Shown in pieces: positions 1 to 64,000 of a stretch of 64,000 bases of DNA; the first letter of the stretch is position 1; each line of letters starts with the position of its first letter. The stretch covers positions 186,001 to 250,000 of the forward strand of contig NZ_JAGSPI010000002.1 in assembly GCF_020381325.1 (NCBI RefSeq). The letters run 5' to 3'. The position numbers and the translations under genes are program-made. The stretch comes from Providencia vermicola. Its GTDB lineage: Bacteria; Pseudomonadota; Gammaproteobacteria; Enterobacterales; Enterobacteriaceae. The notes below the pieces were generated by a model, which saw only the letters and a list, made by a program, of their open reading frames with translations, was not told the DNA's origin and did no database searches.

Positions 1-429
1 TGCCAAAAACTGGGGTTCCAAGTTTCGGATCGCTACATCGATCGCGCCGTTTTCCTACGCGCTCAAATTAACGGCTGCCACCATAATTTGTTCTTACTCA
101 AGTTACCGCATCGCGGCAGTGGCTTAAACCACGTTGCCTTTACCGTTCGAGATATTCACGAGGTGATTGGTGGGGGCTTAGCGATGAACCGTCATCAATG
201 GAGTACCTTTATTGGCCCGGGCCGCCACCCAATCTCATCCGCTTATTTTTGGTACGTCAATAGTCCAACAGGCGGCGCATTCGAATATTACACCAACGAT
301 GACTACCTCACGGAAAAATGGCAGCCAAGGGAGCTGGAACACTCACTGGTTTCATTTACCGAATGGGCGGTTGAAGGTGGCTTAGATTATGAAACACGCC
401 GCCAAGTCAAACCCGCCAAGGAGTCATAA
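1..429 (+). CDS. VOC-superfamily extradiol-type dioxygenase, C-terminal part
   Basis: The reading frame is open from base 1, so the start lies upstream and only the last 142 codons are present. The protein has the vicinal-oxygen-chelate fold pattern of type I extradiol dioxygenases: a His in the CHHN stretch (about codon 27), a second metal-ligand-type His in LNHVAF, and a Glu in GAFEYY close to the end, which together fit a 2-His-1-carboxylate site. Such enzymes open catecholic rings next to the two hydroxyls. It is the first visible gene of a tightly spaced catabolic operon with a reductase, a hydrolase and dehydrogenases, which supports a ring-cleavage role. The substrate cannot be read from the sequence, and a non-dioxygenase VOC enzyme is possible. 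Confidence 0.75.
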   Translation, partial: CQKLGFQVSDRYIDRAVFLRAQINGCHHNLFLLKLPHRGSGLNHVAFTVRDIHEVIGGGLAMNRHQWSTFIGPGRHPISSAYFWYVNSPTGGAFEYYTNDDYLTEKWQPRELEHSLVSFTEWAVEGGLDYETRRQVKPAKES

Positions 430-430
430 G

Positions 431-1645
431 ATGAGCACTTTAATTCAAGGCGGTATTGTCATTATTGGCGGCGGCCAAGCCGGTGGCTGGGCTGCAAAAA
501 CGCTCAGAGAAGAAGGCTATCAAGGCACTATTTCGGTGATCAGTGATGAAAACCACGATTTTTACGAACGTCCTCCACTGTCAAAAGCGGTTCTCACACA
601 AGAAGACGCTGTTTTATCGCGTTTATTTAGTGAAGATGATACCCGAGCATTGAACCTGCAGTGGTTTCGTCCCATTCGAGCCGAGCGAATTGATGCGCAA
701 GCTAAATGCGTCTATCTCAATGATGGGCGGTTAGTTGGATTTGATAAATTGCTCATCGCGACAGGCGGCCGTCCTCGTTATCTATCAAAAGCATGGCAAC
801 AACACCCTAACGTATTTGCCCTACGCTCATGGGATGATGCCCAAATACTGCGTTCCAGTCTCTTATCCGCAAAAAAAATTGCCATCATTGGCGGTGGATG
901 GATTGGCTTAGAAGTCGCAGCTTCCGCACGGAAAATGGGCCTTGATGTGACGATTTTTGAACGTCAAAGCCGTTTGTGTGAGCGCAGTGTTCCGCAAAGT
1001 GTCTCCGACGCATTAGCGCAGCGCCACCATGAGGCTGGCGTGCAGGTCATTACAAATTGTGGCGATATTCAATTGGTTGATGACAACGGCGCTTTACAAA
1101 TCGGTTGTCAAAAATACCCAACCTCCCCCTTTGACCTTGCCGTTATGGGGATTGGTGTTGAACTCAACCTTGAGCTCGCAAAAGATGCGGGGTTAACGGT
1201 CACTCATGGCATCGTGATCAACGATAAAGGGCAAACCTCGCACCCTGACATCTATGCCGCAGGGGATGTTGCATGCCACCCAACGCTTTCTTTGTGTTTG
1301 CAATCTTGGGCTTATGCACAAAACCAAGCTATCACCACAGCAAAAGCAATGCTTAACCCGCAATCCATAGGGTTTAATGAACCCGCTTGGCTTTGGTCTG
1401 ACCAATACCAAGACAACATACAAATTTTGGGTGTCCCTAGCACACAGGCTCTGCAACACATCCAACGCCACAGCGAAAATTCAGAGGTTCACTTTGCATT
1501 AAATGAGGCTAACGAATTGATTCAAATGGTGGCATTTAATGATGCTCGCGCGATCAAACTGGGTAAACGTTGGTTGCAAAGCCAGCGCAAATTGGTTCCC
1601 TCAGAACTTGCCGACCCCACATTTTCACTAATGTCACTTAAATAG
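431..1645 (+). CDS. FAD/NAD(P)-dependent ferredoxin reductase of an oxygenase system
   Basis: 404 residues. Two dinucleotide-binding motifs are visible: GGGQAGGWAA near residue 14 for FAD and GGGWIGLEVA near residue 155 for NAD(P)H; the second FAD contact IYAAGDVA lies near residue 275. This is the layout of ferredoxin reductases that feed Rieske-type ring-hydroxylating dioxygenases (HcaD/BphA4 type). The ATG at 431 is preferred over an in-frame one at 389, because AAGGAG at 418-423 sits just in front of it and because the 389 start would overlap the dioxygenase gene. The oxygenase it serves is not in the window and probably lies upstream of base 1. Confidence 0.85.
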   Translation: MSTLIQGGIVIIGGGQAGGWAAKTLREEGYQGTISVISDENHDFYERPPLSKAVLTQEDAVLSRLFSEDDTRALNLQWFRPIRAERIDAQAKCVYLNDGRLVGFDKLLIATGGRPRYLSKAWQQHPNVFALRSWDDAQILRSSLLSAKKIAIIGGGWIGLEVAASARKMGLDVTIFERQSRLCERSVPQSVSDALAQRHHEAGVQVITNCGDIQLVDDNGALQIGCQKYPTSPFDLAVMGIGVELNLELAKDAGLTVTHGIVINDKGQTSHPDIYAAGDVACHPTLSLCLQSWAYAQNQAITTAKAMLNPQSIGFNEPAWLWSDQYQDNIQILGVPSTQALQHIQRHSENSEVHFALNEANELIQMVAFNDARAIKLGKRWLQSQRKLVPSELADPTFSLMSLK

Positions 1646-1663
1646 TGTCAGCGAGGAAAAAAC

Positions 1664-2944
1664 ATGGCAAATCAAAGTATCACGATATCCGCCAATGAAA
1701 ATGCACAAAGTACGCAGGATACACCAGAAAAAGTGAACTGGCTGATCCCAATCGGCCTATTTTCCTGCGTTTTACTGGCATTTTTCGACAAAATTAGCAT
1801 CGCTGCACTGTTTTCAGACGAAAAGTTTCAACAAGCGCTGGGAATCGATTTTGATCCCACTCGTTTAGGCTTATTGATGAGCGCTTTCTTATTCGCGTAT
1901 GGCGTTTCATCCATGTTATTGAGTGGGATTGGTGACCGCTTTCACCCCACAAAAATGTTGTTATTTATGATCAGCAGTTGGTGCTTCTTAATGATCTTTA
2001 TGGGATTTACCCACCATTATGGCACCATGGTTTTCCTTCGCGTATTACTCGGCATAGCAGAAGGGCCATTGTTAGCCATCGCCTATGCCATTATCCGCCG
2101 CACCTTTCCGCCCAAAATGCAGGCTCGCGCTACAATGCTTTGGTTACTAGGAACCCCACTAGGTGCAGCACTTGGATTCCCTATTTCGTTGTATCTATTA
2201 AATAATTTTGGCTGGCAAAGTACCTTCTTTGTCATGGCAGCCTTTACCGTGCCCGTGTGGTGGTTGGTGGTCTTCGGAATTCGCCATCCAAATTTGGTCA
2301 ATCGGAGTGCTCAGTTAAAAACAACATCAGGGGAAAAACGACCTGAAGAACAAATTGCAGAAATGAAAGCCCATAAAAAACGCCTATTTCAAAATAGCCA
2401 TTTTTGGATCATCTGCATATTTAATATCGCGTTCTTAGTCTATCTCTGGGGTATGAATGGCTGGTTGCCAAGCTACTTAATTAAAGGGAAATCCATTCAC
2501 TTGGAACACGCAGGGATCCTCTCTTCCCTCCCATTTATTGCCATGTTGTTTGGTGAAGCAATTGGTGCGTGGCTTTCTGACCGCTACGACCGCAGAGCCT
2601 TAGTGTGTTTTATCTCGTTGTTAGGTGCCGTGCTTGGTTTGGCGGGCGTGCTGTTCCTCACTGAGACCTATAGCATCATTTTAATGATGGCATTCAGCAT
2701 GTTTATGTGGGGAGCTGGTGCCCCTAACATCTTCGCATTACTCGCTAAAGCGACACAAAAACAAGTCAGTGCCCTTGCTGGTGGGATATTCAATGGCCTT
2801 GGAAACCTTGCTGGCGCTGCCGCACCGCTATTAATGGGTGTGTTGATTACCGTTACCCACACTATGGATAGTGGGCTGTTATTTATCGTCATTATTGGTT
2901 TAGTGGGTAGCTTGTTATTGCTCCCCTTACTGAAAAAATACTAA
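1664..2944 (+). CDS. MFS transporter, aromatic-acid/anion type
   Basis: 426 residues with about 12 hydrophobic segments and a central basic loop (around residues 215-245) dividing the two six-helix halves, as in the major facilitator superfamily. A GDRFHPTK stretch after the second helix and SDRYDRR after the eighth are the two MFS loop signatures. The length and the position inside a ring-degradation operon fit proton-coupled uptake of the pathway substrate (anion:cation symporter/aromatic acid families), but the substrate is inferred from context only. The ATG follows a GAGGAA ribosome site and lies 18 bases after the reductase stop. Confidence 0.85.
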   Translation: MANQSITISANENAQSTQDTPEKVNWLIPIGLFSCVLLAFFDKISIAALFSDEKFQQALGIDFDPTRLGLLMSAFLFAYGVSSMLLSGIGDRFHPTKMLLFMISSWCFLMIFMGFTHHYGTMVFLRVLLGIAEGPLLAIAYAIIRRTFPPKMQARATMLWLLGTPLGAALGFPISLYLLNNFGWQSTFFVMAAFTVPVWWLVVFGIRHPNLVNRSAQLKTTSGEKRPEEQIAEMKAHKKRLFQNSHFWIICIFNIAFLVYLWGMNGWLPSYLIKGKSIHLEHAGILSSLPFIAMLFGEAIGAWLSDRYDRRALVCFISLLGAVLGLAGVLFLTETYSIILMMAFSMFMWGAGAPNIFALLAKATQKQVSALAGGIFNGLGNLAGAAAPLLMGVLITVTHTMDSGLLFIVIIGLVGSLLLLPLLKKY

Positions 2945-2970
2945 ACACTGCCTTTTTAGGAGATAACGCT

Positions 2971-3483
2971 ATGTCACAACCTCAAATCAAACCGCAAGGG
3001 ATCCCAATGGCACAATGGATTGAATCCCGAGTAGCCCGCCTTGAAGGTCGCAAATACGATTGGAACGCATTGAAATTCCAAGCCGATTACGACCCGAAAT
3101 ATCGCCGCGCACAAATGCGTTATATCGGCACTGGCGCAACAGGAGTCGCAAGCGATGTAAATACTGTTCCTGCAGAAAACTTCACCTTTTCTACCATGGT
3201 CTTACCTGCTAAGTGTGAAGGGCCGCTGCACTTGCACCCTGACGTTGAAGAAGTTTTTTTTATGCTAAAAGGCACTATCACGCTGTTTATCAAAGACGGT
3301 GATGAAGAATATGAAACGGTATTAAAAGAACGTGATTTGATTTCTGTCCCTGCGGGAATTTACCGCGGATTATTCAATCACGGGGAAGAAGAGGCCTTAA
3401 TGTGCGTGATGATTGGGACACAAAAACCCGCTATCCCAACATACCCAGAAGACCACCCACTATCAAAAGTGAAACGCGGATAA
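2971..3483 (+). CDS. Cupin-domain protein
   Basis: 170 residues with one cupin barrel. Motif 1 is clear (GPLHLHPDVEEVFF, giving HxH plus Glu). In motif 2 (SVPAGIYRGLFN) the usual His is Arg, so the metal site may be incomplete or rearranged. The N-terminal 60 residues lie outside the barrel. Small cupins in aromatic-degradation operons are often auxiliary or ring-modifying enzymes; no reaction can be assigned here. It is preceded by an AGGAG ribosome site and is followed closely by the hydrolase gene. Confidence 0.75.
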   Translation: MSQPQIKPQGIPMAQWIESRVARLEGRKYDWNALKFQADYDPKYRRAQMRYIGTGATGVASDVNTVPAENFTFSTMVLPAKCEGPLHLHPDVEEVFFMLKGTITLFIKDGDEEYETVLKERDLISVPAGIYRGLFNHGEEEALMCVMIGTQKPAIPTYPEDHPLSKVKRG

Positions 3484-3498
3484 CAGGAGTGATCAGTG

Positions 3499-4341
3499 AT
3501 GAATCTGCCAATTGAAAATTTACCCGAGTTACAGCTCGCCAACTTTGGTCAATACCGCCTTAATTGGCGAGAGGCAGGCCAAGGTGAGCCAGTGATCCTC
3601 CTCCATGGTATCAGTTCAGGATCGGCCTCATGGATTTCTCAACTGACGGCGTCATCACTGACTCATCACTATCATCTCTATTGTTGGGATGCGCCTGGCT
3701 ATATGAATAGCCTTGAATTGGCGACAAAAACACCTGTAGCACTTGATTACGCCGATGCATTAGAAGCCTTTATTGATGGTCTGGGTTTACAACAAGTGAC
3801 CCTAGTTGGCCACTCGTTAGGCGCTTTAATGGCCTGTGCTTTTGCGTCTTTGCATCCTCAGCGCGTCAATGGCTTATTTCTCGCTAACCCCGCACAAGGT
3901 TATGGGACAAAAAGCCTTGAAGAACGTAATCGTGTTTATGACCAAAGACACGATATTGTATTTCACTCAGGTATCGAGAGCTATGCACAAAACCGTGCAG
4001 CAGCCTTATTGTCCCCCACTGCTTCAAAAGAAAAAATCGAGTGGGTTCAGCAAAACATGAGAAAACTCAACCCAACGGGTTTTTTATCCGCTGCATGGAT
4101 GCTAGCGCATGACGATATCAGCCTATATTTAAAGGCTTATACTGGCGCACTCGAAATGCTGGTTGGGGAAGAAGACTCCATCACCCCACCTTCACAAGTC
4201 AGCCAATTAGCGCAGCAGAAGCAGTGCCCGCTGTTTTATGTTCCACAGGCGGGTCATGCGAGCTACCTTGACCAACCCGCTGAATTTAACCAGCACCTAA
4301 CTCACTTTTTATCGGCCGCTTTGCAAAGGAAAAACGCATGA
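3499..4341 (+). CDS. Alpha/beta-fold hydrolase (MhpC-like C-C hydrolase candidate)
   Basis: 280 residues with the alpha/beta-hydrolase core: oxyanion-hole HGISSG near residue 36, nucleophile elbow GHSLGA with Ser near residue 106, acid candidate in GEEDS near residue 226, and catalytic His in GHASYLD near residue 253. In operons with an extradiol dioxygenase such enzymes usually hydrolyse the ring-fission product (meta-cleavage product hydrolases), so that is the likely role; an esterase is the alternative. An AGGAG at 3485-3489 favours the ATG at 3499 over the GTG three bases before. Its stop overlaps the next start in an ATGA, which indicates coupled translation. Confidence 0.8.
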   Translation: MNLPIENLPELQLANFGQYRLNWREAGQGEPVILLHGISSGSASWISQLTASSLTHHYHLYCWDAPGYMNSLELATKTPVALDYADALEAFIDGLGLQQVTLVGHSLGALMACAFASLHPQRVNGLFLANPAQGYGTKSLEERNRVYDQRHDIVFHSGIESYAQNRAAALLSPTASKEKIEWVQQNMRKLNPTGFLSAAWMLAHDDISLYLKAYTGALEMLVGEEDSITPPSQVSQLAQQKQCPLFYVPQAGHASYLDQPAEFNQHLTHFLSAALQRKNA

Positions 4342-5132
4342 ATTTACAGTTAAATAACCGAGTCGCTGTCGTGACTGGCGGAAGCTCTGGCATTGGCTTT
4401 GCGACCGTCAAATTGTTACTCGACGAAGGGTGCAAAGTGGCCTTTTGTGGTCGAAATAAAGATAAATTACAAGCCGCAACAACAAAATTAATGGCCTTAT
4501 ACCCACAAGGAAATTTTATCGCTGTCATCTGCGATGTACTAGATAAAACCCAAACAGAGGCCTTTGCTGAACAAGTTCACCAGCAATATGGGCACGTTGA
4601 TTTACTGATTAACAACGCAGGCCAGGGCTATGTCGCCAGCTTTTCAGATACCCCTGAGGCAGCTTGGCTACATGAAGCCCAACTGAAATTATTTGGTGTG
4701 ATAAACCCAGTGAATGCATTCTTACCACTCTTAGAACAGTCCAATATCGCATCCATTACCTGCGTGAATTCATTGCTAGCATTGCAACCTGAGCCACACA
4801 TGGTTGCCACATCCGCAGCAAGAGCCGCATTATTAAACATGACATTGAATTTATCTAAGACATTGTTACCAAAAGGAATACGCGTCAACTCTATCTTACT
4901 GGGCATGGTGGAGTCTGACCAATGGCGCCGCCGTTTCGAGAGCCGCAGCGATACCGACCTGACTTGGGAACAATGGATAGGCAATATCGCCAAAAACCGG
5001 GGTATCCCCATGCAGCGCTTAGGCAAGCCTGAAGAGCCAGCTCGCGCACTGGTTTTCTTAGCATCCCCGATGGCGTCATTCACCTCAGGTGCCGCTTTAG
5101 ATGTTTCTGGTGGCTTTGCCCATCAAATTTAA
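4338..5132 (+). CDS. SDR-family oxidoreductase with altered catalytic residues
   Basis: 264 residues with a classical SDR Rossmann fold: TGGSSGIG near residue 15 binds NAD(P), NNAG near residue 93 is the structural motif, and VSGG near the C-terminus is typical. The catalytic region reads CVNSLLAL followed by MVATSAARAAL, where classical SDRs have YxASK. The catalytic Tyr appears replaced by Thr and the Lys by Arg, while the Ser remains. The protein may use another mechanism or bind without reducing. It overlaps the hydrolase gene by four bases and precedes the aspartate-dehydrogenase-like gene by 11 bases, so it belongs to the catabolic operon. Confidence 0.8.
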   Translation: MNLQLNNRVAVVTGGSSGIGFATVKLLLDEGCKVAFCGRNKDKLQAATTKLMALYPQGNFIAVICDVLDKTQTEAFAEQVHQQYGHVDLLINNAGQGYVASFSDTPEAAWLHEAQLKLFGVINPVNAFLPLLEQSNIASITCVNSLLALQPEPHMVATSAARAALLNMTLNLSKTLLPKGIRVNSILLGMVESDQWRRRFESRSDTDLTWEQWIGNIAKNRGIPMQRLGKPEEPARALVFLASPMASFTSGAALDVSGGFAHQI

Positions 5133-5143
5133 AGGATTGAAAT

Positions 5144-5935
5144 ATGAAAACGTTAATGCTGATTGGCTATGGCGCGATGGCAGAAGAAGTGATTACTCGC
5201 TTACCTCATGGGATAACGCTGCGCTGGGTTGTGGCTCGCGCGCATCACCACGAAGCCATTATTAAGCGCTTTCATGGGGAAGTCGCCCCGATTGAGGATA
5301 TCAACCAAGTTAATGAAACCCCCTCTCTTGTGTTGGAGTGTGCCAGTCATGAAGCCGTTAAACTGTACGCGCCCCTTGTTTTACAAAAGGGCTGGCGACT
5401 CGCGATTATTTCAACAGGCGCACTCGCTGACACCACAACGGCACAACATTTAACCGCGTTAGCCAAACAACATCATGGGCAGTTAATCCCACTAACTGGA
5501 GCAATTGCAGGGCTTGATGGTCTGCGTGCAGCGAAAGAAGCCAATATTACGCAGGTAACTTATCAATCACGCAAAAGCCCAGCAAGTTGGCGTAATGGCC
5601 CTGCTGAACAATTTATCAATTTATCCCAAGTGACTGAACCAACTGTGTTTTTTACGGGTAGTGCACGGGAAGCTGCGCTTAATTTCCCTGCTAATGCCAA
5701 TGTGGCTGCAACCATTGCCCTTTACGGAATTGGCATGGATGACACACAAGTCCAGTTGATTGTTGACCCTACTACCAGCAAAAATACCCATCACATTGAA
5801 GTAAAAGGTGATTTTGGGCAATTTTGCATCGAACTTAATGGCAATCCACTTCCCTCTAACCCGAAAACATCCATGTTATCAGCCCTAAGTGCGGTGGAAA
5901 TTTGCCGTCGTGTTGCTGAACAGGGTGCCATTTGA
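5144..5935 (+). CDS. Aspartate-dehydrogenase family NAD(P) enzyme
   Basis: 263 residues, the usual length of L-aspartate dehydrogenases (NadX/DUF108 family). The N-terminal Rossmann motif is LIGYGAMAEE. The conserved family section NFPANANVAATIALYGIG near residue 188 is followed by the DPTTSKNTHHIEVKGDFG strand region. These enzymes catalyse NAD(P)-dependent oxidative deamination of aspartate or the reverse. In a degradation operon it may instead deaminate an amino-acid-like intermediate or supply a reducing step. The exact substrate is not deducible. The ATG follows AAAGGATTG. Confidence 0.8.
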   Translation: MKTLMLIGYGAMAEEVITRLPHGITLRWVVARAHHHEAIIKRFHGEVAPIEDINQVNETPSLVLECASHEAVKLYAPLVLQKGWRLAIISTGALADTTTAQHLTALAKQHHGQLIPLTGAIAGLDGLRAAKEANITQVTYQSRKSPASWRNGPAEQFINLSQVTEPTVFFTGSAREAALNFPANANVAATIALYGIGMDDTQVQLIVDPTTSKNTHHIEVKGDFGQFCIELNGNPLPSNPKTSMLSALSAVEICRRVAEQGAI

Positions 5936-5946
5936 CGGAGAACATC

Positions 5947-7416
5947 ATGAATAAAATGGATATTTTTGTCGGCGGAAAATGGCAATTGGGCCGTGGCAAA
6001 GAGATGCAATCGCGTTTTCCTGGCGACAACCAGATTGTCGCAACCCTAAATAGCGCTAGCCTTGAAGATGTCGAGGATGCAGTTGTAGCCGCAGAAGCCG
6101 CATGGCGAGAGCCTTCATGGCGAAATATGCCTTCCCACCAGCGCGCCGCTATCTTATATAAAGTCAGTGAGTTAATTGATAAGCAACGTGAAGAATTAAC
6201 CCACTTACAAACTTTGGATAATGGCAAGCCGTGGGCTGAGGCCCGTGGCCTTGTAATAAGTGCAGCGGCTACCGCACGTTATTTTGCTGCGGTCTGTGAA
6301 GTACTAGGTGGTGAGCTCCCCCCTCGCCGCCAGACAGATATCATGACAATAAGTACTTACCAACCTATTGGCGTTATTGCAGCGATCACGCCATGGAACT
6401 CGCCGATTGCCAGTGATATGCAAAAAATTGCCCCTGCGATTGCCGCTGGAAACGCCGTTATTTTGAAACCTGCGGAAGCGACACCACTTATCTCATTAAA
6501 ACTCGCTAAAATCTTTGAGCAAGCAGGCTTACCTAGTGGTCTATTAAGCGTACTGCCAGGAAAAGGCTCAATTATCGGGGATGCCCTCGTTCGCCACCCT
6601 CTAGTGAGGAAAATTTCCTTCACAGGGGGCACAAATACTGGGCGACAACTGGCACATATTGCGGCAGATAAACTGATCACCACCTCGTTAGAATTAGGCG
6701 GAAAATCCCCGACAATCGTGTTATCCGATGCCGATCTAGATCTTGCTGCTCACGGTGTTTGCTACGGTATTTTTAGCTCGATGGGGCAAGCTTGTATTGC
6801 AGGTTCACGCTTATTTGTCGCCCGTGATATCTACGACAAATTTATGGAAAAGCTCACCACATTAACTCAAAACCTCATTATTGGCGATCCTCGCCAAGAA
6901 CGCGTACATATTGGCCCATTAATTACCCCTGCTCACCGCGATAGCGTGCAGACATATGTTGACCTTGCCGTCCAAGAAGGCGGAAAAATTCGCCTTGGCG
7001 GAAAATGCCCTTCAGACCCAGCCCTGCAATCGGGGAACTATTATTGCCCCACGATCATTGAAGGCTTGAATAACCAAGCCCGTGCTTGCCAAGAGGAAAT
7101 CTTTGGCCCTGTTTTGGTTGTTATCCCCTTTGATAACGAAGATGAACTCATTCAAGAAGCCAATGATTCCGTGTATGGCCTCGCGGCAGGGATTTGGACG
7201 CGTGATTATACCCGCGCCTTTAAACTTGCTGATGCTCTTGAAACAGGCACCGTTTGGATCAACACCTACAAAGTTTTTTCTATTTCAACCCCATTTGGTG
7301 GCTTCAAAGAAAGTGGTCTTGGTCGCGAAAAAGGCATCGAAAGCCTCAAGGCCTATATGCAACAAAAAAGTCTATTTCTGGCACTTAACCCACAACCAAA
7401 CCGTTGGTGTGAATAA
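5947..7416 (+). CDS. NAD(P)-dependent aldehyde dehydrogenase
   Basis: 489 residues, full ALDH length. ITPWNSPI near residue 147 is the cofactor-pocket motif, Glu in LELGGKSP (near 249) is the general base and Cys in GQACIAGSR (near 283) is the nucleophile; all are present. It oxidises an aldehyde to the acid, here probably a product of the ring-fission route (hydroxymuconic-semialdehyde or similar). The ATG at 5947 is favoured because GGAG lies at 5938-5940; an upstream TTG in frame overlaps the previous stop codon. It is closely related to neither of the common housekeeping ALDHs in any way I can show. Confidence 0.85.
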   Translation: MNKMDIFVGGKWQLGRGKEMQSRFPGDNQIVATLNSASLEDVEDAVVAAEAAWREPSWRNMPSHQRAAILYKVSELIDKQREELTHLQTLDNGKPWAEARGLVISAAATARYFAAVCEVLGGELPPRRQTDIMTISTYQPIGVIAAITPWNSPIASDMQKIAPAIAAGNAVILKPAEATPLISLKLAKIFEQAGLPSGLLSVLPGKGSIIGDALVRHPLVRKISFTGGTNTGRQLAHIAADKLITTSLELGGKSPTIVLSDADLDLAAHGVCYGIFSSMGQACIAGSRLFVARDIYDKFMEKLTTLTQNLIIGDPRQERVHIGPLITPAHRDSVQTYVDLAVQEGGKIRLGGKCPSDPALQSGNYYCPTIIEGLNNQARACQEEIFGPVLVVIPFDNEDELIQEANDSVYGLAAGIWTRDYTRAFKLADALETGTVWINTYKVFSISTPFGGFKESGLGREKGIESLKAYMQQKSLFLALNPQPNRWCE

Positions 7417-7457
7417 CCAATCCGTTAACGGATTATTCAAGCATTTAGGAGAATATA

Positions 7458-9101
7458 ATGTCTGACATGATTACGGTTGGCGAAGCCGTCGCCAGAACAT
7501 TAGAGCAATACCAAGTCACCACGGTTTACGGTGTCATTTCGATTCATAATTTACCCATTGCTGATGCAATTGGCCGCCGAGGGATCATCGACTTTACCCC
7601 AAGCCGTGGCGAGGCGGGCGCAGTGACAATGGCTGATGCCCATAGCCGTTTTCGCGGGCTAGGTGTGGCATTAACCAGTACAGGAGCAGGCGCAGGAAAT
7701 GCCGTTGGTTCAATGATTGAAGCAATGAATGCGTGTTCACCGATGATCCATATTACGGGTCAGGTGGAAAAAGCCTATTTAGATATGGACGCAGGGTTTA
7801 TCCATGAAACCCCAGATCAACTCAGCTTCCTGCGAGCAAGTTCCAAGCAAGCTTTTCGCGTACACAGTGCAGAGCAAGCGATCTCCGTCTTACATAAAGC
7901 TATCCAAGTCGCTCAAACCGTGCCTTGCGGCCCCGTATCTATTGAAATCCCAATCGATATTCAAAGTGCTCAAGTGCCTATTTCCGTATTAAGCCACCCC
8001 GTTGTTCCATCGGTATTGCCTGCATGCAACGCATCTCACGTCGACACTATTTGGGGGAAACTTCAACAAGCAAAACAGCCATTATTGTGGATTGGCGCAG
8101 GGGCATTACAAGCTGCTGATGCCGTAAAACGTTTAGCAAATCAAGGTATTGCTGTGATTAGTAGTACCCACGGACGCGGGATTTTATCGGATGAGCATCC
8201 CTTTAGCTTACGCGCCTTTCATAATGCAGACTCCATCGATGCCTTAATGCGCAGCTGTGATTTATCCTTAGTAGTGGGTTCCCGTTTGCGCAGCAATGAA
8301 ACCAAAACATGGTCATTGCCCTTACCGCGCCCGCTGATCCAACTTGATATTGATCCTCAAGCTGCCAATCGAAATTATATTGCTGACATCAATATTACTG
8401 GCGATGCCAAAGCATTACTGGAAGCACTGGCAGACAAAATGGAGCTCACTAACCGCCCTATTTCACCATCTTGGAAAAAACAGGTACAAGACGCTGTTCA
8501 GCAAGCTGAGCAACAACTACGTGAACAATGCGGTGCTTATAGTGGCCTCAGTGATGCTGTCGAACAAGTTCTACCAAAAGACGGTATTTTTGTGCGGGAT
8601 ATTACGGTCTCAGGGAGCTTATGGGGCAGCCGATTATTAAAAGCCATTGAGCCAATGCACAATATTCACTCCCTCGCTGGCGCGATTGGATTAGGTCTCT
8701 CAATGTCGATTGGCAGCGCAAAAGCCAACCCTGGCACCTCAGTCATTGGCCTTGTCGGTGATGGCGGCTTGATGCTAGGGATTGGCGAACTCGCTACCAT
8801 GGCACAAGAGCAACTCCCTATCGTATTGATTATTATGAATGATAATGGATATGGCGTGATGCGAGGTATTCAGGAAAAATATTTCTCAGGTAGGCAATAT
8901 TATAATGAATTACTAACGCCTTCATTCAATCAATTAGCTCAATCAATGGGTATTACCGCATTTACCATCGACAAAGCCACTGATTTTAAATCCACTCTCC
9001 AGCAAGCCATTGATTTAAAAAAACCAGTCGTGGTCGAGGTACTCATGGATAAAATCGGCAAAATGAATTTCTCAGGCCCACCACAGAAGAAGTTGTTTTA
9101 A
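7458..9101 (+). CDS. ThDP-dependent enzyme (acetolactate synthase/decarboxylase family)
   Basis: 547 residues with three ThDP-enzyme domains. Catalytic Glu is in PSRGEAGAV near residue 52, which activates the thiazolium; the ThDP-binding motif runs from GDGGLMLG near residue 435 to NDNGYG about 28 residues later. The family includes acetolactate synthases, benzoylformate and other 2-oxo-acid decarboxylases and C-C lyases. As the last gene of a degradation operon it probably decarboxylates or cleaves a 2-oxo acid from the ring-fission route. A clear terminator follows. The ATG has AGGAGA at 7448-7453. Confidence 0.82.
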   Translation: MSDMITVGEAVARTLEQYQVTTVYGVISIHNLPIADAIGRRGIIDFTPSRGEAGAVTMADAHSRFRGLGVALTSTGAGAGNAVGSMIEAMNACSPMIHITGQVEKAYLDMDAGFIHETPDQLSFLRASSKQAFRVHSAEQAISVLHKAIQVAQTVPCGPVSIEIPIDIQSAQVPISVLSHPVVPSVLPACNASHVDTIWGKLQQAKQPLLWIGAGALQAADAVKRLANQGIAVISSTHGRGILSDEHPFSLRAFHNADSIDALMRSCDLSLVVGSRLRSNETKTWSLPLPRPLIQLDIDPQAANRNYIADINITGDAKALLEALADKMELTNRPISPSWKKQVQDAVQQAEQQLREQCGAYSGLSDAVEQVLPKDGIFVRDITVSGSLWGSRLLKAIEPMHNIHSLAGAIGLGLSMSIGSAKANPGTSVIGLVGDGGLMLGIGELATMAQEQLPIVLIIMNDNGYGVMRGIQEKYFSGRQYYNELLTPSFNQLAQSMGITAFTIDKATDFKSTLQQAIDLKKPVVVEVLMDKIGKMNFSGPPQKKLF

Positions 9102-9118
9102 TTAATTTAGACCCGACC

Positions 9119-9145
9119 AGAGCAGCTAAAGGCTGCTCTTTTTGT
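9119..9145 (+). terminator. Intrinsic terminator of the catabolic operon
   Basis: A hairpin of AGAGCAGC and GCTGCTCT with a short loop is followed directly by a T run on the plus strand, 18 bases after the ThDP enzyme stop codon. Confidence 0.85.
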
Positions 9146-9168
9146 TTGTATATCAACCCACCAGATAC

Positions 9169-9196
9169 AAAAAAGCCACTTGCTAAGAAGTGGCTT
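9169..9196 (-). terminator. Intrinsic terminator of the tRNA-Ile gene
   Basis: Read on the minus strand, AAGCCACTT and AAGTGGCTT form a nine-pair stem followed by six T. It lies 27 bases behind the tRNA 3' end and converges with the operon terminator. Confidence 0.85.
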
Positions 9197-9222
9197 AATG
9201 CGCTGATTTAACAGCTAAAATT

Positions 9223-9299
9223 TGGTGGCCCCTACTGGACTTGAACCAGTGACCAATCGATTATGAGTCGACTGCTCTAACCAACTGAGCTAAGGGGCC
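9223..9299 (-). tRNA. ileX: tRNA-Ile (CAT anticodon, lysidine-modified type)
   Basis: 77 nt on the minus strand, from GGCCCCTTAGCTCAG to the encoded CCA. The seven-pair acceptor stem GGCCCCT/AGGGGCC closes perfectly. The anticodon loop is CTCATAA, so the anticodon is CAT. The body matches the minor E. coli tRNA-Ile2 (ileX/ileY), in which TilS converts C34 to lysidine so that it reads AUA, rather than the methionine tRNAs. It stands alone, with its own promoter and terminator. Confidence 0.93.
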
Positions 9300-9311
9300 A
9301 AAGTGGGATGG

Positions 9312-9340
9312 ATTATACGTGCAGTTTTATCGTAGGTCTA
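9312..9340 (-). promoter_or_regulatory. Promoter of the tRNA-Ile gene
   Basis: On the minus strand a perfect -10 TATAAT (9312-9317) is spaced 17 bases from TAGACC (9335-9340, four of six matches to TTGACA). The tRNA 5' end lies 12 bases downstream of the -10. Confidence 0.7.
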
Positions 9341-9659
9341 GTATTTCAAAACCGTATGGCGAAATTGTGTGCAAAACTGTTATCACACTTATATTTCAAT
9401 GCAATAGCATTTCCCAAATGTATCAATCGCACCATGATATTCCCTTTTTTTTTGCGCCACTGCCAATTTTTATTAAACTGGCTTTTATATACTTTATTTA
9501 TATTTAGCACTGTTTTATTTCAAATTTACCATGTAAATGGCCACATAAAGGCAATCAATTTTATTAAACATCCTTTATTCAATTAATTGATATAGAACAA
9601 TAATTTTGTAACTTAGATCTCCCAATATGATTCATAGATAATTCGCATATAGGACAAAA
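9341..9659. other. AT-rich intergenic region
   Basis: About 320 bases between the divergent tRNA-Ile and dehydrogenase genes. It is AT-rich and must hold the promoter of the gene at 9660. An open frame on the plus strand here (9308-9586) has no ribosome site and no recognisable product. I see no repeat or RNA gene. Confidence 0.5.
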
Positions 9660-10733
9660 ATGATGAAAAAAGTACGTGCAGTTCAATATGGTTGCGGAAA
9701 AATGGGCAAATTTCTAATCCGTTACTTGCAAGAGCATGGCGCTGAAGTTGTTGCGGCTTTTGATATCAACGATGCGGTCATTGGTAAAGATATCGGCGAA
9801 ATCGCAGGGACTAAGCCAACTGGTGTCAAAGTACAGCCACTCCATGAAGCAGATGCGACCCTTGAAACCTTAAAACCGGATGTCGGAATTATTGCGACTC
9901 TCAGCACCATGGCTGACCTAGAAGATGCATTCTCATTGTTCGCTCGCCACGGCGTTAATGCAATCTCTACGGGTGAAGAAGCGCTTTATCCTTGGAATTC
10001 ATCTCCAGAGATCACTCAAAAACTTGATGAATTAGCTAAAGCAAACAACTGTACCTTAGCAGGAAGCGGCTACCCAGATATGTATTGGGGCGTGCTAGTC
10101 GATACCTTAGCTGGGTCTATGCACAAACTGGTAAAAATCAAAGGTTCTAGCTGCTATAACGTGGAAGACTATGGTATTGCCTTGGCAATTGGCCACGGTG
10201 CAGGGCTCACTGTCGATGAATTTAATCAGCAAATTGGTAATTACAATGACTTGCCTTATGACGTCATATCCCAAAAAATTGAGAGTGGAGAATATGCACC
10301 ACCTTACATGTGGACACAAAATGGCTGGCTATGTAGCCGCCTTGGTCTAACAATCACCAACCAAACACAGCGCTGCGTTCCGCAAATCGCACAGGCCGAT
10401 ATTTATTCTGACACACTGAAAATGACGGTGAAAAAAGGCGATGTGCTTGGATTATCAGCCGTTGTTATCACACAAACGGCTGAAGGTGTGACCCTCGAAA
10501 CCGAATGTATTGGTAAAATTTTAACTGCCGATGAGTGTGACAAAAATAGCTGGCAATTAATCGGTGAACCAGATACTGCCATCGAGGTGAATAACCCAGC
10601 AACGGTTGAGCTAACCTGTGCCAATTTAGTTAACCGTATCCCAGCACTGATTAATAGCCCTGCAGGCTATACCACCACGGAAAAAATGCCAAATAATGTC
10701 TATATGACCAAACCGATGCATGAATACTTATAG
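9660..10733 (+). CDS. 2,4-diaminopentanoate-dehydrogenase-like (DapB-N type) oxidoreductase
   Basis: 357 residues. The N-terminus carries a Rossmann motif in VQYGCGKMGKFL, followed by a dihydrodipicolinate-reductase-like domain with IIATLSTM and a long C-terminal domain. This is the layout of 2,4-diaminopentanoate dehydrogenase (Ord) and related amine/amino-acid dehydrogenases, which remove an amino group with NAD(P). The other ornithine-fermentation genes (OraE/OraS, OrtAB) are not beside it, so the true substrate is open. It is a single-gene unit: AGGA at 9651-9654 precedes the start and a hairpin follows the stop. ATG at 9663 is an equally possible start. Confidence 0.7.
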   Translation: MMKKVRAVQYGCGKMGKFLIRYLQEHGAEVVAAFDINDAVIGKDIGEIAGTKPTGVKVQPLHEADATLETLKPDVGIIATLSTMADLEDAFSLFARHGVNAISTGEEALYPWNSSPEITQKLDELAKANNCTLAGSGYPDMYWGVLVDTLAGSMHKLVKIKGSSCYNVEDYGIALAIGHGAGLTVDEFNQQIGNYNDLPYDVISQKIESGEYAPPYMWTQNGWLCSRLGLTITNQTQRCVPQIAQADIYSDTLKMTVKKGDVLGLSAVVITQTAEGVTLETECIGKILTADECDKNSWQLIGEPDTAIEVNNPATVELTCANLVNRIPALINSPAGYTTTEKMPNNVYMTKPMHEYL

Positions 10734-10742
10734 TTAAACAGT

Positions 10743-10775
10743 AAGCCCACCTCACACAAGTGAAGCGGGCTTTTT
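10743..10775. terminator. Bidirectional terminator between convergent genes
   Basis: AAGCCCaCcTCAC and GTGAaGcGGGCTT pair in an imperfect stem followed by TTTTT on the plus strand; it sits between the convergent dehydrogenase and acetyltransferase genes. Confidence 0.75.
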
Positions 10776-10794
10776 ACTTTTTCTCATCAATAAA

Positions 10795-11394
10795 TTAGCG
10801 GGGTTTTACCATCTGCCATTCTAAATGGTGTTTAATGGCTGGCCATTCAGATGCAATAATGCTGTAAACACAGCTATCACGCAGCTCACCCGTTTTAGTT
10901 CTCATATGACTACGCAAAATACCATCCAGTTTTGCGCCTAGACGCTCAATGGCTTTACGGCTCTGATGGTTTAAAAAATGAGTTCGAAACTCCACAGCAA
11001 CGCATCCTAACTCCTCAAAAGCATGCTTTAGCAATAAATATTTAGCCTCTGTATTAATTGCTGTGCGTTGAACTTCAATACCATACCATGTTGCCCCCAG
11101 TTCAACCCGTTGCACGGTATTATCGACTTTATTATACGATGTGATACCAACAGGCTTACCTGTGCGCTTGTCGATAACGACAAATGGTAAACACTCTTTT
11201 TGTGCAAAACGTACAAGACGGCTTTCAACATCTTGAGGGAAATTATCAGGATCGGGAACTAAGGCATACCATAAATTATGCAGCCCATCACGACGGATAA
11301 TCGCCGCAAGTTCTGCATCATATTGGTGAGATAAAGGCTCAAGGCGAACACATTCACCTTCTAAAGTAATAGCTTGGCAAATCTCTTTCATCAT
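10795..11394 (-). CDS. GNAT-family N-acetyltransferase (RimJ/RimL type)
   Basis: 199 residues with the GNAT pattern of RimJ/RimL-like enzymes: N-terminal LEGECVRLEPLS, the beta4/alpha3 region ELGATWYG then RTAINTEAKYLLLKHAFEELG that binds acetyl-CoA, and the later RTHFLNHQSRKAIERLGA, which is typical of this subgroup. Such enzymes acetylate protein N-termini, ribosomal proteins or small amines; the substrate cannot be told. It is convergent with the dehydrogenase and stands alone. A second ATG three bases inside is an equally possible start. Confidence 0.8.
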   Translation of the reverse strand: MMKEICQAITLEGECVRLEPLSHQYDAELAAIIRRDGLHNLWYALVPDPDNFPQDVESRLVRFAQKECLPFVVIDKRTGKPVGITSYNKVDNTVQRVELGATWYGIEVQRTAINTEAKYLLLKHAFEELGCVAVEFRTHFLNHQSRKAIERLGAKLDGILRSHMRTKTGELRDSCVYSIIASEWPAIKHHLEWQMVKPR

Positions 11395-11571
11395 GGTTTC
11401 CCTATGTGGCTTTTTTGCGATGTGTCTCTACTTTTTTAATCTTTTTATATGACATAAAAATAAAATGACGTCACTTAACTGTGTTGACTTAGCAATTTAA
11501 CCTAAAACATATGATAAAAATCACAAAATTTTAACATCTTTACCAATTTACAGATTCATTACGCTACAGTT

Positions 11572-11588
11572 AACTCATCTGACCTGTT
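11572..11588 (+). promoter_or_regulatory. Probable FadR operator upstream of fadH
   Basis: AACTCATCTGACCTGTT matches the FadR consensus AAnTGGTCnGACCnGTT at all but two fixed positions. It lies 26 bases upstream of the fadH start codon, where a repressor could block transcription. FadR control of fad genes is established in E. coli; its action here is inferred. Confidence 0.55.
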
Positions 11589-11590
11589 AA

Positions 11591-13636
<2,046 letters not shown>

Positions 13637-13702
13637 ATCGCTCTTTTCTCGCCTTGACCACAGGTCTTGGGAGGGAAAACCTAACGCATTTACCGACTAA
13701 AA

Positions 13703-13725
13703 AGGGCAGAATTGTATTCTGCCCT
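13703..13725. repeat. Terminator hairpin, upstream copy of a duplicated target
   Basis: A 23-bp palindrome, A-GGGCAGAAT...ATTCTGCCC-T, identical to 13867-13889. The two copies flank the 141-bp element at 13726-13866 and look like a target duplication of the former fadH/sstT terminator. Confidence 0.85.
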
Positions 13726-13866
13726 GAGGTTGTTGACAAAGCAGGATAAAAGCGTCGTTTTTCCTGCTTTGTGTTATCAGCCGAAAATCAATAAATTGAT
13801 TTTCCTAATTTATTTTCAAAACCTATCCAACCTGCAGTCAAACCTAATCGGTTTGTCAGCAGTCTG
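13726..13866 (+). mobile_element. 141-bp MITE-like element, copy 1 (inside a terminator)
   Basis: A 141-bp non-coding unit beginning GAGGTTGTTGACAAA and ending in CAGCAGTCTG. Its inverted counterpart at 34647-34787 has the same length and differs at three positions. The ends form an imperfect terminal inverted repeat (GAGGTTGTTGACAAA against CAGACTGCTGACAAA, 11 of 15). It contains three hairpins: ACAAAGCAGGA/TCCTGCTTTGT (13736-13772), GAAAATCAAT/ATTGATTTTC (13783-13804), and CTGC..CAAACC/GGTTTG..GCAG near the right end. It is flanked by a 23-bp direct repeat that is a full terminator hairpin. No coding capacity; a transposase would have to act in trans. Confidence 0.8.
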
Positions 13867-13894
13867 AGGGCAGAATTGTATTCTGCCCTTTTCA
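13867..13894. terminator. Bidirectional terminator between fadH and sstT
   Basis: The second copy of the 23-bp palindrome keeps its T run (CCCTTTT) on the plus strand and thus can still end fadH transcription. Together with the A run before the first copy (13699-13702) it reconstructs the original bidirectional terminator. Confidence 0.8.
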
Positions 13895-13911
13895 TTTATA
13901 CCATAAAAACA

Positions 13912-15165
13912 CTAGTCGTTATGGGAGAACTGAGCCTCTGAATTTGCAAGCTTTTCATCTTCTGCCAAACAAACTGCCGCCGTAAATAAAACATCAGTGG
14001 AAGAGTTCACTGCAGTTTCCGCTGAATCTTGCAGTACACCAATCATCACGCCAACAGCAACGACTTGCATCGCAACATCATTTGGAATACCAAACATATT
14101 ACACGCTAATGGGATCAATAATAATGAACCACCCGCGACACCAGATGCACCACAGGCACACACCGAAGCCACGACACTTAACAATAATGCAGTCGGGATA
14201 TCCACCGGAATACCTTTGGTGTGAACTGCAGCTAACGTCAGAACCGTAATCGTTACCGCAGCCCCTGCCATATTAATGGCTGCCCCTAATGGAATAGAAA
14301 CAGAATAAGTGTCTTCATGAAGATTCATGCGACGGCACATTGCCATATTCACAGGAATATTCGCTGCTGAGCTACGAGTAAAGAATGCGGTAACGCCGCT
14401 TTCACGTAAACACGCGAACACTAATGGATAGGGATTACGCTTTAATTTCCAATATACAATCAACGGATTGACAACTAAGGCAACAATAATCATACAGCCT
14501 AATAAAACGGCTAATACATGGAAATAGCCTTTTAACGCTTCAAAACCCGTTGTCGCAATTGTTGATGATACTAAACCAAAAATACCTAATGGCGCCAATC
14601 TAATAATGACTCGAACTAATTGAGTCACACCATTAGAGAAATCAAGTAACAGTGTTTTTGTCGTATCCGTCGCATGTCGAAATGCAATACCTAAACCGAT
14701 AGCCCACGCTAAGATACCGATATAGTTACCATTAATCAGTGCATCAACGGGGTTAGTAAATACGTTGTTTAATAGGCCGCTTAAAACTTCAGCAATGTTT
14801 CCTGGTGGATTCATTTCTGTTTCACTGCCCGCCAAGGCAAGTGTTGATGGGAATATAAATGAGGCAATTACCGCCACTAATGCGGCGAAAAATGTCCCTA
14901 AAATATACAGAACCAAAATCGGTTTAATACTGGTTTTTTGCCCTTGACGATGGTTAGCAATGGAAGACATTACCAATACCCACACCAAGACTGGCGCAAC
15001 TGCTTTTAACGCGCTCACGAATAAATGGCCTAACAGCCCTACGTTTTTTGCTGCCGATGGCCATAACCATGCCAATAAAATACCTGCAACTAAGCCAACC
15101 AATATTTGCTTGACCAAGCTACCGTGAGTGATCACTCGCCATAACCCTGTTTTATTTGTATCCAT
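13912..15165 (-). CDS. sstT: Sodium:serine/threonine symporter
   Basis: 417 residues, eight to ten hydrophobic segments, of the dicarboxylate/amino acid:cation symporter (DAACS) family. The re-entrant serine-rich hairpin is visible as [15 protein letters not shown] near residue 275, and the [15 protein letters not shown] region with a Na+-site Asn follows near 310. The close resemblance to E. coli SstT (414 residues) and its place near alx support the name. It imports serine and threonine with Na+. Converges on fadH with a terminator between. Confidence 0.95.
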
Positions 15166-15382
15166 AGTAGACCTATATTATTTATCTTTATTAGGAATTA
15201 AATGTGTTTGCAGAGCCAGTATAAGGAATAAATACCTTGTGAAAAGGCTATTATTCAAAATATACACAATGATTGATTTTACTTAACAAATATTTTACAT
15301 AACTGTGATCGCAATAGAGTTTTGTTTCTTATAGTAGAATGGCATAAAGAAGAATGGTTGAGTATTTTCAGGGGGTTAAAAC

Positions 15383-15414
15383 AAAAAACCCCTACCTCAT
15401 CGGTAAGGGGTTTT
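15383..15414 (-). terminator. Intrinsic terminator of alx
   Basis: On the minus strand AAACCCCTTACCG and GGTAGGGGTTT form a strong stem followed by a T run; it lies 14 bases after the alx stop codon. Confidence 0.85.
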
Positions 15415-15428
15415 AATTTCGAAGGGGA

Positions 15429-16391
15429 TTATTTGTTTTTTGCTTCGTTACGTTTGTTAACAATAGTATTAATGATTAATGTTACCACCAATATTGCGGC
15501 AATCGTTCCCAACGAAATCGGTGTTGGAATATGGTAGATATCAATAAGCAGCATTTTTATACCAATGAAGCTTAAAATTACCGCTAAGCCATATTTTAAC
15601 ATTGAGAACTTCTCTGCGACGCCTGACAGCAAGAAATACATCGCACGTAACCCTAAAATAGCAAACAAGTTAGACGTTAAAACAATAAACGGGTCAGTAG
15701 TCACTGCGAAAATAGCAGGAATACTATCCACCGCAAATATCACATCACTGATTTCAACTAAGATCAGTACTAAAATCAGTGGCGTTGCAAACAGAATACC
15801 ATTACGTTTAATAAAGAATTTTTCGCCGTGCAGCTCATCCGTCATCCGAAGATGTGAACGCACCCACTTCACTAACGGTTTATCATTAATTGGCGAGTCA
15901 TCTTCTTTGGCAAAAGCCATTTTAAGCCCCGTAAACAGTAAAAATAGGCCGAAGATATATAAAATCCAACTAAACTGTGTAACCAACCAGCTGCCAGCAA
16001 AAATCATGATAGTTCTTAATACGATAGCGCCTAAAACACCATAAACTAAGACTCGGCGTTGTAAACTGGCTGGAATGGCGAAATAGCTAAATAACATCAA
16101 CCAAACAAAAACGTTATCAACTGCCAAGGCTTTTTCTAACAAATAGCCTGTTAAAAATGCCATCGTTTGGCTATCAGCAAATTCACGGCTTACATTATCA
16201 TTGAGATACCACCAAAAACCTGCCGCAAAAATTAGCGAAAGCGTGACCCACACAATGCTCCAAGCTGCAGCTTGCTTCATCGACATGGCTTGGCCTTTGT
16301 GTTTACCCTGCCAAAACAAATCGATAAGTAACATAAGTAAAATAATAACTGCAAAACTACCCCATAAAACAGGGTTACCGACTGAGTGCAT
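15429..16391 (-). CDS. alx: TerC-family manganese exporter Alx
   Basis: 320 residues, nine or so membrane segments, length and sequence as E. coli Alx (321). TerC-family acidic residues lie in membrane segments, for example in [15 protein letters not shown] near residue 87 and [17 protein letters not shown] near 210. Alx exports Mn2+ and is induced by alkaline pH and Mn2+ in E. coli through its leader RNA. Here the same leader riboswitch and a leader terminator lie directly upstream, and AAGGGATAGG precedes the ATG. Confidence 0.95.
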
Positions 16392-16411
16392 TTTCCTATC
16401 CCTTAAAAAAC

Positions 16412-16443
16412 AAAAAACGGCTGATATCCAGAAGACATCAGCC
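16412..16443 (-). terminator. Leader terminator/expression platform of the alx riboswitch
   Basis: On the minus strand GGCTGATGTC and GATATCAGCC form a stem followed by GTTTTTTG, just 21 bases before the alx start. A terminator between the aptamer and the gene suggests that the riboswitch can act by premature termination as well as on translation. Confidence 0.7.
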
Positions 16444-16484
16444 GCTTAAAATTCTTTAACCTCAAGGAGTTATCTATTGGTTGT

Positions 16485-16626
16485 AAATTATGAGCAAACC
16501 TCGCCTTCTGGCAAGGTCTCACTTACAACACAATTAACCCAAGGACAGGCACTGTGGTGCTCGGCTACCGGGTGTAATGTGTACACCGTAATGACGATAA
16601 ACCGACAAGAAGAAGTTACTCCCCTT
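16485..16626 (-). ncRNA. yybP-ykoY (PRE/SraF) manganese-pH riboswitch of alx
   Basis: The minus strand shows the hallmark of this class: GGGGAGTAAC near the 5' end, the CCGGTAGCCGAGC segment, and the paired GTGAGACCTTGCC and GGCGAGGTTTGCTC. It stands upstream of alx, the classical E. coli location (PRE, first found as small RNA SraF). The aptamer binds Mn2+; alkaline pH changes its folding. The boundaries are approximate. A -10-like TATATT lies just upstream on the minus strand, near 16640. Confidence 0.9.
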
Positions 16627-16629
16627 TGC

Positions 16630-17006
16630 TATGCGCAAAATATACGGTAAATAATCTTAAAATGCAATAATTAGCTATCTTAGATTTAATGATGTTTTTT
16701 TGTGTTAAAAAACAAATTAACTTCAAACTTTTGCATTTTATTGCGAAAAGCCTCTACTAACGTGCGTTTTTAGCCCGTTTCCCTTGTTACAATTGGTATG
16801 ATTAATTGTAAAAACACGGCTCAACTTAAATGAATTCTAAAAATATGCTTAAAATTTGCTGTTTAGTTATTTTCTGTTTTGTTAAAGTGAGCGTGCTTTA
16901 CACTAACAGCCTGAGGAAACAACGCTTTCACTCAGGTATTCACTTAATCCATTTCTCCCTGCCCAACAACAAGTTTGTTGCTGTTATTGCCGTTTAGGAA
17001 ACATTA
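16630..17006. other. Intergenic region between divergent alx and yqjA
   Basis: About 375 bases with the alx promoter at the left (minus strand, -10-like TATATT near 16640) and the yqjA promoter further right. A GTAAA-N5-TTAAA half-match to a CpxR box lies at 16647-16661 but is far from yqjA. No gene is recognised. Confidence 0.5.
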
Positions 17007-17675
17007 ATGGAATTAGTTAAAGAACTTTTTTTTGCCCTTTGGCACCAAGATTATGTCACGCTCTCTAACCCATCATTGATGTGGGCTATCTATCTTATGC
17101 TGTTTGCTATCCTGTTTCTTGAAAATGGGGTTTTACCCGCAGCCTTTTTGCCTGGTGATAGCTTATTGATTTTAGTGGGTGTTCTGATTGCGAAAGGCAC
17201 CTTGAGCTACCCTCTAACCATCGTGATTTTAACAGCAGGCGCAAGCTTAGGTTGCTGGGTAGGTTATATACAAGGTCGCTGGTTAGGAAATACAAAGATA
17301 GTCAAAGGTTGGCTCGCACATCTCCCAGAACATTATCACCAACGGGCTCATGGCTTATTCCACCGCCATGGTCTTGCTGCTCTGTTAATAGGTCGTTTTC
17401 TCGCCTTCGTAAGAACATTACTGCCGACTATTGCAGGTTTAGCAGGTTTGAAAAACGGTCGCTTTCAAGTGTTTAACTGGTTAAGTGGCTTATTGTGGGT
17501 GCTTATTTTAACCGCTATAGGTTATGGTTTTGGCAAAAGCCCGATTTTCCAGCAATATGAACATCGTATTATGAATGTATTGATGTTAATCCCTGTTTGT
17601 CTGTTAGTTATCGGTTTAGTCGGCAGTATTGCTGTCGTTGTAAAGAAAAAACTGTCAGGCAAAAAAGCAAATTAA
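17007..17675 (+). CDS. yqjA: DedA-family membrane protein YqjA
   Basis: 222 residues with about five hydrophobic segments and the DedA motifs: ENGVLPAAFLPGDSLLILVG near residue 38, and GRFLAFVRTLLPTIAGLAG near residue 127 with the two essential Arg. DedA proteins are lipid-scramblase-like, proton-dependent inner-membrane proteins needed for envelope integrity and alkaline or drug tolerance. Length and context (followed by yqjD/E/K/F) agree with E. coli YqjA. The mzrA and yqjC genes that follow it in E. coli are absent here. Confidence 0.93.
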   Translation: MELVKELFFALWHQDYVTLSNPSLMWAIYLMLFAILFLENGVLPAAFLPGDSLLILVGVLIAKGTLSYPLTIVILTAGASLGCWVGYIQGRWLGNTKIVKGWLAHLPEHYHQRAHGLFHRHGLAALLIGRFLAFVRTLLPTIAGLAGLKNGRFQVFNWLSGLLWVLILTAIGYGFGKSPIFQQYEHRIMNVLMLIPVCLLVIGLVGSIAVVVKKKLSGKKAN

Positions 17676-17681
17676 TTCAAT

Positions 17682-17711
17682 TTGCGGGGATGTTTTGCTT
17701 CCCCGCATTTT
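17682..17711 (+). terminator. Intrinsic terminator of yqjA
   Basis: TGCGGGGA and TTCCCCGCA form the stem, followed by TTTT. Confidence 0.85.
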
Positions 17712-17915
17712 CACTTTTACCCATTTTTACTTTTCCATTTATTCTCTGCAAAAAACTGCATTAATCTACTGATTAAACCGCTATTTTTTAGAATACTTTG
17801 TTTGTCATTTTTTGTTTATTCCCCATAACAATGCCGAATATTTGATTGCACTTAGTGTAAAAATCGCTATTGTTAATACTACGAATGCGCTTTTTCTATT
17901 GATAGGAGGTTGTAT

Positions 17916-18221
17916 ATGTCATCGAATCATTCATCAGACGAACTACGTTCAGAGCTCCGTGCTTTAGCTGATTCTCTGGAAGCGATGCTTAGTGATACCG
18001 GCGAAAAATCGAAAGAAGAGATCGAAAGCTTAAAATCAAAAGCACAAGAAGCACTATGCTCATCTCGCGCAAAACTCGGCCAAACCACCGAAAGGATCAC
18101 CGAGCAAACCAAAGAAATTGCGGGGCGCGCAGATAACTACGTAAAAGAAAACCCATGGACAGGCGTCGGTATTGGCGCAGCAGTGGGTGTTGTTCTTGGC
18201 GTGTTACTCGCTAAACGTTAA
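17916..18221 (+). CDS. yqjD: Ribosome-associated membrane protein (ElaB/YqjD/DUF883)
   Basis: 101 residues: a charged helical part (residues 1-75) with repeated Glu/Lys and Ala, then NPWTGVGIGAAVGVVLGVLLAKR, the C-terminal membrane anchor typical of DUF883. In E. coli YqjD ties ribosomes to the inner membrane in stationary phase. The ATG at 17916 is chosen because TAGGAGGT at 17903-17910 precedes it by five bases; an in-frame TTG six bases earlier overlaps that site. First gene of a yqjD-yqjE-yqjK cluster. Confidence 0.92.
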   Translation: MSSNHSSDELRSELRALADSLEAMLSDTGEKSKEEIESLKSKAQEALCSSRAKLGQTTERITEQTKEIAGRADNYVKENPWTGVGIGAAVGVVLGVLLAKR

Positions 18222-18227
18222 TTGCTT

Positions 18228-18635
18228 ATGGAACCAAACCAGCAACGTCAGGGCCCCGGTAAAGGGGTCCTTGAAACTTTACGGCGCATTGCCAATATTT
18301 CAGTGGGTATGGTGCAAACGCGTCTAGAGTTAATCGCCGTTGAGCTAGAAGAAGAAAAGCTCAACCTTATCCAACTTCTTTTATTGGTTGGTTTAACGCT
18401 ACTCTTCACCGCATTTGGTTTGATGTGCTTACTCGGCTTAATTTTTTGGTCTGTTGACCCGATTTACCGTTATCAAGCACTGGCGATGACAACAGGTGCA
18501 TTAATTCTGCTTGCCATTATTTTTGCTATTTGGGCGTTAAAAAAGGCAAAACAATCAACCTTACTAGGTGCAACACGGGAGCAACTCGCTCAAGATGCCA
18601 ACGCGTTAGCGAGAAAGGATGATGAACAAAAATAA
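18228..18635 (+). CDS. yqjE: Membrane protein YqjE (phage-holin-III-like family)
   Basis: 135 residues. A charged amphipathic N-terminal region is followed by two membrane segments (LIQLLLLVGLTLLFTAFGLM near residues 49-70 and the ALILLAIIFAIWAL region near 92-107). This is the YqjE/holin-superfamily-6 layout; the function is unknown, and it always lies next to yqjD. The ATG at 18228 is preferred to a TTG six bases before it. It overlaps yqjK by 17 bases. Confidence 0.9.
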   Translation: MEPNQQRQGPGKGVLETLRRIANISVGMVQTRLELIAVELEEEKLNLIQLLLLVGLTLLFTAFGLMCLLGLIFWSVDPIYRYQALAMTTGALILLAIIFAIWALKKAKQSTLLGATREQLAQDANALARKDDEQK

Positions 18636-18921
18636 GCAACAATTACTGGTAGCCAAAAAGCAGCGCTTAATTAGAAGAATTGAGCGCCAACGCCAAGAGT
18701 TGGCTGAAACGTCCTCTGACTGGCTACAAACTACCGCACCTTATGACCGTGCTTGGCAAACGATCATGACCTTTCGCCCTTTAGTTATTGCTGCCACAGG
18801 CTTGCTCTCTGTCTACTCCCTTCGCAAACCACAAAAAATTCTACTATTAGGCCGAAAAGCCATCACTATTTGGGGCTTAGTTCGTTCAATTCAAAGCGCA
18901 ATTCAAGCCAGCAAAAAATAA
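18619..18921 (+). CDS. yqjK: YqjK-like protein
   Basis: 100 residues, basic N-terminus rich in Lys/Arg/Gln (residues 1-35), then SSDWLQTTAPYDRAWQTIM, which matches the conserved DUF/YqjK core of E. coli YqjK (WLETTGAYDR), and a weakly hydrophobic C-terminus. Function unknown; probably a membrane-associated partner of YqjD/YqjE. The start overlaps the end of yqjE (ATGATG, either ATG possible), which indicates coupled translation. Confidence 0.88.
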   Translation: MMNKNKQQLLVAKKQRLIRRIERQRQELAETSSDWLQTTAPYDRAWQTIMTFRPLVIAATGLLSVYSLRKPQKILLLGRKAITIWGLVRSIQSAIQASKK

Positions 18922-19179
18922 CCTCTCCCTCCACCTGATAATAATTTATTATTATTCAATAGGATAAAAACATATCTTACTAGATTTTATTTTCCCAATA
19001 AGTTCATTCAATTTTTTTGTCTATCTTTGTTAATAACCTTAGCTTTTTATTGAATGAGCAAATAGCTACTATAAGCCCATCAAATGATTTCTAGCCAATT
19101 TGTGCTAAAAATAACTTTATAAAGCGACATATATCGCAATTAACTTACATTTAATGACTTATTAGTCTGGAGAATCTCG

Positions 19180-19575
19180 ATGAAAAATTTAGAAAGTGGT
19201 GCGATATTATTGGCTCGTATCATGATGCCAATCCTGTTCATTGTCGCTGGATATGGAAAACTGGGTGATGCTTATGCAGGCACACAACAATATATGCAAG
19301 CCATGGGTGTTCCTGGCTTCTTATTACCTTTAACAATTTTATTAGAATTAGGCGGCGGATTAGCGGTTCTGTTTGGTTTCTTAACTCGTACCGTTGCCTT
19401 GTTCACTGCAGGTTTCACTGTATTAACAGCATTGCTGTTCCACATTGACTTTAGTGTGGCACCAAACAGCTTGATGTTTATGAAAAACTTTACTATCGCG
19501 GGCGGTTTCTTACTGTTAGCGGTTACAGGCCCAGGTAAATTCAGTATCGATCATTTACTCGGCAAAAAATGGTAA
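19180..19575 (+). CDS. yqjF: DoxX-family membrane protein YqjF
   Basis: 131 residues with four membrane helices and the DoxX pattern (LARIMMPILFIVAGYGKL at residues 11-28; GVPGFLLPLTILLELGGG at 43-60). It nearly equals E. coli YqjF in length and sequence. DoxX proteins are linked with thiol/oxidative stress; E. coli YqjF is also known as the 2,4-dinitrotoluene-responsive gene product controlled by YhaJ, whose gene lies just downstream on the other strand. TCTGGAGAATC precedes the start. Confidence 0.92.
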   Translation: MKNLESGAILLARIMMPILFIVAGYGKLGDAYAGTQQYMQAMGVPGFLLPLTILLELGGGLAVLFGFLTRTVALFTAGFTVLTALLFHIDFSVAPNSLMFMKNFTIAGGFLLLAVTGPGKFSIDHLLGKKW

Positions 19576-19634
19576 TACGCGTTTCATATCACCCTTATTG
19601 ATTTCTGATTTGTCTTCATTTGTTTGTCCAATTC

Positions 19635-19660
19635 ATACCTCCCTCGGGAGGTATTTTTTT
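19635..19660 (+). terminator. Intrinsic terminator of yqjF
   Basis: ATACCTCCC and GGGAGGTAT with a loop of two bases, followed by seven T. Confidence 0.9.
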
Positions 19661-19761
19661 GTCCAAGATATAGGTTTGAATCTCAGCCACTAAACCCTAC
19701 ACGTAAATGCTAAATAGTTTGAGTTGTAGACAACAATGCAGGCCCTGAACTTATATTAACT

Positions 19762-19882
19762 TCTAAATAATTCGTGCTGTAGCAAGGCGGCAAGCTTGCT
19801 AATCCCTAGGAGCATACATGAGTATGTGACTAGGGTCAGGGAGCGATGCCAACAAAGCTACAGTGCGAAGTATGACGAAGTT
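19762..19882 (+). repeat. ERIC element (copy 1)
   Basis: An imperfect palindrome beginning CTAAATAATTCGTGCTGTAG and ending AGTATGACGAAG. The core CCTAGGAGCATACA ... GTATGTGACTAGGG aligns with the ERIC core on which the ERIC1R and ERIC2 primers are based. It abuts the yhaJ stop codon (minus strand), so it lies in the yhaJ 3' end. A truncated left end of another copy may lie at 19709-19735 (CTAAATAGTTTGAGTTGTAG). Confidence 0.85.
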
Positions 19883-20774
19883 ATGAACGAAACAGTTTGG
19901 GGATCTCACGCAAACACCACGACTTCGCCTCCCCCATACTATCCCTCCGCCACGCCATAATAATGGTCGTCTCATGGCTAAACTCCGCCCCGACGACTTT
20001 CAAGCGCCCTTCACGAATATCTTGCTCCACCAGCGGATACGGCATTGTCGCTACACCAAGCCCAGCTAACAATGCATTACGCTTATCTTCGATACTCGAA
20101 ACCGTCAAACGCTGCTGTTTATCTAACAACTGCACGGTGATCACTGGACGTTCACGAGCCGTATCAGCAACGGCAATCCCACGGTATTTCACTCTCGTGA
20201 CATCAGAAAGTGGCTCTGGCTCTTGATGGATGGGGTGGTCTGGGCTTGCTACGTAAATATGGTTAATGGTGTATAACGGTTTCGAGTTAATTTCTGATGA
20301 TGAACGAAAGTGCATATCGGGCGCAATCACAATATCTGCTTTACCACTTTCAAGACGCTCCCATGCGCCTGCCAGCACTTCCGTAATCAGTGATAATTGC
20401 GTTTCTGACTTTTCAGCCAAGCGCTCCACTAATGGGAACAACGACTGTGCTGGCACCAATGCCTCACAAACAATTGTTAAATGGGTCTCCCAACCTTTAG
20501 CAAGTGCTTCAGCATCTGATGTCAGTTTATCCGCCGCTTCGAGTAAAATACGGCCTCTATCCAGCAGCATTCTGCCGACATTGGTAAACTTAGTTCTATG
20601 TCCTGAACGGTCAAACAAAATTACATCGAGCTCTTCTTCTAACTTTTGCATGGTATAGCTTAGCGCGGATGGCACTCGACCTAACTCCTCTGCTGCCGCT
20701 GCAAAACTGCCACGTCGGTCGATTGCATCCATCACCCTTAATGATTCAAGCGTTAATGCTCTCTCTTTACTCAT
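19881..20774 (-). CDS. yhaJ: LysR-type activator YhaJ
   Basis: 297 residues: N-terminal winged helix (residues about 8-66, with RRGSFAAAAEELGRVPSALSY) followed by the LysR substrate domain; near identical to E. coli YhaJ in the DNA-binding domain and in the C-terminal AWRRDSMGEAKSWCLREIPKLF. YhaJ activates yqjF and other genes in response to nitroaromatic products in E. coli, and virulence genes in pathogenic strains. It lies between yqjF and the divergent yhaK as in E. coli. Confidence 0.95.
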   Translation of the reverse strand: MSKERALTLESLRVMDAIDRRGSFAAAAEELGRVPSALSYTMQKLEEELDVILFDRSGHRTKFTNVGRMLLDRGRILLEAADKLTSDAEALAKGWETHLTIVCEALVPAQSLFPLVERLAEKSETQLSLITEVLAGAWERLESGKADIVIAPDMHFRSSSEINSKPLYTINHIYVASPDHPIHQEPEPLSDVTRVKYRGIAVADTARERPVITVQLLDKQQRLTVSSIEDKRNALLAGLGVATMPYPLVEQDIREGRLKVVGAEFSHETTIIMAWRRDSMGEAKSWCLREIPKLFRS

Positions 20775-20895
20775 GATGTATCTCTTTCAGGAAATTTGAA
20801 CAAGGGAAACAGATTAACTGGCTAACAATTCAACGTCCAGCTATTTATTATAACAATAGATTATTAACTTATTATTTGGATGAGGGTTAACCATT

Positions 20896-21603
20896 ATGAT
20901 GACATTAAGACCCGTTAACCATTGCGGAAAAGCAGACTATGGTTGGCTACAAGCTCGCTATGCTTTTTCTTTCGGCCACTATTTTGATCCAGACTTTATG
21001 GGATTCAAAACATTAAGAGTGCTGAACCAAGAGGTTATAGCGCCGCAAAACTCATTACAGCCAAGAATGTATCCCCATGTTGATATATTAAACATCGTGC
21101 TAAAAGGGCATGCGCAATACCGTGATAGCTTAGGGAATACCATTGATGCAAGCGAAGGTGATTGCGTACGTTTTTCACCCCGCCCTGACCTGAGTTACAG
21201 CGAGCAGAATATCTGCCCACAGACGCCATTAACACGCCTACAGCTTTGGTTAAATGCATGTCCACAACAAGAATCATTACCGTTGCAGAAAGTAACGATT
21301 TCTGAAAATGAAAATTGCCTTGTGGCATCGCCGGATGGCGAAAAAAACAGTATTCAATTACGTCAACAAATTTGGATAAACCAAATTCACTTAGCGCCAA
21401 AATCATCATCAATGATGTCTATAAAAGGCCAAAATGCCTTTTTGCAATCAATACATGGTGGCGCCACTTTACGCAATAAACACGGTGAAAGTTTAACCAT
21501 GAATTGTAATGATGGGGTCTTTTTGCAAAACGAAGACGAGTTTGAAATTACTGCTGATAAAGATTTTCGCGGTTTATTGATTGACCTAGGTGAACAAAAC
21601 TAA
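20896..21603 (+). CDS. yhaK: Pirin-family protein YhaK
   Basis: 235 residues, bicupin pirin family, similar in length and opening (YGWLQARYAFSFGHYFDPDFMGF) to E. coli YhaK. Pirin metal ligands are in YPHVDILNIVLKG near residue 58. YhaK is described as a cytosolic redox- or nitrite-responsive pirin; its reaction is not settled. Divergent from yhaJ, which may control it. Start ATGATG: either codon possible. Confidence 0.9.
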   Translation: MMTLRPVNHCGKADYGWLQARYAFSFGHYFDPDFMGFKTLRVLNQEVIAPQNSLQPRMYPHVDILNIVLKGHAQYRDSLGNTIDASEGDCVRFSPRPDLSYSEQNICPQTPLTRLQLWLNACPQQESLPLQKVTISENENCLVASPDGEKNSIQLRQQIWINQIHLAPKSSSMMSIKGQNAFLQSIHGGATLRNKHGESLTMNCNDGVFLQNEDEFEITADKDFRGLLIDLGEQN

Positions 21604-21812
21604 GTTTACTGACAACTTCCCGTCACCATTAATCCAAAATCCCTCATATTTTGTCGAGTATGAGGGAAAATTTGCGAACCGATTCGCAAATTTAATCATT
21701 TACATATCCTATATATTGACAAGCCTGTGATAGAGTCCAGCCATTAGCGAGTGAGAAATTTAACTATTTTTTCCTCAATGGCTTTTTTCGTTTTGATTTT
21801 AAAGGTGTTTTC

Positions 21813-23750
21813 GTGGCGCTATTCACTCAACAACGGCACAATCAAATTTTCGCCCAAATTCTCAATGAGGTCGTCCCTCAAGATGAACTTGCCAAACGTT
21901 TTTCCGTTTCAACGCGGACAATCCGCTCTGATATCAATGAAATCAATGAATTGATTGAAGAATATCACGCACATATCGTGTATGAACGGGGGCGTGGTTA
22001 CCGTTTAAAAGTTGAAGATGAAACCCTATTTGCCACCTTTACACAACGCAGCGAAGAAGACAGTGCTATCCCTCGCACCAGTAAAGAGCGTATTGATGCT
22101 TTATTATTGAAATTATTAATGTTATCGCTTCCCGTCAAGCTTGATGACATTGCGGAAGAGTGGTTCGTTAGCCGCGGTACGCTGCAACAAGATATGGGTG
22201 CAGTCAGGGAACAACTGCAAAAATACCAAATTGCGCTGGAAAGTATTCCGCATCAAGGTATTCGCCTCAATGGCAGCGAATGGGCGATTCGTGCTTGTAT
22301 GACAGAAACCTTATGGCGACGTTATTCGGAGCAAATCACGCCTGATTTAACCACATTTCACCCAGATAGCTTGGATAATTTGGATTTAACCTATATTGAT
22401 AAAGTGCTTCATAACAGTATGAATCGCTTTGATATTCGTCTTAGCAATGAGGGGCATCTCTACCTCGTTTTTAACTGCGCCGTGACCATTTTACGCATCA
22501 CCCGGGGCCATGAACTCACTACCTCCGTCAAAAATGATGAAGCGGAAGAAGTGATCCGCAAAGCCAGTGATGAAATATCAAAAGGGCTAATTTACTTTCT
22601 GGGGAATGACCTCTCTAATGCGGAACTCAGCTATTTGCATGACCAAATTATTGCCCAGCGCATTAGCCACCAAGACTCATCCACACAAAAAAGTGGTAGC
22701 CATAATGAGCTTTCCGAATATATTTTGAATTATATTAATGAGTTATATAACTATGATTTACGAAATGATGAAAAGCTTAAAAAAGATCTCAACACGCATC
22801 TTGCAGCGTTGATCACGCGCTTGCAGTACCATATTTCCACCCCAAATCCGTTATTATCTGATATTAAACAATATTACCCGTTCGCCTATGATGTCACACT
22901 CAGCGCGTTAACCAGTGCGAGTAAGCAATTACTTCCGCATCCTATCAGTGAGGATGAATTGGGTTACCTTGCAGTTCACATTGGTGTAAGCCTTGAACGT
23001 AACTATGGTGCTGGGTCTATTCGTCAAACCGAGGTGCTCGTTGTCACGGATGCAGGGAACTCAACGTTTCGTGTGGTTGAATCCAAAATTATGCGCGAAT
23101 TTCCACAATTGAAATTTAGCCGCGGGCTCACCTTACAAGAATATGAATCACTGAGTGAAGTGAGTGAAGATTTTGTGATCACGACGGTGAGAATTTCTGA
23201 AAAAAATAAACCCGTTATCAAAATCGCGCCCTTTCCAACGCCTTATCAATTAGAGCAAGTTGGGCGACTCGCGATGGTGGATCAAACACGTCCTTACATT
23301 ATCGAACGCTTTTTTGACGAACGATTTTTTATGGTGATTAACGAAAAAATCAGCCAAGAAGCGTTATTTCAAACGGTTTGCCATAAATTACAGCAAGAAG
23401 GCTACGTCACACCTGAATTTTACCCATCTTTGCAAGAGCGCGAATCCATCGTTTCCACCCTTCTAGGTGAAGGTATCGCCCTACCCCATTCATTAGGTTT
23501 ATTGGCAAACAAGACCGTTGTTGCAACGGTTGTCGCACCCAAAGGCATTGAATGGAATAAAGAAACCAAAGAAAACGCCTATGTTATTTTCCTACTCGCC
23601 ATCAGTAAGGCAGATTATGAAGAAGCAATGGCGATTTACGATTTATTCGTCACCTTTGTGAAAGAAAAAACCACGCGCCGCCTTATTAGTGTAAAAAACT
23701 TCAATGAATTCCAAGTGATCGCAAAAGACAGCTTGGCAAGGGTACTGTAG
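21813..23750 (+). CDS. PRD-containing transcription regulator with EIIB-like and EIIA domains
   Basis: 645 residues: an HTH_11 domain (residues about 5-60, DELAKRFSVSTRTIRSDINEI), a second HTH of Mga type (about 90-145), two PRDs (about 180-290 and 305-400, with His in LNTHLAAL and LAVHIGV), an EIIB-like domain (about 410-490) and an EIIA(Fru/Ntr) domain with phospho-His candidate H559 in GEGIALPHSLG. In the EIIB-like part the loop VVTDAGNSTFRV has no Cys, so this domain cannot take phosphate in the usual way. GTG start after AAAGGTG. PTS phosphorylation of PRDs normally sets the activity of such regulators; it probably controls the operon that follows. Confidence 0.85.
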   Translation: MALFTQQRHNQIFAQILNEVVPQDELAKRFSVSTRTIRSDINEINELIEEYHAHIVYERGRGYRLKVEDETLFATFTQRSEEDSAIPRTSKERIDALLLKLLMLSLPVKLDDIAEEWFVSRGTLQQDMGAVREQLQKYQIALESIPHQGIRLNGSEWAIRACMTETLWRRYSEQITPDLTTFHPDSLDNLDLTYIDKVLHNSMNRFDIRLSNEGHLYLVFNCAVTILRITRGHELTTSVKNDEAEEVIRKASDEISKGLIYFLGNDLSNAELSYLHDQIIAQRISHQDSSTQKSGSHNELSEYILNYINELYNYDLRNDEKLKKDLNTHLAALITRLQYHISTPNPLLSDIKQYYPFAYDVTLSALTSASKQLLPHPISEDELGYLAVHIGVSLERNYGAGSIRQTEVLVVTDAGNSTFRVVESKIMREFPQLKFSRGLTLQEYESLSEVSEDFVITTVRISEKNKPVIKIAPFPTPYQLEQVGRLAMVDQTRPYIIERFFDERFFMVINEKISQEALFQTVCHKLQQEGYVTPEFYPSLQERESIVSTLLGEGIALPHSLGLLANKTVVATVVAPKGIEWNKETKENAYVIFLLAISKADYEEAMAIYDLFVTFVKEKTTRRLISVKNFNEFQVIAKDSLARVL

Positions 23751-24233
23751 CCCTTATGCAACTTCCACTTCTAGGTGGAAAAGTGGGAGTTGCCGTCTTT
23801 TACGTGATCCTAACCACAACTCTACGAAATCTTTTTCTCGTCATACTCACAGGTTTTACCCCCTAACTGGCTAAGTGGAAACAATAACCACCAAAAGTGA
23901 CCGACTCTAATTTTCTATTTCCACTTCCCCTTCCAGTTGTATGTTCCATTTCCAGTTATACCATAAAAAATATATCTAATTGATTTTATTTAAATTAATT
24001 AGACCACCCCATCATCACAGTCATTTAATGATGATTGATTCATGTCAATTTTTCCACTTAATTTCCAAATAGGTTAAATAACGAACCAATTTTACTTTGT
24101 TTCATTTCCAAATTATTTCCACTTACAAGTGGAAATTCACTGCCTGCAAAAATTGCCAATAAGCGTCTAATGTATAAGACATGAAGGAACAGAGTAGTCT
24201 AACTAGCAATATTACTTTGGATTTTAAACAGTT
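23751..24233 (+). promoter_or_regulatory. Regulatory region with repeated TTTCCACTT / AAGTGGAAA motifs
   Basis: About 480 bases between regulator and operon. The motif occurs as a dyad at 23763-23780 (TTCCACTT ct AGGTGGAA), as single sites at 23873-23881 (AAGTGGAAA), 23918-23926 and 24051-24059 (TTTCCACTT), and as a dyad at 24115-24136 with ten-base arms ATTTCCACTT and AAGTGGAAAT around AC. Weaker relatives (TTCCAGTT, ATTTCCAAAT) lie between. The number and clustering suggest binding sites of the PRD regulator; no other function is seen. The dyad at 23763-23794 may also serve as a weak terminator. Confidence 0.65.
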
Positions 24234-24572
24234 ATGAGTGAATCAGTTGTCGTTTTTCAAATGTTAGAGCACGACCTTGATGTCGATGAGGTCACACAAA
24301 AACTGCTGGCAGTGATTACTGACTGGCTCAAGCAAGAGGACTGCTACACCACCGATGTACAACAACAAATGTTGGCGTCTCATCTACGTGCCATGGTAGC
24401 GAGAGCGAAAACTGGCGAGGCATTACCAGAGGTTGATATCAGTCTGTTCGATGAGATTTCTCAACATTCGATTGCATTAGCTCAGCGAGTTGTCGATACG
24501 CTCCCTGGCTTAGCACCAGAAGAGACATATTTGCTTTCTGTTCACTTTGAAGTCGTTCGTTCAAATGATTAA
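24234..24572 (+). CDS. Small PRD-domain protein (EF_0829/AHA_3910 type)
   Basis: 112 residues forming a single PTS-regulation-like helical domain; His in LASHLRAMVARA near residue 46 and in LLSVHFEVV near residue 105 lie where PRDs carry phosphorylatable His. There is no DNA-binding domain. In the known operon type (named after Enterococcus EF_0829-0839 and Aeromonas AHA_391x loci) such a protein always precedes the membrane proteins. It may modulate the large regulator or the transporter. The ribosome site is weak. Confidence 0.7.
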   Translation: MSESVVVFQMLEHDLDVDEVTQKLLAVITDWLKQEDCYTTDVQQQMLASHLRAMVARAKTGEALPEVDISLFDEISQHSIALAQRVVDTLPGLAPEETYLLSVHFEVVRSND

Positions 24573-24603
24573 TTTTTAAGTTGTAGGATTGGAGAATATT
24601 TAT

Positions 24604-24969
24604 ATGAAACAGATCGTTATTGTGATCGGAGACCGTTTAGGTAAAGGGCAAAAAGTTGCCGCAGGCGTTGAAGCCGCAGGCGGTAAAGCGATTGTTGTCC
24701 CTGGCGTGGCAGCAGATATGAAACTCGGTGATGTGATGAACGCAGAGCAAGCCGACCTTGGGATTTCATTTTGTGGCAGTGGCGGCGCAGGCGCTATCAC
24801 CGCTCAAACCAAATATGGCTATAAAGCTCGTTATGGGATGCGCTCTATTGAAGAGGGAGAAACTGCCATTGCAGAGGGTTGCAATGTATTAGGTTTCGGT
24901 TTTATGGACAAGGAAGAGTTAGGCGAGCGCTTAGTTAAAGCATTTAATAAAAAATACGGCAACGCTTAA
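24604..24969 (+). CDS. Glycine-rich SFCGS family protein (DUF2620)
   Basis: 121 residues. The family signature ISFCGSGGAGAITAQTKYGY is present near residues 56-75. The N-terminus (KQIVIVIGDRLGKGQKVAAGVEAAGG) resembles a small alpha/beta domain, and one Cys stands in the conserved loop. Function unknown; in all loci I know of it belongs to the same operon as the DUF4310/4311/4312 proteins, so it may be a soluble transporter component. The ATG at 24604 is chosen because GGAG lies at 24591-24594; a TTG at 24589 would start inside that site. Confidence 0.75.
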   Translation: MKQIVIVIGDRLGKGQKVAAGVEAAGGKAIVVPGVAADMKLGDVMNAEQADLGISFCGSGGAGAITAQTKYGYKARYGMRSIEEGETAIAEGCNVLGFGFMDKEELGERLVKAFNKKYGNA

Positions 24970-25265
24970 TGAAAAAATCGATCGAAACGACAGTACGGGT
25001 GACAGGGCAAGGCGACACCAAGCAAAAAGCCATTGCGGACGCCTTAAATTCGATTCAAAAAACCGTACTGAAAAACAGCACAGACATCATCCTGCGGATA
25101 GAACCAAAGGATGTTGAGGTTGTTAGTGCTCACTCGCACTCGCGGACAGAAAAATTTCTTTTCATCTTTTTGCCACGCAAACGTGAACATTTCCGTGTTG
25201 TACTCGACGTTTCGCTGGATGTCACCTTACTTTCTGTCAACGAAATACCATTTACAGAACAATAA
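24969..25265 (+). CDS. DUF4312 family protein
   Basis: 98 residues, no membrane segment in the first half, with TTVRVTGQGDTKQKAIADALNSIQ near the N-terminus and a basic KFLFIFLPRKREHFRVVLDV strand region. Function unknown; this family (EF_0831 type) is found with the SFCGS protein and the two membrane proteins. Its start overlaps the previous stop (TAATG), which suggests equal, coupled expression. Confidence 0.7.
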   Translation: MKKSIETTVRVTGQGDTKQKAIADALNSIQKTVLKNSTDIILRIEPKDVEVVSAHSHSRTEKFLFIFLPRKREHFRVVLDVSLDVTLLSVNEIPFTEQ

Positions 25266-25291
25266 TAGCAATCAGGTCTGGAGTTAATTCC

Positions 25292-26083
25292 ATGAGTGAA
25301 ACTGCATCTTTTTTAGAAATATTGGGCATGTCCCTCATTATCGGTGGGCTCTGCGGCTTCGGTTTAGGCGCAGGCGCGGCACGTATGTTCCACGCACCGA
25401 CCGTGCAAGGGATGGGGGCATTTCGTACATTGGGCGAACTTAACGCATGTGAAGGCGACCCAGCATCTCACTTCTCTTTCGGCTTAGGATTCTTCTTTAA
25501 CGCATGGGCATCGTCCGTTGCTGCGGGTGCATTCACCCAAGACGTTGACCACCGTATCATTCCAAACTGGGGTGCAGCGGCACTGCTAACCAAAAACCGT
25601 AACGTAGCAGAAACCTTGCATAACCCGAAAAAAATGGCCATTGCCTGTGCCATCATCGGGGCATTCGTAGTGGCGTTCTTAAATACCACTGCATCTGCGG
25701 TTCCTGCGGCACTGCAAACCACAGCAATTAACGTTCTTGTTCCTGCGGCAAACCTGCTGGTGAATACGGTGATGCCAGTGATTTTCTGGTTAGCAGCTAT
25801 GGACGCTGGCCGTCGTTCTGGTTTCTGGGCAACGCTGTTTGGTGGTTGTGCTCAGCTAATCATGGGTAACGCTATCCCAGGTTTAGTATTAGGTATCTTG
25901 ATAGGTAAAGGCGTTGATGATAACGGCTGGAACCGTATCACACGCACAATGATGATAACAGTCGTTCTGTTGTTCGTTCTGAGTGGCTTCTTCCGTGAAT
26001 TTGACCTGAAGATGATCACCTCTTTCAACCTAGACAAACCATTGTGGCTTGAATACGTCCACGGACTGCTGAGCGGGAAATAA
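25292..26083 (+). CDS. DUF4311 family membrane protein (putative transporter subunit)
   Basis: 263 residues with about six hydrophobic segments (for example residues 7-30, 110-135, 143-170, 180-207 and 215-235). A conserved GAGAARMFHAPTVQGMGAFRTLGELNACEGDP segment follows the first helix. EF_0832/AHA_3912-type family. The role is not established; the gene context (sugar-acid enzymes and PRD regulator) argues for an uptake system. AGGTCTGGAG precedes the start. Confidence 0.7.
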   Translation: MSETASFLEILGMSLIIGGLCGFGLGAGAARMFHAPTVQGMGAFRTLGELNACEGDPASHFSFGLGFFFNAWASSVAAGAFTQDVDHRIIPNWGAAALLTKNRNVAETLHNPKKMAIACAIIGAFVVAFLNTTASAVPAALQTTAINVLVPAANLLVNTVMPVIFWLAAMDAGRRSGFWATLFGGCAQLIMGNAIPGLVLGILIGKGVDDNGWNRITRTMMITVVLLFVLSGFFREFDLKMITSFNLDKPLWLEYVHGLLSGK

Positions 26084-26085
26084 TC

Positions 26086-26736
26086 ATGACAACTGAAATT
26101 AATAAAGACGATTTTTGGTACGCCGAGTGGTCATTCCCCATCTTTGTTGGGCTGCTATCAGCAGGGATCTTCGCAGGTACCCATATGTACGTGGTTTACG
26201 GGTTCGGCGCATTTAACGAAGTGGCATTTGTCGCCATGTTACGTGCAGGGCTCGACACTGGGGTTTACGGCGCAGTTGCGGCATTCGGTGCGAGTTTCTT
26301 ATTCGCTCGAATCATCGAAGGCTCACTGGTGGGGATTTTGGATATCGGTGGCGCATTACAAACAGGGATTGGCCTTGGTGTCCCCGCTCTGTTCCTCGCG
26401 GCTGGCTGGGATATTTTAGTCACTAACTTTTGGATTTCGTTACTGACAGGCTTATTCCTTGGCGTGTTAATCGGCTTACTGATTGTATTTGCACGTAAAT
26501 TCACTATTGCTCAAGCTAACTCAACCTTTGGCGCTGACATCATGATGGGCGCGGGTAATACTTCAGGTCGATTCTTAGGCCCGTTGATTATCTTAGCTGC
26601 GATGGCTGCTTCCATTCCAATCGGGATCGGTTCGCTGATTGGCGCTCTAATTTTCTATGTATGGCAAAAACCCGTTGCTGGTGGGGCAATTTTAGGCGCG
26701 ATGTTATTCGGTTATTTCTTCCCTATCGTTGCTTAA
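26086..26736 (+). CDS. DUF4310 family membrane protein (putative transporter subunit)
   Basis: 216 residues with about six membrane segments and many Gly/Ala in the helices; the loop FARKFTIAQANSTFGADIMMGAGNTSGRFLG near residue 138 is the most conserved-looking part. It begins two bases behind the DUF4311 stop, so both membrane proteins are probably made together as a complex. EF_0833 type; function unknown. Confidence 0.7.
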   Translation: MTTEINKDDFWYAEWSFPIFVGLLSAGIFAGTHMYVVYGFGAFNEVAFVAMLRAGLDTGVYGAVAAFGASFLFARIIEGSLVGILDIGGALQTGIGLGVPALFLAAGWDILVTNFWISLLTGLFLGVLIGLLIVFARKFTIAQANSTFGADIMMGAGNTSGRFLGPLIILAAMAASIPIGIGSLIGALIFYVWQKPVAGGAILGAMLFGYFFPIVA

Positions 26737-26746
26737 TGCGCATTCT

Positions 26747-26766
26747 CCCGGGGCATATGCCCCGGG
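26747..26766. terminator. GC-rich hairpin behind the DUF4310 gene
   Basis: CCCGGGGCAT and ATGCCCCGGG form a perfect 20-base palindrome 10 bases after the stop codon. No T run follows, so it is more likely an mRNA-end or processing hairpin than a strong terminator, and may lower expression of the enzymes downstream. Confidence 0.5.
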
Positions 26767-26796
26767 TTACTGAATAACATAATTAAACACAGGCTC

Positions 26797-26890
26797 GAAA
26801 TAGTTTAAAACGTAGCTAGGCGGCAAGTAAGTGAGTTCCTAGGCGCATAGAGCAGCCAACAACGCTGCGGTTTGAAGTATGACGAGCATG
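26797..26890 (+). repeat. Shortened ERIC element (copy 2)
   Basis: Starts CGAAATAGTTTAAAACGTAG, continues with CTAGGCGGCAAG and ends GAAGTATGACGAG. The two ends align with full ERIC copies, but most of the central palindrome is missing, leaving about 90 bases. It lies inside the operon between the transporter and enzyme genes, ending about 15 bases before the amidohydrolase ribosome site. Confidence 0.75.
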
Positions 26891-26917
26891 ACATGACAAG
26901 TATGAAAGAAGGTGACT

Positions 26918-28057
26918 ATGTATTCCTTAATCATAAAACACGCCAAGCTTATCGATGGTTCAATTATCGATATTCTCGTTAAAGACGGAAAAATCGACGC
27001 GGCAGGCCCTGAGTTAGCCTGTAACCAACAAGCTGACAAAGTGATTGACTTAAAAGGGAAAACCTATGTCAGCGCGGGATGGATTGATTCTCATGCACAC
27101 TGTTTTGCCGAATCACCAATCTACTTTGATGAGCCCGATTTAGCAGGCGCTGCGGGTGGTGTTACCTCACTGGTTGATGCGGGGAGTGTGGGCGCTGACG
27201 ATATTGATAAATTTTATCAATTAACCAAAAAATCCAAAACCAACGTCTTTTCTTTGTTGAATATTTCACGAATTGGCATCATTGCACAAAATGAATTATC
27301 CGATATGAACAATATCAACGAAGTGTGTTTTCAAGAGGCTATCGAACGCCACCAAGGCTTTGTGGTGGGAATGAAAGCCCGTATGAGTAAAAGCGTTGTG
27401 GGTGAAAATGGCATCGCACCACTAGTTCAAGCCAAAGAGATGCAGAAAAAACACCGTCTCCCATTGATGGTGCATATCGGTAATAACCCGCCAGATATTG
27501 ATGAAGTGGCTGATTTGCTCACGCGTGGCGATATCATCACACACTGCTTTAATGGCAAACCCAATAAAATTTTAGGTGATGATGGCTATCTTAAACCCTC
27601 AATTGCCCGAGCTCTGGCACGTGGTGTGATTTTAGATGTCGGCCATGGCGGTGAAAGTTTTAGCTTTAAAGTAGCTGAACAAGCCATGCGTATCGGCACA
27701 TACCCTGACATTATCAGCTCCGATATTTACCATCGCAACCGTGTGAATGGCCCTGTTTACAGCCTTGCATTTGTGATGACTAAATTCCTGTGCATGGGCT
27801 TTAGTGCAGAGCAAATTTTACGCTGTGTTACAGAAAAAGCCGCTAATTTCTTATCACTCCCAGCAAAAGGGTATTTAAGACCTGGTTTCGATGCAGACAT
27901 TACGTTGTTTGATCTGAAAGAAGAACAAACTGAACTCACTGACGCAGAAGGCGAGCACCGCGTAGGCACACACCGCTTTGTGCCTATTGCCGCTATCGTT
28001 GGTGGTAAACATATTATTCATGCGCAAGGTGAATCCGAACATGCAATCGATTTATGA
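26918..28057 (+). CDS. Amidohydrolase/deacetylase family protein (EF_0837/AHA_3915 type)
   Basis: 379 residues of the metal-dependent amidohydrolase superfamily: HxH metal motif in DSHAHCF near residue 56, a probable carboxylated Lys in VGMKARMS near residue 151, His in MVHIGNNP near 186 and in ITHCFNG near 209, and Asp in IISSDIYHR near 267. Members are annotated as dihydroorotase-like deacetylases. In this operon it could deacylate an N-acylated amino-sugar acid before the ammonia-lyase step. AAGAAGGTG supports the ATG at 26918 over a GTG six bases upstream. Confidence 0.8.
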   Translation: MYSLIIKHAKLIDGSIIDILVKDGKIDAAGPELACNQQADKVIDLKGKTYVSAGWIDSHAHCFAESPIYFDEPDLAGAAGGVTSLVDAGSVGADDIDKFYQLTKKSKTNVFSLLNISRIGIIAQNELSDMNNINEVCFQEAIERHQGFVVGMKARMSKSVVGENGIAPLVQAKEMQKKHRLPLMVHIGNNPPDIDEVADLLTRGDIITHCFNGKPNKILGDDGYLKPSIARALARGVILDVGHGGESFSFKVAEQAMRIGTYPDIISSDIYHRNRVNGPVYSLAFVMTKFLCMGFSAEQILRCVTEKAANFLSLPAKGYLRPGFDADITLFDLKEEQTELTDAEGEHRVGTHRFVPIAAIVGGKHIIHAQGESEHAIDL

Positions 28058-29153
28058 GAAATATCAGTTAAAACACGTTATCAACGCGTCTGGCCGCATG
28101 ACCATTCTAGGCGTATCGACACCAACGCCTGAAGTTATTGAACGTGTCGCTTACGGACTTAATAATTACTTTGAAATTAAAGATTTAGTTAATAAAACAG
28201 GTGAATACATCGCCAATTTGTTGAATGTCGAAGCCGCTGTCGTGGTGTCTTGCGCCTCAGCAGGTATTGCCCAAGCGGTTGCGGGTGTGATTGTGCAGGA
28301 CGATGATGACTTATTACTGAACCTGCATTCATCGGAAAAAGTTGTTCCGCGTGAAATTATTTTACCAAAAGGCCATAACGTCAACTTTGGTGCGCCAGTT
28401 GACACCATGGTGTCTTTAGGCGGCGGAAAAGTGATTGAAGCGGGCTTTGCGAACGAATGCAGTGCAGCCCAATTAGCCGCAAAAATCACCCCAAATACGG
28501 CAGCAATTTTGTATATCAAATCCCATCATACCGTGCAAAAAAGTATGTTAACCGTCGAGCAAGCAGCTAAAGTGGCACATGACCACCAGCTGCCATTGAT
28601 TGTTGATGCTGCCGCAGAAGAAGAGTTAACCGCGTATTACCAAGCGGGTGGTGATATTGTCATTTACAGCGGTGCAAAAGCTATTGAAGGGCCGACCAGT
28701 GGCTTAGTTGTCGGTAAAAAACAGTATGTTGAGTGGGTAAAACGCCAAAGCCAAGGTATTGGCCGTGCTATGAAAGTCGGCAAAGAAGGCATTTTGGGCT
28801 TAACCCTTGCCATCGAACAATACTTAACTGCACAAAAAGAAACTGGCGCAGAAATGGTCACGCGTATGGCGAAGTTTATCAGTGATCTAAATGCCATTAA
28901 GGGCATTTCAGCCCAAGTCGTCTGGGACGCCGCAGGGCGCGACATCGCCCGTACCGAAATCAGCTTCGATGAAAAAGTGATTGGTAAAACAACCTATCAA
29001 ATTATGGCTGACTTAAAACAAGGCGATACCGCGATTTACTTCCGTGAATATAAAGCCAACGAAGGGAAAGTCGAGGCGGATATTCGCAGCGTCAGTACTG
29101 AACAACTTGATGTTATTTCAAAGAATATTCGTTTGTTAGTAGAAGGAATTTAA
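28041..29153 (+). CDS. PLP enzyme of the D-glucosaminate-6-phosphate ammonia-lyase (DgaE/SelA-like) family
   Basis: 370 residues; SelA-like fold-type I PLP protein. PLP Lys is in IYSGAKAIEGPTSG near residue 212, with the Asp of LIVDAAAEEEL upstream of it. The family includes DgaE, which turns D-glucosaminate-6-phosphate into 2-keto-3-deoxygluconate-6-phosphate (KDGP) and ammonia. The next gene encodes a matching KDGP aldolase. ATG at 28041 overlaps the amidohydrolase gene by 17 bases and has AAGGTG at 28028-28033; an upstream in-frame start would overlap much more. Confidence 0.82.
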   Translation: MQSIYEKYQLKHVINASGRMTILGVSTPTPEVIERVAYGLNNYFEIKDLVNKTGEYIANLLNVEAAVVVSCASAGIAQAVAGVIVQDDDDLLLNLHSSEKVVPREIILPKGHNVNFGAPVDTMVSLGGGKVIEAGFANECSAAQLAAKITPNTAAILYIKSHHTVQKSMLTVEQAAKVAHDHQLPLIVDAAAEEELTAYYQAGGDIVIYSGAKAIEGPTSGLVVGKKQYVEWVKRQSQGIGRAMKVGKEGILGLTLAIEQYLTAQKETGAEMVTRMAKFISDLNAIKGISAQVVWDAAGRDIARTEISFDEKVIGKTTYQIMADLKQGDTAIYFREYKANEGKVEADIRSVSTEQLDVISKNIRLLVEGI

Positions 29154-29154
29154 G

Positions 29155-29895
29155 ATGAAATTGTCACCGAATTTTTACCGTGACCGCGTTTGTTTAAATG
29201 TATTGGCTGGCAGCCACCAAAATGCCAAAGATATCTATGCCGCCGCAGAAACCTTTGTTGTCGTCGGTGTATTATCGAAAAACTACCCTGATTTAGACAG
29301 TGCTATCGCTGATATGCGCATTTATGCCAAAGAAACGGACAATGCATTATCTGTGGGTCTCGGTGCGGGTGATCCGAATCAATCCACAATGGTTTCTTTG
29401 ATTTCAAAAGAAATTCAGCCACAGCACGTCAACCAAGTGTTTACGGGAGCACCAATCAGCCGTGCTTTACTCGGCCAAAATGAAACGTTTGTAAATGCGC
29501 TGATTTCCCCAACAGGCACAATTGGTATGGTGAAAATTTCAACAGGCCCGCTAAGTTCCCAATCCCCTGATGGCATCGTTCCTATCGAAACTGCGATTAT
29601 GATGCTAAAAGACATGGGGGCAGATTCAGTTAAATTCTTTAATATGAAAGGGTTAACCTATATTGAGGAATATAAAGCTATCGCCAAAGCCTGTGCAAAA
29701 TTTGATTTTTCTTTAGAGCCGACTGGAGGGATTGATTTAGACAATTTTGCCGAAATTTTGCAAATCGCCCTCGATGCAGGTGTGAAGAAAATCATTCCTC
29801 ATATTTATAGTTCAATTATTGATAAAGATACGGGTGATACGCGCCCAGAAGATGTGCGTCAGTTATTGCAGATGGTTAAGCAAGCGGTTAATTGA
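29155..29895 (+). CDS. KDGP aldolase, DgaF type (EF_0839 family)
   Basis: 246 residues with a TIM-barrel-like pattern of the KDGP-aldolase DgaF family: KISTGPLSSQSPDGIVPIETA near 121-141, SVKFFNMKGL with the probable Schiff-base Lys near 159-168, and EPTGGIDLDNF near 188. It cleaves KDGP into pyruvate and glyceraldehyde 3-phosphate, which completes the route from an amino-sugar acid phosphate to central metabolism. One base separates it from the upstream gene; a terminator follows 90 bases later. Confidence 0.82.
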   Translation: MKLSPNFYRDRVCLNVLAGSHQNAKDIYAAAETFVVVGVLSKNYPDLDSAIADMRIYAKETDNALSVGLGAGDPNQSTMVSLISKEIQPQHVNQVFTGAPISRALLGQNETFVNALISPTGTIGMVKISTGPLSSQSPDGIVPIETAIMMLKDMGADSVKFFNMKGLTYIEEYKAIAKACAKFDFSLEPTGGIDLDNFAEILQIALDAGVKKIIPHIYSSIIDKDTGDTRPEDVRQLLQMVKQAVN

Positions 29896-29987
29896 TGCGT
29901 TAAAAGCAGTAAAAAGAAGTCAGAAAATAAATATAAGCGAGACGTTACAAACAGAGTCATTGTGACAAAATGACCAAAACAACAAAT

Positions 29988-30021
29988 GCCCCACTCATCT
30001 AGTTTGTGTGGGGCTTTTTTT
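29988..30021 (+). terminator. Intrinsic terminator of the amino-sugar-acid-type operon
   Basis: GCCCCAC and GTGGGGC with a long loop are followed by seven T on the plus strand. Confidence 0.8.
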
Positions 30022-30030
30022 CATTCTCTA

Positions 30031-31101
30031 TCAATGACCTATACTTCGTGCATTCGGTATAATATGAAACCAATAATTATCTGGCACAGGGCTATCCCAT
30101 ACCCCGAAGAAAGCAGCAATGCCAATCATGATAAATAAAATGGCCAAGGTCAAAGCCATCATGACACTCCCCGATAATGGAAATTGACGTTTTTGCGTGG
30201 GTATTTGCAGTGAAAAATCCAGTGTTGACGCAACTGGGCAAGATTCCACACAGGTCATGCACCCCGTGCACTCTACCGTTCTTACCTGAATGAGTTTATC
30301 CACTGGAATGCGTGATGGGCAGTTTTTCGCACATTTTCCACAATCAATGCAGCTTTCTACATTACGGCGAATTTTAATGGGTGAAAGTAGTGAAAATAGC
30401 CCCAACAGCGCCCCATAAGGACAGAGATAACGGCACCAAGCATTGCGAATAAATAAGCTCAACACCACCAAAACTACCACGCTAATCAATGCAAAGTCGC
30501 TAATATGGCGAAAGAAATCCAACATTTTCACATCAATAATGATCCCATAAGGCGACATCATAAAGTATTGGATCATCTGCGCTGACATAGAAAATGCAAT
30601 ATAAAGAAAAAAGCTTAACAGCACATACTTTAAGCCTCGCAGGGGGATATCTAGCCATTTAGGGAGATTGATTTGATAACGAAACAGTTTTTGTCCTAAT
30701 TTCCCTGTGTATTCCGATATCGTTCCTATTGGGCACATCCATGAACAAAAGGATTTTTTCAACAGTAAACTAATAAGAATAAACGCCACTAAAAGAAACG
30801 TCGACGCCGCATGAATAGGTGGGAAGTTCCCTGTTTCAAATGTGTATTTTAAGTTCATTAACCCCGCAATGGGCAGCCAGCCTTCAATCCCTCCCGGACG
30901 CGGTAGGTACAACGTTTCCCCTCCAGTTTCGAAGTAACGTACCCAGTAATAAAAAGTAATACCGATATAAAGGTTTATCGCCAGCAGTATAATTTGGACG
31001 GCTTTTCGCCACGTTGAGGCATTTCGCCAGTCATTCCAAGGACGCTTACCACCCACCGTACCAGGACGTCGCATGTAGCGAATATGAGGTTTGTTTGCCA
31101 T
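30031..31101 (-). CDS. yccM: 4Fe-4S membrane electron-transfer protein YccM (NapH family)
   Basis: 356 residues. About five membrane segments, the NapH/NosR-type CxxxCP motifs (FCSWMCPIG near residue 119 and WCRYLCPYG near 219) and two C-terminal 4Fe-4S ferredoxin motifs (CIDCGKCAKNCP near 246 and CTGCMTCVESCP near 274). The N-terminal RRPGTVGGKRPWNDWRNA and the ferredoxin part match E. coli YccM almost word for word. It probably passes electrons from the quinol pool to a periplasmic acceptor; its partner is unknown. Confidence 0.88.
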   Translation of the reverse strand: MANKPHIRYMRRPGTVGGKRPWNDWRNASTWRKAVQIILLAINLYIGITFYYWVRYFETGGETLYLPRPGGIEGWLPIAGLMNLKYTFETGNFPPIHAASTFLLVAFILISLLLKKSFCSWMCPIGTISEYTGKLGQKLFRYQINLPKWLDIPLRGLKYVLLSFFLYIAFSMSAQMIQYFMMSPYGIIIDVKMLDFFRHISDFALISVVVLVVLSLFIRNAWCRYLCPYGALLGLFSLLSPIKIRRNVESCIDCGKCAKNCPSRIPVDKLIQVRTVECTGCMTCVESCPVASTLDFSLQIPTQKRQFPLSGSVMMALTLAILFIMIGIAAFFGVWDSPVPDNYWFHIIPNARSIGH

Positions 31102-31191
31102 TTAGCCTATCTCTTTAACATGCATTTAAAATACCATTATTGTATTTACATATTCAAAGAGCACATTGATTTGCATCAGAGGGTTGTGACG

Positions 31192-31221
31192 TTGATGGTT
31201 TGATGGTTTGATGGTTTGATG
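31192..31221. repeat. 8-bp short tandem repeat
   Basis: TTGATGGT repeated 3.75 times in the upstream region of yccM. Such a repeat could change copy number by slippage and alter promoter spacing; no effect is shown. Confidence 0.8.
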
Positions 31222-31269
31222 CAACAAAATGATAAAGGCAGACCAGAAAAAGAAAAATATTATATTTTT

Positions 31270-31389
31270 TCTAAATAATTCGAGTTGTGCCAAGGCGGCA
31301 AAATGAGGAAATCCCTAGGAGCATACAAAAGTATGTGACTAGGGTTGACGAATGAAGCCAACGCCGTAACAACACTAAATATGACGAAT
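31270..31389 (+). repeat. ERIC element (copy 3)
   Basis: Begins CTAAATAATTCGAGTTGTGC, core CCCTAGGAGCATACAAAAGT then ATGTGACTAGGG, ends AATATGACGAATC. First of two ERIC copies in the same orientation between yccM and rnpB, 30 bases from the second. Confidence 0.88.
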
Positions 31390-31419
31390 CAAATTTTTCT
31401 ATTAAGCTAAGATTTTTTC

Positions 31420-31536
31420 TAAATAGTTAGTGCTGTAACAAGGCAGCGAAGTGAGGACAGCACGGGGAGCATACAAAAGTATGTGACCCGTGTGGCTGAA
31501 CGAAGCTAACGCCGTGACAGCGCTAAATATGACGAA
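31420..31536 (+). repeat. ERIC element (copy 4), abutting rnpB
   Basis: Begins CTAAATAGTTAGTGCTGTAA and ends AATATGACGAA. The core arms are GCACGGGGAGCATAC and GTATGTGACCCGTGT: both sides differ from the other copies and still pair, so the stem was kept by compensating change. The right end runs into the T run at the 3' end of rnpB. Confidence 0.88.
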
Positions 31537-31912
<376 letters not shown>

Positions 31913-31919
31913 GCGGCGA

Positions 31920-31948
31920 ATTATAGGCACTTTGCTACGGCTTGTACA
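31920..31948 (-). promoter_or_regulatory. rnpB promoter
   Basis: A perfect -10 TATAAT on the minus strand (31920-31925) lies seven bases before the mature 5' end at 31912. At 17 bases spacing there is TGTACA (four of six to the -35 consensus). Confidence 0.75.
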
Positions 31949-32005
31949 GACTTTCGAGCTGGCAATTGACGACTTAAGCTATTGATAGCGCTATTTGCTT
32001 AAAAG

Positions 32006-32878
32006 TTATTCATCATCTTGATTATCTAACATCAATTTATACAGCATATTTTTCTTTAAACCGTAAATTTCGGCAGTAATCGCCGCTGCTTTTTTCGGGG
32101 GGAGCTCTTTTTGCAGTAAATTGAGAGTGCGGATAACATCAGGTGAAATCGCTGAATCATCCTCCGGCTTCTTATAGCCTTCAACGATTAATACCATCTC
32201 ACCACGATGGCGATTTTCATCTTCTTTCACCCAAGCCAGTAACTCCCCCACCGGGCGCCCCTCGATAGACTCCCACGTTTTGGTAATTTCACGGGCTAAA
32301 ACAACATGGCGATCTGGCCCCCAGACTTCCACCATATCTGCTAAACTGTCCAGTAGGCGATGGGTTGATTCATAAAAAATCAGCGTGCGTGGCTCTTGTT
32401 CAAGTGATTGTAAGACATCTTTTCGTCCTTTTGTTTTTGCAGGTAAAAAACCTTCATAACAAAAACGGTCTGATGGCAATCCCGCGGCTGATAATGCAGT
32501 AATTGCCGCGCAAGCACCAGGTAACGGTACGACTCGAATACCAGCTTCACGGCAACGATTGACCAAATGATACCCTGGATCATTAATTAAAGGTGTACCT
32601 GCATCTGAGACTAATGCGATACTATCACCTTGATGAAGTCTGCTAATTAATTGATCTGCCTTTTGCTGTTCATTATGATCATGCAGAGCAAACAGTCGTG
32701 CATTTATCGCAAAATTTTGTAATAAAATGCCTGAATGCCGAGTGTCCTCTGCCGCAATAAGGTCAACATGTTTAAGAACATCCAGCGCGCGTTGCGTGAT
32801 GTCGCCCATATTCCCAATCGGTGTTGGGACGATATACAGCGTGGATGCCATAACCACAGCTTGATTAGGTTGGTTCAT
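32006..32878 (-). CDS. rsmI: 16S rRNA C1402 2'-O-methyltransferase
   Basis: 290 residues, tetrapyrrole-methylase fold: [19 protein letters not shown] at residues 14-32, AAEDTRH near 49, [19 protein letters not shown] near 92 and [21 protein letters not shown] near 120. E. coli RsmI matches throughout (286 residues). It adds the 2'-O-methyl group on C1402 of 16S rRNA. Divergent from lpoA, as in E. coli. Confidence 0.97.
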
Positions 32879-32939
32879 TGTTTCATCCGAATAGCCGGTT
32901 TAAAATTAAGCAATTGAAAAATACACCATTGGATACAGT

Positions 32940-34616
32940 ATGCGTCCTTCAATTTTTTTGCATTTGAAAAAAGGGTTAATCTGCACAGCAATGCTGTCCA
33001 CATTTGCACTCTCTGGGTGCCAAATTGTCTCAGATTATTTTCCTTCCACCCAAAAAACACCTGAGCAAAGTACGTCCGATGCCAGCGGCTACCAAGCTAT
33101 CATTGATGCGGCTCAAGGCAAACCCTCTCTGGAAGCACTTCGTGCCTACATTAGCCAAGAACCATTATTAAAGACAGCTGCCGATCGCCAAGCTAACATC
33201 GATGGATTCTGGAAGATGTTAACACAATTGACGCCAGAACAGATTCACGGAATTGGCGCAGAGGAAAATATTCTCCAAGGCTGGGTTGATCTGCTCGATA
33301 TTTATCAAAATAACCAAGATGACCCTGATGCCCTCCGTGCGGGTTTTAATGACTGGAAAATGCGCTACTCCAACAACCCTGGTGCTGCACTAGCCCCAAC
33401 TCAGCTAATTCAAGCTATGTTACCGCGTGTTGGTAATAGCCCCAAAATTGCATTATTTCTCCCAATGAGCGGACAAGGCAAAGTATTTGGTCAGGCCATC
33501 ATGCAAGGATTTATGGATGCACAAAAAGGCATTCCTCAAGGTGCAGCAACACCAGCAAGAACAGCCCCACAGCCGAGTAGCGGCAACGATGTGCTAGACC
33601 AAATTTATGCAGAAGTTGCGAATACCGCAGGCGGCGTCCCCACAGATACAGACATCGTCTCCTCCAGCCTACAAATTGATGCCACACCTGTGAATACACA
33701 AACAATCAAAGTGTTTGATACCACAGGCAAGCAAATGCCCCAATTACTGGAACAAGCGAAAAACGAAGGTTTCAACCTCGTTGTTGGCCCGCTATTGAAA
33801 AATGATGTTCAAACTATCGCACAAATGGGTGCACCCGTTAGCGTATTAGCCTTGAATGAGTTGGATGCTAACCAATTACAGCCACGTCCAAATCTTTGCT
33901 ACTTTTCGCTTTCTCCTGAGGATGAAGCGCAAAATGCTGCTGCATATATGCAAGCACAAGGCAAACAAATGCCATTGGTTTTAGTACCTGCTAATGCATT
34001 TGGAGATAGAATCGCCAAAGCCTTCGCACAAGGGTGGCAGTCAAAAGGTGGCGGTACGGTATTAATGCAAACCTTCGGTTCAGTGCCTTCTTTAAAAGAA
34101 TCCATTAACCGTGGTGCAGGAATTCGAATGACGGGAACGCCAGTTAACACTGGTAACCAGCTAGGCGATGCAAGTGGTGCAATTGACTCTGTTTATATCG
34201 TTGCAACTCGTGATGAGCTCACACTAATTAAACCGATGATTGAAATGGCGATCAGTTCTCGCTCTCGCCCTGCACTTTATACTAGTTCTCGTAGCAACCA
34301 AGCAGGTTCCGGTGCAGACTACCGTTTTGAAATGGATGGCGTAAAATTTAGCGAAATCCCACTGCTTGCGGGAGCAAATAATAACCTACGCAAACAGGCA
34401 CAACAAAAACTGAATAATGACTATTCGTTATTCCGCCTGTATGCAATGGGTATTGATGCATGGTCATTAGCAAATAGCTATGACAAACTGCAACAAGCAG
34501 GTCAAGTGAAAATCAATGGTGCATCAGGAACCTTAAGTACACAAGCTAACTGCGTGGTGTTCCGAGAACTGCCATGGTTACAGTTTAAACAAGGGCAAGT
34601 TGTCCCTGCTCAGTAA
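32940..34616 (+). CDS. lpoA: Penicillin-binding-protein activator LpoA
   Basis: 558 residues. Lipoprotein signal with lipobox LSGC (Cys near 27), an N-terminal helical TPR-like domain (to about 250) and a C-terminal periplasmic-binding-protein-like domain (KIALFLPMSGQGKVFGQAI near 175). The residues between, rich in Ala/Pro/Thr (205-225), form a linker. It spans the periplasm from the outer membrane and activates PBP1a. It is shorter than E. coli LpoA (678), mainly in the flexible linker. Followed by the element-bearing terminator. Confidence 0.93.
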   Translation: MRPSIFLHLKKGLICTAMLSTFALSGCQIVSDYFPSTQKTPEQSTSDASGYQAIIDAAQGKPSLEALRAYISQEPLLKTAADRQANIDGFWKMLTQLTPEQIHGIGAEENILQGWVDLLDIYQNNQDDPDALRAGFNDWKMRYSNNPGAALAPTQLIQAMLPRVGNSPKIALFLPMSGQGKVFGQAIMQGFMDAQKGIPQGAATPARTAPQPSSGNDVLDQIYAEVANTAGGVPTDTDIVSSSLQIDATPVNTQTIKVFDTTGKQMPQLLEQAKNEGFNLVVGPLLKNDVQTIAQMGAPVSVLALNELDANQLQPRPNLCYFSLSPEDEAQNAAAYMQAQGKQMPLVLVPANAFGDRIAKAFAQGWQSKGGGTVLMQTFGSVPSLKESINRGAGIRMTGTPVNTGNQLGDASGAIDSVYIVATRDELTLIKPMIEMAISSRSRPALYTSSRSNQAGSGADYRFEMDGVKFSEIPLLAGANNNLRKQAQQKLNNDYSLFRLYAMGIDAWSLANSYDKLQQAGQVKINGASGTLSTQANCVVFRELPWLQFKQGQVVPAQ

Positions 34617-34627
34617 GATTAAAGATA

Positions 34628-34646
34628 AGCCATCAGGATGATGGCT
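34628..34646. repeat. Terminator hairpin, upstream copy of a duplicated target
   Basis: AGCCATCAGGATGATGGCT, identical to 34788-34806; the two copies flank the 141-bp element. This first copy has no T run behind it. Confidence 0.85.
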
Positions 34647-34787
34647 CAGACTGCTGACAAACCGATTAGGTTTGACTGCAGGTTGGATAGGTTTTAAAAA
34701 TAAATTAGGAAAATCAATTTATTGATTTTCAGCTGATAACACAAAGCAGGAAAAACCACGCTTTTATCCTGCTTTGTCAACAACCTC
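34647..34787 (-). mobile_element. 141-bp MITE-like element, copy 2 (inside the lpoA terminator)
   Basis: Reverse complement of the unit at 13726-13866, the same length, with three differences. It starts CAGACTGCTGACAAACC and ends TTGTCAACAACCTC on the plus strand. The flanking 19-bp direct repeat is a complete terminator hairpin of a sequence unrelated to the one at the first locus, so the repeat belongs to the target, not to the element. It sits between lpoA and yraN and thus in the leader of yraN if both are co-transcribed. Confidence 0.8.
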
Positions 34788-34811
34788 AGCCATCAGGATG
34801 ATGGCTTTTTC
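34788..34811 (+). terminator. lpoA terminator (retained copy)
   Basis: AGCCATCA and TGATGGCT with a three-base loop, followed by TTTTTC. The element lies between the lpoA stop and this working copy, so read-through as far as here is expected. Confidence 0.8.
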
Positions 34812-34824
34812 AGACAAGGACGTC

Positions 34825-35199
34825 ATGAAAGCAATTCAAAAACCCTTAAGATGGTTAACAGGTCGATATTACGAAAATCGAGCTCTCGCATTTCTGAAAA
34901 AACAGGGGCTAACCTTTATTGAACGCAATGCCAGAAATCGAGGTGGGGAAATTGACCTCATTATGCGTGATAAAACAGGTTGGGTGTTTGTTGAGGTTCG
35001 ATTTCGCAAAAATTGTGATTACGGTGATGCGCTTTTATCAGTAAACTGGCATAAACGTAGAAAGTTATTAGCCGCAGCCAAAATTTGGCTTGCACAGCGA
35101 CAAGAGAGTTTCGAAACCAGTGCCTGTCGATTTGATATTTGTGCTATTACAGGCAATCAATTCGAATGGATACAAAATGCCTTTAATGATGAAGGCTAA
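34825..35199 (+). CDS. yraN: UPF0102 family protein YraN
   Basis: 124 residues with the restriction-endonuclease-like fold of UPF0102: GRYYENRALAFLKKQG near the start, then NRGGEIDLIMRDKTGWVFVEVRFR near residue 39, giving the E-x(n)-D-x(n)-ExK/R type nuclease motif. Function unknown. Start at 34825 with AAGGA at 34816-34820; longer in-frame starts would begin inside the terminator and are rejected. It lies between lpoA and diaA, as in E. coli. Confidence 0.93.
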   Translation: MKAIQKPLRWLTGRYYENRALAFLKKQGLTFIERNARNRGGEIDLIMRDKTGWVFVEVRFRKNCDYGDALLSVNWHKRRKLLAAAKIWLAQRQESFETSACRFDICAITGNQFEWIQNAFNDEG

Positions 35200-35225
35200 T
35201 ATTCGTCAGTAAGCTATTATATTCT

Positions 35226-35881
35226 TTAGCGATTGCAGCCAACACAGCGACAGCGCGAACATGACGGGTTTACCCTAAATAATTCGTGTTGTCGCAAGGC
35301 GGCAAGTGAGCTAATCCCTATGAGCATACAAAAGTATGTGATTAGGGTTAGCGATTGCAGCCAACACAGCGACAGCGTGAACATGACGGGTTTACCCTAA
35401 ATAATTCGTGTTGTCGCAAGGCGACAAGTGAGCTAATCCCTATGAGCATACAAAAGTATGTGATTAGGGTTAGCGATTGCAGCCAACACAGCGACAGCGT
35501 GAACATGACGGGTTTACCCTAAATAATTCGTGTTGTCGCAAGGCGGCAAGTGAGCTAATCCCTATGAGCATACAAAAGTATGTGATTAGGGTTAGCGATT
35601 GCAGCCAACACAGCGACAGCGCGAACATGACGGGTTTACCCTAAATAATTCGTGTTGTCGCAAGGCGACAAGTGAGCTAATCCCTATGAGCATACAAAAG
35701 TATGTGATTAGGGTTAGCGATTGCAGCCAACACTGCGACAGCGTGAACATGACGGGTTTACCCTAAATAATTCGTGTTGTCGCAAGGCGGCAAGTGAGCT
35801 AATCCCTATGAGCATACAAAAGTATGTGATTAGGGTTAGCGATTGCAGCCAACACAGCGACAGCGCGAAGAATGACGGGTA
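35226..35881 (+). repeat. Tandem ERIC array: partial copy plus five full 122-bp units
   Basis: The right half of an ERIC at 35226-35275 is followed by five full units that start TAAATAATTCGTGTTGTCGC at 35276, 35398, 35520, 35642 and 35764: the spacing is 122 bases each time. Units are almost identical; GGCGGCAAG (units 1, 3, 5) alternates with GGCGACAAG (units 2, 4), which suggests growth in steps of two units. Each core (CTATGAGCATACA / GTATGTGATTAGGG) can form a long stem. The array fills the space between yraN and diaA. Confidence 0.93.
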
Positions 35882-35902
35882 AATTTTTACAGGAAAAAAC
35901 CA

Positions 35903-36493
35903 GTGCTAGATAGAATAAAAGTTTGTTTTACCGAAAGTATTCAAACTCAAATTGCAGCCGCTGAGGCGCTGCCTGATGCGATTTCTAGAGCCGCTATGAT
36001 GATGGTTCAGTCTTTGCTTAATGGCAACAAAATTTTATGTTGTGGCAATGGCGCATCTGCTGCGACTGCACAACGTTTTGCTGCGAGTATGATCCACCGA
36101 TTTGAAACTGAGCGCCCGAGTCTCCCTGCTCTTGCATTGAATACCGATAATGCGGTACTTACTGCAATTTCAGGTAGCAAGCAACCTACTGAAATTTACG
36201 CGAAACAAGTGAGAGCATTAGGCCAACATGGTGATGTTTTAATGGCTATTTCCACTCATGGTAATAGTAGCGATATTATTAAAGCTGTTGAAGCCGCTGT
36301 TACACGGGATATGACCATTGTCGCTCTTACTGGCTACGATGGAGGAGAGCTTGCTGGCCTACTTGGCCCACAAGATGTTGAAATTCGTATTCCTTCTCAG
36401 CGCAGTGTTCGAATTCAAGAAGTTCATCTTCTTACTGTAAATTGTCTATGTGATCTTATAGATAATACTCTTTTCCCTCATCAGGATGATTAA
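35903..36493 (+). CDS. diaA: DnaA initiator-associating protein DiaA
   Basis: 196 residues, SIS-domain protein, near-identical in pattern to E. coli DiaA ([20 protein letters not shown] at 8-27, [17 protein letters not shown] near 47, [13 protein letters not shown] near 112). DiaA tetramers bind several DnaA molecules and stimulate initiation at oriC. GTG start after CAGGAAAA. The ERIC array lies directly upstream, so transcription of diaA either passes through it or begins behind it. Confidence 0.95.
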
Positions 36494-36502
36494 GGAGACA
36501 AA

Positions 36503-37078
36503 ATGCGATTAATACCCATTTTTGCCATAGTAATCAGTACGATTCTTTTACAAGGCTGTATTGGTGCTGCAGTTGTTGGCTCTGCCGCTGTTGCCACGAA
36601 AAGTGCTTCTGACCCACGGACCGTTGGCCAGCAAGTTGATGATGGCACATTAGAAGCTCGAGTGAGCGGACAGCTCAATAAAGATAAAGAAATTACGGGT
36701 AAGGCACGAATTATTGCCACTGCATATAAAGGTAATGTGCTATTAACTGGGCAAAGTCCTGATATGTCATGGGCTGAACGCGCCAAACAAATCGCCTCGA
36801 ATGTTGATGGCACCGTATCCGTTTATAATGAAGTGCGTAGCGGTGAACCTGTCGATTTAGGTACTGCTTCCAAAGATACTTGGTTAACCACTAAAGTTAA
36901 ATCAAAAATCTTAGCGAGTGATAGTGTTAAATCGGGTAGTGTGAAAGTGATTACTGAAAATGGTGAGGTTTTTTTACTTGGCGTATTAACAAGGCAAGAG
37001 GGTGATGCTGCTGCTAAAATCGCCAGTGAAACTGATGGTGTTCGTCGAGTGACGACGGCTTTCACTTATCTCAATTAA
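36503..37078 (+). CDS. dolP: Outer-membrane lipoprotein DolP (two BON domains)
   Basis: 191 residues. Lipobox LLQGC with Cys near residue 15, then two BON domains (about 48-115 and 125-190), as in E. coli DolP/YraP. DolP is a division-associated outer-membrane lipoprotein that binds anionic phospholipid and supports amidase activation and BAM function. It begins 9 bases after diaA; AAGGAG at 36491-36496 precedes the start. Confidence 0.95.
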   Translation: MRLIPIFAIVISTILLQGCIGAAVVGSAAVATKSASDPRTVGQQVDDGTLEARVSGQLNKDKEITGKARIIATAYKGNVLLTGQSPDMSWAERAKQIASNVDGTVSVYNEVRSGEPVDLGTASKDTWLTTKVKSKILASDSVKSGSVKVITENGEVFLLGVLTRQEGDAAAKIASETDGVRRVTTAFTYLN

Positions 37079-37106
37079 TCATAAACAATAATATATCCGA
37101 ATAAGA

Positions 37107-37145
37107 ATAAGAGCCATTAGTGAAAAACTATGGCTTTTTTCTTAT
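37107..37145. terminator. Bidirectional terminator between dolP and mtgA
   Basis: AATAAGAGCCAT and ATGGCTTTTTTCTTATT bracket the loop AGTGAAAAACT; the plus strand has six T after the stem. The far end overlaps the mtgA stop codon. Confidence 0.8.
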
Positions 37146-37864
37146 TCAGGCAAAACATCATTTACTTTCAGAAAATTCTTACCGCCTAAAAGGTGCATTT
37201 GGTTCAGTATCCACGCCTGCCGTCTTAACACATAAGAAGATGGTGATTTTGCACTATATCGGTGTGGATTAGGAAGAACGGCTGCTAAAAGTGCAGCCTC
37301 ACTCATAGAGAGCTGACTAGCAGGCTTATTAAAGAATTTATTTGAGGCCTCTTCAATACCAAAAACCCCATCACCAAACTCAGCAATATTAAGGTAAATG
37401 GTCAGTATTCTCTGTTTAGACCACATAAGCTCCATTATTGGCGTCATCACTGTTTCCAAGCCTTTTCTGACCCAGCTTCTACCACCCCATAACCATAAGT
37501 TTTTAACGGTCTGCTGGGAGATTGTTGAGGCACCTCTAATTGATTGTTTATTGTTCACATTATGTTTATAAGCACGTTCAATTGCATCAAGATCAAAACC
37601 CCAATGATGTGGAAAATTTTGATCTTCAGATGCGATAACCGCTAAATAAATATACGGAGAGATCTGTTTTTCACTGACCCAAGTAGAACTCGATACATAA
37701 GAAAAATTTAAGTTTATCCATGCGCTAATTTGACGCTCAACCATAACCGCTGAGAATGGCACGGGGACATATTTAAAGACAATGACAGTACAAAACCACA
37801 CCAGAAGTAATGAAATTGTGATCTTCTTTAACCCGCGCCATAATCGAGAAACAATAGTTAGCAT
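37142..37864 (-). CDS. mtgA: Monofunctional peptidoglycan glycosyltransferase
   Basis: 240 residues: one N-terminal membrane segment (about 14-32) and a GT51 domain with the conserved motifs [14 protein letters not shown] (catalytic Glu near 83), [17 protein letters not shown] near 109 and [25 protein letters not shown] near 132-157. MtgA polymerises lipid II into glycan strands and has no transpeptidase domain. Eight bases separate it from elbB, upstream on the same strand. Confidence 0.95.
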
Positions 37865-37872
37865 TCAAATAA

Positions 37873-38523
37873 TCACGCCATTTCCAATACTTTCTTAACG
37901 AGTTTATTAATCCCTGTATTTGCTTCAGAAATTGATTGTGCCAGCATATAAGCAGGGGTTGTTATAACTCGGTTAACTTCATCGACAACAATGTCATCAA
38001 CTGAACATTTGATGTGTTCTCCTCCCATATTTTCTATTTGAGCAATCGTTTCGCCATCATCGCCAATAGTTAATTTCACTGATGTATTTAACATTTTCGG
38101 AAGCATAACAGGCGCAATACACATCAGCCCTAGAGGCTTTTTTTGTTGGTGCATTTGACGAACTAAACTTAACAGTTCTTTATTAATCTCACAGTCACTT
38201 CCTTTAACTGCAAAATCACATAAATTTTTTGCCGCACCAAAACCACCAGGAATAATGAGCGCATCCAGCTTAGAGGCATCTGCAGAGGATAAAGGGGATA
38301 TTTTACCACGTGTAATACGGGCTGATTCCTCTAATTGATTACGTTTTTCTGTATTTTCTTTTCCATTTATATGATTTATAACAGTTGGTTGCAACTCATC
38401 AGGTGCAAAAAAATGAACTTCAGCATTGTTTTGACTCAATGCTAACATTGTTAATACTGACTCATGAACCTCACTTCCATCAAATACACCACAGCCACTT
38501 AAAATAACCGCAATTGATTTCAT
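37873..38523 (-). CDS. elbB: Glyoxalase ElbB (DJ-1/PfpI family)
   Basis: 216 residues, the E. coli length being 217, when the start at 38523 (MKSIAVILSGCGVFDGSEVHE) is used; GGAG lies just upstream, so a longer frame to 38589 is rejected. The nucleophile elbow with Cys is in LGLMCIAPVML near residue 137, and the class I glutamine-amidotransferase-like fold is clear (IIPGGFGAAKNL near 84). It acts as a low-activity glyoxalase. ElbB was named for its link with isoprenoid biosynthesis. Confidence 0.93.
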   Translation of the reverse strand: MKSIAVILSGCGVFDGSEVHESVLTMLALSQNNAEVHFFAPDELQPTVINHINGKENTEKRNQLEESARITRGKISPLSSADASKLDALIIPGGFGAAKNLCDFAVKGSDCEINKELLSLVRQMHQQKKPLGLMCIAPVMLPKMLNTSVKLTIGDDGETIAQIENMGGEHIKCSVDDIVVDEVNRVITTPAYMLAQSISEANTGINKLVKKVLEMA

Positions 38524-38642
38524 ATCTTGCTCCATTTGTAGTAAATTATCTCTCAAGCGATAAGGCAGGCAAACATCAATCTTCATCACAGATTTTAATG
38601 AATCTTGTAACAGATTCGCTAAATTTTGGTATCTTGATGTTA

Positions 38643-38765
38643 TTGCTTACCGCGATTAACCTAATTTAATGATTTGCCTAGAATGAAAAATACATGCAAA
38701 TCAACGATTTCCCTGGTGTTGGCGCAGTATTCGCGCACCCCAACTTCGGTTGGGGTTATTTTTTT
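38643..38765 (+). ncRNA. arcZ: Hfq-dependent small RNA ArcZ
   Basis: About 121 nt. The 3' half contains the most conserved part of E. coli ArcZ (RyhA/SraH): GATTTCCCTGGTGTTGGCGC, then AGTATTCGCGCACCCC, ending in the terminator stem ACCCCAAC/GTTGGGGT with seven T. Position between elbB and arcB is the same as in E. coli. ArcZ base-pairs with rpoS, flhDC and other mRNAs, and is repressed by ArcA. The 5' end is approximate: TATCTT at 38630 is a possible -10. The terminator overlaps the arcB 3' end by ten bases on the opposite strand. Confidence 0.92.
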
Positions 38766-41104
38766 GTACGCGCATCAACCCAGTTTCTTAAAGTTTCTAT
38801 ATCGTCTTTCCAATCCTGTTTTAATTCATCAACCCATTCTTGTACATTATCCCACCAAGCTGGTAAATCAGGAGATTGGATTTGCTGAGCTATTTTCTGT
38901 AAATTCCTTAAGCCCACAGAACCCGCTGCACCTTTAATCTTATGAGCCTCTTCCACGATACCCTTTTGATCTTTTGCAACCATATTAGAGTCGAGAATTG
39001 CTAAGTAGCCTGGAAGCATTTTTTCAAATACGTCTAGCCCATCATAAATTAATTTAGGGCCAACTAATTCAATATATTGCTCCAACATTTCACAATCTAA
39101 CCTTGACTCATCAACCGTTGATTCAGGGATATCACTTTGGACCTCTTCTTCAGAGTGAGCGGCTTGCTCGCCCCAAAACTGCTCAATAACTTGAGTTAGT
39201 GCTGGAACAGATAATGGTTTGCTTAAAACGCCATCCATACCTGCATCAAAGTACTCTTTTTTATCTTTAAGCACATTTGCGGTCAGTGCAATGAGTGGAG
39301 GTAAATCCTCCTTGTTATATTGCTGTTTCAGTTGCCTTGAAATATCCAACCCTGTCATATCTGGTAACTGAATATCTAATAAGACTAAATCGTACTCACC
39401 AGGTGCGAACATGGATAACGCATCTTTGCCCGTCATCGCGACATCAACTGTATTCCCTAAATTTTCTAATACAGAGCACGCCACAACAACGTTTAGTTCA
39501 ATATCTTCCACTAATAAAATATGCAAAGCAGGTAATGGGTAATCATCATCATTTTCTTCAAATTCCACAATTTCATCGTCAACAACAGGCGCAGAAATAG
39601 ATAACGTAAATGTAGAACCTTCACCTATTTGACTTTCAACTTGGATATCTCCCCCCATATTTTGTGCTAGCCGGCGAGATACAGAAAGTCCAATCCCCGT
39701 TCCCGTTGCAGGCTTACCACCCGCAGAATCTGTTACTTGATAGTACATTGCAAAAATTTTATCTAGCTCATCTTTTGGGATACCAATTCCGCTGTCTTGT
39801 ACCCTAAAAAACAATTTATTTTCAGACTCTTGCCAGATACTGAGTTTGACTTCCCCTTTTTGTGTAAATTTGACTGCATTACCAATTAAGTTCCATAATA
39901 TTTGGCGCAATCGCGTCCCGTCAGTTAATACTTTTTTCGGCAATGCAGGGGCGACATCCATAACAAATTTAAGCCCTTTTGGCTGAACTAATAAGCCGCT
40001 TAAATTTTCGAGATCATTCACAAACTCAGATAATGTGATTGGCTGGTTATCCAACTGAACCTTACGGCGCTCGATCTTATCCATCTCAATGACATCGTTG
40101 AAAATATTTCCTAATGTCACTGCACTGACATGAATCGTTTTCAAATAGCTAGATTGTTCCGAAGTTAACTCAGTGTCTAACAATATTCGGCTCAAGCCAA
40201 CAATGCCGTTAAGGGGGGTACGAAGCTCGTGGCTGATTGTTGAAATAAATGTGGTCTTCTCCCTACTCGCGCTCTCTAATGCCTCTTGGTAACGTTTACG
40301 CTCTGTTATATCGCGACCAAAACCCATGAGACCATGGCGTTTGCCAACACGGTCATAAAATGGCACTTTTCGTAGCTCAAAACAGGCTTTTCTACCATCT
40401 GGATAAACCAACCATTGTTCATAGGTTAGAGAAACATTATGGCGAAAAACTTTTTCATCGGTTTCCATCACTTTAGAAGCAATTTCCACATCATAAATAT
40501 CTAGCGGAGTGAGCCCAACTAAGTGTTTTTCACTTTTCCCAGTCAGGAGTTCCATAGCCCTATTACAACCCGAAAATTCGTTATTTTCATTACGGTAATA
40601 AACTAAGTCAGGAGAGGCATCAAGGAATGAGCGTAACAATACCGATTGCTGCTCAAGTTCAACTTGAGTTTGCTCACGGTATTTCATTTCTTGCTTAAGT
40701 TGTTCAAGTAATTCTAAATGTGCACGCTCCGCTTTTTCACGCTCAAGTATTTCGAGGTTGAGCTGCTCTATATTTCCTTGTAATTGCGTGTTTAATTCAG
40801 CGTCACGCTTGCGCATTACCTCAAGCTTATCCACCATACGCGATAATCGTTGACGTGATTCTTCCAGTTGTTCCACCACAACAGACAGAAAGTAGACCGC
40901 AAGCGGAGTGATGATAAGCCCAAAGAAAATAGACCCGACCATATCTAAACTATCTACATGCCCACGCAAGAAGATAGCGACTGCCATTTGCATTATCATG
41001 GCGAGTACAACAAGTGCGGATGCGAGTAATAGTGAAAATCGCACCAATCCAAGTTTCATCATCAAATCGACATAGTATTGCGCAAGGCCGCGAAGTACTT
41101 TCAT
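38756..41104 (-). CDS. arcB: Anaerobic/redox sensor hybrid histidine kinase ArcB
   Basis: 782 residues. Two N-terminal membrane helices (about 20-44 and 56-76), a coiled coil, PAS domain (about 155-270), HisKA with H292 in ISHELRTPLNG, HATPase (DSGIGIP near 455, GTGIGLSVSRRLA near 485), receiver with phospho-Asp in LVLLDIQLPDM near 575, and HPt with His in EEAHKIKGAAGS near 717. It phosphorylates ArcA when quinones are reduced. The ATG at 41104 follows AAGGGGTGG and fits the E. coli start; the Cys residues used for redox sensing in E. coli (C180, C241) align with C180 and C241 here. Confidence 0.96.
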   Translation of the reverse strand: MKVLRGLAQYYVDLMMKLGLVRFSLLLASALVVLAMIMQMAVAIFLRGHVDSLDMVGSIFFGLIITPLAVYFLSVVVEQLEESRQRLSRMVDKLEVMRKRDAELNTQLQGNIEQLNLEILEREKAERAHLELLEQLKQEMKYREQTQVELEQQSVLLRSFLDASPDLVYYRNENNEFSGCNRAMELLTGKSEKHLVGLTPLDIYDVEIASKVMETDEKVFRHNVSLTYEQWLVYPDGRKACFELRKVPFYDRVGKRHGLMGFGRDITERKRYQEALESASREKTTFISTISHELRTPLNGIVGLSRILLDTELTSEQSSYLKTIHVSAVTLGNIFNDVIEMDKIERRKVQLDNQPITLSEFVNDLENLSGLLVQPKGLKFVMDVAPALPKKVLTDGTRLRQILWNLIGNAVKFTQKGEVKLSIWQESENKLFFRVQDSGIGIPKDELDKIFAMYYQVTDSAGGKPATGTGIGLSVSRRLAQNMGGDIQVESQIGEGSTFTLSISAPVVDDEIVEFEENDDDYPLPALHILLVEDIELNVVVACSVLENLGNTVDVAMTGKDALSMFAPGEYDLVLLDIQLPDMTGLDISRQLKQQYNKEDLPPLIALTANVLKDKKEYFDAGMDGVLSKPLSVPALTQVIEQFWGEQAAHSEEEVQSDIPESTVDESRLDCEMLEQYIELVGPKLIYDGLDVFEKMLPGYLAILDSNMVAKDQKGIVEEAHKIKGAAGSVGLRNLQKIAQQIQSPDLPAWWDNVQEWVDELKQDWKDDIETLRNWVDARTKK

Positions 41105-41405
41105 AACCACCCCTTAGTAAAATTCTCTTTGAATCATATATCAAACAGGGCAGATTCGGATGTTTATTAATACAAAATGTCGATCCTGCTCATTCAATAG
41201 CCATTTTTTATCATTAATGATAAATAACAATCAGGTAATTTCTTTGTTTTAGCTCGGGTAAAAATGTATCTCGGGTTACTTTTCATCATAATCGTTTGAA
41301 AAATAGATCAATCATGCGACTTATACTGACTTTTGTCGTGCTAAGCTTTAGGTTTCAAAGCGCACTGTATGATGTAAATTCAGACTAAGTTCAGTAAGGA
41401 ATACC
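41105..41405. other. Divergent promoter region arcB / gltD-like
   Basis: 300 AT-rich bases that must hold both promoters. The one clear structure is the perfect 18-base palindrome TTTATCATTAATGATAAA at 41207-41224, a possible operator. The yhcC and gltB genes that lie here in E. coli are absent. Confidence 0.55.
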
Positions 41406-42812
41406 ATGAACGCCAAAATTATCGGTCTCCCACGAAATGAACCGCCAAAAAAAGCAGTCAATATTCGAAAAATAGATTTCGTCGAAATTTATGAGCCTGA
41501 TGATGTCAACAATACGCAGCAACAGGCAAGCCGTTGTCTCTCCTGCGGTAGTCCGTTCTGTGAATGGAAGTGTCCTTTGCATAATACCATCCCCAAATGG
41601 CTAAAATTAGCAGAGGAGGGTCGTATTATTGAAGCAGCTGAATTATCTCATCATACCAATAGCTTACCTGAAGTCTGTGGCCGCATTTGTCCACAGGATA
41701 AACTGTGTGAAATGGCCTGTGTATTGAACGATACCTTTGGCGCTGTCACCATTGGACACATAGAACGTTATATCAATGACACCGCATTCTCTCTAGGTTG
41801 GCGGCCTGATCTTTCCCATGTCACGCCTGTGAATTTCCGTGTTGCTATTGTTGGTGCGGGCCCTGCTGGCCTTGCATGTGCAGATGTTTTAGCGCGTAAT
41901 GGTGTACAAGTGACTGTATTTGATAGACATCCCGAAATTGGTGGTTTATTAACTTTTGGGATACCCGCATTTAAATTAGAAAAACAGGTCATGATACAAC
42001 GACGCGATATTTTCACTAAAATGGGAATTCAATTTCAACTTAACATCGATATCGGTAAGGATATACACCTCAATACGCTTGAGACGAATTATGACGCGAT
42101 TTTCCTCGGAATAGGCACATACAGTGCAATTAAAGGTGAACTGCTCAGGAATGCCGCTCAGGGCTGTTATGATGCCCTACCTTATTTAATTGCTAACACA
42201 CGCCATTTGATGCAACTCCCACCTTTACCTCTTGAACCTTATATCGATTTACAGGGAAAAAATGTGGTTGTACTCGGCGGAGGAGATACCGCAATTGACT
42301 GTGTGCGAACAGCGATTCGCCAAGGTGCTTCGCAGGTGTCCTGTATATATCGGCGTGACAAACAAAGTATGCCCGCTTCACTAAAAGAGATAAATTATGC
42401 AATTGAAGAAGGGGCTGAATTTTATTTTCATTTACAAGCCACTGAGATTCTTTTGAATGAGACTCAAAAAGTCCGCGGGATTTCTGTCATCCGCACCCAG
42501 AATGGTGAACTCAAAGAAGGACGAACCTCCGTAGAACCTATCAAAAATTCAGATTTTACAATTGAAGCTGATGCTGTCATTGTTGCTTTCGGTTTTCGCC
42601 CACACAAGCAACCTTGGTCTGAAGATAGTTTTGTACAACTTGACTCGCAGGGGCATATTTGTGCAAGTCGCAATAGCCCGTTTCCTTTTCAAACTTCCCA
42701 TGAAAAAATATTTGCTGGGGGGGATGCTGTTCGAGGTTCAGACCTTGTTGTCAATGCAATTGCCGATGGACGCAGTGCCGCCGAGGGTATTTTACTTTTT
42801 TTAGGAGTATAG
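41406..42812 (+). CDS. gltD: Glutamate synthase small-subunit-like NADPH oxidoreductase, without gltB
   Basis: 468 residues, like E. coli GltD (472) in all parts: N-terminal 4Fe-4S cysteines (CLSCGSPFCEWKCP near 45 and CGRICPQDKLCEMAC near 93), FAD motif [12 protein letters not shown] near 145, NADPH motif LGGGDTAIDC near 287 and FAGGDAVRGSDLV near 433. In glutamate synthase GltD takes electrons from NADPH and passes them to GltB. No gltB is adjacent: upstream comes arcB on the other strand and downstream sspB. It may pair with a distant GltB or serve another acceptor. Confidence 0.88.
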   Translation: MNAKIIGLPRNEPPKKAVNIRKIDFVEIYEPDDVNNTQQQASRCLSCGSPFCEWKCPLHNTIPKWLKLAEEGRIIEAAELSHHTNSLPEVCGRICPQDKLCEMACVLNDTFGAVTIGHIERYINDTAFSLGWRPDLSHVTPVNFRVAIVGAGPAGLACADVLARNGVQVTVFDRHPEIGGLLTFGIPAFKLEKQVMIQRRDIFTKMGIQFQLNIDIGKDIHLNTLETNYDAIFLGIGTYSAIKGELLRNAAQGCYDALPYLIANTRHLMQLPPLPLEPYIDLQGKNVVVLGGGDTAIDCVRTAIRQGASQVSCIYRRDKQSMPASLKEINYAIEEGAEFYFHLQATEILLNETQKVRGISVIRTQNGELKEGRTSVEPIKNSDFTIEADAVIVAFGFRPHKQPWSEDSFVQLDSQGHICASRNSPFPFQTSHEKIFAGGDAVRGSDLVVNAIADGRSAAEGILLFLGV

Positions 42813-42821
42813 AAAAACATA

Positions 42822-42851
42822 AAAAAACAGAGGACAATCCCTCTGTTTTTC
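42822..42851. terminator. Bidirectional terminator between the gltD-like gene and sspB
   Basis: AAACAGAGG and CCTCTGTTT with a short loop, T run on the plus strand and A run before the stem, so it can act in both directions. Confidence 0.85.
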
Positions 42852-42872
42852 TATCAATATGAAGTGAATTTA

Positions 42873-43370
42873 CTACTTAACCACTCTTAATGCAGGTCTG
42901 CCTTTTGGTGGCCTTGGTGGCTCATCATCCGAAGGTTCTTCAGCGCTATGCTCAACTAATGAGCTATCTTGAACTAATGCAATCCCTTCTTCTTGCGAAT
43001 CATCTACGTCTTCAAAATCAGAAGATATTTGTGCATCATAGGCTGCTTCAGGTTCAAACATCATCCCTGCACCATTCTCACGCGCATACACAGCCATAAT
43101 TGCGGCCATTGGGACATACACTTGACGAGGAACTCCACCAAAACGTGCATTAAAACGCACTTCGTCATTGGTAATTTCAAAGTTACCCACAGCACGTGGC
43201 GCAACATTCAATACAATTTGCCCATCCCGAGCGAATTCCATTGGAACGTTAACAGTAGGAACAGTGACATCAACCACCAAATGCGGGGTCATATCGTTAT
43301 CGAGTAGCCACTCATAGTGGGCACGTAACAGATAAGGGCGACGTGGTGACATTGCTGTCATTTCCATCAT
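42873..43370 (-). CDS. sspB: ClpXP adaptor SspB
   Basis: 165 residues: substrate-binding domain (residues 8-115, PRRPYLLRAHYEWLLDN and GQIVLNVAPRAVGN), an acidic flexible linker, and the C-terminal XB peptide RPALRVVK that docks on ClpX. It delivers SsrA-tagged proteins and RseA to ClpXP. It starts four bases after the sspA stop. The precise start among three nearby ATGs is open. Confidence 0.96.
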   Translation of the reverse strand: MMEMTAMSPRRPYLLRAHYEWLLDNDMTPHLVVDVTVPTVNVPMEFARDGQIVLNVAPRAVGNFEITNDEVRFNARFGGVPRQVYVPMAAIMAVYARENGAGMMFEPEAAYDAQISSDFEDVDDSQEEGIALVQDSSLVEHSAEEPSDDEPPRPPKGRPALRVVK

Positions 43371-43374
43371 ACTT

Positions 43375-44016
43375 TTAGCCTCTTGCTGACAGACGCATTT
43401 CGCGTTCTAATTCCGTCAAAGATGCTAAGAATGCATCACGCTCAAATACACGTTGCATGTACATCTGTAAATGTTTGCTATTAGCAGGTTTCAATTCAAT
43501 ACCCAGTACAGGTAAACGCCATAACAGCGGCGCTAAATAGCAATCTACCAAGCTAAATTCATCACTCATAAAAAATGGCATTTCAGCAAAAACAGGCGAA
43601 ACAGCAATTAACTCTTCCGTTAGTTGACGACGGGCGCTATCCGCTTCCTGAGCACTGCCTTTTTCTACTTTGTGCATCAGAGAATACCAGTCTTTTTCAA
43701 TGCGATGCATTAATTGACGGCTAGTTCCACGCGCGACTGGGTAAACAGGCATTAATGGAGGATGAGGAAAACGCTCATCAAGGTATTCCATGATAATCAG
43801 CGGATCATATAAAGTCAGCTCACGATCAACAAGTGTCGGAACGCTTTGGTACGGGTTGAGATCAATGAGATCTTGAGGCGGATGACCAGGTTCAACATGT
43901 TCAATTTCGACGCTAACCCCTTTTTCTGCCAAGACGATACGTACCTGATGGCTAAAAATGTCAGTTGGGCCTGAGAACAATGTCATTACCGAACGTTTGT
44001 TAGGAGCGACAGCCAT
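43375..44016 (-). CDS. sspA: Stringent starvation protein A
   Basis: 213 residues; glutathione-S-transferase-like fold (N-terminal thioredoxin-like domain 10-85 with VPTLVDRELTLYDPLIIMEYL, C-terminal helical domain). It binds RNA polymerase and acts in stationary phase and acid tolerance. The ATG at 44016 begins MAVAPNKRSVMTLFSGP like E. coli and has GGAGG 6 bases upstream; a longer frame by four codons is rejected. First gene of the sspA-sspB operon. Confidence 0.96.
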   Translation of the reverse strand: MAVAPNKRSVMTLFSGPTDIFSHQVRIVLAEKGVSVEIEHVEPGHPPQDLIDLNPYQSVPTLVDRELTLYDPLIIMEYLDERFPHPPLMPVYPVARGTSRQLMHRIEKDWYSLMHKVEKGSAQEADSARRQLTEELIAVSPVFAEMPFFMSDEFSLVDCYLAPLLWRLPVLGIELKPANSKHLQMYMQRVFERDAFLASLTELEREMRLSARG

Positions 44017-44480
44017 TAAAACCTCCAAATTACAAAAATGGACGAAATGTAATTAATTTTTAATTACCCGTTACCCATTTTAAAATCCCCTGTGTCCTAC
44101 TTTCATTTATCCATACTGAAAGTCAACACAACCCTCCCGCACAGAAAGGCGAGAAATGATGAAATAAAAAAACAGGGGCATATTCTAACAGATTTTGTAC
44201 AGCTTAGGGGGGCGTGATAGGAAAAATCATAGATTTATTTCATTGTAAAAGAATAATCACACAAAAATCACAATAAAAAACTGAACTAATTCAAATTAAA
44301 AAACAATAAACCTTAGAGCAAACTCTATTGTTATCTGGATGTTATGATGAAAAAAACAATTTTTATTACCAAAGAGTGATTATTTAAAATTTTAGACTAA
44401 TTCGTTTTCTTTTTCTGCTAATTATATTTAATTCTTTTTTAAATTATCTTTAAACGTCAGCTTACTGATTTTTAGGCAAT
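44017..44480. other. AT-rich intergenic region between sspA and rpsI
   Basis: About 460 bases, strongly AT-rich. The right end of the sspA side must contain the sspA promoter; no clear repeat, RNA gene or reading frame with a ribosome site is seen. Confidence 0.5.
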
Positions 44481-44509
44481 AAAAAACCCGCCATAAAGAC
44501 GGGTTTTTT
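44481..44509 (-). terminator. Intrinsic terminator of the rplM-rpsI operon
   Basis: On the minus strand AAAACCCGTC and GCGGGTTTT form the stem, followed by six T. It lies 30 bases after the rpsI stop. Confidence 0.9.
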
Positions 44510-44538
44510 CATCAATTTTATGCCCACAGGGCAATAAA

Positions 44539-45680
<1,142 letters not shown>

Positions 45681-46805
45681 TTAAGCCAAATGTGGAATTT
45701 TTAAGTATTCTTCACTTTGCATTTCTTGTAAGCGAGATAAACAGCGTTGGTATTCAAAGGCCAAAAGTTGCCCTTGATATAATGATTCCATCGGGACTTC
45801 TGCATTAATCACCAATTTCACTTTACGCTCATAAAACTCATCCACCAGCGCAAGAAAACGCCGTGCAGGGTTTTCATCTCTCGACCCCATCGAAGGGACA
45901 TCGTACAGTAAAACCGTGTGGTAACAGTTTGATAAGTAAATATAGTCATTTTGACTACGCGGCTCTTCACACAGTACTTTAAACTCTACAGCTAAAACAC
46001 CTTCCGCTGAGCGAAGCACTTGCATTTTCCGGTGATTGACCTCTAAGACTGGGTTTAACTCACCTTCCTTACCCGCCAATTTGACAAAAACCTCATCCAA
46101 GTGCTGACGATTTTGCGCATTTATCGGAGACAAAAAGAGGTGGGCTTGCGTCAAAGTCCGTAAGCGGTAGTCAATCCCTGCATCAACATTCATTACATCA
46201 CAATATTTTTTGATTTGTTCGATAGCAGGTAAAAACCGCGCCCTCTGTAAGCCATTGCGATATAAATTGTCAGGAATGATATTTGACGTGGCAACTAGCG
46301 TGATCCCGCGGGCAAACAAACCTTCTAGCAGCGTTCCCAGTATCATCGCGTCAGTAATATCAGAGACAAAAAACTCATCAAAACACAGCACATCGGTTTG
46401 CTTTTTAAATTCATCCGCAATGATATCTAGCGGGTTCTCTTGCCCTTGTAAAGCCATCAAATCTTCTTGCACTTTCTTCATAAAACGATGGAAATGCAAC
46501 CGAAGTTTACGATCACCAGGTAAGCTTTCATAAAACATGTCCATAAGCCATGTTTTACCGCGACCTACCCCACCCCACATATATAAGCCTTGAACAGGTT
46601 CTATTGATTTATTGGCCGTGTTTTTCCCTAATAATCGGCTAAAAAAACCGTTATTCTTTCCATTTGGCACAGCTAAAACAGCTTGAGTCAGTTGCTGATA
46701 AATTTTATCTAAACGTTCTACGGCAAGCTTTTGCACGTCATCTGGCTGATAATTGCCATCCGCTAGCGCTTGTTGATAACGCATTGTAGGGGTCATCGGT
46801 GACAT
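45681..46805 (-). CDS. zapE: Cell division AAA+ ATPase ZapE
   Basis: 374 residues (E. coli 375). Walker A in YMWGGVGRGKTWLMDMF near residue 72, Walker B in VLCFDEFFVSDI near 139, sensor region TLVATSNIIPDNLYRNGLQRARFLPAI near 171-197, and the conserved C-terminal RCLSRLQEMQSEEYL. ZapE binds FtsZ and is needed for division in heat and low oxygen. Divergent from zapG as in E. coli. Confidence 0.96.
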   Translation of the reverse strand: MSPMTPTMRYQQALADGNYQPDDVQKLAVERLDKIYQQLTQAVLAVPNGKNNGFFSRLLGKNTANKSIEPVQGLYMWGGVGRGKTWLMDMFYESLPGDRKLRLHFHRFMKKVQEDLMALQGQENPLDIIADEFKKQTDVLCFDEFFVSDITDAMILGTLLEGLFARGITLVATSNIIPDNLYRNGLQRARFLPAIEQIKKYCDVMNVDAGIDYRLRTLTQAHLFLSPINAQNRQHLDEVFVKLAGKEGELNPVLEVNHRKMQVLRSAEGVLAVEFKVLCEEPRSQNDYIYLSNCYHTVLLYDVPSMGSRDENPARRFLALVDEFYERKVKLVINAEVPMESLYQGQLLAFEYQRCLSRLQEMQSEEYLKIPHLA

Positions 46806-47137
46806 TAACTGAATAATCCTTAAAAAATTTTCGGTTTTTTTACCGTTATTTGATATACACTGCCTTTATTATAACCAGATTCAGTTATCATTTAACTTTC
46901 GGTTAACGAATCACCATAGAGTAAGGAAATTCACCTTAAGATTCCACTCTTAAAAAGCGGTTAATTGTTTTACATTTACTCGATTCAAGCGCTGCCGGTT
47001 TTCTCATCACTTAACGGCCAAATTACAATATGTTGAGGTGCTTTACTTGACGTCTACATGCAACTTGAATTATTTAAGGTATAGTAACGGTAACGACGCT
47101 TAATTTCTGCGAACATTGAAGTAATGAAGGAGTCAGC
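46806..47137. other. Divergent promoter region zapE / zapG
   Basis: 330 bases. A -10-like TATAGT at 47080-47085 is a candidate for zapG. No gene or repeat is seen. Confidence 0.5.
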
Positions 47138-47542
47138 ATGACCTGGGAGTATGCATTAATCGGATTGATTGTTGGTTTTATCATCGGTGCATTAGTTGTC
47201 CGCTATGGTAATCCAAAACTTCGCCAACAAAAAACAGCGCAAGCTGAGCTAGACAAAAAAAGTACTGAACTGGAAGAGTACCGTAAAGAATTAGTCAGCC
47301 ACTTTGCTCGTAGCGCAGAATTATTGGATAAAATGGCGCGTGATTACCGTCAGCTTTACCAACATATGGCACAAAGTTCATCTGAATTAATGCCAGATAT
47401 GCCAGCACAAGATAACCCGTTTAACTATCGTTTAACGGAATCTGAAGCCGATAACGATCAAGCGCCAGTAAAAATGCCACCAAGAGATTATTCAGATAGC
47501 GCATCAGGCTTATTTCGACCTATCGAAGAGAAAGAAAAATAG
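47138..47542 (+). CDS. zapG: Z-ring-associated protein ZapG (YhcB)
   Basis: 134 residues: N-terminal membrane helix (residues 4-22, YALIGLIVGFIIGALVV), a coiled coil (about 30-85, including RKELVSHFARSAELLDKMARDYRQLYQHMA) and a disordered acidic tail, as in E. coli YhcB/ZapG. It links division with envelope synthesis. Single gene with AAGGAG in front and a terminator behind. Confidence 0.95.
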   Translation: MTWEYALIGLIVGFIIGALVVRYGNPKLRQQKTAQAELDKKSTELEEYRKELVSHFARSAELLDKMARDYRQLYQHMAQSSSELMPDMPAQDNPFNYRLTESEADNDQAPVKMPPRDYSDSASGLFRPIEEKEK

Positions 47543-47555
47543 TTTCTAATTGTAT

Positions 47556-47587
47556 ATCACCAGTAAGTCTCACTTGCTGGTGATTTC
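47556..47587 (+). terminator. Intrinsic terminator of zapG
   Basis: ATCACCAGtAAG and CTTgCTGGTGAT form the stem, followed by a short T-rich tail. Confidence 0.75.
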
Positions 47588-47735
47588 TTGTTGCATTAAC
47601 TCAAATTCCCCATTCAATTCGCATCATCTGCTGTAAAACATTCATTTAATAATCCTGAACAATATTTCCATCTAAATTCAATTAGACGATTTATTTAACT
47701 ACCGTATAGAAGTTAAAGTATTACTTAAGTTACAT

Positions 47736-47750
47736 GTAAATAGATGTAAA
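47736..47750 (+). promoter_or_regulatory. Perfect CpxR box upstream of degQ
   Basis: GTAAATAGATGTAAA equals the CpxR consensus GTAAA-N5-GTAAA without mismatch. It lies 26 bases in front of the sigmaE-like -35 and 167 bases before the degQ start. CpxR activates degP in E. coli from such sites. Confidence 0.65.
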
Positions 47751-47776
47751 AGAGTGGTTAATTGCTATTCGTAAGT

Positions 47777-47806
47777 GGAACTTTTGCGCATAATCTGTGG
47801 TCATAG
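47777..47806 (+). promoter_or_regulatory. SigmaE-like promoter of degQ
   Basis: GGAACTT (47777-47783) equals the sigmaE -35 consensus; TCATAG at 47801-47806 resembles the TCTGA-type -10 at 17 bases after GAACTT. The -10 match is weak. It would give a leader of about 105 nt for degQ. Confidence 0.5.
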
Positions 47807-47917
47807 TCATCAGTAAAATTGAATCTTATACCAACCAAATAGAAACGCATTGTGCTTGCCTATATAAAAGGCTCCACAATGAATTGAACCTTTATTCTTG
47901 AGAGAATTAACTGAATT

Positions 47918-49312
47918 ATGAAAAGAAAAAACTTTTTTCTTACCGCTGTAGCAATGAGTTTAGGCTTATCACTGGCCACTATCCCAACGATAAGTAGCGC
48001 TGCGCTACCTGCAACATTACCAGCAACAGCGCAAAGCCAAAACATGCCAAGCCTTGCACCTATGCTTGAAAAAGTTCTGCCTGCGGTTGTGAATATTCAC
48101 GTGTCAGGAACCCGTGTACAAAATCAACAAATTCCAGAAGAATTAAAATTCTTCTTTGGCCCAAATACCCCTTCACAACAACAAAGCGTGCGTCCTTTTG
48201 AAGGGCTCGGTTCGGGCGTGATTATCGATGCACAACAAGGCTATATTTTAACTAACAACCATGTCATTGATGGTGCAGATAAAATTCAAATTCAACTCAA
48301 TGACGGCCGTGAAATCGCTGTAAAGCTGATTGGTAAAGATCCACAAACAGATATCGCATTGCTTAAAATCTCTAACGATAAAGATATCAAAAACTTAACT
48401 GCGGTTAATATCGCAGACTCTGATAAGTTACGTGTTGGTGATTTTGCTGTCGCGGTTGGTAACCCATTTGGGTTGGGGCAAACGGCAACGTCAGGTATTA
48501 TCTCAGCATTAGGCCGTAGTGGCTTGAATCTTGAAGGCTTAGAGAACTTTATTCAAACCGATGCCTCTATCAACCGGGGTAACTCTGGTGGTGCTTTAGT
48601 CAACTTAAATGGTGAGCTGATTGGTATCAATACCGCTATTTTAGCACCAGGTGGTGGTAATATCGGCATCGGTTTTGCTATTCCAAGTAATATGGCAAAA
48701 AATCTCAGTGAGCAGCTGATTAAACACGGTGAGGTTAAGCGCGGTATCCTCGGTATTAAAGGGACTGAGATGAACTCTGATATCGCAAAAGCCTTTAATA
48801 CTGATGCTCAACGTGGTGCATTCGTCAATGAAGTTCTACCGAAGTCCTCTGCTGCGAAAGCGGGGATTAAGTCTGGGGACGTATTAGTTTCTGTCGATGG
48901 CAAACGCATCAATAGCTTTGCAGAATTAAGAGCCAAAATCGGCACCAGTCAAATCGGTAAAGAAATTACTATCGGCCTGATCCGCTCGGGTAAACCGATG
49001 GACGTGAAAGTTGTCCTTGAAAATGATGAAGGTTCAGCAACAAGAGCTGAAAAATTAACTGAATCATTATTGGGTGCAACTATTTCTAATGCAACCATTA
49101 GCAATACACGTGGTGTTCAAGTCGATAGCGTCGCACCTAAGTCTCCAGCCGCTGCAATTGGTTTAGTCAAAGGAGACTTAATCTTTGGTGTCAATGACCA
49201 ACGAGTTGAAACTATTGATCAATTCCGTAAAATTATCGATGGCAAACCACCCGTGTTAGCAATGAAAGTATTACGTGACGGCGAAACCTTATATTTATTA
49301 ATGCGTAATTAA
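47918..49312 (+). CDS. degQ: Periplasmic serine protease DegQ (HtrA family)
   Basis: 464 residues: signal peptide ending near ISSAALP (about 28), trypsin-like protease domain with the triad His in ILTNNHVIDG near 110, Asp in TDIALLKI near 140 and Ser in RGNSGGALV near 215, then two PDZ domains (about 260-350 and 375-455). It degrades and refolds misfolded periplasmic proteins. It lies before degS as in all enterics. The upstream CpxR box and sigmaE-like promoter are as expected for degP, so it may take the DegP role here; length (464) is nearer DegQ (455) than DegP (474). Confidence 0.93.
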   Translation: MKRKNFFLTAVAMSLGLSLATIPTISSAALPATLPATAQSQNMPSLAPMLEKVLPAVVNIHVSGTRVQNQQIPEELKFFFGPNTPSQQQSVRPFEGLGSGVIIDAQQGYILTNNHVIDGADKIQIQLNDGREIAVKLIGKDPQTDIALLKISNDKDIKNLTAVNIADSDKLRVGDFAVAVGNPFGLGQTATSGIISALGRSGLNLEGLENFIQTDASINRGNSGGALVNLNGELIGINTAILAPGGGNIGIGFAIPSNMAKNLSEQLIKHGEVKRGILGIKGTEMNSDIAKAFNTDAQRGAFVNEVLPKSSAAKAGIKSGDVLVSVDGKRINSFAELRAKIGTSQIGKEITIGLIRSGKPMDVKVVLENDEGSATRAEKLTESLLGATISNATISNTRGVQVDSVAPKSPAAAIGLVKGDLIFGVNDQRVETIDQFRKIIDGKPPVLAMKVLRDGETLYLLMRN

Positions 49313-49340
49313 TTGATAAAAATCGGTCTTAAAGTCAATA

Positions 49341-49378
49341 AAACAGGCACAGTATCACTCTACTGCGCCTGTTTTTTT
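49341..49378 (+). terminator. Intrinsic terminator of degQ
   Basis: AACAGGCaCAGTA and TACTGcGCCTGTT form the stem, followed by seven T. degS is therefore mainly a separate unit. Confidence 0.85.
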
Positions 49379-49427
49379 ATGTTATGCTCAGTATATGTTT
49401 AAGAAATAACTGAATCTCCAATATTTT

Positions 49428-50492
49428 ATGGTTAAGAAGCTTACTATTTCTGTCATGCTAGGCCTATTAGCTGCATTGATTATCATCATTGCGGTGCCTT
49501 CATTGCGTCCGCAAGGTTTAGCTGATTTACTGTATGGCAAAACGGATAGTGAGCCTGTTAGTTATAACAAAGCTGTACGCCGTGCAGCCCCTGCCGTGGT
49601 TTATGTCTACAGTAGCTCCAAAGGTAGTTTCTCCCAGTCTGGTCGTGAACTTAAATCGTTAGGCTCTGGTGTCATTATGAGCCCGAATGGCTATATCATT
49701 ACTAACAAGCATGTTGTTGATAACCCAGACCAAATTTTAGTTGCACTGCAAGATGGCGCAATTTTTGATGCATTACTGGTAGGCTCTGATACGCTCACCG
49801 ATCTTGCGGTATTAAAAATTGATGCCGATAACCTCCCTGTCATTCCAATTAATACTCAACGTATTACTCATGTAGGTGATGTCGTTCTTGCTATCGGAAA
49901 TCCATACAACATTGGGCAAACTGTGACTCAAGGTATTATCAGTGCGACTGGTCGTGTTGGCTTAAGCTCTACTCGTCGGCAAAATTTCTTACAAACAGAT
50001 GCTTCGATTAACTCAGGTAACTCAGGTGGAGCACTGATTAATACCGAAGGCGAGTTAGTGGGAATTAACACTCTGTCCTTTACCGCGGGGCAAGGCATTA
50101 CCTCTGAAGGCCTCAGTTTTGCTATCCCAACCGCGCTTGCCACAAAAATTATGGATAAGCTGATCCGTGATGGCCGCGTGATCCGTGGTTATATTGGTAT
50201 TACTGCACGTGAACTACCGCAAATTAGGTCAAACAACAATAATATCAATCAAATACAAGGGCTACGTGTTTTCCAAGTTGCCCCAAATGGCCCAGCTGCT
50301 AAATCGGGTATTGTACAAGGGGATATTATTTTATCTGTTGATGGAAAACCTGCTGTTTCCGCCGCTGAAACAATGGATTTAGTCGCTGAAATTCGCCCTG
50401 GCAGTAAAATTACAGTAAAAGTTTTACGCGATGGCGAAGTGAAAGATCTCGATGTGATTATTGAAGAAAATCCTGATGGGCAAACGTTGTAA
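49428..50492 (+). CDS. degS: Site-1 protease DegS (sigmaE pathway)
   Basis: 354 residues (E. coli 355): N-terminal anchor helix (residues 5-25), protease domain with His in YIITNKHVVDN near 96, Asp in TDLAVLKID near 126 and Ser in INSGNSGGALI near 200, and one PDZ domain (about 255-345). DegS senses unfolded porin C-termini and cuts RseA, releasing sigmaE. Confidence 0.96.
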   Translation: MVKKLTISVMLGLLAALIIIIAVPSLRPQGLADLLYGKTDSEPVSYNKAVRRAAPAVVYVYSSSKGSFSQSGRELKSLGSGVIMSPNGYIITNKHVVDNPDQILVALQDGAIFDALLVGSDTLTDLAVLKIDADNLPVIPINTQRITHVGDVVLAIGNPYNIGQTVTQGIISATGRVGLSSTRRQNFLQTDASINSGNSGGALINTEGELVGINTLSFTAGQGITSEGLSFAIPTALATKIMDKLIRDGRVIRGYIGITARELPQIRSNNNNINQIQGLRVFQVAPNGPAAKSGIVQGDIILSVDGKPAVSAAETMDLVAEIRPGSKITVKVLRDGEVKDLDVIIEENPDGQTL

Positions 50493-50535
50493 GCTCTGTT
50501 CAACAATGCCCATCAAAAGAATCAGCTTCACCTCA

Positions 50536-51333
50536 TTAATTAAATTCTATATTTAAAGTAATTGACCGAGCAAAACCTATTGGTGGAGCCCCCACCGAAC
50601 GACTTTTTTCTACCGCTATCAACGCTGCATTATCTAATAATTCATTACCAGAACTTGCAACAAGGCGAGCTGAAGAGATATCCCCCGAACCGGATAATTG
50701 AAACTGAACTTTCGCCATCCCGCGGTTCTTCATTTTTTTTGCACGTCTTGGATAAGTTTTATTACTTTCCACTTCTCGGCGTAATTTCTCGCGATATTCA
50801 TTCATCAGCTGATTATTCGCTTCCCCTGAAGCGACTTTGCTTGTTGCACTGACCACCCCCCCTGATTGAGAATTGACTTTATCACCTACTTTAGCCAGTA
50901 CTGACTCCGTATTTTCGTTTTTAGTGGGCTTATCTGTTTCTTTTGGTGATAATTTCTCTTTTTTCGCAACCACTATCTCTTTACTTTCAGTTGGTTTAGC
51001 TCTTTTTTTATCAACTTTCTTCTGATTTTTAGGGATCACAATGGCAGCTTTTTCTACAACTACTGGCGATTCAATTTGTGTTTGTGCTGGTTCAGGTAAT
51101 AGCTTCTGCTCTTCTGGTACTACTTCTTGAGCAGCTTCAGTCAGTGCTATCGATACAACTGGTGATGCTATATTCGCTTGATTTCGTGCGGATATTGGCT
51201 CCTCTGTGACATGAAAAAGAAACCATGCCACACCGAGGTGTAGCACGATTGAAACACATCCAGTAACGAAGTTTCGACTTTTTATCATATTGCTATAAGC
51301 CTTTCTTTTAGGTGAAAAGAAAGGCTCCTCCAT
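50536..51333 (-). CDS. TonB-family protein of the hemophilin locus
   Basis: 265 residues: N-terminal membrane anchor (VTGCVSIVLHLGVAWFLFHV, about 24-43), a linker rich in Pro, Lys and Glu (70-145), and a TonB C-terminal domain (YPRRAKKMKNRGMAKVQFQL near 196; DNAALIAVEKSRSVGAPP near 232). It gives energy from ExbBD to outer-membrane receptors. It is the last gene of the locus; its ATG directly follows the receptor stop (TAAATG), but no good ribosome site is seen there. A start at 51288 (MIKSRNFVTG) is an alternative. Probably dedicated to the adjacent receptor. Confidence 0.88.
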   Translation of the reverse strand: MEEPFFSPKRKAYSNMIKSRNFVTGCVSIVLHLGVAWFLFHVTEEPISARNQANIASPVVSIALTEAAQEVVPEEQKLLPEPAQTQIESPVVVEKAAIVIPKNQKKVDKKRAKPTESKEIVVAKKEKLSPKETDKPTKNENTESVLAKVGDKVNSQSGGVVSATSKVASGEANNQLMNEYREKLRREVESNKTYPRRAKKMKNRGMAKVQFQLSGSGDISSARLVASSGNELLDNAALIAVEKSRSVGAPPIGFARSITLNIEFN

Positions 51334-54333
51334 TTAGAAATGGCTACTAAAGCTAAGTCTGAAAGTTCGTCCAGGAGCTGGCATCATAGTTCTTGTCAAT
51401 GGGTCGACATAGTATTCATCTAAAAGATTGGTTACCAATAATTCCACTCCCATATCTTTATTAATGTCATAACTAACATACGCATCAGCAACAAAAACAG
51501 GGTTCCAACGCATTGGGCTATTGTTAAGCGGTGCAAAATTAGCTGGGTATTTGCCCATCATCTCCTTTTCATCATTATTTTCCGCTTTACTGTGATAACG
51601 CATGCGGCTACCAACTTCGAGCTGCTCATCTAAGAAACGCATCCCTATATTACTGTTAATACTGTATTTCGGTTGTAACTGTGTACGTAAGAAGCCCCCA
51701 GGAAATCCTGCGTCTATACATCTTGAGATATTGTATTTATTGGTAGGATCTAATAATGCAACAGAAGCGCTGTCACAGACTTCATTTTTTAGGCGATAGT
51801 CAACACCGATATCACCAAATACATTACCATTGTCATAGCGTGCTTGTACCTCAATACCGGCGGTATTGTGTTCATCAACTTGAGTAAATCGTAAGCTGTT
51901 GTCTCGCTCAAATGCATTTTCAATCACTGTGTGATAATAATTGATACGCACATCCGCAAAGCGTTGTGCGCCTAATAAGCTTTGCATGTTACGCACATAG
52001 CCTATCTCTATCGTTTTACCACGTTCAGGAACAAAATCTTCGGTCAGTGCTGCATAACCACGAGATCCCGAAAATCCGACAGTATCTTCAAACACGCTTG
52101 GCATACGCACTGTTTCAGTGTAACTCGCAAAAACACGATCATCGTCCGTAATGTAAGCGGAAGCCGAAAATGCAGGCGCCCATGCGTGTGCTTTTTTCTT
52201 TTTCTGTTTTTGGAAGCGCTCTTCATCTGTCAAATAACGAATGTCAGATTGGTTATTCGCACTACCAGAAAGGGTTGGAACATAGCGATTGACTAACTCT
52301 CCCGTGAAAGGGTCCACCACTTGTTCATTCGTATCGTATGTGCCGTTATAAAATGGATTGGTTTCTCGCGTAAATTTATTTTTACCATTTGGGGTCCATT
52401 TGGCAGCTGAACGTTCTTCAATTCTAAATTCACGAGTTTCATTATTACGCTCAAACTTCACGGATTCTAACGACCCTTTTTGGTAACCCAGCACCTCTTC
52501 TGTAAAAGCTTTTAAGCGATAAGGGGAGTTTCTTACATCGCTAAAACTTCGTCCCTTAGCATCAACATAGCTATTTAATTTGTTATATTCATCTTCAGTG
52601 ACTGTTCGAGAAATATTGTAATTTTTCGCTAATAACTCGTTTTGTTTCGCATAGTTTGGATCTTTTGCTTCACGGCGCTTATTGAGCAAGTGATCTTGAG
52701 ACCAATAGCTTGTACGTTGTGCTCCCGCGGTTAAATTTAACCAATCTGTCGGTCGCCACTCAAAATTGAACGCCAATGTGGTTTCTTCTCGTTCACCTTC
52801 GCGAGGCACAGCGCGGAACATACTGGATGTCGCTTTACTTGAATAACTAAAGATATCGTCATCTGTATCAATGGTTTCTTTCGTAAAGCTGCCCATTAAA
52901 GTCAGATCTAAGCGATTGTGTAATTCTAATTTATTCGATAGATTTACCCCTTCTCGCTTATTAATTGAATTTAACGCAGCTCCTGCAATTAGCGTCCCAT
53001 CAATGTTTGGATTACGCGGCCCCCAACCACTTTCAAACATGTGGTCACGTTCTTTTGGTTCTCTAGGAAACCCTCCCGATGTATTGGTATCACTGGTCGT
53101 TTTAGTCATCCAGTAACCTAATTTCATGTTTACATACGGGTTATCTTCAGGATTTAAAAAATAATCAGCGTTGAACGCTTGAATATTAAATTTTGCGAGA
53201 GGCCACTGTGGTACTTTGCCGCCCAAATCCATAAAACTAATTCGTGACGGCATAATTTCGCCGTAATGATTGGTTGTATGTGTATAGCCTAAAGAGAGTT
53301 TTTGTGAGTCACTTAAGAACAAATTGGTTTTAAATAAATACGTTTCCATTTCGCTAGAGGTATTTGTCACCTCTTTACCCGGTGCAAACACATTAGCAGC
53401 AAATGGTAGGTATGGATCAACTGGCGTTGATGGGTTTTTCGGATCGTGAGTAACAACTTTGTCTTTATAGCGATTAGCGCCGCGCGTTCCTGCAAAATAG
53501 TTGCCTTGATTGCGATAGCTATAGGCTGCCATAACATCGAAACGCTCTTGCCGTGTCCCCACTGCAATACGTACCGCGTTATCTTTAAAATTGAAGAAAT
53601 TTGCATTGCCTCGAGATTTCGCGTTCAGTAACACTGCCGGATCATTAAATAAACTCGTTGACTGAACACCACCACGCAAATTATTTATAATATCGGGGTC
53701 ATCACGATAATCAGATCCAAGACGCAAATGAGGCTCTCGTGGTTTAGTGGAGTTGCTACTCGTTTCGAGTTTTAAGTCAAAACCAAACTCATCATCTGGT
53801 GCAACAACATCATCAATATTCAGAGTTCTAATCGCAATACCACCGCCAACTGAGGTTTTCACCTCTGGGTTAAGAGATGGACTTTTATCTATCGTGATGC
53901 TGCTTATCATATTCGGGTCAACGTAGTTACGATTATTCGCACCGTTATATCCACGCCATACGGTTAACGCCTGTTCTGTACCATCAACAGTAACAGGTAC
54001 TCGACCTTGCCCTTGAATGCCACGAATATTTGGGTCTAACGCCCCACTGTTTCTCGCGTCTCCACTATAAACACCAATTGCGCTATTAAGGACATCCGCT
54101 GGGTTTGCCCCCTTATATCGTTCGACGGTTTCCTTTCCTAAATAGACATTTGATTCATTTCTATCATATTGATCATCAGCACCTTTTTGGTCTCTTTCCT
54201 TAATCGATTCCGATTTATCATTGACGATAATCGTGCCTAAATGTTCTTTATTTTCCGCAGTCGCAAGTGTAGGAAGTAGTGTCATCGTTAGCCCAGCGGA
54301 AATATTGAGCGCGATAATATTCTTTTTATTCAT
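51334..54333 (-). CDS. TonB-dependent outer-membrane receptor (HphR/HrpA-like)
   Basis: 999 residues: signal peptide (to about 26, TLATA), TonB-box-like GTIIVND near 33, plug domain (about 50-165: DVLNSAIGVYSGDARNSGALDPNIRG, VTVDGTEQ) and a 22-strand barrel ending in Phe (RTFRLSFSSHF), as outer-membrane proteins do. Receptors of this type beside a hemophilin and Slam gene take haem from the secreted haemophore (HphR in Acinetobacter, HrpA in Xenorhabdus). The ligand here is inferred from the neighbours. Confidence 0.9.
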   Translation of the reverse strand: MNKKNIIALNISAGLTMTLLPTLATAENKEHLGTIIVNDKSESIKERDQKGADDQYDRNESNVYLGKETVERYKGANPADVLNSAIGVYSGDARNSGALDPNIRGIQGQGRVPVTVDGTEQALTVWRGYNGANNRNYVDPNMISSITIDKSPSLNPEVKTSVGGGIAIRTLNIDDVVAPDDEFGFDLKLETSSNSTKPREPHLRLGSDYRDDPDIINNLRGGVQSTSLFNDPAVLLNAKSRGNANFFNFKDNAVRIAVGTRQERFDVMAAYSYRNQGNYFAGTRGANRYKDKVVTHDPKNPSTPVDPYLPFAANVFAPGKEVTNTSSEMETYLFKTNLFLSDSQKLSLGYTHTTNHYGEIMPSRISFMDLGGKVPQWPLAKFNIQAFNADYFLNPEDNPYVNMKLGYWMTKTTSDTNTSGGFPREPKERDHMFESGWGPRNPNIDGTLIAGAALNSINKREGVNLSNKLELHNRLDLTLMGSFTKETIDTDDDIFSYSSKATSSMFRAVPREGEREETTLAFNFEWRPTDWLNLTAGAQRTSYWSQDHLLNKRREAKDPNYAKQNELLAKNYNISRTVTEDEYNKLNSYVDAKGRSFSDVRNSPYRLKAFTEEVLGYQKGSLESVKFERNNETREFRIEERSAAKWTPNGKNKFTRETNPFYNGTYDTNEQVVDPFTGELVNRYVPTLSGSANNQSDIRYLTDEERFQKQKKKKAHAWAPAFSASAYITDDDRVFASYTETVRMPSVFEDTVGFSGSRGYAALTEDFVPERGKTIEIGYVRNMQSLLGAQRFADVRINYYHTVIENAFERDNSLRFTQVDEHNTAGIEVQARYDNGNVFGDIGVDYRLKNEVCDSASVALLDPTNKYNISRCIDAGFPGGFLRTQLQPKYSINSNIGMRFLDEQLEVGSRMRYHSKAENNDEKEMMGKYPANFAPLNNSPMRWNPVFVADAYVSYDINKDMGVELLVTNLLDEYYVDPLTRTMMPAPGRTFRLSFSSHF

Positions 54334-54351
54334 TTTGAGTACCAGATATAA

Positions 54352-55878
54352 TTAAAAACGTTTTTCCAATTTAAATTCCACTTCATTTTGTTTATAAGAG
54401 TACAGCGCATCCGCCGAACTCGTATTTGTTCGGTATTTATAATTAATTGATGGGGTGAAAGTCAGAATTTGATATTTAGGTGAGCTTAATTTAATCAAAT
54501 ACAGCTGCTCATTATCATTGCGTGTCTTACCATTAAGCATATAAGCGATATCATTAAATTTTGTTTTCTTGAATGACATCATTCCCATTAACTGATATTC
54601 ACGTTGATAATCTTTGAAGAGACCTAACCTCACGCCATATTGTTTATAGCTGTCACTTTCAAATTTTTTGTTTACCAATGAGCTATCAATCCCACCAAAA
54701 ATAATGAAATCTGAATCTATTGCATATATTCCTGTGATATACGCATTGGTTTTATTTCCATCATTGTTTTGATATGGGCTACGATAGGTTAATTTTTGAT
54801 AATCAAGGTTTGTGTTAAGTGAAAATTTCGATGTAAACAAATACTCAGTGTCGAGACTTATCCCAATCCCGTGGTAATAATTTTTATCACCAACAAATTT
54901 AAACTCACTTACTGGACCTAATGAAAATGATTTCTTTGCATCACTATATTGATATAACACCTTAAGATTGGTTATGTTCTCATTGTAATCACTTTCTTTT
55001 TGATATTTATAACCATAGGTATAGCTTTTGAATGCAATGTTATGATTTTGCATCAATGGCCACGTACGATTTAAATTTCCATCATAGGCTAACTTACTAT
55101 CACTGATACGTTTTTTTGCACCATAGCAATATTTTGTCTGTTGGTTAGAAAAACAGGTTTGCCGCCCATCACCTGGAACCTGATTTAGGTTAGAATTGAA
55201 TCCATATCCGAATGATAAGCTGCCCTTCCAATCATTCTGACTCTCTAATGCACTGGTAAATTGCGAAATGGTCGCCATCACATTTGGTGGTAGTTGCTGT
55301 GCATACTTATCTAATACTTTATTGAATTGAGCAAGGGACTCATTATTTTGCTTATCGTCAAAATAGGTTCTAGCAAGCTCTAGCTCTACCCGTAAAAAAT
55401 TAGGATTGATACTAAGGATCTCTTTATAGTTTTGAATAGCGGATGAGTAGCTACGCTTTGAACGAGCAATTTCTGCCAGTGCAAATTTAACCAATAAAAT
55501 ATCATGCTGTTTGAGATTTTGATAAAGAGGTAGTAGTCGAGTAACATCAGCGTATTGCTGTTTATTTAATGCAATATATATCGCCATTCCCATTTCATTG
55601 ACATTATTATTAATTTTATATTTTTTTCCATCAAAGTTAATTTCCAAATTCTCAGAAATAATTGATTTATTATCATCAATGAATGGTGTGTTTTCTCTAA
55701 AGCCTGATTTGTCTTTTATCCAAAAGCGATAGTTTTCTGTATCATCAGAAAGACCTAAAGCGTGGAAGCTAAGAAATAATATAAATAATAAATAGAGTCT
55801 TAAGGTCAACATAAATTTTTTATTATATTGAGTCCATACAATAACGAATGGCAGAAATCCCTTCCCGCCAATATTCAT
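54352..55878 (-). CDS. Slam protein (type XI secretion, outer-membrane translocator)
   Basis: 508 residues: signal peptide near 23-43 (LRLYLLFILFLSFHALG), a periplasmic TPR-like domain (about 85-200, ILSINPNFLRVELELARTYFDDKQ), and a C-terminal 14-strand barrel (DUF560) ending in EFKLEKRF. This is the surface-lipoprotein-assembly-modulator layout. It exports the neighbouring hemophilin. Two starts are possible: 55878 has a weak AAGAG site; 55812 (MLTLRLYLLF) gives a normal signal peptide but has no ribosome site. It begins 6 bases after the hemophilin stop, so the two are co-expressed. Confidence 0.88.
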   Translation of the reverse strand: MNIGGKGFLPFVIVWTQYNKKFMLTLRLYLLFILFLSFHALGLSDDTENYRFWIKDKSGFRENTPFIDDNKSIISENLEINFDGKKYKINNNVNEMGMAIYIALNKQQYADVTRLLPLYQNLKQHDILLVKFALAEIARSKRSYSSAIQNYKEILSINPNFLRVELELARTYFDDKQNNESLAQFNKVLDKYAQQLPPNVMATISQFTSALESQNDWKGSLSFGYGFNSNLNQVPGDGRQTCFSNQQTKYCYGAKKRISDSKLAYDGNLNRTWPLMQNHNIAFKSYTYGYKYQKESDYNENITNLKVLYQYSDAKKSFSLGPVSEFKFVGDKNYYHGIGISLDTEYLFTSKFSLNTNLDYQKLTYRSPYQNNDGNKTNAYITGIYAIDSDFIIFGGIDSSLVNKKFESDSYKQYGVRLGLFKDYQREYQLMGMMSFKKTKFNDIAYMLNGKTRNDNEQLYLIKLSSPKYQILTFTPSINYKYRTNTSSADALYSYKQNEVEFKLEKRF

Positions 55879-55884
55879 CAGCTC

Positions 55885-56628
55885 TTATTTAGAGCCACCA
55901 AATGCAGTGTCTTTAGTATGATCATCTTGGAAGGTCGTGATACCCGCTACATGCTCAGCATTCGCACCAAAGAACTGCCCGGAGCTAGTCCCTTGCAGTG
56001 TCCCATTCGCGACCGCTTCCCCTGCGAATTGACCTTTGTTTAAAATATCACCATTCATAGTGATATTAAGTGACTGGCCGCTTAATGAGCCTACATATTC
56101 ACTTTTGCCGAAGTCAGCAGTGAATTTACCGCTAAGTTTTCCAGGGCCATCAAATTGATTGATCCCTGCGATGGTATATTCCGCCGTACCCGCTGTTGGC
56201 ACTGACTCTGTAGCATCTTTACCTGAGTAGAAGGCAGTGTGTGTTTGATCGCCTGCCGCTCCAGTTTTAGACCAATCACCAAAGTAAATTTCTGCATTAG
56301 CAACTTGTGTAAAGTGGAATTCTCCCATCCCACCCCCATGACCGCCGCTTGATGCAGCAAGAACATGTACACCATCCGCATTTGCAGGAGCCAGTGATTT
56401 AAAACCAGAGAAACCAATTCGGGTTCCATTTGCTATCGATTTTAAGCCTACGCCTGGGTCGCCAATCACCCCTGAGTGTGTACCCGCTGCAAACTCTGTC
56501 GGGCCAACATTGACTTCTACGCCATTTGAATCATACGCTTGGCTTTGTGCCGAAAAAGTTTCGGCTTTGGCAATAAAGGTGGTGCTTGCTAATGAAACCA
56601 TTACAGCGAGTAGAGATAAGTTTTTCAT
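55885..56628 (-). CDS. Hemophilin-like secreted haem-binding protein (Slam substrate)
   Basis: 247 residues. A Sec signal peptide is cut after IAKA (residue 22); there is no lipobox Cys, so the mature protein would be soluble, not lipid-anchored. The C-terminal half has the TbpB-like eight-strand barrel of Slam substrates (AFYSGKDATESVPTAGTAEY near 131; KLSGKFTADFGKSEYVGSL near 159; final FGGSK). His residues near GGHGGGMGEFHF (about 94-105) are candidates for haem contact. Hemophilins (HphA, HrpC) capture haem outside the cell for the paired receptor. A Fur box lies upstream. Confidence 0.85.
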   Translation of the reverse strand: MKNLSLLAVMVSLASTTFIAKAETFSAQSQAYDSNGVEVNVGPTEFAAGTHSGVIGDPGVGLKSIANGTRIGFSGFKSLAPANADGVHVLAASSGGHGGGMGEFHFTQVANAEIYFGDWSKTGAAGDQTHTAFYSGKDATESVPTAGTAEYTIAGINQFDGPGKLSGKFTADFGKSEYVGSLSGQSLNITMNGDILNKGQFAGEAVANGTLQGTSSGQFFGANAEHVAGITTFQDDHTKDTAFGGSK

Positions 56629-56713
56629 CGGTAGTCCTTATTAAATAAATGTTAAATTTACACATAACTGACCAATCACACCTTTCAATCATTAACAAAA
56701 ATGATCGATTTCC

Positions 56714-56741
56714 AGTATATAATAACAACTCTCAATTGCAA
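56714..56741 (-). promoter_or_regulatory. Promoter of the hemophilin operon
   Basis: On the minus strand TTGCAA (56736-56741) and TATACT (56714-56719) stand 16 bases apart. It lies just downstream of the Fur box. Confidence 0.55.
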
Positions 56742-56743
56742 AT

Positions 56744-56762
56744 AATAATTATTATCATTATT
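56744..56762 (-). promoter_or_regulatory. Fur box of the hemophilin operon
   Basis: AATAATGATAATAATTATT on the minus strand matches 16 of 19 positions of the Fur consensus GATAATGATAATCATTATC. It abuts the -35, so iron-bound Fur should block the operon. Confidence 0.85.
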
Positions 56763-57199
56763 ATTTATACGTGAATTATTTGAACCTCAATAATTTTCCA
56801 CGATAAAACAATTTAAAATCATTAAAAACTCATTGTTTTCATGATGATATTGTTTTTTAGGTCTTGTTGGTCGAGGTTGTTTTTGAGTGATTAACGGATG
56901 GATTTAGATAATCATAATGCGTATAGCGACTAAACTAATCGTTATTTCATAATTAATTATTTTTCATATATAAATTTTCGTGATCTATATGATTGATGAG
57001 ATTAACATTAAATTAAAATATCGACGTAGGATAAAATGGTAGAATTTCTCAGTGTCGTTTGGCGGGTATACGCTTTTTTAAGCTTAAATAGACAGTTCAG
57101 ATAGTAGGTTTATTTGAATCTAAATTGATATTTAATAAACTCAATCATTTGATTAACAGCTAAAAAAGTATGAAATACGCGTAGATTTGGGGGGAGAAT
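56763..57199. other. AT-rich region between the haem locus and murA
   Basis: About 440 bases, strongly AT-rich, upstream of the hemophilin promoter and downstream of murA. No gene, repeat or RNA is recognised. Confidence 0.5.
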
Positions 57200-57233
57200 A
57201 AGAAGGCCGCTTTATCTCTAAAGCAGCCTTCTA
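57200..57233. terminator. Hairpin behind murA
   Basis: AGAAGGCcGCTTT and AAAGCaGCCTTCT form a strong stem 35 bases after the murA stop. The T run on the minus strand is weak (TTATTCT), so termination may be partial. Confidence 0.65.
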
Positions 57234-57266
57234 TTCAATATATGATCGATATATGAAAGCTTTCGA

Positions 57267-58529
<1,263 letters not shown>

Positions 58530-58581
58530 TCAAGTATTCTCGTATGTCGAATTGTACAGGCTGTTCGCTTAGGCTTTGAAA

Positions 58582-58836
58582 TCAAAGACCACTAAGTTTA
58601 CGATCGCGCTCCCATTGCGCAGGGGTGTACGCTTTAATTGATAGAGCATGGATGCGGTTATCCGCAATATATTCCATCAATGGCGCATAAATTGCTTGCT
58701 GTTGCTTAACACGGCTCATACCGTCAAACATGTCACCGACAGCGATAACCTGAAAGTGGCTACCATCACCCGTAACAATAGCCTCATCCAGAGACAACTT
58801 TTCCATCAATACTTGTTTTATTTCGTTGGTTTCCAT
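58582..58836 (-). CDS. ibaG: BolA-family iron/acid-stress protein IbaG
   Basis: 84 residues, as E. coli IbaG. The BolA loop [17 protein letters not shown] (residues 24-40) with the metal-ligand His and the C-terminal [13 protein letters not shown] are present. BolA proteins bind monothiol glutaredoxins with a 2Fe-2S cluster. It lies just upstream of murA on the same strand (52 bases). Confidence 0.96.
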
Positions 58837-58973
58837 AGTGACTCTATTATGATTATTTGTGGTTTTTAATTTTACTCTGACTAATTCTAGTTGAATGTGC
58901 CCAATTAGTCACAACTCGAATTAAAAGAGCATAAACGCCTATCCTAAAGGATTACGCCTAACACTTAAACCAA

Positions 58974-59012
58974 AGAAAACGCCTCTTACGCACAAATGCA
59001 CGTAGAGGCGCT
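58974..59012 (-). terminator. Terminator between mlaB and ibaG
   Basis: On the minus strand GCGCCTCTaCGTG and GCGTAAGAGGCG pair, followed by TTTTCTTT. It separates the mla operon from ibaG-murA. Confidence 0.75.
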
Positions 59013-59051
59013 TATTTTTACATAACTTGACTAAATTTAAGACTCATCGCC

Positions 59052-59342
59052 TTAATCCAGAATGATGCTTTTCACTCCATATAACTCAATAAGTGTATTC
59101 AAGTTATCACTGGCCCCAATAATATTCAGAGGCTGTTTTTTAGCTTGAAACTCCCCTTTTAAGCGAACTAACATAGCAAGCCCCGTTGAATCTACATGGG
59201 TTAAGCCAGAAACATCTATTTTCTCAATATGTTCCAGCTGTGGGGACTTTTTGTCCCAAAACGACATCAATGAGTCACGGTCTAATGACCCCGTCAGATA
59301 CAACGTTGCTTGCGTTTTTTCCCATGCCAATACTTGGCTCAT
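59052..59342 (-). CDS. mlaB: STAS-domain subunit MlaB of the lipid transporter
   Basis: 96 residues, one STAS domain: IEKIDVSGLTHVDSTGLAMLVRL at about 37-59 contains the conserved DST loop. MlaB binds and stabilises the ATPase MlaF in the inner-membrane MlaFEDB complex. It starts one base after the mlaC stop. Confidence 0.95.
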   Translation of the reverse strand: MSQVLAWEKTQATLYLTGSLDRDSLMSFWDKKSPQLEHIEKIDVSGLTHVDSTGLAMLVRLKGEFQAKKQPLNIIGASDNLNTLIELYGVKSIILD

Positions 59343-59343
59343 A

Positions 59344-59973
59344 CTAGTTTTTCTCTTCTAACGTAATTGGGGCTTTTGCACTGATTTCTAACTGTTTTGT
59401 TAAGCCATCAATACCTTGCTTACGTAAAATATCCCCCCACTCGTTTTGCTTGGTGGTGATCATACTTACGCCTTCAGCAATCATGTCATATGCCTGCCAG
59501 TAACCTGTTTTACTGTTTTTACGCCATTGGAAGTCTAAGCGCACTGGAGGACGGCCATTGGTATCAGTTATCGTTACGCGAATGGCAACAATATTTTTAT
59601 CACCAATGGGTTGTTCTGGCGCAATTTGGTAGGTTTGACCATGGTACATCGCCAATGCTTGGCCATAAACCTGCTCAAGGTAATCTTCAAATGCCGCAAA
59701 GTAAGCATCACGTTGTGCGGGCGTTGCGCCTTTATAGTAAGTACCTAAAACGAGTGCACCGGCATATTTAATTTGCACATAAGGCAGTAATTCTTCACGG
59801 ACAATCGTTCTTAGATATTCAGGATCTTGTTTGATTTTAGGCTGTTCAGATTTCAACCGAGTAAAAGTTTTTGCTGCCGCCTCATCCATTAATTTATACG
59901 GATTAGTTTGGTCTACTGCCATCGCAAATGGCGCAATAGCCAACATGGCAACCATCATTAAACGTTTAAACAT
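59344..59973 (-). CDS. mlaC: Periplasmic phospholipid-binding protein MlaC
   Basis: 209 residues (E. coli 211). Signal peptide ending near APFAMA (about 19), Tol-tolerance/Ttg2D domain with [29 protein letters not shown] near 67. MlaC carries phospholipids between the outer-membrane MlaA-porin complex and MlaFEDB. Confidence 0.96.
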
Positions 59974-60009
59974 AATTCATTCCTTTAACTATTTTGAGGG
60001 AGCTTCACA

Positions 60010-60507
60010 TTACTTAGATGCAGGTTCTGCACCTTGGCTATCGCCACTCTTATACAAGAACTGTCCGATTAAATCTTCTAACACCATAGCGGGTTTAGTA
60101 TCTTCAAGGCGTCCGCCATTTTTCAAAATCGCAATCCCTAACTCTTCATCATCAGGGCCAATATTCATGGCAATATACTGTTCACCCAGTAAACCTGATG
60201 TACGAATGGATAAAGAACTTGAATCTGGAATATTGTCATATTCACTTAATAAGTCGATTTTCACTTCGGGTACATAGTTCTTTTTATCGAGAGTGATACT
60301 GGCAACACGGCCGACAACTACCCCACCGACTTTGATCGGAGAACCTTCTTTCAAGCCACCAATATTTTCAAAAGACGCTGAAATTTGATAGGTAGATTGG
60401 CTACCAATTGATTTCAAATCGGCGACTTTTAAACACAAAAAGATAATTGCGGCAATCGCCAACAACATAAAACAGCCAACCCATATTTCACTTTTTTTAC
60501 TTTGCAT
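60010..60507 (-). CDS. mlaD: MCE-domain subunit MlaD
   Basis: 165 residues: membrane anchor (about 8-28) and one MCE domain (SFENIGGLKEGSPIKVGGVVVGRVASI near 45-71; SGLLGEQYIAMNIG near 107). MlaD hexamers form the lipid channel over MlaE. It is about 18 residues shorter than E. coli MlaD, at the C-terminal tail. Confidence 0.96.
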   Translation of the reverse strand: MQSKKSEIWVGCFMLLAIAAIIFLCLKVADLKSIGSQSTYQISASFENIGGLKEGSPIKVGGVVVGRVASITLDKKNYVPEVKIDLLSEYDNIPDSSSLSIRTSGLLGEQYIAMNIGPDDEELGIAILKNGGRLEDTKPAMVLEDLIGQFLYKSGDSQGAEPASK

Positions 60508-60510
60508 GAC

Positions 60511-61293
60511 TTAGTTCCCAAACATCAGTGCGGTAAGTACGAAATCCAGTCCTAAAACAGACAATGACGCGTGAACAACGGTTCTCGTTGTTGCTTGGCT
60601 GATCCCTTCCGAGGTTGGAATTGCATCATAGCCATTAAACAGTGCGATCCATGTTACGGTGAAAGCAAACACTAAGCTTTTGATAACACAGTTAACCAGA
60701 TCTAATCGCCAGTCGATTGAAGATTGCATTGATGCCCAGAAAAAACCTTCATCAATTCCCTTCCAATCCACACCAACCAATGCACCGCCTAAAATACCGA
60801 CAGCTACAAAAATCAGTGATAACAATGGCATACTAATAAAACCCGCCCAAAAACGCGGCGCAATAACCCGTCTTAATGGGTCAACTGCCATCATTTCTAA
60901 GCTCGAAATCTGTTCCGTGGCTTTCATTAAGCCAATTTCGGCGGTCAACGCCGAACCTGCCCGCCCTGCAAATAACAAGGCCGTCACAACAGGGCCAAGC
61001 TCTCTTAATAAAGAAAGCGCCACCATCATACCAAGGCTAGCTTCTGCACTGAATGTGGTGAGGACAAGATACCCTTGTAGCCCCAGTACCATGCCAATAA
61101 ATAAGCCCGATACGGCCACAATCAATAAAGACTGTACGCCCACAGCATACAGTTGCTTCATCAGAAGTGGCCACTGCTTGCCAAATTCAGGTTTCCCCAA
61201 TAAGGCACGAAACAGCATATACCCTGCTCGACCAAAGGCAGAAAAAATATCAATCCATCGACGTCCGAAGGCTGCTATCGCCTTTATTATCAT
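60511..61293 (-). CDS. mlaE: Permease subunit MlaE
   Basis: 260 residues as in E. coli. Five or six membrane helices; typical MlaE segments [29 protein letters not shown] near 107-135. Two copies form the membrane core of the ABC lipid transporter. Only three bases separate it from mlaD. Confidence 0.97.
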
Positions 61294-61299
61294 CTTATT

Positions 61300-62103
61300 T
61301 TACCCTAATAAATCAGCCAGATAATCATTGGCAGGAAAACGGAACGGCACGGGACCATCAGCGATACCATCAAGAAATTGACGCACTCGAGGGTCTTGAT
61401 TATCACGCAGCTCTTCACCCGTTCCCTGAGCAATAACATGCTGCTGGGCAACAATATATGCATTATCTGCAATGCTCAAGACCTCAGGCACATCGTGAGA
61501 AACCACCACACATGTTACGCCAAGCGCTTGATTCAGCTCATCAATTAATTTAACCAAGACCCCCATAGTAATCGGGTCTTGCCCCACAAAGGGTTCATCA
61601 AACATGATCAAATCAGGGTCAAGGGCAATGGCACGTGCGAGTGCGGCACGGCGAGCCATCCCACCAGAAAGCTCTGATGGCATCAGTTTTGCGGCGCCGC
61701 GTAACCCAACCGCCTCTAATTTCATCATCACTGTCGTGTGAATTAAAGACTCTGGCAGATTTGTGTGTTCTCGCAGCGGAAATGCCACGTTATTGAACAC
61801 ATCCATATCGGTGAACAGCGCCCCTGATTGGAACAGCATGCTCATTTTTTTACGTGATTGATATAACTTGGAACGTGATAGCGACGGAATATTGTCACCA
61901 TCAAACCAAATTTCCCCCTCACTGGGGCGTAATTGCCCACCAATCAAGCGCAGCAATGTGGTTTTACCAATCCCAGATGGCCCCATTATTGCCGTAATTT
62001 TACCACGAGGAACAGTCAGGTTAATATTTTCAAATATTTTCCGATTACCTCGAGTAAAGGACATGTTCCGTACTTCAATTAAGTTGTCTGTCTGTGATTG
62101 CAT
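61300..62103 (-). CDS. mlaF: ATPase subunit MlaF
   Basis: 267 residues: Walker A GPSGIGKTTLL near 41, Q-loop MSMLFQSGALF near 87, ABC signature LSGGMARRAALARA near 144, Walker B DLIMFDEPFVG near 166. The E of Walker B and H-loop His (VVSHDVPEV near 202) are present. First gene of mlaFEDCB, which returns misplaced phospholipids from the outer membrane. Confidence 0.97.
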   Translation of the reverse strand: MQSQTDNLIEVRNMSFTRGNRKIFENINLTVPRGKITAIMGPSGIGKTTLLRLIGGQLRPSEGEIWFDGDNIPSLSRSKLYQSRKKMSMLFQSGALFTDMDVFNNVAFPLREHTNLPESLIHTTVMMKLEAVGLRGAAKLMPSELSGGMARRAALARAIALDPDLIMFDEPFVGQDPITMGVLVKLIDELNQALGVTCVVVSHDVPEVLSIADNAYIVAQQHVIAQGTGEELRDNQDPRVRQFLDGIADGPVPFRFPANDYLADLLG

Positions 62104-62563
62104 TATTAAATAACTCGTTATACATCATGCCTGAATATCATGTTTACCAGCTCAGATATTACCGAAAGATAAACTGAAAATCGTCTAATATCACAACGAA
62201 ATAGAATTTATAGTATTATAGCGCCGAAAATGTGACTTTTAGTGTTACAACTGTGTTTTTGTATAAATAACACCGATTAAAACTAATTTATAGTCAGTAA
62301 TAATTGCCTGCAATAACAGCAGACAGCTCTTAGAATATAACGCTTCATTAACGGTGAGGATACGCGAATTTATCCGCCTATTTTTGGTTCAAGATGCTAA
62401 AGAAAGCAGATTTTACCTCTCCAATTGTACTTTGGATCACTGTAAAATAACAATTAGGTACAAAACTATCATTAAAGATAGCTTAACAGACAAAATACTT
62501 ACTGATACTAAGTATTCGTTATACAATTCATTTTTGCTTATCCGATTCACTTAAAAGCTACGC
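62104..62563. other. Divergent region mlaF / kdsD
   Basis: 460 AT-rich bases between divergent genes. In E. coli yrbG lies between the mla and kds genes; here it is missing and no remnant is seen. A small open frame (62354-62554) has no ribosome site or recognisable product. Confidence 0.55.
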
Positions 62564-63544
62564 ATGGAACGAGAAATGTCAAACTTCGATTTTCAGAAAG
62601 TAGGTAAAGAAGTTCTCCATATCGAACACGAAGGCTTAAAAAACCTAGAACAATATATAAATGCTGACTTTAACCGCGCTTGCCAATTAATTTTTAGCTG
62701 CGAAGGGAAAGTTGTCGTGATGGGAATGGGGAAATCTGGGCACATCGGCCGTAAAATTGCAGCAACGCTAGCCAGTACAGGTACACCCTCCTTTTTTGTT
62801 CACCCAGGGGAAGCTAGCCATGGTGATTTAGGGATGATCACGAATAAAGATGTGGTGCTAGCGATTTCAAACTCTGGGGAATCTGGTGAAATTTTAGCGT
62901 TACTACCTGTTTTAAAACGTATTAAGGTTCCCTTAATCTGCATGACTAACAACCCTGATAGTAATATGGGGAAATATGCAGATGTGCATCTGTGCATTAA
63001 AGTACCACAGGAGGCCTGCCCATTAGGGCTCGCGCCAACGACCAGTACGACTGCAACCTTAGTCATGGGTGATGCCTTAGCTATCGCATTATTGACTGCT
63101 CGTGGATTTACAGCGGATGATTTCGCACTTTCTCACCCAGGCGGCGCACTCGGGCGCAAACTTTTACTCTTAGTTCGTGATTTAATGAATACGGGTGAAG
63201 ATATCCCCCATATTCCTAAAAGCGCGTCTTTGCGGGAAGCTTTAGTCGAGATAACCCGTAAAAAACTGGGTATGACGGTTATCTGTGATGACGATATGAA
63301 TATTGAGGGCATTTTTACAGATGGTGATTTGCGCCGTATCTTTGATATGGGAATTGACCTAAATAACGCGAAAATTGCAGATCTCATGACGCCTGGTGGC
63401 ATTCGGGTTTCACCCAGTATGCTAGCGGTTGAAGCGCTTAATTTAATGCAATCAAAACACGTGACCTCATTATTAGTCGCACAAAACAACAAATTAGTCG
63501 GTGTTTTACACATGCACGATCTGCTCCAAGCAGGTGTTGTATAA
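62564..63544 (+). CDS. kdsD: D-arabinose-5-phosphate isomerase KdsD
   Basis: 326 residues (E. coli 328): SIS domain (VVVMGMGKSGHIGRKIAATLASTGTPSFFVHPGEASHGDLG near 50-90, with the catalytic His) and two CBS domains (about 205-265 and 272-325, IEGIFTDGDLRRIFDMGID). It turns ribulose 5-phosphate into arabinose 5-phosphate for Kdo synthesis. The ATG at 62576 (MSNFDFQKVG) is as likely as the one at 62564. Confidence 0.96.
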   Translation: MEREMSNFDFQKVGKEVLHIEHEGLKNLEQYINADFNRACQLIFSCEGKVVVMGMGKSGHIGRKIAATLASTGTPSFFVHPGEASHGDLGMITNKDVVLAISNSGESGEILALLPVLKRIKVPLICMTNNPDSNMGKYADVHLCIKVPQEACPLGLAPTTSTTATLVMGDALAIALLTARGFTADDFALSHPGGALGRKLLLLVRDLMNTGEDIPHIPKSASLREALVEITRKKLGMTVICDDDMNIEGIFTDGDLRRIFDMGIDLNNAKIADLMTPGGIRVSPSMLAVEALNLMQSKHVTSLLVAQNNKLVGVLHMHDLLQAGVV

Positions 63545-63558
63545 TATAAGGAAATACC

Positions 63559-64000
63559 ATGAGTTCTCAAAAAGTGGATACTTGCTACGGTCCTGTGGCA
63601 ACATCCGTTATCGAAAAAGCCGCTAAAATTAAGCTGCTAATTTGTGATGTTGACGGTGTGATGTCCGATGGCTTGGTATATATGGGCAATAGTGGTGAAG
63701 AGCTCAAAGCTTTTAATGTGCGTGATGGCTATGGTATTCGTTGTCTATTAACGTCCAATATTGACGTCGCCATTATTACAGGCAGAAAAGCGAAACTCCT
63801 TGAAGATAGAGCAAAAACTTTAGGCATTACACATCTTTACCAAGGCCAAAGCGATAAGCTTTTGGCGTATCGCGAACTGTTAGATACACTACAGCTAGCA
63901 GAAGACGAAGTCGCTTATATTGGCGACGACCTTATCGATTGGCCAGTAATGGCTCGAGTTGGGTTATCTGTTGCTGTTGCGGATGCACATCCACTGCTAT
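63559..64000 (+). CDS. kdsC: KDO-8-phosphate phosphatase KdsC, N-terminal part
   Basis: 147 codons, then cut by the window end (E. coli KdsC has 188 residues). HAD nucleophile in LICDVDGVMSDG near residue 32, motif II in AIITGRK near 75, and motif III in IGDDLIDWPVM near 125. It removes phosphate from Kdo-8-phosphate. AAGGAA precedes the ATG; 14 bases follow kdsD. Confidence 0.96.
   Translation, partial: MSSQKVDTCYGPVATSVIEKAAKIKLLICDVDGVMSDGLVYMGNSGEELKAFNVRDGYGIRCLLTSNIDVAIITGRKAKLLEDRAKTLGITHLYQGQSDKLLAYRELLDTLQLAEDEVAYIGDDLIDWPVMARVGLSVAVADAHPLL

What the first reader, a model, noticed from the sequence alone, without database searches (positions are those of the whole stretch)
13703..13889. 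A 141-bp element whose target duplication is exactly a whole terminator hairpin
The sequence shows a 141-bp unit flanked by a 23-bp direct repeat that is itself the full fadH/sstT terminator palindrome. The second locus (34628-34806) has the same unit, with a 19-bp direct repeat of an unrelated terminator palindrome. Target duplications of different length that in both cases match the complete stem-loop suggest that the insertion machinery recognises the hairpin itself, perhaps as single-stranded DNA or a cruciform. The unit ends in an imperfect inverted repeat (11 of 15) and has no coding capacity. Insertion leaves a working terminator, so it is nearly harmless to the host. I know of no described element with this target rule, though IS elements aiming at REP palindromes are known.
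Basis: partly seen in the sequence, partly recalled or inferred. Interest (0 to 1): 0.8.

Follow-up and report, generated by a model that had tools for sequence, protein, structure and literature searches.

The report
Jumping DNA that duplicates terminator hairpins
A short mobile element in Providencia, with no transposase of its own, inserts at terminator-like hairpins and ends up with a copy of the whole hairpin on each side; a group of IS1182-family insertion sequences does the same and probably supplies its enzyme; hairpin targeting in that family was known, the exact duplication rule and the link to these small elements look new.

Summary
The 141-bp unit has 26 near-full copies in its own genome, and 23 of 24 genomes of the genus (own included) have matches. 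Of 86 near-full copies examined, 80 are flanked by a direct repeat that is a hairpin, different at each site (18-31 bp; centred on the dyad at 64 of 77 independent sites). Orthologous empty sites carry one hairpin. The unit's ends match YPAL of Yersinia (17/17 and 14/15 bp), a known repeat reported at dyads, and autonomous ~1.6-kb IS1182-family elements in Providencia. Across 80 IS1182 loci (nearly all Proteobacteria), 38 of 49 with both flanks have hairpin duplications, and 121 of 128 ends abut a hairpin (random positions: 29 of 1200). Hairpin targeting by IS1182 members (IS1272, ISCbo5) is published, but IS1272 deletes the hairpin; in what I read, whole-stem-loop duplication appears only as a hypothetical branch of a 2017 model. 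Best reading: an IS1182-mobilised MITE whose transposase joins at the two 5' feet of an extruded hairpin, so hairpin size largely sets duplication length. Membership and rule are well supported; the cruciform step is inferred.

The parts
   Evidence: identical to 13867-13889; folds as a 10-bp stem; terminator-like on the - strand
13726..13866 (+). 141-bp MITE with IS1182/YPAL-type ends
   Evidence: only short frames cross it, the longest 51 aa; ssDNA fold z -6.1
13726..13740 (+). left terminal inverted repeat GAGGTTGTTGACAAA
   Evidence: 14 of 15 with the YPAL right end
13736..13772 (+). left subterminal hairpin, overlapping the inverted repeat
   Evidence: centroid fold; the IS1182 left end of L328 also has a hairpin right behind its terminal bases
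13783..13804 (+). central hairpin
13832..13862 (+). right subterminal hairpin
13852..13866 (-). right terminal inverted repeat CAGACTGCTGACAAA (17/17 with the YPAL left end when extended by CC)
13867..13889 (.). second copy of the duplicated hairpin, followed by a T-tract on the + strand
   Evidence: + strand terminator-like 13866-13890
34628..34646 (.). first copy of the duplicated hairpin at the second site (19 bp)
   Evidence: identical to 34788-34806; fold
34647..34787 (-). second MITE copy, 138 of 141 identical to the first
34788..34806 (.). second copy of the duplicated hairpin at the second site
   Evidence: single hairpin at the orthologous empty sites L219, L220

Best explanation
The unit is a MITE mobilised in trans by an IS1182-family DDE transposase. 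The transposase pairs the two ends (CAGACTGCTGACAAA / GAGGTTGTTGACAAA) and captures a palindrome, usually an intrinsic terminator, probably extruded as a cruciform. [quoted passage not shown] Gap repair copies each hairpin, so the whole stem-loop is duplicated and its length follows the hairpin rather than a fixed stagger. SHOWN: shared ends, hairpin-length repeats centred on the dyad, single-hairpin empty sites, autonomous IS1182 elements with the same kind of ends and the same rule. INFERRED: trans-mobilisation, cruciform extrusion, 5'-foot joining, gap repair.
For: MITE: 81 of 86 copies have a scored direct repeat, 80 of these score as hairpins; 77 independent sites; 18-31 bp, mean 22.1. 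Repeat centre equals the dyad at 64 of 77; first base A at 75, last base T at 75 of 77; length correlates with the G/C core (r 0.55, p 2e-7); 4 of 77 end inside the core against 13.1 expected with permuted lengths, none of 10,000 permutations as low. A T-rich tract lies next to the hairpin on at least one side at 62 of 77 sites. Empty sites at three own loci (second window site, L006, L021) show one hairpin in G018 and G014. IS1182: G004 (Providencia burhodogranariea) has two IS of 1576 and 1596 bp with hairpin repeats; four Providencia plasmid loci read, two of them the same insertion, have uninterrupted annotated transposase genes and hairpin repeats. Across 80 loci: 38 of 49 with both flanks have repeats of 16-28 bp, centred in 36 of 38, length v core r 0.79; 121 of 128 ends abut a hairpin v 29 of 1200 random positions. 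Lengths 18-28 are all used, so every helical phase is, which is hard for a rigid linear target.
Against: The own genome shows no IS1182 transposase match at E <= 0.001, so no current helper was found. Length does not follow the core one to one in the MITE set (slope 0.47): short cores carry longer A/T tails, so a preferred size near 20-23 bp exists. The A-first/T-last rule could by itself keep cuts out of G/C cores. 15 of 77 sites have no T-rich tract on either side by the measure used, so not every target is an obvious terminator. 5 of 86 MITE copies lack a scored repeat and a sixth (L135) has one whose right copy no longer scores as a hairpin. 11 of 49 IS with both flanks lack a scored repeat: eight have different hairpins on the two sides (recombination or deletion is one reading), L256 and L272 score on one side only, L265 on neither at the ends the script chose, though it has a second, outer pair of ends that does abut two different hairpins. 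In Yersinia aldovae 2 of 10 YPAL copies with both ends have 9-bp repeats and no hairpin repeat, and 3 of 10 have none that scored. Seven of eight distant IS1182 loci show no hairpin repeat. No experiment shows extrusion.
Confidence: 0.75

Rival explanations
1. The transposase reads the palindrome as linear double-stranded DNA: a dimer binds the two symmetric half-sites and cuts with a long, flexible stagger of about 22 bp bounded by A-T pairs; no extrusion.
For: Lengths cluster at 20-23 bp; first base A and last base T at 75 of 77 sites each; slope of length on core 0.47, not 1.
Against: Lengths span 16-31 bp with every length from 18 to 28 used in the MITE set; cuts respect the G/C core more than permuted lengths do; in the IS set r is 0.79; by eye no shared half-site sequence among the hairpins (no motif search was run).
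Confidence: 0.25
2. The target is a hairpin on single-stranded DNA, such as the lagging-strand template.
For: The two window hairpins fold well as single strands; MITE orientation relative to the T-tract is biased, 30 right only v 9 left only, p 0.001.
Against: A duplication needs joining on both strands (established knowledge of DDE enzymes); the 14 one-sided IS cases show no such bias, 5 v 9. Replication direction was not tested.
Confidence: 0.1
3. Insertion is random and only copies in terminators survive selection.
For: Terminators are fairly harmless places (inference).
Against: Selection does not make the repeat boundaries coincide with the hairpin; centring at 64 of 77 sites.
Confidence: 0.02
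4. The hairpins belong to the element or pre-existed as tandem pairs.
For: None found.
Against: Hairpin sequences differ from site to site; the empty sites read hold one hairpin.
Confidence: 0.01

Closest known systems
YPAL / RU-2 (Yersinia palindromic sequence, ~168 bp)
   Same: Same asymmetric ends (17/17 and 14/15 identical); described as making target duplications of 3-26 bp at or next to dyads (PMC2229807, passages); in Yersinia aldovae 5 of 10 copies with both ends have a hairpin-type repeat of 18-25 bp.
   Different: Interior unrelated (no better than shuffles); 168 v 141 bp; 2 of 10 copies have 9-bp repeats without a hairpin repeat. The passages I read name no transposase for it.
IS1182 family, CAGACTG-ended subgroup (including IS on Providencia plasmids)
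   Same: Ends of the same kind, hairpin target and hairpin duplication.
   Different: Autonomous, 1.5-1.6 kb, encodes the transposase (NF033551).
IS1272 / TnSha1 (IS1182 family, staphylococci)
   Same: Targets hairpins, several of them terminators (PMC4923244 abstract and passages; PMC5678879 abstract, passages and first part of the Discussion).
   Different: Removes part or all of the hairpin and makes no target duplication; [quoted passage not shown]
ISCbo5 (IS1182 family, Clostridium)
   Same: All insertion sites but one are hairpins at gene ends (PMC3098183, passages).
   Different: Duplication of the hairpin is not spelled out in the passages read; its supplementary table of repeats was not seen.
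IS1182 family as listed in ISfinder
   Same: Direct repeats of 2-60 bp are quoted for the family (PMC7335449, passage).
   Different: The passage gives a length range only, no link to hairpins.
ISCfr1-like IS1182 members
   Same: Same transposase family, about 29% identical.
   Different: Ends GATTCTGTTGAAAAA; no hairpin repeat, only 4-6 bp (L382, L383).

Membership tests
MITE of the IS1182 family | ends shared with an autonomous IS1182 element | tested here: met
   CAGACTGCTGACAAA identical in the MITE right end and the left ends of Providencia IS; the other ends are similar, not identical
MITE of the IS1182 family | same target rule and duplications as the autonomous element | tested here: met
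MITE of the IS1182 family | no transposase gene inside | tested here: met
   141 bp; longest frame that crosses it is 51 aa
MITE of the IS1182 family | a helper transposase in the same genome | tested here: not met
   no match at E <= 0.001 in G000 (19 contigs); 4 of 24 genomes of the genus match, strongly only G004; intact genes on Providencia plasmids. This bears on present activity, not on descent
MITE of the IS1182 family | mobilised in trans by that transposase | not testable with these tools
   needs an assay
YPAL / RU-2 | terminal sequences | tested here: met
YPAL / RU-2 | about 168 bp with the YPAL interior | tested here: not met
   141 bp; interior scores no better than shuffles (52 and 244 of 500 reach it)
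YPAL / RU-2 | duplications at dyads/terminators | tested here: met
   for the unit; for YPAL itself 5 of 10 copies
IS1272-type stem-loop replacement | target hairpin removed, no duplication | tested here: not met
   two hairpin copies at filled sites, one at empty sites
REP / RAYT or IS200/IS605-type elements | Y1 transposase, no target duplication (features recalled) | tested here: not met
   target duplications present; linked enzyme is DDE (PF13751, PF01609, NF033551)

The most novel reading that the evidence does not exclude
A DDE transposase whose target is a DNA shape: it docks on the four-way junction of an extruded terminator hairpin and joins at the two 5' feet, so it has no fixed stagger and duplicates a whole stem-loop of any size. 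One IS1182 subgroup and its MITEs (the Providencia unit, Klebsiella relatives, most YPAL insertions) would all work this way, while IS1272, a relative, joins at the 3' feet and deletes the hairpin.
Probability: 0.55. Interest if true: 0.8.

Novelty: new variant of a known kind. Interest (0 to 1): 0.62.

Why it matters
It supplies a natural, many-copy example of a transposition outcome that, in the part of the paper I read, was drawn only as a hypothetical branch (PMC5678879). It offers a parent family for YPAL-type repeats; the 2007 review (passages) says that movement of such small repeats by transposases had no experimental support yet. If the cruciform reading holds, each insertion records a hairpin that was extruded or recognised in a living cell, so these elements could map cruciform formation across genomes. 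Terminator-seeking insertion that leaves a terminator-like site on the far side would also explain how such elements spread at low cost, including on conjugative plasmids.

Tried and rejected
Rfam: no credible match (two hits far under gathering score). Phages and E. coli genomes: no match to the unit itself at E <= 1e-5. Unit searched in 295 genomes drawn from the order: 10 matched, most by short stretches of 21-44 bases (only two candidates per genome were scored). TIR pattern in the own genome: I saw no inverted pair at IS distance. IS1202 (long duplications, from memory) was considered before the ends led to IS1182; search gave nothing to the point. Paper searches with nothing to the point; useful listings. 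Passages without bearing on the rule.

Rows dropped before counts: one search was given 72 of the 80 IS loci (8 Rhizobium tropici contig-end copies left out); one search repeated it with all 80. Of the same-genus copies listed (a capped list) I fetched 60 near-full ones from five genomes (G018 13, G014 27, G005 8, G021 7, G016 5); shorter ones and copies in other genomes were not measured. Own partial matches L027-L030 were left out of the 86. Three sites with shared flanks (L145, L161, L181) were dropped to get 77. The first core-span measure overran into A/T tails; one search replaced it. One search scanned 20 of the 23 YPAL matches and found both ends in 10. Only 8 distant IS1182 plasmid loci were read for contrast: L381 (Enterococcus) has a 25-bp hairpin repeat, the other 7 show none. 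The flag FILLED is a false pattern hit at least at L347, L377 and L216. In one search the script chose an inner pair of ends at L265.

Solved structures: no sequence relative in the PDB at E <= 1. No structure model was obtained.

Full report
OBSERVATION. The unit at 34647-34787 is its reverse complement with 138 of 141 identical bases, between two identical 19-bp copies of another palindrome. Both palindromes fold from first to last base. The own genome (G000, 19 contigs) gives 30 matches, 26 of them near full length. Of 24 genomes of the genus, own included, 23 have matches.

THE RULE. I measured 86 near-full copies: 26 own and 60 from five same-genus genomes. 81 of 86 have a scored direct repeat, and 80 of 86 have one that also scores as a hairpin. 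The rest: L014 (hairpins on both sides, one-base indel), L025, L026, L177 (two diverged hairpins), L182, and L135 (repeat present, right copy no longer scores as a hairpin). After removing three shared sites, 77 remain: repeat length 18-31, mean 22.1; repeat centre equal to the dyad centre at 64 of 77; first base A at 75 and last base T at 75; length v span of the G/C core r 0.55 (p 2e-7, slope 0.47); four sites end inside the core by the measure used against 13.1 expected with permuted lengths, none of 10,000 permutations as low. In words: the repeat nearly always holds the whole G/C stem-loop plus one to a few A-T pairs on each side. A T-rich tract stands next to the hairpin on one or both sides at 62 of 77 sites; 15 have none by that measure, so 'terminator' is the usual, not the proven, nature of the target.

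EMPTY SITES. At the second window site, at L006 and at L021, the two genomes with the most similar flanks, G018 and G014, have one hairpin and no unit. The first window site is not conserved in those two. Behind the same gene, G002 (L208) carries an independent, diverged member between two copies of its own hairpin (AACCCGCTAATTCAGCGGGTT), and G010 (L212) has a single hairpin there.

WHAT IT IS. A paper found by a search for YPAL prints the 168-bp YPAL/RU-2 repeat of Yersinia (PMC2759123, passages). Its ends are those of this unit: 17 of 17 bases at one end and 14 of 15 at the other, with the same asymmetry; the interior is unrelated. A review (PMC2229807, passages) says YPAL makes duplications of 3-26 bp at targets that span or adjoin dyads. 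In Yersinia aldovae, 20 of 23 YPAL matches were scanned and 10 had both ends; 7 of 10 have a scored repeat, 5 of them hairpin-type (18-25 bp) and two of 9 bp. Klebsiella aerogenes and K. pneumoniae relatives fetched here also sit between hairpin copies, by inspection (L062-L064).

THE PARENT. A consensus of the ends, searched in 394 genomes of the order, showed enriched genomes and one inverted pair 1.5 kb apart. That locus (L106) is an IS with a 25-bp palindromic repeat at both sides and a split transposase of the IS1182 family (PF05598, PF13751, NF033551). In the genus, 4 of 24 genomes match the transposase at E <= 0.001, strongly only G004. G004 holds two such IS, both with hairpin repeats; the search for related loci names it Providencia burhodogranariea; their transposase frames are broken. 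Uninterrupted transposases (NF033551 486.7 bits for L328 against a cut-off of 270) occur on Providencia plasmids; the four loci read (L328-L331) all have hairpin repeats by inspection, L329 and L331 being the same insertion.

BREADTH. The search for related loci kept the best 80 IS1182 loci of 461 confirmed relatives, from Gamma-, Beta- and Alphaproteobacteria and two Acidobacteria bins. All 80 were analysed: 49 have both flanks, 38 of these have a repeat (16-28 bp), centred on the dyad in 36 of 38, first base A and last base T in 31 of 38 each, length v core r 0.79. Of 128 ends with flank, 121 abut a hairpin by a score that 29 of 1200 random positions reach. Among the 11 without a scored repeat, eight have a different hairpin on each side; L256 and L272 score on one side; L265 scored on neither, but has an outer second pair of ends next to two different hairpins. 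In Zhongshania and Rhizobium tropici several contig ends pair up by sharing one hairpin. More distant IS1182 members differ: of eight plasmid loci only L381 (Enterococcus) has a hairpin repeat; the ISCfr1-like L382 and L383, with other ends, show 4-6 bp.

MECHANISM. A DDE transposase joins two 3' ends to two points of the target; the distance between the points on opposite strands becomes the duplication (established knowledge). A spread of 16-31 bp, using every length from 18 to 28, yet symmetric about the dyad and following the hairpin, fits a target in which the two joining points stay together while the DNA between them varies, i.e. the feet of an extruded hairpin pair. Wan and colleagues drew this for IS1272 as pathway b of their figure 13 (PMC5678879, first part of the Discussion read), while IS1272 itself removes the hairpin. 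The data here fit pathway b. The A-T boundary and the slope below 1 leave room for a linear-dyad reading. Both element types also have a hairpin close behind the terminal bases, which may be bound the same way; that is speculation.

EFFECT ON THE HOST. At the first site each convergent transcript would meet a hairpin without its T-tract, then the unit, then the far hairpin with a T-tract; terminator-like sites are found on both strands at those far copies. So termination is probably kept, with a longer structured 3' end. At the second site the scan lists only the minus-strand hairpin of the pair.

NOVELTY. Hairpin targeting by IS1182 members and dyad targeting by YPAL are in print. Not found in the searches listed in Tried and rejected: whole-hairpin duplication as a general rule of an IS1182 subgroup, and the link between that subgroup and YPAL-type repeats including this one. 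I file it as a new variant of a known kind.

Noticed in passing
window 35226-35880: Tandem array of a 122-bp unit, 5.4 copies, 97% matches, just downstream of a small frame ending at 35199; a 25-bp piece recurs at similar spacing in same-genus genome G014.
   Followed up: partly
L160 and L332: The two hairpin copies are exact reverse complements of each other (loop flipped) in one Providencia MITE and in one Salmonella plasmid IS; template switching in a quasi-palindrome or inversion could do this.
   Followed up: partly
77 MITE sites: The T-tract lies on the CAGACTG-end side only at 30 sites and on the other side only at 9 (p 0.001); 23 have both, 15 neither; IS elements show 5 v 9.
   Followed up: partly
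L121, G383:C11: A MITE with IS1182-type ends and an interior that resembles REP-like palindromes (resemblance from memory); a 156-bp query of it has a place covering at least 80% of it in 5375 of 5426 E. coli genomes, so such elements probably sit in laboratory strains.
   Followed up: no
L127, G014:C1: A decayed IS1182 copy with the same hairpin at its outer ends that holds a MITE-type right end next to a different hairpin: nested insertion or recombination.
   Followed up: no
L205, L207, L208 v L212: The terminator behind fadH was hit independently by a diverged member of the family in another Providencia lineage.
   Followed up: partly
L394, L399: YPAL copies with 9-bp repeats and no hairpin repeat, perhaps the default stagger on non-palindromic DNA.
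   Followed up: no
L265: Two left and two right IS1182-type ends in one locus, the outer pair next to two different hairpins.
   Followed up: no
L028, L030: Short palindromic pieces like the unit's right end alone, in the own genome.
   Followed up: no
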